This document shows positions 1 through 64,000 of a DNA stretch of 64,000 nt, piece by piece (positions within the stretch are counted from its first letter, which is position 1; the number at the start of each line of letters is the position of its first letter). The position numbers and the translations under genes were made by a program. The stretch is from contig NC_135184.1 in assembly GCF_041146795.1 (NCBI RefSeq), positions 5,531,467 through 5,595,466 of the forward strand, in the 5' to 3' direction. The notes under the pieces were generated by a model. The model ran no database searches and was not told the DNA's origin. It worked only from the letters and a program-made list of their open reading frames with translations. This stretch comes from Maylandia zebra (taxonomy: Eukaryota; Chordata; Actinopteri; Cichliformes; Cichlidae).

Positions 1-2060
1 CTTTAAAATGAGATGCCTGACCATCACTCCTGAACCCCAGAAAGTTTACACTCATTTAAAGCCACCTGTTTCATTTGCTGCACGGTTTGAGCTCCAGCAG
101 GTGAAGGACAATTTTTAAAACGTTTTCTGGCGGTTAACCTCTTTCACCAAACTAATAAAAACGCGATAAAAGCAGCTATTTAAGCAGTAAGACTTCAGAC
201 AGATACCAACAGGTCGACTTGGGCTGTATTTTTATGCATTCATCAAAGATTCAGTACAAGGACTCGATGTTACAGTCCCTGACAATGCATTGCTTTAAAT
301 GGAGAAAATCTTGAGTGATGGCTGTTATGAGGAAAAGCAGCCCAGAAACTTGACCAGCAGCACACATCGTTGTGTGCCTAAACTTTCGTTCTTTTACCCA
401 AGCTAGTCTGCCCTTTTTCTTTGGTTAGATTTAAAGAATTTAAAATTCAAAATAGTTAAACTCAAAGGTTTGAGCAAGTCTAGGCATACCTGTAAAAAGA
501 GAACAGTTGCTCATAAGTTTACGTTATACCTGCATTATTGACACAGTATTGTCACTTCATTGTAATCGTCAATACACGGTTATCATGAAACTCATAACAG
601 CCAACAAACAATCGATCAGTCGACCCTTGTTTTTGTTTACAGTTACTGCATTAATATTATTATTATTATCATTATTATTATTGTTTTACACGTGCTTCCT
701 ATTTTGTTCCCCTCAGAGAGTCGCGGTGCATCTTGTGCAGCAATAGGATAAAAAATAAAATTCAAGCTGGAATATTTCAAGATGAGGCGCGTGCTGGAGC
801 TGATGACTGACTGGTGAGCTTTAAGGGTTCAGTGATGTTAAAAAAGATTCTTGTTTTAATTAAAGTGATTATCATGGTTGAACAGGTTAGAGCTCATGTC
901 TGATGCAATAACATGTTTCTGTAATGTTAGAGTGACAATAATCACACATAAGAAACGTCGTTGGGACAAAAAGAAATCGCACCACTTCTCAGTAAATGGA
1001 AGGAAAACTTGACGCACGATTCCAGTAGAGAAAGTAGAGTAGAATCAAATTTCAGCACATCATTCCATTTTCATGTACAGCGAGAACAACTAATACAAAT
1101 CTCACCCGTGTCCGTCTGTGTCGTGTTAGAGATGCTCGTCCATCTGTTTAACATTTAACAACCAGAACATCTGCTGTTTCAGTTTGTCCATGCAGCGCTG
1201 CGGTTTAGCTGCAGGCGGCGCTGTTTCACGTCTCAAACGACACTGGGGGGATGAACTGCTGACACCAGTATTTCTTGATGGCTGGCTTTTTTCCCCCTTT
1301 TTGTACCACACAAAAAGAAAATGGGAAGTTTTTGTTTAACAGGAGGAAAAGGTGCGTTTATTGGGGACTATTTTTCATGGCGGATTAGTCAACCTGTTAC
1401 TTTTGGGGCAGCACAGTGATGCATGTGGGAGTGGGTCTGTGCTCATGGTAATAGAGGAACATTTTAGTCGTCTTTGGACAGCGGTGCAGTGCTGTTAGGA
1501 GGAAGTTTGTGGCTTTCTGGGTGTCGTACAGCTTAATAAACCTTGTAATGAGGCACACAGGAAGCCTCCTAATCACACACCTGGACCACCTGATGCACTG
1601 ATAGATATTCTGTAATCTTTATAATGAAGCTGAAAGCTTTTTAAGGGGTTCAAAGGTCCAGAAATTCTCATTTCTCATTCTAGCCGCACATAACCAGCCG
1701 TGCAGGTGGTGTCAGTATTTCATCCTCCGGCTTCAGGATTTTACCACATCGAGTCGTTTACCTCCGTGTGTTGCTTCATATGTGGCATCATTTCCAGACT
1801 GTGACTACAGACAAAGACTGAATCTTTACGAGCTCCTTCAGGCAGATGTAGGTTTTACCTTCTTCTTCTTCTTTTTTTTTTAAAGAAAAAAAAACAATCA
1901 GTATTGTATTTATTTCCAAACAGTGTTTTTGAATGACTGAACGATCGCACTGATGAGAGGCAACATGTAGATTTGTGGATGCACTGTTTACAGATGCCTT
2001 GGTTACTTGACTTCTGTCAATAAAAATGTGAAGAAAAAAATTAATAAAAGAGAATTACAG
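1..2060 (+). other. Non-coding, 3'-UTR-like sequence
   Basis: No reading frame here looks like protein. The stretch is AT-rich and ends with two polyadenylation signals on the plus strand, AATAAA at 2,019-2,024 and at 2,043-2,048. This would suit the 3' untranslated region of a plus-strand gene lying left of the window, convergent with stard3nl. No coding exon of that gene is visible, so the call rests only on base composition and poly(A) signals. Confidence 0.3.
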
Positions 2061-2555
2061 AAACTGCTGCTTTGTGTTTCTTCTTCTGTCTGCAGTCGTT
2101 TATCTGCCGCGTTCCCTCCAGCTGGTTTATCTTAACAGGAATTGAAACACAGAAGAATAACAATAAAAAACAACCCATTGAGCACATGTGGTTTTATACA
2201 TTTCTTATATGTTAGATTTCTGTGGTTTGCAGTTCTTTAGATGTTATTCTGGGTTCTTTTGTGACCTGGATGAGTCACTGGTAGCTTCTTGGAAAGTTCA
2301 CCTCTCCGTTGTTCACTGGAGACCCAAAGCCTTACAAACATCTGCAGACTAATAGATGCCAATAACTTTGTAATTTTTCTCATAAGTTTTCTTGAGCGTC
2401 TTTACATCGTGGTGTGATGTTTGTTTTTCTGAGCTTTCAGCCTGCTTCACTTTGACAGACAGGTTCTGTTTGAGTGATTTCTGGATTTCTAACGAAATCA
2501 TCATTTATGAAACACTTTTTTACTTACTTGGGTTATTTTTTTTATCTAATATTAA

Positions 2556-3334
2556 AATTAGTTTGATCTTAAAATACAGGCCATATTAAAGAGAAATGGA
2601 AACTAGAACTAAATATTATTATCACTGATAATGTATGGGAAGAGATGTGTAAAACAAGGGAACAAGTAGTCAATTATGGAGAGTTTGACTGGAAATTTAA
2701 AATTTAGATTTTTTTAATACACCTCTTGTTATCTCCTCATATTGTAAGGAACCCAATGCAGAACTATGTTGGAGAAAATGTGGGGGAATAGGAGACGATT
2801 CACATATCTTTTGGGACTGTCCAATAATTCAAGGCTTCTGGATAAGAATCAAAGAAGAAACAGAGAAAATCCTACAAGTAAATCCTGCACTGAACCCCAC
2901 CATATTTCTCTTGGGAGTTATACCTAGAGAGAGGTATACCATAGATGAAAAATATATACTGATAGCTAAGAAAAGGATAACTGTGAAATGGAAACAAACA
3001 AACTCACCATCCATAACTCAATGGAAACAGAGACTGAAAAGAGTTCATACAATGGAAAGAATGACAGCAAGCCTGCAACTGAAGGTGGAGATCTTCCACC
3101 AGGGATGGATGTGTGGCCAGATACTTGGGTGAATGAAAACAAACTTTGGAACATTGTAATATAAAGCTATAAATCTCCCCTACGACATATCATTATATTA
3201 ATCGTGGTCTGTTTTTTTCCTCTCTCTCTCTTAAATGGTCTTATGTCAGAGAATGTTAATATGTTGCTTGTTTTTTTGGTTATTGCCACAAAAATTACTA
3301 AATAAAAAGTCCCCCCATAATTAGTTTGATCTTA
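2556..3334 (+). mobile_element. 5'-truncated LINE (L1/Tx1-like) with target duplication
   Basis: A 747-bp insertion (2,572-3,318) is flanked by a perfect 16-bp direct repeat at 2,556-2,571 and 3,319-3,334. The plus strand of about 2,710-3,132 encodes the C-terminal tail of an L1-type reverse transcriptase, recognised by a Cys-Trp-Arg-Lys-Cys-Gly motif followed by His-Ile-Phe-Trp-Asp-Cys (a CCHC-type finger) and a later FLLG motif. The reading frame ends at 3,132. A 3' UTR with AATAAA follows at about 3,300. The 5' truncation and long target duplication are typical of target-primed reverse transcription. The endonuclease and most of the polymerase are missing, so the copy is dead. Confidence 0.85.
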
Positions 3335-4923
3335 TTTAATGAATAAAAAATAAAGGGGGGTAAAATAAATCTTTATTTTTAGTGATCTCTCTGCTGATTT
3401 TCATAAATGTTCCCTCTGACATTTGGCCTCCATATTACAATAATAATTTAAAAGCCTAAAAGTAACTGAAACTACTAAAAACTACACTGAAAGAAGAAAA
3501 TTCACTCTGGAGACTAACTGACACTAAACTGACCTTAAAAAGTCAAAATGGAATGAAAAATAAAAACTAGAAAATTCAAAACTAATAACTCTAGTAAAAG
3601 GTCACCTCCATCTTTTATCTACAGTCCATGTATTCAGTAGCATGTCTTCTTTAAAAATAAGGCTTAATCTTTATTTAATTCAATAAATGTAATTAATATA
3701 TTACACACAATTAAAATAAAAGTCCCCCATTCAGAGTCTGTTCACCTTAATTAAGACTAGTAATTAGGTTTAAGAAAAAATAGAGATGAAAAAGGAATAT
3801 TTTTTTTAATAAACAGCTGACATTACCTGAAACAAACTGATATTTTCACATTTTATTTATTCATAAGGCTAATTTATGTCTAAGTTCTTATTCTGTTGAT
3901 CTCTTTAAGGTCGACGTTTGACATAAACAATTAAACAAAACCACGTAACCTTTAACATTTTAATGATTCTGTTATACAGACGGGCTTTTCTTTAAAAAAG
4001 AAAAAAAAGAATAAACATCCACTGAGCTTGCAAAGCATGCATGAAGATATGTACATTTGCATTAGAACGTTTCCCCGCCCGTCACAGCAGCTTTCGAGAG
4101 CAGCGTCCCTTCTGTTCAGCGCACTAAACCCAAATCTCCGAGTGTACATGCTGCACGTTTATGGCTCGTTTTCTTTAACACACAATCCTTCACTCTCGTT
4201 TCAAAACAAACAGTATCGTTCACATCTCTATATGTTACCTTAATATTCTTTCATGCACATTTTTAAGACATTGAAGTAATCATAAACATCTCTAAGAGTT
4301 TGACTTTCTCTTTCTGCTACAGTCTGGTCTGCAGGCTCAATACTGGCTGAACAATCCTTTCTGTGGCATCCATGAGCTTATTTTCCTTTGCAGTGACTCA
4401 ACCGAAGCACAAGAAAATGATCACAGAATTATAAGTAAACATTATGCTGGAAATAAGACATTAACACTCTGTTTTTAAATTGAAAGTGTAAATATATTTT
4501 TTTTTAAGTTTTAAAATGAATGTAATGTTTTGAATTATGGATGGATACTGATAAGGATGTAATGATTTATTTCTGATAAATCTCTTGTAAGGTCTCGAGT
4601 TCCTTAAAGGTGGAGAAACAAAACTCATACAGTAACCAGAGTTCATGACACTGAAACTTTTAAGTCGCACTTTCCCGGTCGCGGTGTACGTGCAGAAGGC
4701 TGATATCAGAACGTGAGCTGCATTTGTGGATATGAACAAATACAAACTAAAATGGCTGAAGGTGTAAGGCAGAAGTTTTCCCCTCAGTAGCACAACGCTG
4801 GAGGACCCAAAAATCCCTCCATGTTCAGGATCGGAGATCCTGTGGAGAAAAAAAACAGCACATCAGACTAATACTGTGGATACGAATCCTGACTGACGTC
4901 TGTCTTTACGTATTCTTACCCTT
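3335..4923 (-). other. Intergenic, probably including the stard3nl 3' UTR
   Basis: This AT-rich stretch lies immediately downstream (minus strand) of the stard3nl stop codon. No coding exon is recognised. Reversed AATAAA signals (TTTATT, for example near 4,567) could end a stard3nl transcript of ordinary length. The sequence does not fix the exact poly(A) site. Confidence 0.3.
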
Positions 4924-4988
4924 TTAAGTCACTTGTGTAATGAGCCCTTTTTCAGCTTCGTGTTTATCATCCAGCTCCTCTTCAGAGT
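4924..4988 (-). CDS. stard3nl: stard3nl (MENTHO), last coding exon
   Basis: This minus-strand exon encodes DSEEELDDKHEAEKGL and four more residues, then a TAA stop at 4,926-4,924. It lines up with the acidic C-terminal tail of vertebrate STARD3NL. The acceptor is TTCAG just above 4,988. The exon begins in phase 1 and joins the exon at 17,480-17,575 in frame, giving ...PPES-L-A-D-SEEE. STARD3NL is a late-endosomal MENTAL-domain protein that binds cholesterol and tethers endosomes to the ER through an FFAT-like motif. The sequence shows the exon, phase and stop; the function is family knowledge. The preceding intron would be about 870 bp without the 11.6-kb insertion. Confidence 0.8.
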
Positions 4989-5844
4989 CTGAACACGAAA
5001 GGGAAATCGGTCAGCGTTTTTATAGAAACACCACAGAAAATGTAGGACGATAAAAGAACGGTGGAGCCAGGATTTTAACTGCCAACCTTCAGATTAGAAG
5101 ACGACCCCTCTGAACCCGGACGGCTCAGGTATTCATGCCAACTAAATGTATTATCCTTAAAGACATTAATGGCATCTACAACTGCTTAATAGCAGATGAT
5201 GCCCTTCGCTCTTATTTTGAAAATTCAGCCACTGATAACCAGCCTGACAATTCCCGTCTTGTCAGGTTTCATCATTTTTAAATTTTCTTGTTTATTGACC
5301 TGTGTGAAACAACTGAGGCGCGCTTGTCTTAATCGTCTGCAGGAGGCTGCAGGTTCAAAGCAGCTGCAGGAGGCTGGTGTGAGAATAAACCTTCACTTTT
5401 AATTCTTCACATTTTACAGAAACGGGAATTATTTTTGTATTTTGTGTTATCGACTGCAGCTCTGCTTCTGCTCTGGAGAGTGTCTGTGTCTGCAAAGGAT
5501 GGGCCCACCCATTGTATGGAAGGCTCACTGCAGAGGCAGCTGAGTAATTGAATTATTTTCTAAGCAATAAGATGTCTGCAGATGAAAAAGCTCCTTTCAC
5601 TGTGCAGTGAAACAAATACTGAAGGAGCTACGCCACTCATTTCTGGGTGTGAAGTGCAAAGCTGGAAATCTAAAAACTCTAATAATAATAATAATGATGA
5701 CAATAAAATGAACTGTATATCTTCATATTTTGTGTCTGTACGCTCATTTAAATGGGAATGAAGAGTCAGAATCATCAGACTGAGCAGTCTGAAAGAGCGA
5801 CAGCTGAAGCGAGCGTGTCGGGTGTGTTTGGGTTTGTCTGATGT
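4989..5844 (-). other. Remainder of the last stard3nl intron
   Basis: This stretch lies between the last stard3nl exon and the left edge of the large insertion. It has no recognisable gene. A few AT-rich and CT-rich patches are present, including a short (AAT)n run near 5,680. Read with 17,469-17,479 it forms the original intron. Confidence 0.55.
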
Positions 5845-5851
5845 CAGTGGG

Positions 5852-7066
5852 CAACACGTTCTCACTCCCAACTCGTCAAACGTGTGACGCATGGTCAGGC
5901 TCCCTCTGCTGCACTTATGGACGCGCAGGGTACCCCTCTCGCGTCGGGAATTGACGTGAAGGGTCCTCCGATTGAAGAGATTGCCGCGGAAGTGCCTTTT
6001 GTCGGTATATTTAGACATTTTCCAAATCACATTGTAGTGACGTATACAGAACACAATAAATTATATAATGTAAACAACTACCTGAAAAACAGGTAGAACA
6101 ATACTTTTGTATGGTTTATTGCATTTACGGAGGGAGTGATGTATGCTGGGTAATGGCACAGCTAGCTACTGGGTGACTTTATTCACCCGCTTCGGCTGTT
6201 ATCAGTCCATACAATGGGCGTCATTAGCACAAACCAGTCCCATAGATATGGGCCATCTCCTGCTAGATTGTTCAGAAGGTTGTTCTCATCCATCCAGATG
6301 GAGGATCACTAACAGGAGCGTGGAAGACTCCAGAATCCACTCTGGCTGGAATCCGGTGGATACAGCAGTGTTTACAGGTAAGACCATTTAAACGGACAGC
6401 ATTTATAGAATGACTATTAAAAGTCAGCGAGTGTCAGTAATGTTAATGTGGTTATGTTAGTAATACACCGAGTGCTAATATAACAGCTTTAAGATGCATT
6501 TGTAGATGTTATTACGTGTTTTACCGTCTTTATGGTGCTAGCTTAAAGTTACGGTGTAAACGTTAGCTTATATTGGAGTAAAGCTGTTACTGTTTAAACG
6601 ATGTTAGCACAGAAATATTAGCTTCTGTCATGACTGATGAAGTTACTAGTTAATAAAGTTTCCAGTAAAGTGTTTAATCGCAGCCACAGATTGACAGCAA
6701 ATATCTCGATTAGCTTCAGTGCATCTGTAATAAATATGTGCAAGTTTCAGTGCTTCGTTTAAACTGTATGATACTTATACTGACCCAGGGTCAGTGTAAA
6801 ATACAATCCTAGCTGTGTGAACAAAGCCTGGCTCCTTTAATCCTGCATGACAAACCTCAGGATGCAGGTTATTATTACTCTTTCCTGCTGGCACACCTGT
6901 CACACCTGAGAGTCAGCTAGAAACTTACAGTGACGTGGACATCATGCAAAGACTGCCAGACTCTGTAATGCTGCAAATGATCAGTGACTCAGGTTAACAC
7001 TAAACTTTAAACGGCACCTCTGTGTCTCTGTGTGCTGAACATCTAGGATTGGGTCAGGCTGCATCA
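5852..7066 (+). repeat. Left long terminal inverted repeat
   Basis: This segment is the reverse complement of 16,248-17,461 with only scattered substitutions and a small indel around 6,365-6,372. The outer 200 bp are rich in CpG compared with the AT-rich surroundings. An inward-facing splice donor (CAG followed by GTAAGA) ends a candidate first exon at 6,377. Two short open frames here (5,884-6,096 and 6,143-6,391) have no recognised relatives and probably do not code for protein. Confidence 0.85.
6120..6377 (+). ncRNA. Candidate first exon inside the left inverted repeat
   Basis: The stretch lies just inside the CpG-rich outer repeat and ends in a good splice donor (GTAAGA from 6,378). The same exon and donor occur inverted in the right repeat (16,937 upward, donor at 16,936-16,932), so both ends could start transcripts toward the interior. 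The start of transcription is a guess. No convincing reading frame continues into a downstream exon. Confidence 0.3.
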
Positions 7067-7831
7067 GCTGAAGCTGTTATTTGTATATATCAGTATTTTT
7101 TATTCAGGTGTGGGGAAAATACGTAAGACTGCAGTGAAGCGATGCACCAGATTAATCCCTGGCCAAAGGTATCGTACTTAAATCAGACTACTGATCCAGC
7201 CACATCAGCCTTTTGTGAGGTCTGTTTAAAGTAGACTAAAAGTGAACTGCAGGTTCCTGAGAGGTGGACTGTGAGCACAGAAACACATGTTCATATATAC
7301 AGCTGCAGCAAACTTACATTAATTTTAAATAGATTTGTTACTCTGATGTCTGTCTCTGTGTTAGTCCTCTGACAGACTGGTGACCTGTCCAGGTGTGCTC
7401 TACCTATGACTACTGGGACAGGCTCTAGCCTCTGTAATAGAAATGTTCTGTTATTCTCATTTAAAGTATTTAAGTGCTTATGCATGTGCTTAGTTGTGAC
7501 ACTGTTACTGTTCAGTGAAAGTTTCTAAAACTAGATGAACTTACTTCAGCGTCAGCAGTTTGAGAAAACAACTCCCTTTACAGGTGCTGATAAGGCCAAG
7601 GGCACAAAACAGCTTAACCATTGATACGTTAGGTTTCATAGCGAGACACGTGAAGTGTGGTGTGATCAGTTTAACTTCCTCTTCCTTGGAATGCATAAAG
7701 GAGGAGGAGCACGACCTCTGTGGCAGCGCTGACATGACTGAACTGTGATGTTTGATGTGTGTTGGCGCAGTAATAAATAGCTTGATCACAGCTCTTTCTG
7801 TGTTGCAGACTTTATTTCAAAAATTCCACGA

Positions 7832-7866
7832 CCCCCCCCCCCCCCCCCCCACCCCCCCCACCCTCC
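7832..7866. repeat. Poly-C tract
   Basis: This is a run of about 20 C residues followed by shorter C blocks separated by single A and T bases. The minus strand is a G-rich tract able to form a G-quadruplex. It lies inside the long-inverted-repeat element and directly upstream of candidate exon 8,231-8,410. Confidence 0.9.
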
Positions 7867-8230
7867 CACTGTGAACCTGAATTGAATATTCAGAAGACAT
7901 TTGTTTAAATAGTTCTACAAATCTGAGCTGTCGGTGTGTCCTTGGATTGTGTGGTAATAATATTAGAGCCTGCAATCTTTCTTACTGAATCTCTACTATG
8001 AGTCATGTTACCTGAGATTAATTCTATGTTTACCTGTCAGCCTGGACGAATGTGCTGTGTGAAGGAAATTAAATTAAATCAGATCTGAACTGCGTACATT
8101 TAAGGAACCTGTTCATATTTAATTGAAATATGAACCAGTGTTTTTTTTTTTTGATTGCTGATTCCAAGAGAGTCTTTGTGGAAATCCTGTTTGGCTTTTT
8201 GTTATTTTAATTCTCTTCTCTGTTTTCCAG

Positions 8231-10940
8231 AACAGTTCTCCACAGTCACTGTCCACATGGGTCAGTGGGACCAAGAAGCACTCTGCTAATGTGGAACTCT
8301 GACCAGCAACATCCAGCAGGACCCAGACAGCGTTTTCTATCTCCCAGCTGGAGTTTTTGTTTGTCAGTGACTGGAGAGTCAGATTTTTGTTGAGCTTCAC
8401 ACTTGCAGAGGTAAGTCAGTTTGCAGAGATCCCTCCCACCCTGGCTTTTATGTGCTAGATTTCTTATCTGAAAGAGTAATATTTCAGTGACTGCTGCTTA
8501 TACCACAGGTTAATACTGTTACTGATCCCTGATAGGAGAATCATCAATTTTGCCAGCAAAGAAGCCTGGTGGATGTTTGTTTACAGTCTGATGATGGGAC
8601 ATCATGCTCTGCATCTTTAAAGTTTGTCTCTTGATTATTATTCATACCCAGTAATGTGAAGTATGCTCATATCTACTATAACTGAACCAACCTGGTGCTC
8701 TTCATTTATGGAGGCTGTTGAGTCTGAATGTTGGATGTTGTGTATCTCGTGTTCTCTGGGCTTTGTTGTCCTCAGTCTTTTTGCAGGATCAGAAAACAAA
8801 ACCAGGAGGCGCGTAAATGTTTCTTCTCCATGATGTTTCTTCAAATGTTTCTTCTGGATGATGATATGACTGTGACACGGGATGCCACCTTTGGTCTTGT
8901 GATGAAGCAAAGCTCAGGAAGAAGTGTGATTAAATGGTACCCACATGTGTGCTGCTGAGAAGGATGTACAGGGGCACCTGCAGCCAAATCCAAGCCTCAG
9001 GTTAGTTGTAGTTGCAGAACGCTATAGACTGAGACAGCTGAGGCATCAAATGTTTGATTAAACGGATGAAAAAGAGAAGTTTTTTCCCTATAATTATCAC
9101 TTCTTAAAATCTGTAGCAACTTCAAGTCTTTCAGCATGCTGAGCATGCTCAGAATGTGACAATATATTTTTGTTCAATATTTAATTTCTTTCAGTTGCAA
9201 TTGTTAAATGAAAAAAAATATATTCTTATAATTTAGCAAACTAATTTATCAAAAAAAATATATATACATATATCTGTAGTAGTTTTAATGAATTAATTTG
9301 ACACCTGTATTGAAAATACCATATTGTATTCATACAGAATCAGTATGGTATCATTGTTTGTCTGTTCACTGATTGTTGAAACTAAGAGCTACTTTGATCT
9401 GTTTAGATCTAAAGTATCCAAAGTTGAGCTCTGATGTTTCTTCACCCCTGTGTGTGTGATATGTGATTTCCTACATGCTGGCAGAGCAGCAGTTTGTGCT
9501 CACAGATGGTGACGGTGTGGAGAGACGGTGGTGTTTCCTCAGAAGAACCAGCAGAGTCACAAAGGACACCAGTCCATCTCACCACCTTGACTTGCTGACT
9601 GATGTTCGTCTGCACTGCACAGAGGAAATCAACTGACCGAGGTTTGTCCAGTGACGTGTTATGAAATGTATATTTGTTTTATGCTTACAGATATGTTTTT
9701 CTTGACAGAGGCTCTGCAGAGGTTAGACAAAGCAGAGAAAACATGTGCTTTACATTTTACTGTGATTTATTGAGATATTTGTTGCCTGATGTTCAGCAGG
9801 AATGGAGAAATAGAATCAAAGGGAGATGTTTTTGATGTTTTTGTAATGATGTAAGTAAATCTTCAATATTATTTATTTGCTTGGTTATATTAGGAGTGTT
9901 TCTGAGTGAGGGGGAGAGGAGTCATCATCCAGGTAAAGTGACGTAGATCAGTGGATACACTTGTCTCCCCTTTAAAGGAGACGATCCAAGTCATCCTTAA
10001 ATGTTAGTGCTTTCAAATACACAAACATTTTTAAAGGACAAAAATGAACATCCAACTTTGACTGTAACACAAAATAAATCTTTGCATGTGTGTTTTCAAA
10101 CTCTCAGATGGGCAGCATATCAGTCTTGGACTGTCTAACCTGCAGCACTGAATGACCACCGCACGAGCATGTTCCTGCAACATTCAGCATCTGATCCTTC
10201 ATCTGTGTGCTTCTGCTTTTGGTAAGTAGAGTTACCCAACTACAGTAACTCTAAACACATGCCATCCATTTCTAACGGCCTGGTTACTTCCTGTCAGTTA
10301 CTTTAGAAACCATGTGGTCACCTGACCTAACACTGTTTCTTCTTCTTCCCCTTAATGTTCAAGTGTCACATGTCAAACAGCTGGAGAGGAAACTACACCA
10401 GCGTACTGAGATGTTTCACCAACACGTGCCAGATGCTGTTCCTTCATGGTGACATCACCAGAGACAGCCCCGCCCACCTCAGGACCTCGCCATTGATCAT
10501 GATGATTATAATGATGACAGCGAGCGGAACTAAGACTGTAAAAATCCACGACCAGAATGTTTCTTTCTAATTATGAACGAATAGTGAGAGCCTCTTTCTG
10601 TGTTTTGCCTGTTTTGGGTTTTTACCTCATTTGTTACTAACAAAGTTCACAAACTCACACAGTTTACATTCTGTATGTTTCCATCTTTACCAGCCACACT
10701 CTAACTGCATTTAAGAAAATAATCCTTAGAAATCGTTGTTTTTCTCTTTTGTAATTGATGATAATTCAGTGAATATACTGCGCTGCTTCCTTTTATTGCG
10801 TCACACATTGCTTTAAGTTTTTCAGTGTCCAGTTATTTTTTACTGCTGTTTGAATTCTCTGTATGTTTGACCCTGTAGACTGTTTGATGGACTGCTTGTC
10901 TTCCTGTTTGTAACCGCCGCCTGTTTTTTAATAAAGATTT
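8231..10940 (+). ncRNA. Candidate spliced non-coding transcript (several exons)
   Basis: Several splice-site-bounded blocks lie in order on the plus strand. The best is 8,231-8,410, with acceptor TTTTCCAG and donor GTAAGT. Others start near 9,489 after GCTGGCAG, near 10,110 after CTCTCAG with donor GGTAAGTAG near 10,220, and near 10,365. A polyadenylation signal AATAAA stands at 10,930-10,935. All frames of exon 8,231-8,410 are interrupted, which suggests a long non-coding RNA. The chain could begin at the candidate exon in the left inverted repeat. Exon linkage is inferred and not proven. Confidence 0.35.
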
Positions 10941-11584
10941 GGATTTCTGACTTCAACACAGCCTCTGCGTGTCCTCCCTTTGTGTCCTCTTCCTCTGTGA
11001 ATGTGTTGCATGTGTCACAGATTCATTTTATTAACAGCTCTCCCACAGTGAGTTGCATCAGCATTCATTCACAGCACATTTCAGAAGGATTCAGATTAAT
11101 ACAGTGATCTTACAGTCAGAATGATCCTGACAGAGTGCCACTGTAAATGATCTTTCATCAGGTCAATTTTAAAGTTCAGTATTTCAAAGCAGGAGTTATG
11201 AAGAATCATGCTGGCATTAGGACTAATAATATGTACTTACAAAGTCAAAGTTTTTTAATTATGCTAGAATATTGGAAGACAATCAACTTTTAGTGTTTTC
11301 CGCATATTAATTATTCTGAAATAGAGACGGTGACCCTAACTGTACAGAAGCACTAAACAGCTGACAATCTAACAGACATCATTGGCCTGAGCTGTCATGC
11401 ACAGTGAGTCTGATCCTTTGCTGTGAGAGTCTGACAAGCATGTTTCTGGTCAGTTTGGAAGAAATAATATCACAATGTTGATCTTTCTTTCCAATATTCC
11501 TTCTCTTTTAAACTGTGATCAAAGGTACTTATGTTCACAGCATGTAATAATACTGACAGTCCAGGGCATTGTGGTCTGTTGAGC

Positions 11585-11605
11585 TAGGGTTAGGGTTAGG
11601 GTTAG
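11585..11605 (+). repeat. Short interstitial telomere-type repeat
   Basis: The sequence holds three and a half copies of TAGGGT in a row, the vertebrate telomere motif. It lies next to the 3' end of the arl6ip6 fragment. It may mark a repaired double-strand break or simply be a chance short array. Confidence 0.85.
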
Positions 11606-11629
11606 CAATTCAGACATATGTAATCAATA

Positions 11630-11857
11630 TTAAACGTCTCTGACGTGGGCCACTGTCCGCAGTGTTGGGAAATCCATACCAGGCTGGAATGAGTCAAGGT
11701 AGGTGAGCATCCACGAGAAGACACAGCAGATGCATCCTACTGACAGGACCAGGAGACTCCAGAAACCGAGCATCTTCTCTTCAGTGCCATCCACTCCTGT
11801 CACCCTCTCTGCCCACAGCTCTTTGAGTATGGGGTAGATAAGGGCGCAGAGAAACCC
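11630..11857 (-). pseudogene. arl6ip6: arl6ip6 fragment captured in the large element
   Basis: The minus strand reads open for about 75 codons to a TAA at 11,632-11,630. It contains YPILKELWAER, the acidic VDGTEEKMLGFWS stretch, a hydrophobic segment ending in CCVFSWMLTYLDSFQPGM, then FPTL. This is the order and spacing of the conserved C-terminal half of ARL6IP6, a multi-pass ER/inner-nuclear-membrane protein. The last transmembrane part (the GHSFHMGYS region in the human protein) is missing. The upstream edge near 11,858 lacks a proper splice acceptor, and no N-terminal exon was found. The fragment therefore appears truncated on both sides and is probably non-functional. Capture by the element is inferred from its position. 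Confidence 0.75.
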
Positions 11858-14800
11858 TTATTACTAATTCGTATTATAATTCAATTTCCATGAAATATTC
11901 ATATTCAGTATCGGTCCTTTTATATTATAACCACGTATCCACCCAGGCTCATGGTGGGGCAGGGCTCTGTCCTGGGATGCTTGAGTACAAGGTAATGTAC
12001 ACCCTGACCAGGTATCCAGTCTGTCAGAATTGTTTTCAATATTTGGTTCAAAAACATGAGTGACAACAGAAATCCAACTAGGATTCTTGCATATGATGAA
12101 TGAAGTCTGTCTTTGACTGTATTGTCCAGCTGATCCATCAAACCCCCAGCAGGTGAACCTTATTCATGACATAACACGGCAACAATGTAAAAAATTAAAC
12201 AGCAACAGTCTAAATGTAAAGTGCATTCTAAACTCCTCTTCAATAAATCATATGCAAAGAGTCATTCAGGACTGTAAAACGTGAACTACAGAACCCAGAG
12301 TCTTCATCATTAAATCTCTGGTTGCTTCATTTTTCTATCCTATATCAGATACTTTAAGGTTAGGTTAGGTAAACTTGCATTCTCATGGTGAGGCAAAGTG
12401 CTTTATGTGTGTGCGTGTCATGAACGGCTATAAAAGGCCTATAATTAAAGAACAAAGCGGGGTTTGAGTTCGAGTTGCGGCAGACTGTCACTACTTGTAA
12501 ATGGAACGCAGCCTTCCTACGGCGGACAGCTAATAACAGGAATCGGACGCGGTCCACCCAAGTCCACAGCAACCACCATAGCAACCGCCTAGCATGACCT
12601 TAAAAACACATTCTGTCTTCATAACTATCAAAAACGTAAAATGATTTGCAAAGTGTTTAAGTGTTACAGCTGCAGAGAGCTATGGCGGTATCTTTGGAAG
12701 CTGTTTACATAGCTAATAATATACGATGTAACCATGGAGACAGTCAGTCACGTGAGCTAGCGGTGCATGTTTACTACAGTGAATAAGGTGATTGCGTCCA
12801 CACGCTGCAGGGGGTAAAGACATTACTTCAATATTGTTTTATACTGATATATATTTGCCTTCTGTTGACCATCACCTCAGGTTCACCATTACAGTTTCAG
12901 CATACAAATGCACACTGTCTAAACACATTCAAAAACTCATGTCTCAGAAATAAGCACAGATGTTCATGTTTGTCATTAGTTTTATTTGTAAGAAAATTAT
13001 GAACTTCATATTGTGCATTAAATAAAAGAACATTTCACAACTCGTGAGTCAACAGAAACAGGTAACAGAAATGTCTCTAATGTGTACAGTGTAGTGTAAG
13101 CATTAAAAGATCATAAAGGAAACACTAACATTTATGTGAAACTAATTGTAATAAAAAAATGAACAGGTGGTTTATAGATTTAAAAGAAAGAATCTGAAAA
13201 CAACACTTTTTTGGTCTAAGTGATCAAAGTAGAAAACAGAACTGATGTTCAAAAACAAACCGTAGCTGCACTAATATTACACATCTCCATTGTTGTGGTG
13301 AACAGACATGTTGCTTTTAAAACCACATGCAGTGTGTGACCGTGACTGTTCACTGAGACCATGAACGCCACTTCGCTGAAGCCTTCGCCTTCTTCTTCTT
13401 CTTCTTCTAAATTGGAAGCAGAAGGAGCACGAGCTGCTTTGATCTACTGAAATGAAAAAGCAGAACATCTGAGCTGAAACCAGTCAGCTGAAATCATTAA
13501 GACAGGAACAAATTCAATGCAGTGTCTCAGGTGGCTTAGCCTGTTACAACTGTTGATACAAGCTAAATACGGTTAACACACAGTGTCAGGGAGCTCCAGT
13601 GTGGGAACTAGTGGCTTTAGGTTTGTAGTCATTTAACTTTCATCCATTCATTCATTTAATTCAGGAGGAAGAAATGCCAGGTTGGTGCAGGCTGGTTACA
13701 TGCATTTGGTCCCATGCAGTCTTTAATTAAATGACTTGGTTCATTTTATGGCTGGGCTGTATGTGGGGTTATATCATGTTATTTGGGCAGGAGTACCTGT
13801 CCCCTGTTAGACTTAGAAAGTTTCTCCATAAGTAGAGTTTCTAACTCTTCTAGCACATCTGTGGCTGGCAGCTTTTTTGGTGGCTCTTTTTACCCCACAC
13901 TGGTTGTGAGTGTGTAAATAGCCCCACTAGTTCTTTTGGGTTGCAGTTAACTTGGGAGGAAGGGGTGGGTATGCCATGACTAGATGAATAACAATTATCT
14001 GGGATACATAAATTTCATAATGCATGCATGTATCTCTATAAACCTGCCTGAGGGCTGCCATTTTTACATTCAGTTATTTCTCTGTTGAATCTAAATAATG
14101 AATGTGTTACAGTTAAACTGACACTGATCAGTGTAAATGGCTCATTGGGACACAGAAACCTTTAAATTAAACCTGATATCGAGTGTCAAACCATATCAAA
14201 GCTGTAAAAGCTGTTTACAGTCATAATTTATAAAACTATGATTGTAAATAAATTCAAACAAGTGAGCTTTTCTCTTTGTGCTGAATATCAACACTGTGAT
14301 TTCTTAGACTGTAAGCTTTACTTTAGCACAACCACTTGTAGAAGCTGCCACTCCAAATGTCTTTGATAACAAGAAAAAAATACCTTTTCAGTCCACGGCC
14401 TGAAGTTCTTCTCCGACATCTTCTGCAATCGGCTTTGTCTGCTGGTTTGAAGACAATAAACCACAAAAAAGATGATTTAGTCACTTTGTCTGTGTCATGC
14501 AGCTCGAATGTGTCGTGTAAAGATGTTGAATAGCCGTCGTTATCCCTCTGCTGTGTCAGTAGGATTGTACTGTACAGCATCTCATTGATATGTGAGGAAT
14601 GCTAATGTAACACGATAACAGACTTACATCATTAAAACATAAAGGGCAGGAGATATTTAGATATTTTTATATTTATATTACATTTTATAGCTGACGGATA
14701 TTACTAAATAGATAGAATTTACTAAATAGCTGGATGAAGATGAAAAATATGTCTATAATAACAAATGACCATGAGAGCCAGTAGAATTAATTCAGCTGGA

Positions 14801-16247
14801 CACTCGAAAGACGTCCTTAAATGCTCTTTAAGTGGCAGAACAAACGAACAAACAGTTAATTGCTTACTTGAGATGAAATCTGCTCAGCTACTTTGAAAAC
14901 AGCTTCTAACTGGTTCCTCCTTTAACAGGATGACGGCTCAGGGGTAAGGCCATCATGCAGTCCAGCAACCTTTATGGTTCTGCTTTGATTCACCAGGAAC
15001 TATTAGGGAAACCTTCCAGCGCCTCCTGTGAAAGACACAGGCATAAACATACAAACATTTATTAACATGTTCCACAGTCTTCCAGTTTGATTTTCTCATC
15101 CTGTGGACAACAACGTACATGGATGCAGGTTTATTGTTAACTTTTGTAAGGTTTATTTAGTGAACATATCCAGCTGCAGCTCCACTGTGATCCTGAGCTG
15201 GATAAGCACTTAAGGAAATGTGTCAATAAATGGACAAACATCAACTTACTATATTTATCCAAACAGATGGGACCAATAATGCTTCACTGAGTCAGAGACT
15301 TTAATGTCTCTTCTATGTAAGAATGTCTCGTGCTGATATACCTGCAAACTTGACAACAAAGGTTTTTCAGACTACATGTAGCTGTCCTCTATGTCAGCTA
15401 ACACATTTACATTTATGTCACACTTATTTCTGCTTTCCCATTTTATAATTATTACTTACATTTTGATTAGATACCTTGAGTTTGTAAATGATCAGATTAC
15501 ATAATTGGAATACAATGTATCCAATTCAGGGTTGCAGGAGGATGAAGCCTATCCCAGCTGATACAGGACAAAGACAGGCTGCCAGTTTATTGCAGGGCTA
15601 ACACAATATGTGTAACAGAAAATCCACTTAAATGTTTTATATTTGTTATAATAATCATAATTATGACTATTATTTAAAGGTTTCTTTAAATAATACATTT
15701 TGATTTTTATAACCTCTAAAATATAAACCTGAGCTGTTTCAGATTCTGACCTCTGACCTCAGTGACCTGGCTGTGTCCTCACTGCAGCTCCCTCTTGGAA
15801 GTACGTCTGCTTCTTGTCTACCCCCAGTGTTGACCGCCTGCCCTTGATATCACGTACTGTAACTGAGGAACAAAAAAGGACAAACACTTGCCTTCATTTA
15901 AGAAGTACATTCATACAGAGGTAATCTATGGAAACACACTAGTTCAACCTTTGGGAGAAATCAGTTCCTGTGAAACATTTCTGTAAATGAACATCATGTG
16001 GAGAATGAATGAAATGAGTTCTTCCGGTGACTCAGCAGTCCCACACTGACAAATGACATCTAGTTAAACTATTAAGCATATTTGCTCTTCTGAAATCTGT
16101 GTTAAACAACAACAAACATAAATTAGTAACAAAAATACAGCTGAGTAGAGGCTTTACAAACCACCAGCAGCCATAATGCTAAATTTTAATCTTCAAATGT
16201 TTCTGAGCCGTCTTCAACCTGCTTTTAACACATTAAAGTCCCACAGT
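11858..16247. other. Interior of the large element, right part; nothing firmly identified
   Basis: No transposase or other known protein domain was recognised. On the minus strand a few short open stretches follow acceptor-like sites, near 15,868 (after TTTGTTCCTCAG), 15,032 (after TCTTTCACAG), 14,443 and 13,410 (a lysine-rich run ending in a stop). They do not assemble into one clear reading frame. A CpG-richer patch lies near 12,460-12,600. Possible minus-strand poly(A) signals occur near 12,980. Confidence 0.3.
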
Positions 16248-17461
16248 CAATGCAGCCTGACCCAATCCTAGATGTTCAGCACACAGAGACACAGAGGTAC
16301 TGTTTAAAGTTTAGTGTTAACCTGAGTCACTGATCATTTGCAGTATTACAGAGTCTGGCAGTCTTTGCATGATGTCCACGTCACTGTACGTTTCTAGCTG
16401 ACTCTCAGGTGTGACAGGTGTGCCAGCAGGAAAGAGTAATAATAACCTGCATCCTGAGGTTTGTCATGCAGGATTAAAGGAGCCAGGCTTTGTTCACACA
16501 GCTAGGATTGTATTTTACACTGACCCTGGGTCAGTATAAGTATCATACAGTTTAAACGAAGCACTGAAACTTGCACATATTTATTACAGATGCACTGAAG
16601 CTAATCGAGATATTTGCTGTCAATCTGTGGCTGCGATTAAACACTTTACTGGAAACTTTATTAACTAGTAACTTCATCAGTCATGACAGAAGCTAATATT
16701 TCTGTGCTAACATCGTTTAACCAGTAACAGCTTTCCTCCAATATAAGCTAACGTTTACACCGTAACTTTAAGCTAGCACCATAAAGACGGTAAAACACGT
16801 AATAACATCTACAAATGCATCTTAAAGCTGTTATATTAGCACTCGGTGTATTACTAACATAACCACATTAACATTACTGACACTCGCTGACTTTTAATAG
16901 TCATTCTATAAATGCTGTCCGTTTAAATGGTCTTACCTGTACACACTGCATATCCACCGGATTCCAGCCAGAGTGGATTCTGGAGTCTTCCACGCTCCTG
17001 TTAGTGATCCTCCATCTGGATGGATGAGAACAACCTTCTGAACAATCTAGCAGGAGATGGCCCATATCTATGGGACTGGTTTGTGCTAATGACGCCCATT
17101 GTATGGACTGATAACAGCCGAAGCGGGTGAATAAAGTCACCCAGTAGCTAGCTGTGCCATTACCCAGCATACATCACTCCCTCCGTAAATGCAATAAACC
17201 ATACAAAAGTATTGTTCTACCTGTTTTTCAGGTAGTTGTTTACATTATATAATTTATTGTGTTCTGTATACGTCACTACAATGTGATTTGGAAAATGTCT
17301 AAATATACCGACAAAAGGCACTTCCGCGGCAATCTCTTCAATCGGAGGACCCTTCACGTCAATTCCCGACGCGAGAGGGGTACCCTGCGCGTCCATAAGT
17401 GCAGCAGAGGGAGCCTGACCATGCGTCACACGTTTGACGAGTTGGGAGTGAGAACGTGTTG
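16248..17461 (-). repeat. Right long terminal inverted repeat
   Basis: This is the inverted partner of 5,852-7,066. Its candidate exon (16,937-17,170 and beyond) has the same inward-facing donor, read here on the minus strand. The high similarity of the two repeats over 1.2 kb implies recent insertion or ongoing homogenisation by gene conversion. The outer end touches the CAGTGGG duplication at 17,462. Confidence 0.85.
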
Positions 17462-17479
17462 CAGTGGGAGGAAACAGAC

Positions 17480-17575
17480 CTGCCAAAGACTCTGGCGGAG
17501 AGTAGAACTGCCCATCAGATAAAGGACCTGGACCCAGGAGAGGAGCCCTACTTGTATCTATGATGGACTGATGTC
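17480..17575 (-). CDS. stard3nl: stard3nl, penultimate coding exon
   Basis: This minus-strand 96-bp exon has acceptor TGTTTCAG and donor GTCTGT. It encodes HQSIIDTSRAPLLGPG followed by LSDGQFYSPPES. The LSDGQFYSPPES stretch is a hallmark of STARD3/STARD3NL just after the MENTAL domain and covers the FFAT-like ER-contact motif. It starts in phase 1 with respect to the exon at 18,124-18,241 and ends in phase 1, joining the last exon at 4,924-4,988 in frame. The 11.6-kb element begins 11 bp inside the following intron, leaving the donor intact. Confidence 0.85.
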
Positions 17576-18123
17576 CTGAAACACAGAAGGATGAAGAAAG
17601 CAGGAATAACGGCATCAGCAGGACATCAATGAGGTTAGAATAACATAACAGTGGTGAAACAACTTTCATTTATCAGGTGAGTAAAGATTTTGTTCATAGC
17701 ATATAATTATTAATAATTACCTGAGAAATAGCAACAGGAAGCTGATGCATTACACTTTTTACTCTAACATTATAATAAATAATTATAATATTAACTTCTT
17801 ATCCCATGATCATATATTTTAAATAAAACAACTGAATAAAATTACTCAGTATGTAGCTTTGAATGTTCACCAGCAGGTGGCAGTGTTTCACCAGAGCGCC
17901 TGCTGCTGTTCTTTATCGTTTTCTTGTTTCTTTTTCATTCTCCACTCAGAGGCTCTTGAGTCATAGTACTTGTTTTTTCACATTCTTTTGCTAACTTAAA
18001 GGAAGGTTTTAAAAGGAACCTGTAAGGTAAACGATCTGTTGACAGAGATCACAGCAGTGACAGCAGCAGTACTGCAACAGTAATGAAGGTGCCTTTTTTA
18101 TTATTAGCTCAGTTGAGACTCAC

Positions 18124-18241
18124 TGTTTTCGTCTTCGATCTCCTGAGGCAGGACCTTGAAGTCGAGCAGCCACGTTTCTATCCAGGCCAGAACGAAGGAG
18201 ATGATGGGCAGCAGGTACCCAAAGGCCCCCAGACTCAGCAG
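18124..18241 (-). CDS. stard3nl: stard3nl, exon for the last MENTAL transmembrane segment
   Basis: This minus-strand 118-bp exon has acceptor CTTGTGTAG and donor GTGAGT. It encodes LLSLGAFGYLLPIISF, then VLAWIETWLLDFKVLPQE and IEDEN. It matches the fourth transmembrane helix and the conserved ETW-LDFKVLPQE end of the MENTAL domain in STARD3NL. It starts in phase 0. The exon encoding the two central helices, expected upstream on the minus strand, was not found between here and 30,963. Confidence 0.87.
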
Positions 18242-18674
18242 CTACACAAGAAACACACACGTCCCAGTATGAATATGTAATTCTACACAAAGCATACAAA
18301 ATCTGACCATTTAAAATTTAGAAGGTGCAAAAACAAATATTTATTATTGTTAAACAGCAGCAATTACAGGTTTTCCTGTACAGGGAGTTTGCTTCACTTC
18401 CTTAAATCCTCATACATGTTTGCATCGCCATCGAGGAATATGGAGCAAAGACTGCAGAAGAAAATTAACTCCAACAACAAACTGTCCTCTAAGAGGTTTT
18501 TGTGTGTGGACATTGACACCAATACTAAAATAAATAAAGATATTATTAGAAGTAAAAAACTAAAGTCAGTGCAACATTTTTGTTACAAATAATGAAAATA
18601 TTAGATGTTGTCAGGTTTCTTAGATCAAAGCTTTAAGTACCACCCTGTTTTCTGAGGTGCTGTTAGTGTGTGTG

Positions 18675-18706
<32 letters not shown>

Positions 18707-18726
18707 TGCGTGTGTGTGTTTGAGTG
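18242..18726. repeat. Intron with TG/CGTG microsatellite
   Basis: No exon is recognised. At 18,666-18,719 there is a (TG)n run that passes into (CGTG)n and back to (TG)n. Its right edge coincides with the start of the duplicated block at 18,727, so the microsatellite may have been a breakpoint of the tandem duplication. Confidence 0.75.
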
Positions 18727-19549
18727 TGTGTTTGAGATTACGGATCAACAAGTATGAAATCACCACTTAGCTACCAATCAGTTCTCTGGAAAACTGCTTT
18801 ACAACAAGTACCTGAAAGATCCCTTTGGACTGCTGTGCCATGGATAGTGGGAGGATCTTTCCATTGATGAGCATCAGTAGTCTAATCAGTTTAGATTCTT
18901 AAATTCGACTTCATTCTTTGACTTTTCCCATTTGTCTGCAGAACAATTTCACAACATTTTCAATTCCTCTATAAACATTAATCTCGTTTTTTCTTTTGTC
19001 TGCAACGCTTGTCCCTAGCATGTCCTCGTCCATGAAAGCATTTAATCTTATCTGAGCAATTCCTCTTGGTCTCCTGTATCACTGCTCATCATTCGACATG
19101 CTTTTCCCAGTATATCCACGGCCATTTTTGTATTTATGCTTGTATTTTCTCCCAGACTGGTAAACATCAACAGAGCTCAGCAAAAGAACTTTTAGTTCCT
19201 ATTTGAACTTTATTAATACAAGTGTTTAACCTTTTCATGTTTATAGTTTTATCTTTCTTTGTAAAGTCAGCTGTTCTGCTGCTCTCTATGTGATTGGTCA
19301 GATGACCCCAACGCCACCCCTTTCATGTAAACAGGCTAGTAGCTAAAATGGGAAACCCTGGTTTACCTCATAGATTGATAACTAGCGTCATGTGATCACT
19401 TAGTCTGATTGACAATGTTGGGATAAGTTAATCAAGATAACAGAAAGATTTCTTGAGTATGATGAACAATGAATTTAACTCCTAAATGTGACTTCCTAAC
19501 ACAGAATGTGATGACGTCATACGCTTTGTACTTTGATGTGTGGTGATTG

Positions 19550-19608
19550 GAAGTGTCTGTGTGGTGCAGCCTGGACAGACCAGACCAGCTGCACCACACA
19601 GACACTTC
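19550..19608. other. Perfect 21-bp hairpin, copy A
   Basis: Arms 19,550-19,570 and 19,588-19,608 are exact reverse complements around a 17-nt loop. The same structure is unchanged in copy B at 36,506-36,564. Stem length and loop size are within the range of microRNA precursors, but nothing shows transcription. It could also be a short element's remnant. Confidence 0.7.
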
Positions 19609-20631
19609 AAACCTCACCTGAGGACAAAAAGCACAAGAACAACAAGAAAAAAAGAAAGAAAACAAACCTTAGAAACATGCAGGGTTACAGGAGAAGCCAG
19701 CCGTGCAGAGTCTGAATTTAACTCCTATTTATGACTTCCTACCAAAGAATGATGATGGGAGAATTTCGATTTATTTATTACGCATTAGTTTTATGGGTCT
19801 GTTCCACTTAAGGTCAGATTGGTGTCTATGAACCAAAATGAGTTTCACACCAAGACTAAACTCGTGTCATGGTTTGCATTATGCAGTGGTTACAGTGGTG
19901 ACACTTATTAGACTCTGAAGTCTGTGCACCAGTTTTTCAGGGTCCTATAGGTGCAATTGTTGCGACCACTGTAAATGTGACACCATCACAGAAAAATTGT
20001 ATAAAATCAGAAGAAGAAAGAGAACTCTAATATGATGGCTGCACACCAGCTGGATCATTATAACATCACATCACATGAGTAACTTCAACATGACGAGACT
20101 TCAAGGACTCCAACAATGTTCATACAGTGAGGATAAATAATGTTTTTTTTTATTATTTATTATAAAAAGGACACAATATAGATATATAAAATGCAGCCAG
20201 AACTCCAATAACTAACATGTCCATTAATTTGACACGTTGATTTATATATAATTTCTTTTTCTCTCTTAGCTTTTCAGCTCCACATTTTTGCCATTTCTTC
20301 CACACTCAACTCTTTTCTACAAGCTGAGCACACAGTGAAGGTAGGGGAGGGCTGGTGGCATTAAGAGATTTGATTGGGCAATCTAGGGGCCAGTTAGTTC
20401 TTTCCTTTGGTGAAAGTTGGGCTCTTCAATTCAGCATGGTACAACTCCAAAGATTCTGCAACATCAAACCCTCTGTCTGCTAATATTACATCCAGTTACA
20501 AGATGAGCTTCCCGACCCCCTGAACTACAGATGCCCTACATGACTGTTAGGACAACTTATGTATTGCAAGTATGCAGTACTAAGAATAACTTGATGTTTC
20601 TGACTTTGCATTATGAATTGTTTATCCACTG

Positions 20632-23600
20632 CACTGTAAAAAAATATTCCGTAGAAAAACAGAGAATGTCCTGGTAATTTTCTGCCAGTACATTTTCTGT
20701 TTTTTTACGGAGGTTTGACGGACCTTTCTGTAAATGATAAAACGGAAAATTCTGTAGATTTACAGTATACTCTCTGTACTATTTACGGACATTTCCTTCA
20801 GCTATAAAACAGAAAATTCCGTTTATTCACAGTATATTTTCTGTATCATTAACTGATATTTTCCGTTAATAGAAAAATTGAAATTTCTGTTTATATTACT
20901 ATTTCCAAGCACTTCTTTTCACTGTAACTCATTAAATATAGTTCTTTATATCCTTAAACGTACATTTCTATGCAATTACAACCTAGTACACCATGTACTC
21001 AAAAATTCATAAATTAAAACTTAAATTAATTTGTGCTTCGTACACAACAACATTGGTACAATTAATGTTAAATATTCTTTTATTCTCCTTAACTCAAACA
21101 CTATACTTAAATATAATGACAGCATCCATCTTGTCATAAAACTACTAAACAGCTGATACATGAACAAAATAACTCACAAGCTTTCAAATTTGAGCATTTT
21201 TATTTCCTTGAAATCAGGTTGCCCTCATGTAAATGTGTTTATTTACATTCATTCAAGTGGCTACCAAGTGTTTTCTTCAAACAGGACACCTGACAAACAA
21301 AAAATGTCATATTTAACGACATGTTCACATTTAATAATATCCAGAGTACCTTTTAGTTAGAATCACTGCCTTGTGGTAGTTTTGCCTCAGCCAAATGGTT
21401 AAGGTGTGGTTTACATCCATCTCTGTCCACTTATGATACAGTATACACATGTAGTCAGTTATAGCCAAACACCTTTGATTACTGAATTGCATTCACTTCA
21501 TTAATGAAGTGAATGTAATTCACATTTGTGTGAACATTTGTCTGAGATTAACTCTTTGGGCTCTTTACCTTACAATATAACATACTTGAGTCAAAATTTG
21601 TTGACTGTTTAAGTGGTGCCACATGAATACAACTGAACAGATCTAAAGAAGATGTTCCTGAACTTTGGGTTTATTCGAACAGGACTGATGGATAACCACA
21701 GGACTTTTCCCCATATGATAACTACAACACATAATAAATTAAGACAGATTACTGTCCCAAACTTAAAGATAAAAGTGTATTTACGGGACTTGTTTTGTCA
21801 GTGAGGAGCAAAGTACAATTAGAAGTGCTTGTTCTGATGAAAAGTTAAACTGTAAACAGCAGCATAGTGAATAAGGATCTGTGTCCACGAATCCTCAGCA
21901 GTGACAACACTTAAACATCATAGTTCAAAATCCTTAATGCACACCTTTTTCTCCACGGTGTTCAAATTCTCTAAGCTGGTTAAGTAGAGGAAAAAGTCTG
22001 ACATATTTCATGACCATTAAATGTTAGACAAGGCTCTGAAAACGAGGTTACAGTTACAAACAAAAACCTCTGCTAGTGCGCACAGACCCTAAATCACAAC
22101 AAATAAGACAATAGTAAGACAAATTACTACAAAGTCTTGTTACCGCTCTTCATATAACAGTGTGACAAAGTCCTGAATGCAGCCTGCATGTTAGTACATC
22201 AAGGTCCATCTGAGCTTTAAGTAAAATACACTCAGCTTTTCCTTGGATTTTAAGAGTTGCTCAGTTCATACAGGAACTGCAGCAGTCGGAGTTAACGTGT
22301 CGCTGTGTTGCTCCTCCGTGTCAGCCATTGAGACTAGTCGCAATTTATTCTGAGGAAAAAAAGAGAAACAACAAGACATTTTTAAAAAGTTTGTATTTTT
22401 ATAATTTTTTTTTACCTAGAGCATAAACAACATAAACAAAAAAAGGATTAGGGCTGTGCGATATGACGATATATATATCAGATTACGATATAAAAATGTC
22501 TATCGTTTCATATTATACACTATTCTTTGTTTTGTGGTGTTGCAAAATAAACTGTTTATGGCAATATTTTTTTCATGGTTTTGATGGGCACTGTAGTTGC
22601 TATATTATTTCTTAAAGTTCTCTCCTTCTCTTATACTTAAAATAACCACACTATGGACGGACAAGTGACTGTTTTTACGCGTACTTTCGTTACCAACAAT
22701 GAGGATAAAACCATCGTGTGGCTCCGCCGTCCGCTTGTTTATTTTCCACATAAACCTTTCACAATAAAGCTCAAGTTTCTGTTGAGACTTTTCAAACTAA
22801 ACTGAAATGATATACATTATTCTCAAACATAAAATTTCAGAATATGCATCAAACAAATGACCTCAAATAAAAACATCAAGTAACTATAAATGGCGCTTAC
22901 AGTCACCACGCAGATGAAGGCACAGAGAATACCAGCATGGCCAGCAAGGATGAGGCAGAACCAGAAGGACCAGTCAAAAGAAATCGAGGACCTTATTGTT
23001 AAATGAGGGGCTACCTCTGTAGCATGGACATGGTTTGGTTATGAAAAGTCTGACACGCCCCAGAAAACTGTACTATGCAAATTATGCCACAAACTGGTCC
23101 CCACCACCACTCGAACACGACAAACCTCTTTAACCACCTACACAAGAATCACATGAAAGAGTTTCGAGAGAGTTTACGAATGAAAAGCAAAAAAAGAGTC
23201 GTCAGGTGCTCAAAATAATCCTTAGACTCAAACGTTAGAACAGGCTTTTCCTTGCAGCACGCCGTCTAATAAATACTCAGAAAGAAAATGGCGGCCATTT
23301 AAACTCATGTCTAAAAATGTATAGTTTCATGCATCGGTCAAAACACTCGACTCCAGGTACACGACGCCCAACTGAAAACATTTCACATAAGTCGAGTTGC
23401 CCGAGAATCACAGAATTTACAGAAAATGCACTATTTTGTGATATATATCGTTATCAGGAGAGATACGTCTTATATTGGGATATGAGACTTTGGTCATATC
23501 ACGCAGCCCTACAAAGGATTATAATTCACGTAGAGTTGCATACACATAACACCATTCTGTTGCAACCAAAGCAGTTTATAATTAAAGTAACATACATACC

Positions 23601-25126
23601 TTGAAAAACTAAATCAACCACAACATTAAACTCACCTTGTGTTTGTAGAGAAGGTGATCAGGGTTTTTCTTCATTTCCTGAGACCAGCTGCTCTGGATCA
23701 TCACCAGCTTGTATCTTCATCTTTTTTTTCACTCGGGGAAGTCTTTCCTTTTCTTGGCCATTGCTCTGCACTGGAAAACCAAAGTGTGTGATCAAAGGTG
23801 AAATAAGGGATATTTTTCCACTGCAGGACTTAAAGTGCTTCAAGTAGTGATAGCTGTTGATCCATTTCTCAAATAATCTGTAAGGATCTGGATTTTTAAG
23901 AAAGATACAAATATCTCTGCTTATATTTGGCTAAAAGCTTGATATAGACAAGGCATATAGAGCCCCTGCACACCAGCACTGCGCTTACATTATAGTTCAA
24001 TCAAGAAATAGTTATTATTGATTTATTATTGAATTTTTTTAGTAATAATTTTTAGTATTTAATCACATTAGCATAGTGGGGTGACAAAAATATTCCACAT
24101 ACAAGAAATGCTGCTCAGCATTTCATAAATTACATTTTCAACAAATGTTGGAGTAAAAACACAGTTACAGGGAAAATGTGTCTGTCTGTAAATATTAACT
24201 AAACATTTCTATGTGCTACAAAATAGACATAATTGTAAATGTGCTGAGGTGAAACTATACTTTCAATAATTTTACCACTACAGTCTGTTAACCACCGAAA
24301 TAATCTATGCTGGTCAGCTAGCTAAAAGTCTTTATTTTAGCAGCCCAAATCAGAGGCTAACATTAGCATTTGCTAGCGTCAGCCAGGAAGGTCTGAGGCT
24401 TAAACTAGGGTTAGTGTAACTTTGCCTGAAACCCTTTAAAGTGTACAGTAGAGCCAACTGTAAAACACAGGTATTGATACAGTACTTATTAGAGTCCTAG
24501 AATAATTTCTAGAACCATGAAGTTCTCACTTTCCCAGTTATCCACATCGCTGACTTTCGCTAATTAGCTAGTTAGCAGTCACAGCTGTGTAATACCCAGA
24601 GAGACACAGACAGCTAACTATAATATTTATGAAAACTGGTTCAGCCACTGAAGGGCAAAACTGGTGGTATCACAGTAAAAATTATTTTAACATTAATTAA
24701 AATAAAGCTTAAGTCATGTTAAACCTAAATAACAATTATTTTAAAAAATGAGTCAGCAAAATATTCCTGACTTGTCTGGAGACAGCCGAAACCAGTTAAC
24801 AAATAAATTAACAATTCTTTCTAAATAAAAACACGGAGTCTTTTGAAAAACATTATTTTAATAAAACGAAACATGAGTTTTAATACTTACCACAGAAATT
24901 TGAAGGCAGTTTCTCCAACTTCAGAATCCAAAATCCAGATGAAGCCTGAAAGAAGCCTAATGGCTGCTCTTGCGCTTACTTTTCCCTCCTTTTCAGGTTC
25001 TTTTTCCCACAATGCATTGCAGTAGTTGAGAAATACAGAAAAATACCTGTAAATGACTAATACGGAAAATTCCTTCACGTTTATACAGTAGATTGTACTG
25101 TATTTTTACGGATTTTTTTTACAGTG
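20632..25126. mobile_element. EnSpm/CACTA-like DNA transposon, non-autonomous
   Basis: The element starts CACTGTAAAAAAA and ends in the inverted form TTTTTTTTACAGTG. The dinucleotide TG is duplicated on both sides (20,630-20,631 and 25,127-25,128), and the paralogous copy has a single TG at 37,565-37,566 with no insert. Subterminal regions are packed with repeats of the kind ACGGAAAATTCTGT in both orientations. These are features of EnSpm/CACTA elements, which use CACTG/CACTA ends and 2-3-bp duplications. No transposase frame is present over 4.5 kb, so it would move only in trans. A hAT element is nested at 22,449-23,511. Confidence 0.85.
22449..23511 (+). mobile_element. hAT element remnant with BED zinc finger, nested
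   Basis: Ends are inverted: TAGGGCTGTGCGATATGAC on the left, and TAGGGCTGCGTGATATGAC read inward from the right. The 8-bp flanks are AAAAGGAT (22,441-22,448) and CAAAGGAT (23,512-23,519), a target duplication with one mismatch and of hAT length. At about 22,990-23,155 the plus strand encodes a degraded BED zinc finger (W-x-W-FGYEKSD, then CKLCHK), as in hAT transposases of the ZBED type. Stops and frameshifts follow and the catalytic domain is missing, so it is inactive. It inserted into the EnSpm-like element. Confidence 0.85.
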
Positions 25127-25474
25127 TGACAAACATTTCAAGTTCTACTAAATTAAAAGACAATTTGTGGTAACCTGATTAGGATTCAAAAAGAATAATT
25201 AACAACACTTCTTGTAATGGTGTTAAAATCAGCCCAGCTTTTATTTTCATATGCAAAAAGTAAAAGAAAATCAGCCAACATACTGGACACATAATTGTCA
25301 ATTATACTGTCACCATTGTTACTGGTATTGAAAGCTTATTGATAATTTGTCCAAGTAAGGAATGCCCTCTCACAAATGTCATGTGACAACCTCATTGGCT
25401 TACGGAACTGTGATGTCACACACATTTAGAATCTTACCACCACTGTGATCCTTCGATCCTTTGATCCTAAAACC

Positions 25475-25482
25475 TATAAATA
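25475..25482 (+). promoter_or_regulatory. TATA box of coiled-coil gene A
   Basis: TATAAATA stands about 50 bp upstream of the first ATG at 25,526, a sensible distance for a start of transcription near 25,505. It is kept identically in copy B. Tandem GATCCTT motifs lie just upstream (25,447-25,468). Confidence 0.65.
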
Positions 25483-25525
25483 GGGGTGAGACGCAAGAAC
25501 TTTTAGTCCGTTATTCGCAGCATTT

Positions 25526-27061
25526 ATGTTTGCAGCATTCAAACGAACGTTCGCCAGAGAAGCCCTTTTTGGATCCTTTTCAGAGTCACTGTTAACAGAT
25601 TCCAACATGTCTCCAAGAAAGCAGAAAAAAAGAGAAAACGTAAAGCCCAGCGCTCCTCTTTGCAATCGAGAAGACGATACGCAACTGCAGAAGATGTGCT
25701 TGGAAGAAATGCATGAGGAAAATCTCATGAACAATCACAATACGCGACACCCGCCCCAGCCAGAGTACACCAATTACATCTGGGAAAGTTTTTTTAAACA
25801 ACGAACGGAGATTATCTTACTGAGAGAGCACTGTGAGAGAAGGACCGCTGAAGCAGATAAACTGTTCAGACAGCTTCTCGATAAGGAAGATATTATAAAG
25901 GAGAAAGAAATGGAACTCCTAGACATGCGGGGAAGGATCTTTGAGGTCCAAGCAAAGCTTAATAAAGTACAAGAAAAACCAACAGAAGAAATCCTCCAAC
26001 AGAAGAAAAACGAGAAAGAGAGGGAAAAAAAGATTCAGGAGCTGCAAGTAAAGCTGGATGAAGCTCTGCAAAAAAATCAAGAACTCCTCCAAGAGAAGAA
26101 ACAACTGGTCATAAAACTCCAAGGCACTGAGATAAAGGAAAAAGTGCTGAAAGGAAGGGTTGAGTTTCTTCGAAAGAAAGCGCAACAGACCATGAAAAAG
26201 GAAGATGTGGATTGCAAGCTTCAGGACAGCGAGAAACACAAGGAAGCCTTGCAAATAAAGCTTGATGAAGCTCTGCAAAAAAATCAAGAACTCCTCCAAG
26301 AAAAAGAACAAATGGACATAAAGCAGCGCAAACTGCAAGGCATGGAGGGAAAGTACAAAGCACTGCAGGCGAAGCTTGATAAAACACTGAACAAAAATAA
26401 AGAGTTGCTTCAAGAAAAAAAGCAACTAGAAATTAAACAGAAAGAAACGGACTCCAAGCTTGAAGGCGTGGAGGAAAAATACACCGCGCTGAAAATAAAG
26501 CTTGATAAAACAGTGCAAAGAAATAAGGATTTCCTACAAGACAAAGAACAATGGGAAATAAAGCAGAAAGAAGATAAACAAATTCTCCAGGACTTTGAGA
26601 GGAAAAACCAACAACTGCAAGACTGTTATAACCAACTGAACTCCAAAACAACTGAGCTGGAGGGGGAAAAGAAAAAAGTGCAAAAACAATGCTCAGAGAT
26701 GCAGAGTAAGCTCAGTGACATGCTGAGAAAAAACACAGAACTGGAGAAACTTTCCAACAACTTGAAGTGCAAAAACACTGAGGTGCAGATGTTAAAGCAG
26801 CAAGTAGAGAAAACAAACAAAGACCTGCAGTGTACACTTCAAGAACTCGAGAGAAGTCAGCAGCTACAAGACGCACACAACAAATTACAACACAGTTATA
26901 CAGAGATGCACGAGGCAAAGCTTATGCAGGAGGCCAAATGTAAAGAACTGAAAGAAAGGCTGGAAGAAAAACAAGCCACAGGAAAGATCTCCTTTAAAAA
27001 CTCAGAAACATCAAGAGAACAACTAGAAGATGTGGAGGTACCACCCATAATGTTTGACTGA
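25526..27061 (+). CDS. Intronless coiled-coil protein, copy A (3' end replaced)
   Basis: The 511-codon frame encodes a highly charged protein that is almost wholly coiled coil from about residue 95. A module of about 40-50 residues (LDEALQKNQELLQEK and variants) recurs at least four times near residues 175-345. I do not recognise the family and see no enzyme motif. The start may be the first ATG (25,526) or the ATG at 25,607 (MSPRKQKK), which has the better initiation context. Residues 1-483 match copy B with few changes. The last 28 residues (from ATGKISFKNS) are encoded by DNA that in the other copies is 3' flank of the TRIM gene. The native C-terminus is therefore lost. The stop lies 86 bp from the stop of the convergent TRIM gene. 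Confidence 0.75.
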   Translation: MFAAFKRTFAREALFGSFSESLLTDSNMSPRKQKKRENVKPSAPLCNREDDTQLQKMCLEEMHEENLMNNHNTRHPPQPEYTNYIWESFFKQRTEIILLREHCERRTAEADKLFRQLLDKEDIIKEKEMELLDMRGRIFEVQAKLNKVQEKPTEEILQQKKNEKEREKKIQELQVKLDEALQKNQELLQEKKQLVIKLQGTEIKEKVLKGRVEFLRKKAQQTMKKEDVDCKLQDSEKHKEALQIKLDEALQKNQELLQEKEQMDIKQRKLQGMEGKYKALQAKLDKTLNKNKELLQEKKQLEIKQKETDSKLEGVEEKYTALKIKLDKTVQRNKDFLQDKEQWEIKQKEDKQILQDFERKNQQLQDCYNQLNSKTTELEGEKKKVQKQCSEMQSKLSDMLRKNTELEKLSNNLKCKNTEVQMLKQQVEKTNKDLQCTLQELERSQQLQDAHNKLQHSYTEMHEAKLMQEAKCKELKERLEEKQATGKISFKNSETSREQLEDVEVPPIMFD

Positions 27062-27147
27062 CAGCTGATCTCTGTGCAGAAATGATGGAGAGAAAATAAA
27101 ATGAAACTAAAACACAGATTTAAACCCACAATATGAAAGACTTCAGT

Positions 27148-28809
27148 CTATTTGAGCTTAATCAACTCAGCTGTGTCTCCATAATAGTAAAGCATCAGTC
27201 CAGCATAGAGCGGCTGAGTGAATGTGGTCTGGACTCTGTGGAGGAGAGTCATGGTTTCAGAGACGCTGTAGAAGGACAAAATACCTGCTCTGTGATCCAG
27301 GTACACTCCTACTCTGGAGGACTGAGGACCTGAGACACGAGTGTGGATGTTGTTGGACCAAAATGTATAACTGTTGTTGAACCACTGTAATGCCCATGAT
27401 TTGTCATTATGTCCAAATACACATTCATTCACACTCTCTGCTCTGCTGATATTCTTGTATGCGACTGCTACATAAACTCCTCTCCCTCTCCACTCCACCT
27501 CCCAGTAACAACGTCCAGTCAGACTCTCTCTACTCAGGACCTGAAACCACCAAGTGAATCTGTCTGGATGATCAGAATAAAACTGTTGTTTCATGAAGGT
27601 TACTTTTCTGTTCCCCTCTGATAATAACAGCTGTTTGTACGCTGTGTTTGGATCCAGTGTGATTTCACATGAATATTTTAAGAATTCAGCTCTGGTCTTT
27701 GGCTCTGGTGGATCTGACAGTAAAACATCCACTTCAGTGACTGTCAGTGAGATGTTTGTCCATTCCTCTCTCAGAATGTCCTGTAGTTTATCTCTGACCT
27801 CTGACACAGCTGCTGTCACATCCTCAAAGTAGCTCAGAGGACGGATATTGATGCTGGATGAGTCTGTAGACTCACTGAGTGCTGACAGTGAGGGGTAGTT
27901 GTGTAGAAACTGGATGTGATCCTCTGTGTGTGAGAGCTGCTTCAGCTCAGCATCTTTCCTCTTCAGCTCAGTGATCTCCTGCTCCAGCTTCTCCTGAAGC
28001 TCTTTGACTCGACTCACTTCAGTTTCCTGCTGGGATCTGATCTGCTGCTTCACATCAGAGCTTCTTTTCTGGATGAGATGGATCAGCTCAGTGAAGATCT
28101 TCTCACTGTGCTCCACTGTTTGATCAGCAGACTGATTGATGGCCTCCACCTCCTGTTGAAGCAGCTTCACATCTTTCTCTCTGTCCTGGATTCTCTGCTG
28201 GATGTTTTGTCGACTCACCTCCAGCTCTCTCTGCCTCTCAGTCCTTTCTGCTGCAGCTGAGACTGTGTCGTGGCCTTTATGTTCATCCACAGAGCAGAGA
28301 TAACAGATACTCTGCTGATCAGTACGACAGAACATCTTCATCACCTCATCATGACGAGAGCAGATGTTCTCCTGGAGCTTCTTGGAGGGCTCCACCAGCT
28401 TGTGTTTCTTGAATGGAGCCACATCATAATGAGGCTGAAGGTGTTTCTCACAGTAAGATGCCAGACAGAATAAACAGGACTTGAAGGCTTTCATTTTTCT
28501 TCCAGTGCAGACATCACAGGCCACATCTTCAGGTCCAGCATAGCAGTGATCAGCAGGAGCAGCTTGGAGTCCAGTCTTCTTCAGCTCCTCCACTAAATCT
28601 GCTAACATGGTGTTTTTCTCCAGGACAGGCCTCGCTGTGAAAGTCCTCCGGCACTGAGGGCAGCTGTAGATTTTCTTCTTTTCCTCTTCATCCCAGAAGC
28701 TTTTAATACAGTTCATGCAGTAGCTGTGTCCACAGGGAATAGTCACCGGATCCTTCAGTAGATCCAAACAGACTGAACAGCAGAATTTTGTTTGATCCAT
28801 TTGATTCAT
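27148..28809 (-). CDS. finTRIM/TRIM16-like E3 ligase, copy A
   Basis: A single-exon frame of 553 codons starts at MNQMDQ. The RING finger has Cys11, 14, 26, His28, Cys31, 34, 50 and 53 (C3HC4). B-box 1 spans Cys98-His127 and B-box 2 Cys150-His180. A coiled coil covers about 185-295, and the C-terminal PRY-SPRY (B30.2) about 370-553 with LDPNTA, WEVEW (436-440) and LDH (504-506). Such proteins are ubiquitin ligases whose SPRY domain selects targets, and many fish members respond to virus infection. An in-frame upstream ATG at 28,917 would add 36 residues, but both sister copies have a stop there, so I prefer 28,809. Because of the deletion at 26,978 it lacks the normal 3' flank and runs tail to tail into the coiled-coil gene. 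Confidence 0.92.
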   Translation of the reverse strand: MNQMDQTKFCCSVCLDLLKDPVTIPCGHSYCMNCIKSFWDEEEKKKIYSCPQCRRTFTARPVLEKNTMLADLVEELKKTGLQAAPADHCYAGPEDVACDVCTGRKMKAFKSCLFCLASYCEKHLQPHYDVAPFKKHKLVEPSKKLQENICSRHDEVMKMFCRTDQQSICYLCSVDEHKGHDTVSAAAERTERQRELEVSRQNIQQRIQDREKDVKLLQQEVEAINQSADQTVEHSEKIFTELIHLIQKRSSDVKQQIRSQQETEVSRVKELQEKLEQEITELKRKDAELKQLSHTEDHIQFLHNYPSLSALSESTDSSSINIRPLSYFEDVTAAVSEVRDKLQDILREEWTNISLTVTEVDVLLSDPPEPKTRAEFLKYSCEITLDPNTAYKQLLLSEGNRKVTFMKQQFYSDHPDRFTWWFQVLSRESLTGRCYWEVEWRGRGVYVAVAYKNISRAESVNECVFGHNDKSWALQWFNNSYTFWSNNIHTRVSGPQSSRVGVYLDHRAGILSFYSVSETMTLLHRVQTTFTQPLYAGLMLYYYGDTAELIKLK

Positions 28810-29689
28810 GTGCTGTGCCGTTTCACCGTCTCTCAGTGACTGTCCGACAGTTTCACTTCCTCTGAACAGAAACAACCTCTGTGCTCTGAAGGGAAACAGA
28901 TCTCTGCTCTTGTTCACCTCCTACAGGAAATGAGGCTCACCAGCAACTGCATTTACACCATGTTGTTTAGACCCATCCTGATACAGACACATCTGTGAAG
29001 GGAGGCACTAAAGAAATATTCTTACAGAGCGACCAAGAGCCAATCAGGTGAAGCAGGGTGTGTTATGTTTGGTTACATCATGCAGTAACAAGTCTGACCC
29101 AGTTAAAGGTTAATAGTTTATCTTTACTTGGATGTTTGAAATGTGACAGTCAACACTCAGTGAGTTCATTTTATATTTCAAAAAGTTCAGCTAAGTTTAG
29201 GATGCTGTGATGAATAAAAATAAATGACACTTTATATTTTGACATTTTCTAATCTTAGTTCATTCTCACACTTACAGAATGATGCATGGGAACAACTGAC
29301 TCCACTAAATGTTCAAATGAAATTACTGTACAAGACAGGCAGCAAGCTTGATTTCTTGATTATTTTTTTAAATAGTAAAATATATGTAAAACTATTTAAA
29401 AAACAAATACAGATAGTGTTCTAATTCTACATTCTTTAGTAATGTTTCCCGTGTACCACCATGGATTTCGAAACAATACATTAATATGTGCTTTAAATGC
29501 AGACACTCAAACATAACTCAACATTCACACTGAAGATACACAGCAGACATAAGAATCAGTTTTCATGCCCTTTATTTTTTCTTTCATATAAAATCTTTTT
29601 GGTAAAGATCATCATAATTACCTATTAACTTTCATGTACAGCTTAAATGTTTCACTATACTGTTGGCAGCAAACGACTCTTCAGTCCAA

Positions 29690-30180
29690 GGGCGTAGATT
29701 TGGCATTAACGGAAGGGACATGTCCCCACCAATATCCAGCGATTATTGAATTGTCCCCACCAATAATTTGAAAGAAAAACAAACCCGATAGAAAGAAAAA
29801 AACGATCTGTCAACGTCTCATTCGCCCAGCGGTGCAGAAAGAGTTAAATTACGTTCTCTACTGGAGTCCTACGTCATGTGACAAATATGGCCAATGTGAT
29901 TGGAGCTCTGTTTAGTTTTAGCAGCGGCAAGCCTGCGCTGCAACTGGATGAGAGACTCACTGAAAAGGCAGCTGGTTTTATTACTCAGTGATTTGTTGTT
30001 ACAAAGATAAAAATTGTGAACAGGAAGAAGTAATGGTATTACTTCTTCCTGTTCACAAGAAGTCACCACAGCAGGTAGATGCCTTTCCTGAACCAAACCC
30101 AATGGGATAAGCGTCTCCTTCTGGGATCTTTCACCTGGTAGGCGAACCACTGTAAACCACAATACCAACTAAACCACTTG
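29690..30180 (-). repeat. Dispersed repeats, including a SINE-like segment, copy A
   Basis: The left part (about 29,690-29,760) contains GGACATGTCCCCACCAAT, a motif common in fish non-autonomous repeats. The minus strand of about 30,045-30,165 contains CAGTGGTTCGCC, like a tRNA B box, followed by GATCCCAGAAGGAGAC and TTGGGTTTGGTTCAGGAA, typical of tRNA-derived fish SINE tails. The copy is diverged and family names are not given. The same arrangement is at 54,215-54,715. Confidence 0.45.
30014..30058. other. Perfect 21-bp hairpin with 3-nt loop, copy A
   Basis: Arms 30,014-30,034 and 30,038-30,058 are exact reverse complements separated by GGT. The structure could extrude as a cruciform. It is kept in copy C at 54,548-54,592. 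It lies at the inner edge of the SINE-like segment and may reflect a small inverted duplication of its end. Confidence 0.85.
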
Positions 30181-30962
30181 ATAGTTTAGTTAAGAAAAAG
30201 TCTGTACAGATAAGGAACATGCATTCTTCACCAGCTTTAAACCTTTGTTCACATGTAATGCTATATTCCACACTTTGCTATCAGTTGTGTACAAATCGGT
30301 GGCTACTCATGAGTTCCTCTGAACTTTCATACAACTGAGCTCAACAAACAATAACTGTCAGTCAGCAGAGGAAACTCATTTTTCCTCCAAAGTGATTTAG
30401 TGCATCAGAAATCTACGGTGTGTTTATTTTTGTTATTCAGTTCAGTTGTGCGTCAAGCTGACTGCTGTTAATCGTACCGATCAGGCACAAAAGTAAAAGC
30501 AGATAGGAATGATACTGTCAATCCGAAAGTCCACTACAAGCTGAAAGAAACAACTCTAAATGCTGTAAAAGAACAATAAATGTTTTTCCACAAAAAAGCA
30601 AAACCAAAGGCTCTGAGCCTGGCCTTTTAACGGCTTCACCTACTTTGGAGTTTTTTAAAAACTTCAATACTAGCGTTTTATCTTTCCTGACTTTGTTTAA
30701 CTTTACTTTTAAATAACCCTTTAATCTCTGGGAAATAATAAAATCATCTTCAGTTTTAGTTTTTTCTTGAGCAAAATACATAGAAGACAGCAGATGCATC
30801 CAATAAATTTCTCCCGAGTAGGCTGACTCAGTCAAAAAGGCTCACTGTCTGGTGATACATCTTAATCTCGTGTGGTTTTACATTGCTGTAAAAACTTTAT
30901 TACTACAGATATCTAATAAAAAAACAAAACTGCTGTCACAGCCACTACAAACACAGACTTAC

Positions 30963-31193
30963 ATTGAGTTCTATGATCCAGAGCATGGTGACGAACAAGA
31001 GGTCAAAGGTGACAAAGAGGCAGAAAGTCCTCCTCACATCCGAGATGCATTTCTTCTCTCCGATGTCGTACGGCTCCAATCTCACAGAAACGGCCGGGGA
31101 GTTGACAGACCCCATGCCTGTTCTGACAGGGATCTGTGAGTAGCTACCGCTGCTGCTGCCTCCACGTTGGCCTTCCATCGCTGGCCACCCCAC
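30963..31193 (-). CDS. stard3nl: stard3nl, first coding exon, copy 1
   Basis: The minus-strand exon encodes 77 residues ending SDVRRTFCLFVTFDLLFVTM and LWIIELN, then a perfect donor GTAAGT at 30,962-30,957. The SDVRRTFCLFVTFDLL stretch is the signature of the first MENTAL transmembrane segment in STARD3 and STARD3NL, and the RLEPYDIGEKK lead-in fits STARD3NL. The start may be the ATG at 31,193 or the one at 31,178 (MEGQRG). The exon ends in phase 0, matching the phase-0 start at 18,241, but the residues for the two central helices are missing between them. The coiled-coil gene A and TRIM A lie inside what would be intron 1. Confidence 0.8.
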
Positions 31194-31937
31194 CTGGGCA
31201 GGGCTGGCCCCACCTACTGGTCAATTTTAGGAAAGAGTCAGAGGTGGAAGATCATTGGAGCTGGAAGCGAGGCTGGTGTTGGTGATGTGGAGTCACTGTG
31301 TGGAGGTTAAAAGCATCACTGCATCTGTAGAAAAGAATATGAAGAAGGTAAAGAAATGGCAATCTCCTCTCAGGGAGTAAACCTCAGCGATTTTCTAAAG
31401 CATCTAAGTCTTTGTAGACATAATAAAAATTCTGACAATCGTCTGCGTCTTTTTTTGAACAACACAGTAAAGCAGAATAAGCTCCATCAGGCTGTGGATT
31501 TAGATTGTTGAGTTAGATTTTATAACGATTTGTTCATAATACAAAGCTTTTAGAGATCTTTGGGCTTTGCAGTGCTAAGAGTGTTTATGTTTCTGGTTTC
31601 TGAGAGCAGAGCTAAAAACAAAACAAACAAAAAAAAACAAGCACAACACAAAACCACCAAAATCTAATTCAAACCACTAATCATGCACAAAACCAACCAT
31701 ATATGTGCAAAGTTGTTGATGCTCTCTGTATGGTTGCCACTCAAACTCCTCACCATATCTCAAAGACTGAACCCTTCAGGAGAAACTCATTTCTGCTGCT
31801 TGCGTCTGTGATTTCTTCACTACTCAACGTTGCTGAGATCTGGAATGCAGATCGACTAGTAAATCAAAACGTTCACCTTCTGGCTCAGTTCTCCTGTCAC
31901 CACCACAGTCTAGTGCAACACCTGAGGTGTCGGATGT

Positions 31938-32867
31938 CAACTTCAAATTGCTCTTTCTCTTATAACTGAGCTTAAATTGGACTTTTCTACTAAAAAAACC
32001 CTGTAAAAATCACTGTCACATGACCCAGAAAAAGATTTCCATTATCATCTAACTTCAATGACTTTTGGACCTCATACCATTAAACACTGTTTACACTGTC
32101 TTTGTTTTAAGGAACTGAAACCAGTTGTGCTTTTGCTTTAACTGTCAGCTGCTCTGATACACAGAAAGAAAAAGGCAGGATGGAAACGTGATTTGTACAG
32201 TCTGGTCCCAGCAGGTTTTCTCTGGTGATGTGGTTTCACAGTCTTGTGACTTTCATGTTTTACATGAATTAGTCTTTTTGGTTCACAAAATGCATCTATT
32301 TTAGGGCTTTAGTCAGGTTTAAATGACTGTTAATTACCTGAAAAATAAATCTGTTAAAAGAACCATTCAGTCACTTTGTAATGGGACGTATCTTCAGCAC
32401 AATCGTATGTGCTGTGCACCTGAAACTAATATCGTTCACCATTTGGCGCTTCCTTCTCACATGCCAGAGAGCTATTACAGTTACACCGCAGATGGTGTCT
32501 AAAACAATTTAACCCTCAACTTCCTCGCAGTTGCATCATTACATTATTTCAGCATTTGCAGTTATTCCAACTGTTTTATTAATCCTTAACATACTTTTCA
32601 TTTACTTGTTCAACTTTACAAAATGCCAGTCAAAAAAAAAAAAAACCCCAGAAAGTATACGGGACATTGACTGTCATTCAAAGCTGAACTTTACCCAGTA
32701 TTTTCCACATAAATCAGCTAGCACCAACATTAAAACCAATTACATTTGCCACGCTGCAATGGATCCTGGTTTGTATGTGGATGTTGTTTTCACACAGACT
32801 GCCCTACTTAAACATTATTACAGCCAAATTACACCTCCCATATGCCAATGGCACTCCCTGACGGCTG
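31938..32867. other. Sequence present only in copy A; nothing identified
   Basis: This 930-bp AT-rich stretch has no counterpart in the 58,247-60,710 interval, where a Gypsy-type element stands instead. The 125-codon open frame at 32,531-32,908 has low-complexity, non-protein-like composition and is not called a gene. Confidence 0.5.
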
Positions 32868-35681
32868 CAGCTTCCCTTGGAAGTCTAATGCGTCAGACCG
32901 GAGCTTAATTACTCAGGAACAACAACAACAAAAAAAGATAAATCCACATATATATTAGCGTCTGAGTTGCAAGGGCCAGCAGTCAAAGCAATTTTAAATT
33001 ACATTTTATTTAAACATATGGGATCCCAGCACCACCCTCTCCCCAGCCACCTACTCCACCTCTTCCAAAGTGAAGGTGTGGTATCAGGGTGCTCAGCCCC
33101 GCCGTGAGATGTAACGTCTCCAGCACGTCCTGGGTCTGCACCAGCTTACAAAACAAAGAAACAGATTAGAGCTGGGGACCTGTCGCTGTTCTAAATGTCT
33201 TTGAGTGGTTACAATTTCCACTGCTTCAAATCTGTTAACTAACAAGTTTTCATTTAAATATGTGTATGAGACTCCAACGTATTTACAAGTAGTAACCTCC
33301 AGGTCTGAAAAATTAATCCAGAATGGAAGTGCAAACAACTAACAGGAGCAGTTCCTCTGAAAGACACCAAGGCTGGTGCCAATTCCCGCAGTTAGAGCAA
33401 CAAATACTGAGGCAGCAGTTTGAACAGGCTTGCCAAAGCTGGACACAGCGGAAGATTGAAAAGATGTTGCTGGTCTGATGACTGCTGTGACATTCAAATG
33501 GTAGGGTTAGAATTTGGTGTAAACGACATAAAAGAATGAACATCTTGCCTTGTATTAACATTTCAAGTTGCTGATAGCGGTGTGAGAGTGTGGAGAATAT
33601 TTTCTAGGCATACTTTGAGCCAATTAGTACCAGCTTAGCATTGTTTAACCACCACAGCCCAGCTAATGCTGACCATGTCTATCACTTCATAACCACACTG
33701 TACCCATTTTTTGATGGCTGCTTCCAGCTCAAATCATCTCAAACTGGTTTCTTGAACATGAAGATGAGTTCACTGTACTCCACTAGAGCATCTTTGGGAT
33801 GAGGTGGAACGGCAGATTCAAGTCAACAATTAATGAACATGACTTCATGACGCAGTTCTGTCAGCAACAGGGGTCATACCTGCTATAAACAAGGTGTACC
33901 TAACAAAGTGACCAGTAATTGCATATATGCTGTTATGATGGATGTTTATAATAAATATTAACTGAGAGAGAAAAGATACACCAAAGCTACTCTAGGGTAA
34001 TAACAAAACGAGGGAAATTAACAAACTACATCTAACTGTTTTGGATTCAGAACAAATATTTTCAGCCTTTTATGAGGATTAAAATTTAATTATGGATTTA
34101 TTTTGGCAGCTTGTGAGGAGAAAACTATTAGGAGGTAAAGAAACACAGACTCAAAGATTTTACATGTACATGGGCACTGTGTGTGTGTCACAGAGGAATC
34201 GCTCCGGGGCTCCCAGTACATTCTTTATTTATACTCAAACAAGCTTTCACAGCAATAGGTGTGGCATGTATGGAACTGATAACAACTCCTTAAAAGGAGG
34301 GACCGTTAGCTTATCTGTTGAAACAGAAATCTTGAGTTGTGGTATCAGGGTGCTCAGCCCACATATATTGAACTTCACATACCCCATCTGCCTCCATTTG
34401 GGACTGCAATGGCCTTAAAAGCCCTACACATATCTTCCCTACTTAAGTGCAGCCTTTTTTCTAATGGAATTACAATATCGGCATCTGGTCTCTGACTTCT
34501 CATCAATTGTGTGGGCGTCCTTTAGAGGACATTTCATCGGAATAAAGGCAAATACGGTGGTGCCTTTATCTGCAGAAATATGTGGCCTGTAGCCAGTGGG
34601 TGGGGCACCACATGCTCGCTCTCACTGTTAGATTGGATAGAAAAGTCTGCAGCAGGACAAGCGAATATTAATGACGTTTCTGAGTGTTTCGATTCCATCA
34701 AGAACAAAAACAAATCTTAGCTAACCAACACTCACTGGGTTTTAGTGGATTACTTTATTTCACAGAAATATTACAGAAACAGTTTCTTTGGTACAATAAT
34801 CCAGCTGTGCAGAAATCAGGGAGTCGGGAAGAAGCAGCTCATTAAATTCTGTGCTTGTTTAAGACTGAAGCACATATTATATCATCATAATACCAGAGCT
34901 GAACTGGATGACTCATTCCTCATTAAATTACTTCAGATGTTATTTAAAAATATATATATATATTTTATGGAAGTAAAGCTGCTTGTGCTGCCACCTAAAC
35001 CAATCATAACGTGGCCTCAAATGTTAAAGTAACCTTATGAGCAGGAACTGATATAAGAGACTATCAGTTATGGAGACAAAGATAAAGGCAAAAAAAAAAA
35101 TGTATTAAATTAAATAAGCAAACTGATATGAATGAACCTTACATTTAGATAATACAAATCATCAGCAAGAATAATAAAAAACAAGCAAAAACAAATAATA
35201 AAACAAACCTCAGCTAACGTGGAAGCTACACTGCAAGGTGGTCTGTTTAATAAATAAAATGTGACAGGTCACATACAGGACCATTAACATCTCTGTAAAC
35301 AGAACTCAGCTCCCACAAAGCTCCAAATGAAGAAAAACTGCATCTGCATGCAGAGAACTGTTTGTGGAGACATCCAGCATATCGACGCACAGTGAGTGAA
35401 TGATGAAGAACAAACCATAACGAGGGGCAGGGCTACTACACTGCATTGTGTCCATCAGGTAAAAAAAGAAAAGAAATCTGTTGGCTAATCTACACCATAT
35501 CAATAACAGCTTCCTTAAGGTTTTAAAATGCACTGCAGCTGCATTTTAAAACATATCTACAAGCAATGCCAAAGAAACACACAGGTATGAGTACAGAGGT
35601 ACTATGAAGGTAGCTCACTTCTTACTGGAGTATATCACCATAGTGACTTAAACTGTAGAGCAAACCTGCTTCAGAGCAGGT
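32868..35681. repeat. Duplicated block IV, copy A
   Basis: It matches 60,711 to the window end. It contains a Tc1 remnant (33,575-33,935), short AT repeats and no recognised gene. The phrase TGGTATCAGGGTGCTCAGCC occurs twice, near 33,079 and 34,339, suggesting an older internal repeat. The homologous copy runs off the window, so the right limit of homology is unknown. Confidence 0.85.
33575..33935 (+). mobile_element. Tc1-like transposon remnant, copy A
   Basis: The plus strand keeps the nucleotide pattern of fish Tc1-type transposase genes: GTGTGAGAGTGTGGAGAATA, then TTTCTTGAACATGA, GAGCATCTTTGGGATGAGG, ending in AAGGTGTACCTAACAAAGTG, the usual terminal repeat. Internal deletions remove the segments around two catalytic acidic residues. 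Only the 3' half is clear. It predates the duplication, since copy C has it too. Confidence 0.75.
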
Positions 35682-36505
35682 TGTGTTTGAGATTACGGAT
35701 CAACAAGTATGAAATCACCACTTAGCTACCAATCAGTTCTCTGGAAAACTGCTTTACAACAAGTACCTGAAAGATCCCTTTGGACTGCTGTGCCATGGAT
35801 AGTGGGAGGATCTTTCCATTGATGAGCATCAGTAGTCTAATCAGTTTAGATTCTTAAATTCAACTTCGTTCTTTGACTTTTCCCATTTGTCTGCAGAACA
35901 ATTTCACAACATTTTGAATTCCTCTATAAACATTAATCTCGTTTTTTCTTTTGTCTGCAACGCTTGTTCCTAGCATGTCCTCGTCCATGACAGCATTTAA
36001 TCTTATCTGAGCAATTCCTCTTGGTCTCCTGTATCACTGCTCATCATTCGACATGCTTTTCCCAGTATATCCACGGCCATTTTTGTATTTATGCTTGTAT
36101 TTTCTCCCAGACTGGTAAACATCAACAGAGCTCAGCAAAAGAACTTTTAGTTCCTATTTGAACTTTATTAATACAAGTGTTTAACCTGTTCATGTTTATA
36201 GTTTTATCTTTCTTTGTAAAGTCAGCTGTTCTGCTGCTCTGTATGTGATTGGTCAGATGCCCCCAACGCCACCCCTTTCATGTAAACAGGCTAGTAGCTA
36301 AAATGGGAAACCCTGATTTACCTTATAGAGTTGATAACTAGCGTCATGTGATCACTTAGTCTGATTGACAATGTTGGGATAAGTTAATCAAGATAACAGA
36401 AAGATTTCTTGAGTATGATGAACAATGAATTTAACTCCTAAATGTGACTTCCTAACACAGAATGTGATGACGTCATACGCTTTGTACTTTGATGTGTGGT
36501 GATTG

Positions 36506-36564
36506 GAAGTGTCTGTGTGGTGCAGCCTGGACAGACCAGACCAGCTGCACCACACAGACACTTC
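36506..36564. other. Perfect 21-bp hairpin, copy B
   Basis: Arms 36,506-36,526 and 36,544-36,564 are exact reverse complements with the same 17-nt loop as copy A (19,550-19,608). Confidence 0.7.
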
Positions 36565-37912
36565 AAACCTCACCCGAGGACAAAAAGCAGAAAACAAACC
36601 TTAGAAACATGCAGGGTTACAGGAGAAGCCAGCCGTGCAGAGTCTGAATTTAACTCCTATTTATGACTTCCTACCAAAGAATGATGATGGGAGAATTTCG
36701 ATTTATTTATTACGCATTAGTTTTATGGGTCTGTTCCACTTAAGGTCAGATTGGTGTCTATGAACCAAAATGAGTTTCACACCAAGACTAAACTCGTGTC
36801 ATGGTTTGCATTATGCAGTGGTTACAGTGGTGACACTTATTAGACTCTGAAGTCTGTGCACCAGTTTTTCAGGGTCCTATAGGTGCAATTGTTGCGACCA
36901 CTGTAAATGTGACACCATCACAGAAAAATTGTATAAAATCAGAAGAAGAAAGAGAACTCTAATATGATGGCTGCACACCAGCTGGATCATTATAACAACA
37001 TCACATCACATGAGTAACTTCAACATGACGAGACTTCAAGGACTCCAACAATGTTCATACAGTGAGGATAAATAATGTTTTTTTTTATTATTTATTATAA
37101 AAAGGACACAATATAGATATATAAAATGCAGCCAGAACTCCAATAACTAACATGTCCATTAATTTGACACGTTGATTTATATATAATTTCTTTTTCTCTC
37201 TTAGCTTTTCAGCTCCACATTTTTGCCATTTCTTCCACACTCAACTCTTTTCTACAAGCTGAGCACACAGTGAAGGTAGGGGAGGGCTGGTGGCATTAAG
37301 AGATTTGATTGGGCAATCTAGGGGCCAGTTAGTTCTTTCCTTTGGTGAAAGTTGGGCTCTTCAATTCAGCATGGTACAACTCCAAAGATTCTGCAACATC
37401 AAACCCTCTGTCTGCTAATATTACATCCAGTTACAAGATGAGCTTCCCGACCCCCTGAACTACAGATGCCCTACATGACTGTTAGGACAACTTATGTATT
37501 GCAAGTATGCAGTACTAAGAATAACTTGATGTTTCTGACTTTGCATTATGAATTGTTTATCCACTGACAAACATTTCAAGTTCTACTAAATTAAAAGACA
37601 ATTTGTGGTAACCTGATTAGGATTCAAAAAGAATAATTAACAACACTTCTTGTAATGGTGTTAAAATCAGCCCAGCTTTTATTTTCATATGCAAAAAGTA
37701 AAAGAAAATCAGCCAACATACTGGACACATAATTGTCAATTATACTGTCACCATTGTTACTGGTATTGAAAGCTTATTGATAATTTGTCCAAGTAAGGAA
37801 TGCCCTCTCACAAATGTCATGTGACAACCTCATTGGCTTACGGAACTGTGATGTCACACACATTTAGAATCTTACCACCACTGTGATCCTTCGATCCTTT
37901 GATCCTAAAACC

Positions 37913-37920
37913 TATAAATA
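37913..37920 (+). promoter_or_regulatory. TATA box of coiled-coil gene B
   Basis: TATAAATA stands about 45 bp upstream of the first ATG (37,964) in a stretch identical to the copy A promoter. Confidence 0.65.
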
Positions 37921-37963
37921 GGGGTGAGACGCAAGAACTTTTAGTCCGTTATTCGCAGCATTT

Positions 37964-39649
37964 ATGTTTGCAGCATTCAAACGAACGTTCGCCAGAGAAG
38001 CCCTTTTTGGATCCTTTTCAGAGTCACTGTTAACAGATTCCAACATGTCTCCAAGAAAGCAGAAAAAAAGAGAAAACGTAAAGCCCAGCGCTCCTCTTTG
38101 CAATCGAGAAGACGATACGCAACTGCAGAAGATGTGCTTGGAAGAAATGCATGAGGAAAATCTCATGAACAATCACAATACGCGACACCCGCCCCAGCCA
38201 GAGTACACCAATTACATCTGGGAAAGTTTTTTTAAACAACGAACGGAGATTATCTTACTGAGAGAGCACTGTGAGAGAAGGACCGCTGAAGCAGATAAAC
38301 TGTTCAGACAGCTTCTCGATAAGGAAGATATTATAAAGGAGAAAGAAATGGAACTCCTAGACATGCAGGGAAGGATCTTTGAGCTCCAAGCAAAGCTTAA
38401 TAAAGTACAAGAAAAACCAACAGAAGAAATCCTCCAACAGAAGAAAAACGAGAAAGAGAGGGAAAAAAAGATTCAGGAGCTGCAAGTAAAGCTGGATGAA
38501 GCTCTGCAAAAAAATCAAGAACTCCTCCAAGAGAAGAAACAACTGGTCATAAAACTCCAAGGCACTGAGATAAATGAAAAAGTGCTGAAAGGAAGGGTTG
38601 AGTTTCTTCGAAAGAAAGCGCAACAGACCATGAAAAAGGAAGATATGGATTGCAAGCTTCAGGACAGCGAGAAACACAAGGAAGCCTTGCAAATAAAGCT
38701 TGATGAAGCTCTGCAAAAAAATCAAGAACTCCTCCAAGAAAAAGAACAAATGGACATAAAGCAGCGCAAACTGCAAGGCATGGAGGGAAAGTACAAAGCA
38801 CTGCAGGCGAAGCTTGATAAAACACTGAACAAAAATAAAGAGTTGCTTCAAGAAAAAAAGCAACTAGAAATTAAACAGAAAGAAACGGACTCCAAGCTTG
38901 AAGGCGTGGAGGAAAAATACACCGCGCTGAAAATAAAGCTTGATAAAACAGTGCAAAGAAATAAGGATTTCCTACAAGACAAAGAACAATGGGAAATAAA
39001 GCAGAAAGAAGATAAACAAATTCTCCAGGACTTTGAGAGGAAAAACCAACAACTGCAAGACTGTTATAACCAACTGAACTCCAAAACAACTGAGCTGGAG
39101 GGGGAAAAGAAAAAAGTGCAAAAACAATGCTCAGAGATGCAGAGTAAGCTCAGTGACATGCTGAGAAAAAACACAGAACTGGAGAAACTTTCCAACAATT
39201 TGAAGTGCAAAAACACTGAGGTGCAGATGTTAAAGCAGCAAGTAGAGAAAACAAACAAAGACCTGCAGTGTACACTTCAAGAACTCGAGAGAAGTCAGCA
39301 GCTACAAGACGCACACAACAAATTACAACACAGTTATACAGAGATGCACGAGGCAAAGCTTATGCAGGAGGCCAAATGTAAAGAACTGAAAGAAAGGCTG
39401 GAAGAAAAACAAGCCAAATTAGAAGAAGTGGAGACAACATGCAGGAAACTTGAGAAGGAAAACACACAAACAATTGATGAGTTACGAACCCTCATCCTAG
39501 AGAAAATAGTGCTCGTGGAAAAGATCACGGAAAAGAAGAAAAAACGCTTCCGCTTCTTCTGGAGAAAGAGCACTCCTGCTTTTTCTACTTTTTCTACTTT
39601 TCCTTCTGCTGATGTCACCCCGTCTTCCTCCTCCACCGTTGCATCGTAA
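37964..39649 (+). CDS. Intronless coiled-coil protein, copy B (full length)
   Basis: The 561-codon frame is uninterrupted. Residues 1-95 are basic and serine-rich with a PPQPEYTNYIWESFF stretch that may fold separately. Residues of about 95-520 are a nearly continuous coiled coil with a repeated LDEALQKNQELLQEK-type module. The C-terminus has a basic patch (KKKKRFRFFWRK, about residues 520-532) and a Ser/Thr/Phe-rich tail. No signal peptide or transmembrane helix is seen. The family is not recognised; the protein is reminiscent of golgin or trichohyalin-like coiled coils. A position beside a TRIM gene in both units suggests, without proof, a shared function or shared induction. The alternative start MSPRKQKK is at 38,045. 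This copy shows what copy A has lost. Confidence 0.8.
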   Translation: MFAAFKRTFAREALFGSFSESLLTDSNMSPRKQKKRENVKPSAPLCNREDDTQLQKMCLEEMHEENLMNNHNTRHPPQPEYTNYIWESFFKQRTEIILLREHCERRTAEADKLFRQLLDKEDIIKEKEMELLDMQGRIFELQAKLNKVQEKPTEEILQQKKNEKEREKKIQELQVKLDEALQKNQELLQEKKQLVIKLQGTEINEKVLKGRVEFLRKKAQQTMKKEDMDCKLQDSEKHKEALQIKLDEALQKNQELLQEKEQMDIKQRKLQGMEGKYKALQAKLDKTLNKNKELLQEKKQLEIKQKETDSKLEGVEEKYTALKIKLDKTVQRNKDFLQDKEQWEIKQKEDKQILQDFERKNQQLQDCYNQLNSKTTELEGEKKKVQKQCSEMQSKLSDMLRKNTELEKLSNNLKCKNTEVQMLKQQVEKTNKDLQCTLQELERSQQLQDAHNKLQHSYTEMHEAKLMQEAKCKELKERLEEKQAKLEEVETTCRKLEKENTQTIDELRTLILEKIVLVEKITEKKKKRFRFFWRKSTPAFSTFSTFPSADVTPSSSSTVAS

Positions 39650-40235
39650 TTTTCACCTTAACTCCTAACACCTGCCCCATCTCCCCCCCCCCCCCCCCCC
39701 CCTCTCTTTCACCCTCACCCCCCAACCAGTCCCGACAGTTGACTGGCCCCTCTAGAGCCTGGTTCTGTCATAGGTTTCTTCCTTTAAAGGGAGTTGTTCC
39801 TATCCACTGTCGCACCCAGTGCTTGCTCAGAGGGCATAGTTGGGGTTCTCTCTCCTCTCTTTCCTCCTTTCTATCCCTTTCCTTTACCCTCTTCTTTAAC
39901 CCCCACCCCTCCCCCTTTTCTATTTCCTTAATAATTTAATAATAAACACAATTGGCTACATTTTAAATGTGTCTGATCAACGTCTTCATTCAAGAATGAA
40001 TTGTCTTTCTCACGGAGTCATGTGTATTTTGTGTTTTCCTCGGGCTGGTGATCCCCGCGGTTGTTCAGCCCCGGAGTCCAGAGTTTTAGTGTTTTAATCA
40101 CATTTAGTGTTACATTTTAGATCACCACAATAGGATATCCATAATTTAGGATTCAGGCATTTGTTTTAGTTCAATATCGTAATCATTCTATGACTGAGTA
40201 GTTTACAGAACCTTCAGTCTGCACCAATAACTTCT
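39650..40235. repeat. Poly-C tract and dispersed repeat after coiled-coil gene B
   Basis: A run of 20 C residues lies at 39,683-39,702. From about 39,735 the sequence CCTCTAGAGCCTGGTTCTGT, then AGGTTTCTTCCTTTAAAGGG and GTGCTTGCTCA, belongs to a repeat scattered widely in teleost genomes, often near gene ends. An AATAAA at about 39,940 may end the coiled-coil transcript. No gene is seen. Confidence 0.6.
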
Positions 40236-41866
40236 GTTGGAGATATTTGTTCTTATTTTTTTATTATTTTGAAATTAGTTAAAGTTTGTTGTTAGTTTAC
40301 TTATATTTTGGGGTTTATTTACAAGTTTATTTGTAGGTTAATATTTGTTTCAATGTTTTGTTTGTTTGATGTTACCTTGTTAAATTAGTCAGTAAAAGCT
40401 GTAGGGCCATTTTGTTTCTATAAATAAAGAGACTGGTATAGGACCAGCATGCACTGGGGTGAGCCTATGGTTTTTTACTAGAGCAGGAGAAGCAGCAGGA
40501 CGTAACTAAAAATGGATCTTGTTATTGCTTGCCAAACTGGATAAAATAAACCATAAGAACGCAACTTTAAAGTTTGGACAGTGGACTTCTTTTGCCTGCG
40601 TACGAAATATTATCTCAGTGCAGCAGTGGCTTGTGGACTTTTAATTGTGGGATGTTTGGTTTGTCAAACAAAAGGAATTGCCACTACAAAAAGTAAAAAA
40701 CCTGCCCGTGGACAAAGGAATAATCCTTCATTAATGGATATGTTGGATATATGGATTCTCAGTGTGCTGTGCATCTTTATAATGTTTGAAATAATCCAAG
40801 AGGACAATAAAAATGTCGGATATTAAGAGTAAACAAGAGAGTAAACAAGAGGATGACACTCAGATGCAAGCAGAGAAAAGAAGCATCAAATTTACGCCAA
40901 AAGGTTTGGATTTGTATATAAAGACATGCCAAGAAAAGCGGAGTTCAATGTGTAAGCAAGCATCTAAGTACATGGGGAAAATTTCTGCTTTAATGACCTC
41001 ACATGAGAACGTTAAGGAAGTGTCTTCTGAATTTGGGAAGTTTATTAAATGCTATCAAGATGCAAACGCTTTGCAAGAATCCTTTTTAAGTTTGCCACTG
41101 CCAGAAGATGAAGTGAAAAGGCAAAGCGCACATTTTCAGTCTAAGGTGACAGCATTCTCTGTTTTTATGGACAAAGTAAAGGTTTGGTTGCAGGAAGCAG
41201 GCGAGCCGTATACTGAACAAAGCAATACTGCTCTTAATGATCAAGCTGTTGAAAGTTTGGATGAAATAAATCCTGAAGACAGTGTCTCTAATATCTCAAG
41301 TGTAAAGCCACCTTCGAAAACATTGTCACAGCAAAGTCGAATTTCATCAACATCTTCCGCACGCATTAAAGCTGCGGCTGACAAGGCAGCGCTCATGGAG
41401 CGACTCGCTGCATTAAAGAAAAACATTCTATTGAAGCGCAAGAGGAAAAACTGAGAAAAGAAAAGGAGAAATTATCCTTGGAAACAGAGTTGGCAGCAAC
41501 TAAGGCAAAGCTTCGTGTCTTAAAAATAAACTCAGTTTGTAGCTCTGAGCGTTCTGATGGAATGAACTCTTATTTTGAAAGAGGGCACGTACAAGAAGCG
41601 CCTTGTGCTGATACATTTGTTCCGGCAGAAAGAGATTACTCTGGTACAAATTCTACATCTGAATCACAAGTAATCGTACCTCAAAACTCAATCAACTGGA
41701 AGCAGAACAAATTCCACTGTTCTGCATAGTTGTTTGTTTTGTTCACACAGCAATCATTTACTAGAGAATTGTAAGCAGTTTAAAGCTAAAATTCATCGGG
41801 ATAAGCTGACTTTTATCAAGGAAAGGGGAATTTGTTTTGGTTGTTTAAAAGTTGGTCACATAAGCA
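40236..41866 (+). mobile_element. BEL/Pao-like LTR retroelement, truncated after gag
   Basis: A candidate 5' LTR starts TGTTGGAGATATTTG near 40,236 and has AATAAA near 40,425; its right end is near 40,570. A leader and gag-like region follow. The copy stops abruptly at 41,866, where sequence identical to TRIM-C 3' flank (50,734 on) begins. Pol and the 3' LTR are missing. Assignment rests on the gag features described for the next entry. Confidence 0.6.
40813..41866 (+). pseudogene. BEL/Pao-like gag, frameshifted and truncated
   Basis: The first frame (40,813-41,454) encodes 213 residues of gag-like protein ending in the alanine/lysine-rich helix ADKAALMERLAALKK. The same helix continues in another frame after a one-base shift near 41,420, running to 41,729. 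A further frame change near 41,725 precedes a Cys-x2-Cys...Cys zinc-knuckle-like pattern at about 41,730-41,860. These are usual parts of fish BEL/Pao gag regions. At least two frame breaks and loss of the rest make it inactive. Confidence 0.6.
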
Positions 41867-42798
41867 TTTGAGACACAGCAGCTGAGCAAATGATCATTTC
41901 ATGCTGAAGACATCCTCAGACAGAATTAAACACATACATAAACACAGCCTGGTGCCAATAACACAGCTAATGACACTGCTGTATCACTGGCTTTACTGAT
42001 TAAAGACCATATCTGAAGGAAATCTTTGAACACAACAGAAAGTGACCTTTTAAACCTGCGACACTGATGCTGCATTCAAGGACCATTAAAAACATTTGAA
42101 AGGACTTAAGAACATGAAGAAAATGTGACTTGTTTCTCTGTAATGAAGCTGTTTTAGTGAAGAAAGTTGAAAGGTCACAGAGCGACTGCTGAATCTTCTG
42201 CTCTAAACATGAACTCTGAACTTTGTGATGCTTCAGGAGGAAAACTGCTTCAGTTATTCTCTCAGATTAGTTTCATATTTTCTGCATCAGATTTGAGTGA
42301 GATCCTGGAATGAAGACAGAAGAAAAGACTTTGTTCAAAGTTTGATTTATAGTCAAACCTTCCAGTTTATTCACACAATAAAACATCAACACAATATATG
42401 AATTCATTCATTAAAATCACAGTTTTTCCTCATTTGTTTGATGATTTTGACAAAAACAAACACAAACACACACACATGGTCGGCCATACTCATGAAGAGA
42501 AATGTCGACATTTTTCAATACAAATATTCCAGAAACATTTAGAGGATAGAGAAGTTTACATTTTCATGTGGAGAAATATTTTAGTAAATGAAAATGATGA
42601 TGAGCAGTGATAGCCTCCATAAACAGTCACAGGAAAGATCTCCTTTAAAAACTCAGAAACATCAAGAGAACAACTAGAAGATGTGGAGGTACCACCCATA
42701 ATGTTTGACTGACAGCTGATCTCTGTGCAGAAATGATGGAGAGAAAATAAAATGAAACTAAAATACAGATTTAAACCCACAATATGAAAGACTTCAGT
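41867..42798. repeat. TRIM 3'-flank block, copy B
   Basis: It matches 50,734-51,665 (copy C) closely, including a short open frame that is probably chance. Minus-strand AATAAA near 42,370 may end the TRIM B transcript, giving a 3' UTR of about 430 bp. Only the last 170 bp (from 42,628) remain in copy A, where they became the tail of the coiled-coil gene. Confidence 0.9.
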
Positions 42799-44484
42799 CT
42801 ATTTGAGCTTAATCAACTCAGCAGTGTCTTCATAATAATAAGGCAACAGTCCAGCATAGAGCGGCTGAGTGAATGTGGTCTGGACTCTGTGGAGGAGAGT
42901 CATGGTTTCAGAGACGCTGTAGAAGGACAAAATACCTGCTCTGTGATCCAGGTACACTCCTACTCTGGAGGAACGAGGACCTGAGACACGAGTTTGGATG
43001 TTGTTGTGCCAAAATGTAAAACTGTTGTTGTACTGAAATGTAAACTTATTGTTGTTACAATTTAATGACCAAGATTTGTCATTATGTCCAAATTTACATT
43101 CATTACTATTCCCTGCTCTGCTGATATTCTTGTGTGCGACTGCTACATCAACTCCTCTCCCTCTCCACTCCACCTCCCAGTAACAACGTCCAGTCAGACT
43201 CTCTCTACTCAGGACCTGACAACATACAGTGAATCTGTCTGGATGATCAGAATAAGACTGTTGTTGTTTCATTACTGTTACTTTTCTGTTCCCCTCTGAT
43301 AATAACAGCCATGTGTTTGCTGTGTTTGGATCCAGTGTGATTTCACGTGAATATTGTAAGAATCCAGCTCTGGTCTTTGGCTCTGGTTGTGACAGTAAAA
43401 CATCCACTTCAGTGACTGTCAGTGAGATGTTTGTCCATTCCTCTCTCAGAATGTCCTGTAGTTTATCTCTGACCTCTGACACAGCTGCTGTCACATCCTC
43501 AAAGTAGCTCAGAGGACGGATATTGATGCTGGATGAGTCTGTAGACTCACTGAGTGCTGACAGTGAGGGGTAGTTGTGTAGAAACTGGATGTGATCCTCT
43601 GTGTGTGAGAGCTGCTTCAGCTCAGCATCTTTCCTCTTCAGCTCAGTGATCTCCTGCTCCAGCTTCTCCTGAAGCTCTTTGACTCGACTCACTTCAGTTT
43701 CCTGCTGGGATCTGATCTGCTGCTTCACATCAGAGCTTCTTTTCTGGATGAGATGGATCAGCTCAGTGAAGATCTTCTCACTGTGCTCCACTGTTTGATC
43801 AGCAGACTGATTGATGGCCTCCACCTCCTGTTGAAGCAGCTTCACATCTTTCTCTCTGTCCTGGATTCTCTGCTGGATGTTTTGTCGACTCACCTCCAGC
43901 TCTCTCTGCCTCTCAGTCCTTTCTGCTGCAGCTGAGACTGTGTCGTGGCCTTTATGTTCATCCACAGAGCAGAGATAACAGATACTCTGCTGATCAGTAC
44001 GGCAGAACATCTTCATCACCTCATCATGACGAGAGCAGATGTTCTCCTGGAGCTTCTTGGAGGGCTCCACCAGCTTGTGTTTCTTAAATGGAGCCACATC
44101 ATAATGAGGCTGAAGGTGTTTCTCACAGTAAGATGCCAGACAGAATAAACAGGACTTGAAGGCTTTTATTTTTCTTCCAGTGCAGAAATCACAGGCCACA
44201 TCTTCAGGTCCAGCATAGCAGTGATCAGCAGGAGCAGCTTGGAGTCCAGTCTTCTTCAGCTCCTCCACTAAATCTTCCACTAATAAGTTTTTCTCCAGGG
44301 CAGGCCTCGCTGTGAAAGTCCTCCGGCACTGAGGGCAGCTGTAGATTTTCTTCTTTTCCTCTTCATCCCAGAAGCTTTTAATACAGTTCATGCAGTAGCT
44401 GTGTCCACAGGGAATAGTCACCGGATCCTTCAGTAGATCCAAACAGACTGAACAGCAGATTTTTGTTTGATCCATTTGATTCAT
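42799..44484 (-). CDS. finTRIM/TRIM16-like E3 ligase, copy B
   Basis: A single-exon frame of 561 codons has RING ligands Cys11, 14, 26, His28, Cys31, 34, 50 and 53. Both B-boxes, the coiled coil and PRY-SPRY are intact. It differs from copies A and C at only a few places before the SPRY, for example LLVEDL where they have TMLADL after the RING. The SPRY has clustered changes (FTVCCQVLS; KSWSLNCNNNKFTFQYNN) and is longer through an in-frame insertion of an asparagine/phenylalanine-rich repeat around residues 475-495. The in-frame upstream ATG seen in copy A is cut off here by a TGA. Confidence 0.93.
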   Translation of the reverse strand: MNQMDQTKICCSVCLDLLKDPVTIPCGHSYCMNCIKSFWDEEEKKKIYSCPQCRRTFTARPALEKNLLVEDLVEELKKTGLQAAPADHCYAGPEDVACDFCTGRKIKAFKSCLFCLASYCEKHLQPHYDVAPFKKHKLVEPSKKLQENICSRHDEVMKMFCRTDQQSICYLCSVDEHKGHDTVSAAAERTERQRELEVSRQNIQQRIQDREKDVKLLQQEVEAINQSADQTVEHSEKIFTELIHLIQKRSSDVKQQIRSQQETEVSRVKELQEKLEQEITELKRKDAELKQLSHTEDHIQFLHNYPSLSALSESTDSSSINIRPLSYFEDVTAAVSEVRDKLQDILREEWTNISLTVTEVDVLLSQPEPKTRAGFLQYSREITLDPNTANTWLLLSEGNRKVTVMKQQQSYSDHPDRFTVCCQVLSRESLTGRCYWEVEWRGRGVDVAVAHKNISRAGNSNECKFGHNDKSWSLNCNNNKFTFQYNNSFTFWHNNIQTRVSGPRSSRVGVYLDHRAGILSFYSVSETMTLLHRVQTTFTQPLYAGLLPYYYEDTAELIKLK

Positions 44485-44790
44485 GTGCTGTGCCGTTTCA
44501 CCGTCTCTCAGTGACTGTCAGACAGTTTCACTTCCTCTGAACAGAAACAACCTTTGTGCTCTGAAGGGAAACAGATCTCTGCTCTTGTTCACCTCCTACA
44601 GGAAATGAGGCTCACCAGCAACTGCATTTACACCATGTTGTTTAGACCCATCCTGATACAGACACATCTGTGAAGGGAGGCACTAAAGAAATATTCTTAC
44701 AGAGTGACCAAGAGCCAATCACATGATGCAGGGTGTGGTATGTTTGGTTACAGCATGCAGTAACAAGTCTGACCCAGTTAAACTTTAACA
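44485..44790. repeat. TRIM upstream flank, copy B
   Basis: This matches the upstream flanks of copies A and C and ends near 44,790, where copy B passes into unique sequence. It presumably holds the TRIM promoter; no TATA box is obvious. Confidence 0.85.
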
Positions 44791-47700
44791 ATTCATTTCT
44801 TCATGGTGCAAATATATAGTAGACTCAGGAGTTTAACTCAGTTTTCTTGGCCTTTGTTTATCGTTTCATTTGAAATCTTAATGGGTAAAGATCATCATAA
44901 TTACATATGAAATTATATGTACAAGTTATATGTTCCATTACACTTTTAACAGCACAGATTATACAGCAAACATCAGATTCATGGATGGAGCCAGAGGCTA
45001 AATGACTGTTCAGCCCTCTTTAAGAAACGATCTTCATATGACGACAAACACGGCAACAATCAGCTGTCAAACTGTACAAGAAGTTCACAGTAATGTAAAA
45101 GAAGTTATATCACTTTATTTTTAAACGTACGCACTCAGGGTCAGGACTGAAGACACTGATCGAGAAAATACTCTAAATATAAATATTCACCTAAACATTC
45201 AAAATTATTCAATTGCATGAAAAGAAATATGAACTCTCTACAATACTGGCTTCTGATTGGTTGAAAAAGCAGGCGCTGAACTTCAGAAGAGCTAAAGCTG
45301 CAAAACTGTGTAAACCCAGAGTGGATGCTGCCCTCTGACCTTTCAGAAGTACGATCTTTTTATGAAGACACAGAGGCAGAGTTATTATTCATCACTTTAA
45401 AGATGATATTCGTTATATGTTCTTCACTCGTTGTCTAGTAAAGTCCAGAAAATGAGACACATGATTTCAAAACATACAGCTGCATGTTAGAGATCACAGA
45501 GTTCTTCAGTCTTATGAGAACTCATGGAGACTAAATGTCAGACACATCAACAGTAAATGTCGTTCCTCCCCCCGTGAGTTTGTGTCCTCCACACTTGTTT
45601 ACACAAACATCTGAGGTTTGAACAGTGTGCAAAACCACATGTTACAAAGCTGCTGAGCTACTGAATACTGGAATATTTCATTCAATATCACCATCTGACC
45701 AAAGGACAAACACAGAGAGGATTAGAGCGCCAAACTTTGTTTCAAACTGTTTCCGATTTTAGAGGCAAAAAGCAGAATTTCTACCTGGACAAAGAAATCA
45801 AAGCAGGAGCAAAACAAGCTTTTTACATTTATTCAAAGGCATTATGTGACTGTACTCTGAGCCACAGCCTCCTAAAGTAAAGACATTTGATCATCTAAAC
45901 CAGACAGAGTCATGTTTTCAGCAGTGTCTGTATCCTCCATATAGACCATGCCATGGTCCACCTAGGGTGACCAGGTGTCTGACTTTATGTGGGACTACAC
46001 AGCGCTCAGTCCTTGTTTACCTGTGCCACACACACATTGAGCCAATGTCCAGTTTTTTTATTGACTCTAGTTTCTGTCGATCGGTAGGCCCACAAAAAAA
46101 CCCTGTACAGGAAGTAGATTTCATCTCTCTGATAAAAGGAGTTCTAATCCCTGATCCTATGAGTCTGACCCAGTAGATAATATTGATATGATCATATTTA
46201 TGCCTTTGTTGTTTCACAAAGGGTTAAAAACATTCACAGGTTGGACTGTGGTTCTCCTTTTAGCGTCTCTGCTGGAATTTTAACTGTGAACCTCTTAGAT
46301 CCAAACTTCTGAACTGCTCATCTCACAGAGGACAAAAGGGAAGAACCCCGAATCTCTTCTTCACCTCACTTTTATACCTGCTCACCCTTTCTCCCCCCTT
46401 CCCTCACTGGACGTCACATCTGCACACTTGGGCCAATCAGGTTGTTGACATTTGATCATCTGATGTGCACCCACACCTCATCTCTCTCTCTGATTTACAA
46501 GATTTAACACAAAGTTTAAAGTTTAAAATCACTTCATTACATTTTCTTTGTTATTCTTAACACAGAAAATTCACATTCAAAAACTTAACACAGAATAAAA
46601 CAGAGTAGCCAGTAGTGGGACATGGTTCCAGCAACTCTGATGGTGACGGCCCATTTGAAGCTGAAGCTCCGGCACATGTGTCAAAAAATCAACACACTGC
46701 TTCAGAAACGCTGTGCTGAGGCTTGGTTTGACTGAACAGAGTCACGTGATCAATGACGTCTGAAGCTTCATTCAGCACGTCACTGCTTCAGTACCTGATT
46801 CAAAGATTTATAAGGAATTGAACCATTGGTGGGATTTGTGCCGTGTTTTGGTGATTTTGTGAGAGCGAATCAGTGTGTGACATAATTATAGACATGGAGC
46901 CAGGAAGAGAGGACGCTCTGCCTGTTCCTCAATAAAAACCAGTTCATCAGCATTTCTGCTCCCAGGTCTAAAATGTACATAAGAAATATGATATACACAT
47001 AATTATAATGATATAACTTATAGTATATTATATATAAACGTACCAGTCTGCTGGTTAATTACATAATCAGGTGGAAGCAGTGACCTCACAGCACAAGCGT
47101 ACTCACAACCTATTATAATATTGTGCTTTACATTGTTATATTTAGTGTATTTTTTTTATTACTAACAAACTACAAGAAGTCACAAGCAACAGGAGAACAC
47201 ACTATGGCACATGTTTACACAAGAACGTTTTATTCATCTAAATTATTTATTATTAAAATCGACATAACAGAATTTTTTTCACGTAAAACAAATACATGTT
47301 CAAAGCACCATGTCAGCCCGATATCAGACACAACTGTCACGTGACATTAAAGAGAAGCTGTCAGTTCATCTCTGCAGAGTGGGCAATCATAATGACGCAG
47401 TTCATTATAAGCTGTAGATTCAAGCTGCGCTTCATAGTTTTGTCCACCAGATGTCACCAAACAGGACTGTGTTGAAAAGCTTCGAGTAATGAACCGTTTT
47501 TCAATCCAAGCTTCAGAAAGCTTCATTTGGACATCAGAGGCCGTCTGATGTTAACTGGCAGCCCTTTATAGACTGCTGCTAATTTACCCTGAAGCCAAAC
47601 CACTATCTGGGGTTACATACTGAACTAAGCTACACGCACATTTCACACACAATCAAGAGAAATCACAGGTAAGACAATCGTATCCAAAATTCTTGTCTGC

Positions 47701-47869
47701 AAGAAAAATACAATAACATAAGAACAAGCAAAATATAAGAACGGGTAAATCTGAGGATTATAAACAAACATTCAATAAAATATAACAAACTTTTGTTAAA
47801 TATCAATATTAAAACCACCCATGTGTGTTTATATGGTTAAGTAATGAAGACGACCTTCATTACACACTT

Positions 47870-47909
47870 ACACACGCACACGCACACACACGCACACACA
47901 CACACACAC
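47870..47909. repeat. CA-rich microsatellite
   Basis: An array of CA dinucleotides interrupted by CG steps (CACACG), about 40 bp long. Confidence 0.95.
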
Positions 47910-48154
47910 CACGGTCAGATTCTTGGTGAGGTCAATCACTGTTACTCTATTTTCTGATTCATTATACTGGTTAACTTAAACATATTTATTTTTAATTATT
48001 TAATTTATTTTCAACATGCCAGTATTGAGAAACTGAGCATAATTAAACCTCAGAAAAACTGCATATAAGTTCTGGTAACTGGCACATATTTATGTTTAAT
48101 ATGTTGTTTTAAATTTTGATCATTTTAGCTGTTTGTGCGACTGTGTTAAACATT

Positions 48155-49050
48155 TTTTTTCAAGATGGCGGCACAGACACAGGCAACGTCTGCTTCCTCA
48201 AACAAAACAGTGTTCACGTCTTTGTTTTGCCCTTTTTCTTGTTTTTTTTTTTCTTTTTACAATGCTCCTACAGTTTTGAGCTCCTCAAACTTTTCAGTCA
48301 TGGAAGCGTTACTCAGGAACTGTTGACTGCTTCGGTGGCATCTACCATCAGGGACCAAGGCAGTACTCCAGGAGGATTTCAAAAAGCTTCAGTGACAGCT
48401 GAGACACTCGGAGGCTGTGACAAGGAATACAGACCATCACCGACTACAAGCCCACTCTGCAGACTGTTGTTGGTGTCATGTAATTAATGTATTCGTAGTG
48501 CTTATTTTCTTATTATATTGTTTTATGTATTTTAACAAGAGAGGCTTTTAGAAACTAAGCTCAGACGAGACAAAAACTAGGTCAGAGGGTGACAGGTTGC
48601 CCTGGCAACAGACTTTAGAAAGAGGAAGTTTAGTGCAGAGCTGCACCGGAAATCTGACACAAAAAGAAAGAGGAACTAACTGAGTGTGTGTGACGTGCTG
48701 CAGAAATATAACCATGCTGGCTGCTACTGCTTTCAGACCTGAGCGTGTGTGTTCGTGTGTTCAGGTCTCCGTCTCCGGAAATGTAAAATAAAGATCATTT
48801 TTTGAGCTTTGACCCCTCTGAGTACAGTCTTTTTCTGCCGCCAAACGAATTCAAAAGAACTGAATTTAATATTGGTTTCATGTCTTTACCGGATGAGCTA
48901 AACAAATTCTTCGCTCGCTTTGAGGCACAGACCTTCACCCCCGCACAGAGGACCCCCCCCCCCCCAACGATCGGGTGGTGAGACTATCCCCAGACAGTGT
49001 GTGGAGGTCCCTTGCTAGGATCACTCAAAGCCCCAGGTCCTGACAACATG
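48155..49050 (+). mobile_element. LINE remnants (low confidence)
   Basis: CAAGATGGCGGC at about 48,162 resembles the start of a LINE 5' UTR. At about 48,880-48,990 the plus strand encodes LPDELNKFFARFEAQTF, a phrase typical of the linker between endonuclease and reverse transcriptase in fish CR1/L2/Rex1-type LINEs. Further words near 49,020-49,045 resemble the downstream AGPDN motif but in a broken frame. A C-run interrupts it at 48,952-48,965. Confidence 0.45.
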
Positions 49051-49704
49051 TAAATTGTTCTGCTCTCTGACAAACCATCAGAGGTGCAGCACGTGTATCA
49101 TTTGGTGTTTGAAACAGAAACAAAAGCAAAGAGTTAAAGGAAGACATATTTGAAGAAGGAGGAAAATGAAAACAAGACGTCACTGAGCAACAACCTGACA
49201 GAACGAGAGCCAACAGTTTACTATCAGAACTGAGGCTGATCATTAACAGGGAGCAGCAGGTAACAAGGTCATCAGCAGTGGAGGAAAGTATGGAAGTAAT
49301 ACTCAGCTTCATATTTGAAGATACTCTAGTATCTTAGCTGCAGGTCTGGAACAATGGTTTTATTTCCTTTCCCATTAAACATCTCACACAGCCCCTCATC
49401 TGTGACCCTTAGCAAACCCACTGGATATCTACCTGCACATAAAGGAGATCAGATCAGTTCCATCTAGACCAGCTGTAACAGGAAAACGCTGATTACACTT
49501 TGATGCATCACTTTCAGTTTGTCATATAAGACAATATATCAGATTGAGGCATTATTTTCCTGCAGTGAGTAAATCTACTTTGTACTTTACTCTTTTCTTT
49601 TAGGTAAAGGCTCTAAACAGTACTTGTACACTGTGGAAATCCCATAAGAACGTCTCCTGAACTCTGAAAAAAAACAAAACAAAGACTAAAAGGAGGTCAT
49701 GGGT

Positions 49705-49759
49705 GCTGATGATGATGATGATGATGATGGTGAGGAGGAGGAGGAGGAGGAGGAGGAGT
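49705..49759. repeat. TGA and GGA trinucleotide microsatellites
   Basis: About eight TGA units pass directly into about nine GGA units. Confidence 0.95.
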
Positions 49760-50010
49760 AGCATGCATTTAAAAAGTGACTGATGTCCTAGAATACAACA
49801 GAACAGTGTCTCTACAAACTTATGAAAACATGACAGTCTTGCATTAGTTTGTATTCTTATGATTTCAAAAAACGAGGGAAAAATCTCCTTGAAATGCACA
49901 ATTCCTTTTTGTTATTTCTTAGTGTGTGACGTATTTTATTGGCTTTATGATTGGTGCAAACAGTTTCCTGATTCATAATGGAAATAGATTTTAGACACAG
50001 GAGGAACACG

Positions 50011-50050
50011 CAGTGATCAGCAGGAGCAGCTTGGAGTCCAGTCTTCTTCA
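50011..50050 (-). pseudogene. 40-bp shard of a TRIM gene
   Basis: This stretch is identical to the TRIM segment at 53,062-53,101, read on the minus strand as KKTGLQAAPADHC between the RING and B-box. The sequence on both sides is unrelated. It is too short to be a gene and may be the last recognisable piece of a lost TRIM copy or a filler from break repair. Confidence 0.75.
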
Positions 50051-50733
50051 CACTGAGGAGGGACATATATGCAGGAACAGTTGTCATAACTGTTACAACC
50101 ACCAGATGGCGAAAGAGTCCCACTGCAACTTTAAGCCATGAAGGATGTGTCTTGATGTTTGCTTGTGATAAATCTGCTTTATGTGAGTCTTTTTCAGAAA
50201 GTAACAGTAATATGTCTGATTATATGTCTTTAATCAGTAAAGTCTCGCTTTGCTGGAAATAAATAAATAATTGTAAACATGCAGCTGTATGTTAGAAGTC
50301 AAAGGGTCCTTAAGTCTTCTGTAAATTGACGGGGATCAAATGAAGGACACAAGTATCTGTTCTTACTCTAATAAATGCTGCTTTAATATCCAACAGACTA
50401 TTTTCCTTCCTCATCAGCAGCAAACAGCTCGACTGCGTCTGTGCATTTGTGTCCTCCATACTTGTTTCCACAGACATCTCAGGCTTGATGCCACGATGCA
50501 GTGTAGAAACCTGACAACCCTCTGACTCATGTTCAAATGTTCAAGGACATTTCTCAGGATCATGTATGACCCCTTTTTGACATTTGGACTTTCATTAATA
50601 ATATTTGTGTTTCTGAGTCATTTTTGTGGAGACTTCTGTCCAACGTAGTGTCCAAATGAAGCCTGAAGCTTTTCTTCACCCTCTTGTCAGATGGTCAGCA
50701 ACAAAACTCTGTTCCAACCAATGTCTGATAAGA

Positions 50734-51665
50734 GATGAGACACAGCAGCTGAGCAAATGATCATTTCATGCTGAAGACATCCTCAGACAGAATTAAATAC
50801 ATACATAAACACAGCCTGGTGCCAATAACACAGCTAATGACACTGCTGTATCACTGGCTTTACTGATTAAAGACCATATCTGAAGGAAATCTTTGAACAC
50901 AACAGAAAGTGACCTTTTAAACCTGCGACACTGATGCTGCATTCAAGGACCATTAAAAACATTTGAAAGGACTTAAGAACATCAAGAAAATGTGACTTGT
51001 TTCTCTGTAATGAAGCTGTTTTAGTGAAGAAAGTTGAAAGGTCACAGAGCGACTGCTGAATCTTCTGCTCTAAACATGAACTCTGAACTTTGTGATGCTT
51101 CAGGAGGAAAACTGCTTCAGTTATTCTCTCAGATTAGTTTCATATTTTCTGCATCAGATTTGAGTGAGATCCTGGAATGAAGACAGAAGAAAAGACTTTG
51201 TTCAAAGTTTGATTTATAGTCAAACCTTCCAGTTTATTCACACAATAAAACATCAACACAATATATGAATTCATTCATTAAAATCACAGTTTTTCCTCAT
51301 TTGTTTGATGATTTTGACAAAAACAAACACAAACACACACACATGGTCGGCCATACTCATAAAGAGAAATGTCGACATTTTTCAATACAAATATTCCAGA
51401 AACATTTAGAGGATAGAGAAGTTTACATTTTCATGTGGAGAAATATTTTAGTAAATGAAAATGATGATGAGCAGTGATAGCCTCCATAAACAGTCACAGG
51501 AAAGATCTCCTTTAAAAACTCAGAAACATCAAGAGAACAACTAGAAGATGTGGAGGTACCACCCATAATGTTTGACTGACAGCTGATCTCTGTGCAGAAA
51601 TGATGGAGAGAAAATAAAATGAAACTAAAATACAGATTTAAACCCACAATATGAAAGACTTCAGT
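50734..51665. repeat. TRIM 3'-flank block, copy C
   Basis: This matches 41,867-42,798 with few changes and shows the state without the upstream BEL/Pao-like element. Minus-strand AATAAA near 51,236 may be the TRIM C poly(A) signal. Confidence 0.9.
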
Positions 51666-53327
51666 CTATTTGAGCTTAATCAACTCAGCTGTGGCTCCAA
51701 CTACATTGTAGTAAAATGTCAGTCCAGCATAGAGCGGCTGAGTGAATGTGGTCTGGACTCTGTGGAGGAGAGTCATGGTTTCAGAGACGCTGTAGAAGGA
51801 CAAAATACCTGCTCTGTGATCCAGGTACACTCCTACTCTGGAGGAACGAGGACCTGAGACAGGAGTTTTAATGTTGTTGTACCGAAATGTAAAACTGTTG
51901 TTGTTACAATCTAATGACCAAGATTTGTCATTATGTCCAAATCCATATTCACTCCCTGTTCTGCTGATATTCTTGTATGCGACTGCTACATAACCTCCTC
52001 CCCCTCTCCACTCCACCTCCCAGTAGCAACGTCCAGTCAGACTCTCTCTACTCAGGACCTGCCACCATTGACTGAATCTGTCTGGATGATCGGAATAAAA
52101 CTGTTGTTTCATGAAGGTTACTTTTCTGTTCCCCTCTGATAATAACAGCTGTTTGTACGCTGTGTTTGGATCCAGTGTGATTTCACATGAATATTTTAAG
52201 AATCCAGCTCTGGTCTTTGGCTCTGGTGGATCTGACAGTAAAACATCCACTTCAGTGACTGTCAGTGAGATGTTTGTCCATTCCTCTCTCAGAATGTCCT
52301 GTAGTTTATCTCTGACCTCTGACACAGCTGCTGTCACATCCTCAAAGTAGCTCAGAGGACGGATATTGATGCTGGATGAGTCTGTAGACTCACTGAGTGC
52401 TGACAGTGAGGGGTAGTTGTGTAGAAACTGGATGTGATCCTCTGTGTGTGAGAGCTGCTTCAGCTCAGCATCTTTCCTCTTCAGCTCAGTGATCTCCTGC
52501 TCCAGCTTCTCCTGAAGCTCTTTGACTCGACTCACTTCAGTTTCCTGCTGGGATCTGATCTGCTGCTTCACATCAGAGCTTCTTTTCTGGATGAGATGGA
52601 TCAGCTCAGTGAAGATCTTCTCACTGTGCTCCACTGTTTGATCAGCAGACTGATTGATGGCCTCCACCTCCTGTTGAAGCAGCTTCACATCTTTCTCTCT
52701 GTCCTGGATTCTCTGCTGGATGTTTTGTCGACTCACCTCCAGCTCTCTCTGCCTCTCAGTCCTTTCTGCTGCAGCTGAGACTGTGTCGTGGCCTTTATGT
52801 TCATCCACAGAGCAGAGATAACAGATACTCTGCTGATCAGTACGGCAGAACATCTTCATCACCTCATCATGACGAGAGCAGATGTTCTCCTGGAGCTTCT
52901 TGGAGGGCTCCACCAGCTTGTGTTTCTTAAATGGAGCCACATCATAATGAGGCTGAAGGTGCTTCTCACAGTAAGATGCCAGACAGAATAAACAGGACTT
53001 GAAGGCTTTCATTTTTCTTCCAGTGCAGACATCACAGGCCACATCTTCAGGTCCAGCATAGCAGTGATCAGCAGGAGCAGCTTGGAGTCCAGTCTTCTTC
53101 AGCTCCTCCACTAAATCTGCTAACATGGTGTTTTTCTCCAGGACAGGCCTCGCTGTGAAAGTCCTCCGGCACTGAGGGCAGCTGTAGATTTTTTTCTTTT
53201 CCTCTTCATCCCAGAAGCTTTTAATACAGTTCATGCAGTAGCTGTGTCCACAGGGAATAGTCACCGGATCCTTCAGTAGATCCAAACAGACTGAACAGCA
53301 GAATTTTGTTTGGTCCATTTGATTCAT
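51666..53327 (-). CDS. finTRIM/TRIM16-like E3 ligase, copy C
   Basis: A single-exon frame of 553 codons has all RING, B-box 1 and B-box 2 ligands intact, plus coiled coil and PRY-SPRY. From the start to about residue 375 it is practically identical to copy A. In the SPRY it has its own version at each variable site: FSQWWQVLS, SRTGSEYGFG, LDCNNNSFTFRYNNIKTP, and a longer tail FYYNVVGATAELIKLK. The upstream in-frame ATG of copy A is again blocked by TGA. It is expected to act as a cytosolic E3 ubiquitin ligase; the target is unknown. Confidence 0.93.
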   Translation of the reverse strand: MNQMDQTKFCCSVCLDLLKDPVTIPCGHSYCMNCIKSFWDEEEKKKIYSCPQCRRTFTARPVLEKNTMLADLVEELKKTGLQAAPADHCYAGPEDVACDVCTGRKMKAFKSCLFCLASYCEKHLQPHYDVAPFKKHKLVEPSKKLQENICSRHDEVMKMFCRTDQQSICYLCSVDEHKGHDTVSAAAERTERQRELEVSRQNIQQRIQDREKDVKLLQQEVEAINQSADQTVEHSEKIFTELIHLIQKRSSDVKQQIRSQQETEVSRVKELQEKLEQEITELKRKDAELKQLSHTEDHIQFLHNYPSLSALSESTDSSSINIRPLSYFEDVTAAVSEVRDKLQDILREEWTNISLTVTEVDVLLSDPPEPKTRAGFLKYSCEITLDPNTAYKQLLLSEGNRKVTFMKQQFYSDHPDRFSQWWQVLSRESLTGRCYWEVEWRGGGGYVAVAYKNISRTGSEYGFGHNDKSWSLDCNNNSFTFRYNNIKTPVSGPRSSRVGVYLDHRAGILSFYSVSETMTLLHRVQTTFTQPLYAGLTFYYNVVGATAELIKLK

Positions 53328-54214
53328 GTGCTGTGCCGTTTCACCGTCTCTCAGTGACTGTCAGACAGTTTCACTTCCTCTGAACAGAAACAACCTCTGT
53401 GCTCTGAAGGGAAACAGATCTCTGCTCTTGTTCACCTCCTACAGGAAATGAGGCTCACCAGCAACTGCATTTACACCATGTTGTTTAGACCCATCCTGAT
53501 ACAGACACATCTGTGAAGGGAGGCACTAAAGAAATATTCTTACAGAGCGACCAAGAGCCAATCACATGATGCAGGGTGTGGTATGTTTGGTTACATCATG
53601 CAGTAACAAGTCTGACCCAGTTAAAGTTTAATAGTTTATCTTTACTTGGATGTTTGAAATTTGACAGTCAACACTCAGTGAGTTCATTTTATATTTCAAA
53701 AAGTTCAGCAAAGTTTAGGATGCTGTGATGAATAAAAATAAATGACACTTTATATTTTGACATTTTCTAATCTTAGTTCATTCTCACACTTACAGAATGA
53801 TGCATGGGAACAACTGACTCCACTAAATGTTCAAATGAAATTACTGTACAAGACAGGCAGCAAGCTTGATTTCTTGATTATTTTTTTAAATAGTAAAATA
53901 TATGTAAAACTATTTAAAAAACAAATACAGATAGTGTTCTAATTCTACATTCTTTAGTAATGTTTCCCGTGTACCACCATGGATTTCGAAACAATACATT
54001 AATATGTGCTTTAAATGCAGACACTCAAACATAACTCAACATTCACACTGAAGATACACAGTAGACATAAGAATCAGTTTTCATGCCCTTTATTTTTTCT
54101 TTCATTTAAAATCTTTTTGGTAAAGATCATCATAATTACCCATTAACTTTCATGTGCAGCTTGAATGTTTCACTACACTGTTGGCAGCAAACTAGAAGCT
54201 AAACGACTCTTCAG

Positions 54215-54715
54215 TCCAAGGGCGTAGATTTGGCATTAACGGAAGGGACATGTCCCCACCAAGATCCAGCGATTATTGAATTGTCCCCACCAATAATTTG
54301 AAAGAAAAACAAACCCGATAGAAAGAAAAAAACGATCTGTCAACGTCTCATTCGCCCAGCGGTGCAGAAAGAGTTAAATTACGTTCTCTACTGGAGTCCT
54401 ACGTCATGTGACAAATATGGCCAATGTGATTGGAGCTCTGTTTAGTTTTAGCAGCGGCAAGCCTGCGCTGCGAACCACTGGATGAGAGACTCACTGAAAA
54501 GGCAGCTGGTTTTATTACTCAGTGATTTGTTGTTACAAAGATAAAAATTGTGAACAGGAAGAAGTAATGGTATTACTTCTTCCTGTTCACAAGAAGTCAC
54601 CACAGCAGGTAGATGCCTTTCCTGAACCAAACCCAATGGGATAAGCGTCTCCTTCTGGGATCTTTCACCTGGTAGGCGAACCACTGTAAACCACAATACC
54701 AACTAAACCACTTGA
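54215..54715 (-). repeat. Dispersed repeats with SINE-like segment and hairpin, copy C
   Basis: This is the counterpart of 29,690-30,180. The perfect 21-bp hairpin is at 54,548-54,568 / 54,572-54,592. An extra CGAACCA stands near 54,471 relative to copy A. Confidence 0.5.
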
Positions 54716-55496
54716 TAGTTTAGTTAAGAAAAAGTCTGTACAGATAAGGAACGTGCATTCTTCACCAGCTTTAAACCTTTGTTCACATGTAATGCTATAT
54801 TCCACACTTTGCTATCAGTTGTGTACAAATCGGTGGCTACTCATGAGTTCATCTGAACTTTCATACAACTGAGCTCAACAAACAATAACTGTCAGTCAGC
54901 AGAGGAAACTCATTTTTCCTCCAAAGTGATTTAGTACATCAGAAATCTACGGTGTGTTTATTTTTGTTATTCAGTTCAGTTGTGCGTCAAGCTGACTGCT
55001 GTTAATCGTACCGATCAGGCACAAAAGTAAAAGCAGATAGGAATGATACTGTCAATCCGAAAGTCCACCACAAGCTGAAAGAAACAACTCTAAATGCTGT
55101 AAAAGAACAATAAATGTTTTTCCACAAAAAAGCAAAACCAAAGGCTCTGAGCCTGGCCTTTTAACGGCTTCACCTACTTTGGAGTTTTTTAAAAACTTCA
55201 ATACTAGCGTTTTATCTTTCCTGACTTTGTTTAACTTTACTTTTAAATAACCCTTTAATCTCTGGGAAATAATAAAATCATCTTCAGTTTTAGTTTTTTC
55301 TTGAGCAAAATACATAGAAGACAGCAGATGCATCCAATAAATTTCTCCCGAGTAGGCTGACCCAGTCAAAAAGGCTCACTGTCTGGTGATACATCTTAAT
55401 CTCGTGTGGTTTTACATTGCTGTAAAAACTTTATTACTACAGATATCTAATAAAAAAACAAAACTGCTGTCACAGCCACTACAAACACAGACTTAC

Positions 55497-55730
55497 ATTG
55501 AGTTCTATGATCCAGAGCATGGTGACGAACAAGAGGTCAAAGGTGACAAAGAGGCAGAAAGTCCTCCTCACATCCGAGATGCATTTCTTCTCTCCGATGT
55601 CGTACGGCTCCAATCTCACAGAAACGGCCGGGGAGTTGACAGACCCCATGCCTGTTCTGACAGGGATCTGTGAGTAGCTACCGCTGCTGCTGCCTCCACC
55701 ACGTCGGCCTTCCATCGCTGGCCACCCCAC
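55497..55730 (-). CDS. stard3nl: stard3nl, first coding exon, copy 2
   Basis: The 78-codon minus-strand exon is a near copy of the exon at 30,963-31,193, with one extra glycine in the Gly/Ser stretch. It has the same GTAAGT donor (55,496-55,491). The first MENTAL transmembrane segment is intact. No second exon follows on its minus-strand downstream side before TRIM C, so it is either a dead exon copied with the TRIM unit or an alternative first exon that would have to splice across more than 37 kb. Confidence 0.7.
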
Positions 55731-56120
55731 CTGGGCAGGGCTGGCCCCACCTACTGGTCAATTTTAGGAAAGAGTCAGAGGTGGAAGATCATTGGAGCTG
55801 GAAGCGAGGCTGGTGTTGGTGATGTGGAGTCACTGTGTGGAGGTTAAAAGCATCACTGCATCTGTAGAAAAGAAGATGAAGAAGGTAAAGAAATGGCAAT
55901 CTCCTCTCAGGGAGTAAACCTCAGCGATTTTCTAAAGCATCTAAGTCTTTGTAGACATAATAAAAATTCTGACAATCTTCTGCTTTTTTTTTTTTGAACA
56001 ACATAGTAAAGCAGATTAAGCTCCATCAGGCTGTGGATTTACATTGTTGAGTTAGATTTTATAACGATTTGTTCATAATACAAAGCTTTTAGAGATCTTT
56101 GGACTTTGCAGTGCTAAGAG

Positions 56121-56684
56121 TGTTTATGTTTCTGGCGGACTACAGCTTTCTTGGCTGCTGCCTCAAAGCACACTGTGCGCTGTCTATCTTACGTGCTGCA
56201 CAATATCGTTTATTATTTAGTAACTATTGATATCTATGGCTAGCTAGTTTATTGTGATGGTGCTTTTTTTTTTTCTATTATTATGTTGCTCTTTGTTGTT
56301 TGCTGTCTCCTCTGTTTTTTTTTTTTCTCCATACAGGTGACCCAGGAGTTTTTTCTGTTGTTTGTTTTTTTTTCTCTCTTCCCCCCCTTCTCACCGTCTC
56401 TTCTCCCCTTTGGTTTTCTTTCTTTCTCTCCCCCTCTTTCTTTCATTCTTTCCCCCTGTCCTATCCCACAGTTATGTCTGTCCCGTTTGCAACTGAAAAT
56501 AAAATAAATTCATAATTATAATAAAGGTCAACCAAATGGACCAATATGGCAAGGCCATGATGATCCACTTGGTAAAATAAATCCGCTTGGCATCTTTCTT
56601 GGCCTCAAGACAACAATTCTGATGGCTATAGATCCAAACGGGACAAAAAAAAAAAAAAAAAAAAAAGAATGTTTATGTTTCTGG
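56121..56684 (+). mobile_element. Short retroposed LINE 3' end with poly(A) and 15-bp target duplication
   Basis: A 534-bp insertion (56,136-56,669) is flanked by the 15-bp repeat TGTTTATGTTTCTGG (56,121-56,135 and 56,670-56,684). Copy A has the repeat only once, near 31,585. The insert has CT-rich stretches, AATAAA signals near 56,500, and ends in a run of about 20 A. This is the structure of a target-primed retrotransposition product. The family is likely a fish LINE 3' UTR, by appearance only. Confidence 0.8.
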
Positions 56685-56971
56685 TTTCTGAGAGCAGAGC
56701 TAAAAACAAAACAAAACAAAACAAAACACAAAACAAATAAAAAAAATAAGCACAACACAACCCCCCCCAAAATCTAATTCAAACCACTAGTCATGCACAA
56801 AACCAACCATATATATGCAAAGTTGTTGATGCTCTCTGTATGGTTGCCACTCAAACTCTTCACTGTATCTCAAAGACTGAACCCTTCAGGAGAAACTCAT
56901 TTCTGCTGCTTGCGTCTGTGATTTCTTCACTACTCAACGTTTCTGAGATCTGGAACGCAGATCGACTAGTA

Positions 56972-58168
56972 CCGTATTTTCACGACCATAAGGCGCACTT
57001 AAAAGTCTTAGATTTTCTTCAAAAAGTGCGGCGCGCCCTATAGCGCAGTGCGCCCTATGTGTTGTAAGGAGGACGTAGTAGAGAACACCATGAGAACGTT
57101 AAAGGGTGAAGTGTGGGCGTTGATTGTATATACCAGGACAATCGCACATACCTGTATAAAAGAACAGGTATGTGCATTATGCAGGACATCGTTGTTTTAA
57201 CAACCCTGAAAATGGCAAAGAGACACGCTTACAAAGCACAGTTTAAACTGAAGGCCATCAGCTACGCGGAGGAACATGGAAATCGAGCAGCGGCGAGAGA
57301 ATTTAAGGTTAATGAATCGATGGTTCGCAAGTAGAGGAAGCTGGAAAACAAGCTCCGACAGGTCAAGAATACGCAGCTGAGTTTCCGCGGACATAAGGCG
57401 ATCATCGAGCAAAGAACGAGCGGGAGAAGCGTTTCGACGGTCACCATTCGGCTAAAAGCAGTTTCACTTTCACTTTTTATGAAACTGTGCCATTTTTCCA
57501 TCCGGACCAGGACTACGGTAGCGCAGCAACTTCCAGCGGATTATAAGGAAAAGCTGGCCATCTTCCGCTCCTACTGCAGCAAACACATCGGCGACAAACA
57601 CATCCAGCGATGGATGACCAATGGAGACCACAGTTTCACCAAGAGTGGAAGGCAGCGCCGGGCGAGTTACGCCACAATTTGCCAATGGATTGTAGATGCT
57701 TGGGCTAACATGTCTGCTGGCACTGTTGTTCGAGCTTTCGCAAAAGCCGGCATCATTTCCGAGGAGCCGCACGGCACGGAAAGTGACTCTGACAGTGAAG
57801 AAAGTGAACCTGGCATGTTTGATGAAGATTTAGCGCAGCTGTTCAATTCAGACACAGAGGATGAGGACTTCGATGGGTTTGATTGATGATAAAAATGTGA
57901 GTACCAAACTTTGTTTTGCTCCTGCTTTATTTTTAAATATGCACACTTGTATGCTTGTGTGTTGTTGATGATGACGATTACCGGCAATAGAAATGTGAGT
58001 AAGGTACCGAATTCAGGTTTGCTCCCGCTTTATTTTTAAATACGCATACGGTACTTGTATGCGCCCTATGGTCCAGTGCGCCTTATGTGTGTGTTAAATA
58101 CAGTAAGGGCACACATAACTGAGACTGCGCCTTTTAGCACAGTGCGTCTTATGGTCGTGAAAATACGG
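56972..58168 (+). mobile_element. pogo/Tigger-like transposon, internally deleted
   Basis: The ends are inverted: CCGTATTTTCACGACCATAA on the left and its near complement on the right (TTATGGTCGTGAAAATACGG). TA is duplicated on both sides (56,970-56,971 and 58,169-58,170), and copy A shows a single TA in the same sequence near 31,860. Inside are two ends of a pogo-type transposase, while most of the catalytic domain is gone. GCGCCCTATG-type subterminal repeats recur at both ends. Confidence 0.92.
57212..57886 (+). pseudogene. pogo transposase, broken
   Basis: From 57,212 the frame encodes MAKRHAYKAQFKLKAISYA, continuing through a helix-turn-helix (NRAAAREFKVNESMVRK) like the DNA-binding domain of pogo/CENP-B-type transposases. 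It is cut by a TAG at 57,332 where the family has tryptophan. A second frame (57,479-57,886) encodes the region after the DNA-binding part and the acidic C-terminus (LFNSDTEDEDFDGFD). Most of the DDE catalytic core is deleted between them. It cannot make an active enzyme. Confidence 0.85.
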
Positions 58169-58246
58169 TAAATCAAAACGTTCACCTTCTGGCTCAGTTC
58201 TCCCGTCACCACCACAGTCTAGTGCAACACCTGAGGTGTCGGATGT

Positions 58247-60710
58247 CATCCCAGCCTGTTCACATCCAGCAGTAAACTCTACTACATGGTGATTGTTCGG
58301 ATGAAGTCAACAGAAACACAATGTCTGAAAAAAACGTTGTATTACATCTTTTTCTTCATGTTGTCACCACCCAGCTCATAGGAAGTGACAAATAAATGGG
58401 AGACCACACACAGGCTTTTAAAGACTGTAAGACATATTTAATGAAAATAAGGTAAAACAACTTAAAGACAATGTAAATGATATAACAGCCATAACTGAAA
58501 CTTCCAAAAGAACATGATGAGTGGCAGACAGAGAGAGCCAGAGCCAGCCTCTCTAGCTGGTTCAGTCAAGGTGCCTTTGGATACACTGGGACTGGCCTCT
58601 CAGGTGTGCTGCATCAATAATTGCGTCAGCTCCACCTGTGTGGTGAAACCCATGCCTTGAACAAGCACACACTCACCAGTATCAGTAACCTGTGAAAATG
58701 GCAACACGGAGGCTAAGATAAAAGAATCCTTCGCTCCTGTGTCACGCAAAATCTTTACAGGAACTTTATGAACATCACCCGGGAGTGATACAAACCCATC
58801 GGACACAAAATCCTCAAACCCCGCATAGCTCTCTGAGTCAGACTTAGTCGAAACTGGCGTTTCCCGAGAGACTACTGAAATTTCCCGTGCAGGAATGGTA
58901 AGAGCCGCAGGCTTAACCTGTTTGCCTGTACGCGCCAACTTGCTTTTCAACAAGGGACATTCTGCTTTCCAGTGTCCATCGCCATGGCAGTAGTTGCATG
59001 CTTGACCAAACTTACTGGGCTTCACACCACCAATGGCCTTCGCAGGGTCCGATGACATAACCTTAGTTTGACCAAAAGCTGTAGCGGGAGCACCAACTGA
59101 AAAACAGTTTCTACCAACCTGCCCCTTATGTGCCAAGACATATTCATCTGCCAATTTAGCAGCGTCAGAAACGGTTGTCACTTCCCGTTCGGCAATATAA
59201 GTGGCAAGCACAGGAGGAACACACTCTTTAAACTGCTCCAATACCATCAACTCACATAAATCCTGAAAAGTTGTCACTCCCAGTGCCGAACACCATCTGT
59301 TGAAGTGTTTAGTTAACTCCCTCGCAAACTCTATATGCGACTGCTTATCAGACTTCCTCCATGATCTGAAACGTTGATGGTAAGCTTCTGGTACCAACTC
59401 ATACGCCTTCAGAACTGCATCTTTCACAGTAGCAAAACTCCAACAATCAACTGCACTGAGTGCTGAATAATCTTCCTGAGCCTTTCCAGTCAAAACAGAC
59501 TGTAACATAATCACACAGTCAGCTTCTGGCCATCCTCTCAATTCGGCAATGCGTTCAAAAAGGGAGAAAAAGGCATCTGGCTCTCTTTCATCAAATTTCG
59601 GCACCAAGCGCAAATTACGCAGGACATCAAAAGTTTCAACTCCTTGTGGAGAAGACTCTTTAGCCTCAACACCACCTGATAACTTGCCCGCCTTGATTAG
59701 GTCTAGCCGATACTGCTCTAGCTCCAACTTTTCCTTTTCTAAAGAATGCCTTACACGTTCTTTCTCCATGCTCAGCTTGTCTCTTTCCATTTGTAAGAGT
59801 AACAACTCCTTTTGCTGCTCAAAAGACAAAGCAACGGCAGTTGAGACCACAGACTGATCAACCTCAGCCACTAAGGTCTGCATTTTACGTGGCAACACGC
59901 CTTTCTTTACTAATGCAGCCTTCAACACTCCTTTAATCTCATCTTTCAACCGTTTATCTCCAATGTCGACATCGTAATGTTCAGCAAGTTTCAAGAGTTG
60001 TTTTTTAGTACAACTATTCAAGAGTTCCTCCGATGGAGACTGAACAAAAGCATCAACAGTAGCCATAACAGCAAAGTATTGATTCTCGACATGCAATTGA
60101 AAACAGCACTTTCCCACTAACTGCCTAACCAAAATCTACTTAACTAAAGCCTAGTCTTCATGCAGTTACTTACGGTGGGTACTTATGCACTAAAAACCAC
60201 CAGGAAGAGAAAGGGGACGTGCTCCCGAGACAACTGCTCTAACCGTGTTCACCGCAACAGAAATTTCAGTGAATGATTCTCGAGAGAAACACTCCTTCAA
60301 CCTAACAGGGAAAGCACTGATTTTAACTTTGCGTATTCAATAATCAACACAGCTCATACGCGCCAAAGTTGACACAAGACAGCACATCAACACTAGCTCA
60401 AGTCTACAGCAAACAACAGTATTAACATGACTGCCTCCACTCAATCTGCCTAACCCAAATGGCCTCCCAAACACAATACACAGCAGACCCAGAATATCAA
60501 AGCACCACAAATAACCAAAGTGATCAGCAATCAACTCAACAATTGCCTACCAGGCAAGTCCTAGCCAAGACACAACTAGACAAGCAGCTGCAAACAAACC
60601 AGCTCTCAATCAAATGTTAGAAAGCTTACCAAACCAGGATAATTGCAGACGAGCCCCCATTTGTCACAACCCGGCTCATAGGAAGTGACAAACAAATGGG
60701 AGACCACACT
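58247..60710 (-). mobile_element. Gypsy-type LTR retroelement, internally deleted
   Basis: On the minus strand the order is the end of a 5' LTR (60,709-60,661, ending GTTGTGACA), a primer-binding site TGGGGGCTCGTC (60,659-60,648) like that matching tRNA-Pro, a leader, one gag/protease-start frame, and then 3' LTR-type sequence ending GGTGGTGACA near 58,357. The sequence GGTCTCCCATTTRTTTGTCA is shared by both ends. Reverse transcriptase, RNase H and integrase are missing. The 5' LTR is cut to its last 47 bp or so at the junction with duplicated block IV. Confidence 0.8.
58600..60066 (-). CDS. Gypsy gag with SCAN-like capsid and zinc knuckle
   Basis: The frame is open for about 488 codons from MATVDAFVQSPSEELL (an upstream in-frame ATG at 60,132 is less typical). 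A charged coiled coil (LLLLQMERDKLSMEKER) is followed by a SCAN/capsid-like region (about residues 160-310 of this frame). A CCHC zinc knuckle (CNYCHGDGHWKAEC) and the beginning of an aspartic protease with the DTGA motif come next. It stops soon after the protease start. The frame is intact despite deletion of pol, so a gag protein could still be made. The element-like base use and lack of introns fit a retroelement gene and not a host gene. Confidence 0.85.
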   Translation of the reverse strand: MATVDAFVQSPSEELLNSCTKKQLLKLAEHYDVDIGDKRLKDEIKGVLKAALVKKGVLPRKMQTLVAEVDQSVVSTAVALSFEQQKELLLLQMERDKLSMEKERVRHSLEKEKLELEQYRLDLIKAGKLSGGVEAKESSPQGVETFDVLRNLRLVPKFDEREPDAFFSLFERIAELRGWPEADCVIMLQSVLTGKAQEDYSALSAVDCWSFATVKDAVLKAYELVPEAYHQRFRSWRKSDKQSHIEFARELTKHFNRWCSALGVTTFQDLCELMVLEQFKECVPPVLATYIAEREVTTVSDAAKLADEYVLAHKGQVGRNCFSVGAPATAFGQTKVMSSDPAKAIGGVKPSKFGQACNYCHGDGHWKAECPLLKSKLARTGKQVKPAALTIPAREISVVSRETPVSTKSDSESYAGFEDFVSDGFVSLPGDVHKVPVKILRDTGAKDSFILASVLPFSQVTDTGECVLVQGMGFTTQVELTQLLMQHT

Positions 60711-61419
60711 TCAGCTTCCCTTGGAAGTCTAATGCGTCAGACCGGAGCTTAATTACTCAGGAACAACAACAACAAAAAAAGATAAATCCACATATATATT
60801 AGCGTCTGAGTTGCAAGGGCCAGCAGTCAAAGCAACTTTAAATTACATTTTATTTAAACATATGGGATCCCAGCACCACCCTCTCCCCAGCCACCTACTC
60901 CACCTCTTCCAAAGTGAAGGTGTGGTATCAGGGTGCTCAGCCCCGCCGTGAGAGGTAATGTCTCCAGCACATCCTGGGTCTGCACCAGCTTACAAAACAA
61001 AGAAACAGATTAGAGCTGGGGACCTGTCGCTGTTCTAAATGTCTTTGAGTGGTTACAATTTCCACTGCTTCAAATCTGTTAACTAACAAGTTTTCATTTA
61101 AAAATGTGTATGAGACTCCAACGTATTTACAATTAGTAACCTCCAGGTCTGAAAAATTAATCCAGAATGGAAGTGCAAACAACTAACAGGAGCAGTTCCT
61201 CTGAAAGACACCAAGGCTGGTGCCAATTCCCGCAGTTAGAGCAACAAATACTGAGGCAGCAGTTTGAACAGGCTTGCCAAAGCTGGACACAGTGGAAGAT
61301 TGAAAAGATGTTGCTGGTCTGATGACTGCTGTGACATTCAAATGGTAGGGTTAGAATTTGGTGTAAACGACATAAAAGAATGAACATCTTGCCTTGTATT
61401 AACATTTCAAGTTGCTGAT

Positions 61420-61778
61420 AGCGGTGTGAGAGTGTGGAGAATATTTTCTAGGCATACTTTGAGCCAATTAGTACCAGCTTAGCATTGTTTAACCACCACA
61501 GCCCAGCTAATGCCGACCATGTCTATCACTTTATAACCACACTGTACCCATCTTTTGATGGCTGCTTCCAGCTCAAATCATCTCAAACTGGTTTCTTGAA
61601 CATGAAGATGAGTTCACTGTACTCCAATAGAGCATCTTTGGGATGAGGTGGAACGGCAGATTCAAGTCAACAATTAATGAACATGACTTCATGACGCAGT
61701 TCTGTCAGCAACAGGGGTCATACCTGCTATAAACAAGGTGTACCTAACAAAGTGACCAGTAATTGCATATATGCTGTT
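61420..61778 (+). mobile_element. Tc1-like transposon remnant, copy C
   Basis: Counterpart of 33,575-33,935, with the same internal deletions and the terminal words AAGGTGTACCTAACAAAGTG. Confidence 0.75.
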
Positions 61779-62170
61779 ATGATGGATGTTTATAATAAAT
61801 ATTAACAGAGAGAAAAGATACACCAAAGCTACTCTAGGGTAATAACAAAACGAGGGAAATTAACAAACTACATCTAACTGTTTTGGATTCAGAACAAATA
61901 TTTTCAGCCTTTTATGAGGATTAAAATTTAATTATGGATTTATTTTGGCAGCTTGTGAGGAGAAAACTATTAGGAGGTAAAGAAACACAGACTCAAAGAT
62001 TTTACATGTACATGGGCACTGTGTGTGTGTCACAGAGGAATTGCTCCGGGGCTCCCAGTACATTCTTTGTTTATACTCAAACAAGCTTTCACAGCAATAG
62101 GTGTGGCATGTATGGAACTGATAACAACTCCTTAAAAGGAGGGACCGTTAGCTTATCTGTTGAAACAGAA

Positions 62171-63413
62171 AAAAGGCGTTTAACGGTCATAGCACATATT
62201 TTCTGCACACAATGTCTCACTTCCCTTTCCTGCAGTTGTACAACTCATAAGCTCTTCTTCCTTTAAATGAAGCTACAAAATAAACATAACACAAAACTCA
62301 AAATCTCCCAACACAGCTTGAACTAGTTAAAGAAGATGCTGCCTATCCTGACATTTACATGAAAAGTCAAAACTACTATTTAAGCACAATGACGACAGAC
62401 TCTAGGAAGACAATCCTGTAAAACATGGAAATATGAAGCATCTCTGATGGCTCAACACAGTAAGAAGAAGGGATGGAAATGATGTATAACTAGTTGAATA
62501 CTGGAATCAGTGTTTTAAGCTGTGATGTAATAAACTAGTGCTGGGAAAATGAAAAAGAAAGAAGACAAATGTTTCCCTTTTGTGTTTTCCTGATTATGTG
62601 TCAGATATTTAAAAAAAACAACAACTATCTATCATGTACAAACTCTTAACAGGAATAAACCTGAAACCAATTGTTCTGCTGGGGAAGTTTTGTAAGTGGT
62701 ACGAAGTTTAAAAAAACAACATTCACCTGAGGGAGGCTCCCAGGAGCTCAGGTCTGACTGGTTTCAGTGACCAGAAACTGGAATGTACGGTGAGCAAACT
62801 GTGTTAAAATGCAGTGACTGATAAAAGACGGATGAGCACCATCACCATCACAATTAGTTGATCAGTATTCTCAATAATATAACAAAAGGCTTTCTTACAG
62901 ACTGTATTATAATACAAATACAAACCACACATGGATTATTGCATGGTCCTGAAGCCAGCAGCGCCCTTGGTCATGAGATTGGTTTTAAATGTTTGCTGTA
63001 TTATTGTTTTTAAATCATTGGAGTATACAGATTTTAAAAGTGTTTTATGATTACAATAGTTCGTAAAGTAGCAGAAGTATTCACACATCACAGTGACGGA
63101 GGTTAAAGGTTAATTATCAACCTTCTGTGGAGGAAATAAGGTGCTTGTTGTGCATTACGTTCAACATTTTCCTAATGTACCTTCAAACAGCTAATACCGC
63201 TTGAGCATTCCTGTCTGTGCCTAATGTCGAGTCATAGTCATGTAGTTTCTCTTTTCAAGTTCTTCTTGATGAAAATCACACTTTAACCTTTGACTTTCAT
63301 AAATGATGTGACAGACTTAACACCATGTTAAGTCTATTTGGCAAATTCTGATCAATTATGAAGGATTATCCAGAATATTCTGACCGGCTACCTTTGATAA
63401 CGCAGAAACAGAA
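62171..63413. other. 1,243-bp block absent from copy A
   Basis: The block is bordered by GAAACAGAA at 62,162-62,170 and 63,405-63,413; copy A has this word once at 34,320-34,328. No inverted ends, poly(A) tail or coding sequence is evident. Deletion in copy A between the two short direct repeats explains it better than an insertion. Confidence 0.75.
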
Positions 63414-64000
63414 CTCTTGAGTTGTGGTATCAGGATGCTCAGCCCACAGATATTGAACTTCACATACCCCATCTGCCTCCATTTGGGACTGCAATGGCCT
63501 TAAAAGCCCTACACATATCTTCCCTACTTAAGTGCAGCCTTTTTTCTAATGGAATTACAATATCGGCATCTGGTCTCTGACTTCTCATCAATTGTGTGGG
63601 CGTCCTTTAGAGGACATTTCATCGGAATAAAGGCAAATACGGTGGTGCCTTTATCTGCAGAAATATGTGGCCTGTAGCCAGTGGGTGGGGCACCACATGC
63701 TCGCTCTCACTGTTAGATTGGATAGAAAAGTCTGCAGCAGGAAAAGCGAATATTAATGACGTTTCTGAGTGTTTCGATTCCATCAAGAACAAAAACAAAT
63801 CTTAGCTAACCAACACTCACTGGGTTTTAGTGGATTACTTTATTTCACAGAAATATTACAGAAACAGTTTCTTTGGTACAATAATCCAGCTGTGCAGAAA
63901 TCAGGGAGTCGGGAAGAAGCAGCTCATTAAATTCTGTGCTTGTTTAAGACTGAAGCACATATTATATCATCATAATACCAGAGCTGAACTGGATGACTCA

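Follow-up and report, generated by a model that had tools for sequence, protein, structure and literature searches.

A large element with kilobase terminal inverted repeats in Maylandia zebra, probably a non-autonomous KDZ-type DNA transposon

To our knowledge, transposons of the KDZ (Kyakuja-Dileera-Zisupton) superfamily are little characterised in vertebrates. Zisupton was reportedly described by Bohne et al. in 2012 as a member of this superfamily from fish. Several features that matter here also occur elsewhere. Galileo, an element of the P superfamily in Drosophila, has long terminal inverted repeats (TIRs) and a 7-bp target site duplication (TSD), and Galileo-like elements of this superfamily combine CA..TG ends, TSDs of 7-8 bp and kilobase TIRs. 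In MuDR/Mutator-like elements, convergent genes start from long TIRs and the TSD has 9 bp. The TSD of Polintons has 6 bp. Among the KDZ elements themselves, the TSD is 8 bp long in Zisupton and in a Dileera family, whereas two fungal Kyakuja families have CA..TG termini and a TSD of 7 bp; these two families lack TIRs and contain TET/JBP genes (PMC12730594). The Zisupton transposase is described as multi-exonic, and a nematode Zisupton as having terminal inverted repeats without detectable TSDs, in the relevant passages of PMC9297572. A KDZ element with 7-bp TSDs in fish was not found in the literature searched, which did not extend to the first description of Zisupton, Repbase or Dfam.

Here we describe an element of 11.6 kb in a stretch of 64,000 nucleotides from Maylandia zebra (the window). 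Like Kyakuja, it has a 7-bp TSD and 5'-CA..TG-3' termini. Unlike the fungal Kyakuja families, it has TIRs of 1.2 kb and an animal host, and no TET/JBP domain was found in Pfam scans of its interior. As a probable KDZ transposon with TIRs it resembles Zisupton, and a multi-exon transposase of the Zisupton kind would fit a gene that is found here only as one short piece. The TSD is 7 bp long in 14 of 16 copies, which is one of the two lengths known from KDZ elements (7 or 8 bp), but not the 8 bp of Zisupton. Because the TSD and end bases match Kyakuja while the long TIRs differ, and the TSD length of Zisupton is not found, we file the element as KDZ-type only. Long TIRs and the 7-bp TSD are shared with Galileo; in contrast to Galileo, no P-type transposase is linked to the family among the termini listed. 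MuDR/Mutator-like elements are similar in one respect, since two convergent genes appear to have started from the long TIRs here too, but transposase and TSD length are different.

Structure of the element and its copies in the genome

The element proper occupies window positions 5852-17461 (11,610 bp) and is directly flanked on both sides by CAGTGGG, a 7-bp TSD at 5845-5851 and 17462-17468. The original prediction had placed the element at 5845-17468, an interval that consists of the element together with both duplications. The TIRs of the window copy measure about 1,213 bp (1.21 kb). The left TIR (5852-7064, plus strand) begins with CAACACGTT, and the right TIR (16250-17461, minus strand) terminates in AACGTGTTG. 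Alignment of the arms revealed 100% identity between 5851-6362 and 16951-17462 and 99% identity between 6365-7064 and 16250-16949. Arm alignment and reading of the flanks thus confirm the long inverted repeats and the flanking CAGTGGG. Over the outer 600 bp, the window copy has 2 mismatches between its left and right TIR among 599 aligned bases, and ten other whole copies have 0 to 5 arm-versus-arm differences within each. Left arms compared between copies have a mean divergence of 1.5%.

It had been proposed that the element lies in an intron of stard3nl. This is supported on the right side by a MENTAL-domain exon at 18098-18256 on the minus strand (E 1.5e-12), 0.6-0.8 kb from the element. 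On the left side, no Pfam exon was found in the region scanned (2100-5842, minus strand).

The genome searched consists of 63 contigs with 962 Mb altogether. When as many as 3 mismatches were allowed, the terminal 27-mer was found at 141 forward and 170 reverse places, 311 in total. The reversed sequence, used as a control, gave 0 + 0 places, and the number of termini is therefore far beyond chance. At least 25 paired copies could be assembled, namely 20 convergent pairs within 30 kb among the 100 termini listed out of 311, and five further pairs. They range from 8.0 to 25.0 kb, with 18 of the 25 at 10.7-11.6 kb. In ten other whole copies, the aligned pieces were 94-99.6% identical to the window copy.

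Sixteen copies were read at both ends, and 14 of these have a perfect 7-bp TSD. They are the window copy and the copies at C10:6.16, C4:22.60, C19:0.65, C1:38.80, C2:0.84, C2:25.14, C2:25.44, C3:16.11, C3:19.55, C3:19.60, C13:23.10, C3:22.25 and C8:22.53 Mb. Every one of the 14 TSD sequences is different; the first base is G in nine. The two copies lacking a perfect TSD are at C17:36.95 Mb, where the first end base is changed, and at C3:34.16 Mb, where the flanks are inverted copies of each other (249/250 bases). Whole units of about 11.5 kb have thus inserted at many unrelated places, each with its own 7-bp duplication. The unit therefore transposes at the DNA level and precisely between its two outer ends. 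The family is recently mobile. These findings bear out the proposal that the whole unit moved as one and belongs to a large family of long-TIR DNA transposons; the search it had suggested, for a second locus with the same termini and 7-bp duplications, returned many.

Longer copies were considered as possible autonomous members. In all five that were read (C2:0.84, C4:22.60, C13:23.10, C17:36.95 and C3:34.16 Mb) the extra DNA consists of nested insertions. A longer autonomous relative was hence not found among these copies; a candidate helper is a 16.45-kb element with related TIRs and a KDZ core on C22, described below. Pairs of outward-facing termini are also present in the genome, and a very large element between them is an idea only.

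The interior and its two convergent gene remnants

Between the TIRs there is no open frame of 100 aa or more. Of 144 frames with a length of 38 aa or more, 130 were scanned against Pfam (the omitted 14 lie in the right TIR), and a second scan covered all six frames of the interior with X at stops. The best matches among the 130 frames were ARL6IP6 (E 4.8e-9) and KDZ transposase (PF18758, E 0.0011); twelve other families at E 0.002 to 0.1 were taken as chance. Across both scans only ARL6IP6 exceeded its Pfam cut-off, and neither scan revealed an intact transposase between the TIRs, in line with the prediction that the window copy is non-autonomous. A KDZ core was not detected in the interior at E values up to 5. 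A tRNA scan of the element returned nothing, an Rfam scan nothing above the gathering score, and a search against solved structures gave no match. The earlier statement that no transposase is visible holds for an intact frame, but has to be amended for a weak KDZ relic at 9490-9603. Likewise, the interior is not featureless, as it contains this relic on the plus strand and an ARL6IP6-like fragment on the minus strand. The family appears to be without an enzyme of its own, which was apparently lost.

The relic corresponds to the C-terminal part of the KDZ transposase (PF18758 positions 174-211 of 217), lies within an open frame at 9460-9633 and scores below the gathering score. When it was read as part of a 1021-aa frame, the match had E 0.09 and 12.9 bits versus a gathering score of 26.6. 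About 0.14 matches of the relic's strength are expected by chance over the 130 frames. A 56-aa query with the relic gave 129 rows genome-wide. Of the 66 places with a match to at least 50 of the 56 residues, 65 contain no stop in the frame. At such low divergence this lends mild support to a coding past. In three of the ten other whole copies (C4, C3:22.25 and C3:34.16) the relic is open over at least 50 residues. It is frame-shifted in C10, ends after about 30 residues in C1, C2, C8, C13 and C17, and has no row for C19.

The ARL6IP6-like (PF15062) fragment at 11654-11857 on the minus strand makes up 68 aa of an open 75-aa frame, with the domain match at about 11660-11764. The profile identified 69 places genome-wide. 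Such a place lies inside 24 of the 25 paired copies, the exception being C3:22.25 Mb. The frame was compared across 10 copies for signs of selection; among the variant codons, 5 were synonymous and 8 nonsynonymous. A host ARL6IP6 gene captured recently was considered as a source, and we do not claim it, because no clear host gene was found beside the element copies and relatives.

The two remnants have a constant arrangement. A relic is present within 6 kb at 61 of the 69 ARL6IP6-like places and absent at 8. In 61 of 61 cases the two are convergent, mostly 2.1-2.5 kb apart. This count used 110 of the 129 relic rows, the omitted 19 being second pieces of listed copies or matches with E >2e-5. 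The same head-on layout was observed in a diverged relative at C22:41.70 Mb with a relic identity of 73%. The two-gene layout is therefore a trait of the family. Each TIR also contains a splice-donor-like site, ACAG/GTAAG. In the left TIR it is located at 6374-6382 (plus strand, GT at 6378) and would be the end of a putative first exon; its mirror in the right TIR is located at 16933-16941 (minus strand, GT at 16937). Of the ten other whole copies, nine have exactly this site at the low end, the exception being C17, and all ten have it at the high end. Because of these sites we propose, from the sequence, a model in which two convergent transcripts would start within the TIRs. An AATAAA at 10930-10935 (plus strand), one of many such hexamers, may be the poly(A) signal of the plus-strand unit.

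Assignment to the KDZ superfamily and alternative explanations

A profile search of the genome identified 21 KDZ places. One link between these and the family runs through a divergent TIR subtype, represented by the terminus L010 (C1:35396790), in which the outer 27 bp are exact and the first 336-358 bp are 83% identical to the window arm. A 16.45-kb element at C22:19558764-19575214 has both ends 99% identical to the L010 subtype over 517 bp. Inside this element a KDZ core above the family cut-off is located at C22:19570286, 4.6 kb from the right end and reading inward; by chance, a stretch of 16.45 kb would be expected to contain about 4e-4 KDZ places. Another KDZ place (C1:35412421) was found at a distance of 15.6 kb inward from L010. 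Each of the two cores is interrupted by one TGA. The subtype was scored at 40 places out of 938 candidates. The right end of the C1 element was not among these 40 places, which yielded six loci of the subtype, two with a KDZ core inside; none was found near the others (C17:18.68, C4:9.09, C21:3.01 and C21:28.49 Mb). Another link is provided by the relic, which weakly matches C3:9761796 (45%, E 0.066); a KDZ core of the same orientation lies 1.3 kb upstream of this place. Three further places equal the relic score of C3:9761796 without a listed KDZ core beside them, and the relic query found no match in the 16.45-kb element. The KDZ assignment is based on the relic, the C22/C1 link and the C3 link taken together, not on the relic alone. 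Several lines of evidence thus lead to KDZ, and the element may well belong to a known superfamily. The helper transposase is likely of the KDZ type, with the C22 and C1 elements as candidates only.

With a probability of roughly 0.77, we consider the window element a large non-autonomous KDZ-type DNA transposon that is moved in trans by a related KDZ element. A KDZ transposase made by the related element would bind the shared outer TIR, cut at CAACACGTT / AACGTGTTG and insert the unit into a 7-bp staggered cut by cut-and-paste. The ancestor would have been autonomous and would have contained two genes facing each other, with the promoter and first exon of each located in a TIR. Of these genes, the window copy would retain the C-terminal relic of the transposase gene and the ARL6IP6-like fragment of the second gene. 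A more far-reaching proposal is a separate vertebrate KDZ lineage. Such a lineage would resemble Kyakuja in its 7-bp cut and CA..TG ends, while its kilobase TIRs would serve as twin promoters for a convergent gene pair. One gene of the pair would encode an ARL6IP6-like membrane protein and would be a long-standing resident and no recent host capture, and the enzyme-less passengers of 11.5 kb would still be mobilised. We regard this proposal as tentative and rather doubtful.

Other superfamilies also duplicate target sites of this length. Dada elements of fish have TSDs of 6-7 bp, according to the sections on target sites in PMC8869645, and hAT7 elements of fungi have 7-bp TSDs in the corresponding part of PMC12730594. 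Origin from such a group is improbable: Dada is described in the same sections of PMC8869645 as targeting mainly small RNA genes, whereas the 14 TSDs here vary, and no Dada or hAT transposase was found in the Pfam scans of the interior, which covered the window copy. A non-autonomous, Galileo-like element of the P superfamily would account for the 7-bp TSD and the long TIRs as well as KDZ does. The P-type RNase H (PF21787), however, gave 6 matches at 4 genome loci, none of them near the termini among those listed, and the Pfam scans of the interior contained no P-type frame. This makes a P-type origin quite improbable.

Derivation from a Polinton/Maverick-like element was suggested by the termini L036 and L037 (C3:20.61 and 20.65 Mb), where a decayed integrase core lies 0.7 kb inside a TIR whose similarity extends over about 406 bp. 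Against this, none of 59 integrase places was located inside the 25 paired copies listed (compared by eye), two integrase places (C3:19610379 and C3:16104681) are external to intact copies, 1-2 kb beyond their exact ends, and a 7-bp TSD with CAAC ends is not Polinton-like. An integrase at C8:22461315 was also considered as a link and rejected, as the end at C8:22478285 belongs to a family copy with a nested insertion. A Polinton origin is thus very unlikely. Spread by segmental duplication instead of transposition would fit 25 consecutive same-strand termini on C3 at 53-60 Mb (among the termini listed), clusters on C20 and C39 that look duplicated with their surroundings, and the inverted flanks at C3:34.16 Mb, but it is refuted for the 14 copies that each have their own, different 7-bp duplication, and is hardly credible for the family.

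Implications for KDZ transposons and their hosts

Large non-autonomous transposons as such are ordinary. What is noteworthy about the probable KDZ-type transposon described here is that a 7-bp TSD and kilobase TIRs are combined with KDZ in an animal host, together with the passenger size of 11.5 kb and the conserved head-on gene pair. A recent multicopy family that has clean ends and 7-bp duplications, and that shares its genome with a candidate helper, would allow tests of KDZ cutting and of its end requirements. It would also demonstrate that a passenger of about 11.5 kb can be moved although it encodes no enzyme for this itself. Should the TIRs be promoters with a splice donor, which their sequence suggests, copies of the element could alter host transcripts, for example beside stard3nl.

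Outward-facing pairs of the KDZ relic

A genome-wide search with the KDZ relic, the weak transposase remnant at window 9490-9603 (+), detected seven contigs of the same assembly on which relic copies (94-98%) form outward-facing pairs with a spacing of 130-290 kb. The pairs were found at C1:34.80/35.08, C3:49.39/49.64, C6:8.28/8.44, C9:6.25/6.49, C17:3.46/3.75, C21:31.89/32.02 and C22:31.59/31.80 Mb, and their copies hold an open frame of 66 to 68 aa. Among the matches listed, element-like DNA extends about 1 kb downstream at six of the seven pairs; the pair on C3 does not figure in this list. The pairs may border centromeres or a very large repeat of some kind. Similar single relic copies were observed on about nine further contigs, mostly at one locus per contig.

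A rearranged copy and a series of termini on contig C3

The flanks of the element copy at C3:34157155-34174733 (loci L042 and L043) are mutually inverted copies (249/250 bases), and its arms are identical across 600 bases. The copy is thus the site of a palindromic rearrangement. Among the matches listed for the terminal 27-mer, 25 consecutive exact element termini, all on the - strand, lie at C3:53.34-60.04 Mb and represent a segmental series. The one member that was read, L058, carries about 1.5 kb from the right-hand portion of the element, together with 71 bp of the element end.

Relatives of the interior and of the TIR

Element region 10331-10567 has a diverged relative (46-48%), of which at least 32 near-identical copies occur in the genome, located at C2:4.9-13.4 Mb, on C33, and at C3:63.5-64.0 Mb, C4:2128814 and C4:2189951. 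Each of the two C4 copies lies 6.0 kb upstream of a KDZ core, whereas a downstream position would be expected from the window layout. Near-identical copies of an element relative are clustered at C20:12.45, 17.54-17.85 and 36.24 Mb and on C39; the ARL6IP6 match in this relative reads on across two stops. Beside the insertion itself, the adjoining MENTAL-domain exon at window 18098-18256 (-) belongs to stard3nl or stard3.

At L036 and L037 (C3:20.61 and 20.65 Mb), a decayed integrase core, which derives from virus-like (Polinton-type) DNA, lies 0.7 kb inside a related TIR and has an open-frame relative at C8:22461315. Facing ends of the L037 TIR subtype were observed 38 kb apart at C15:32420105-32458185 and 24 kb apart at C19:8529897-8553670, both with a relic between them, and 33 kb apart at C9:2708521-2741590. 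These facing ends may delimit larger relatives.
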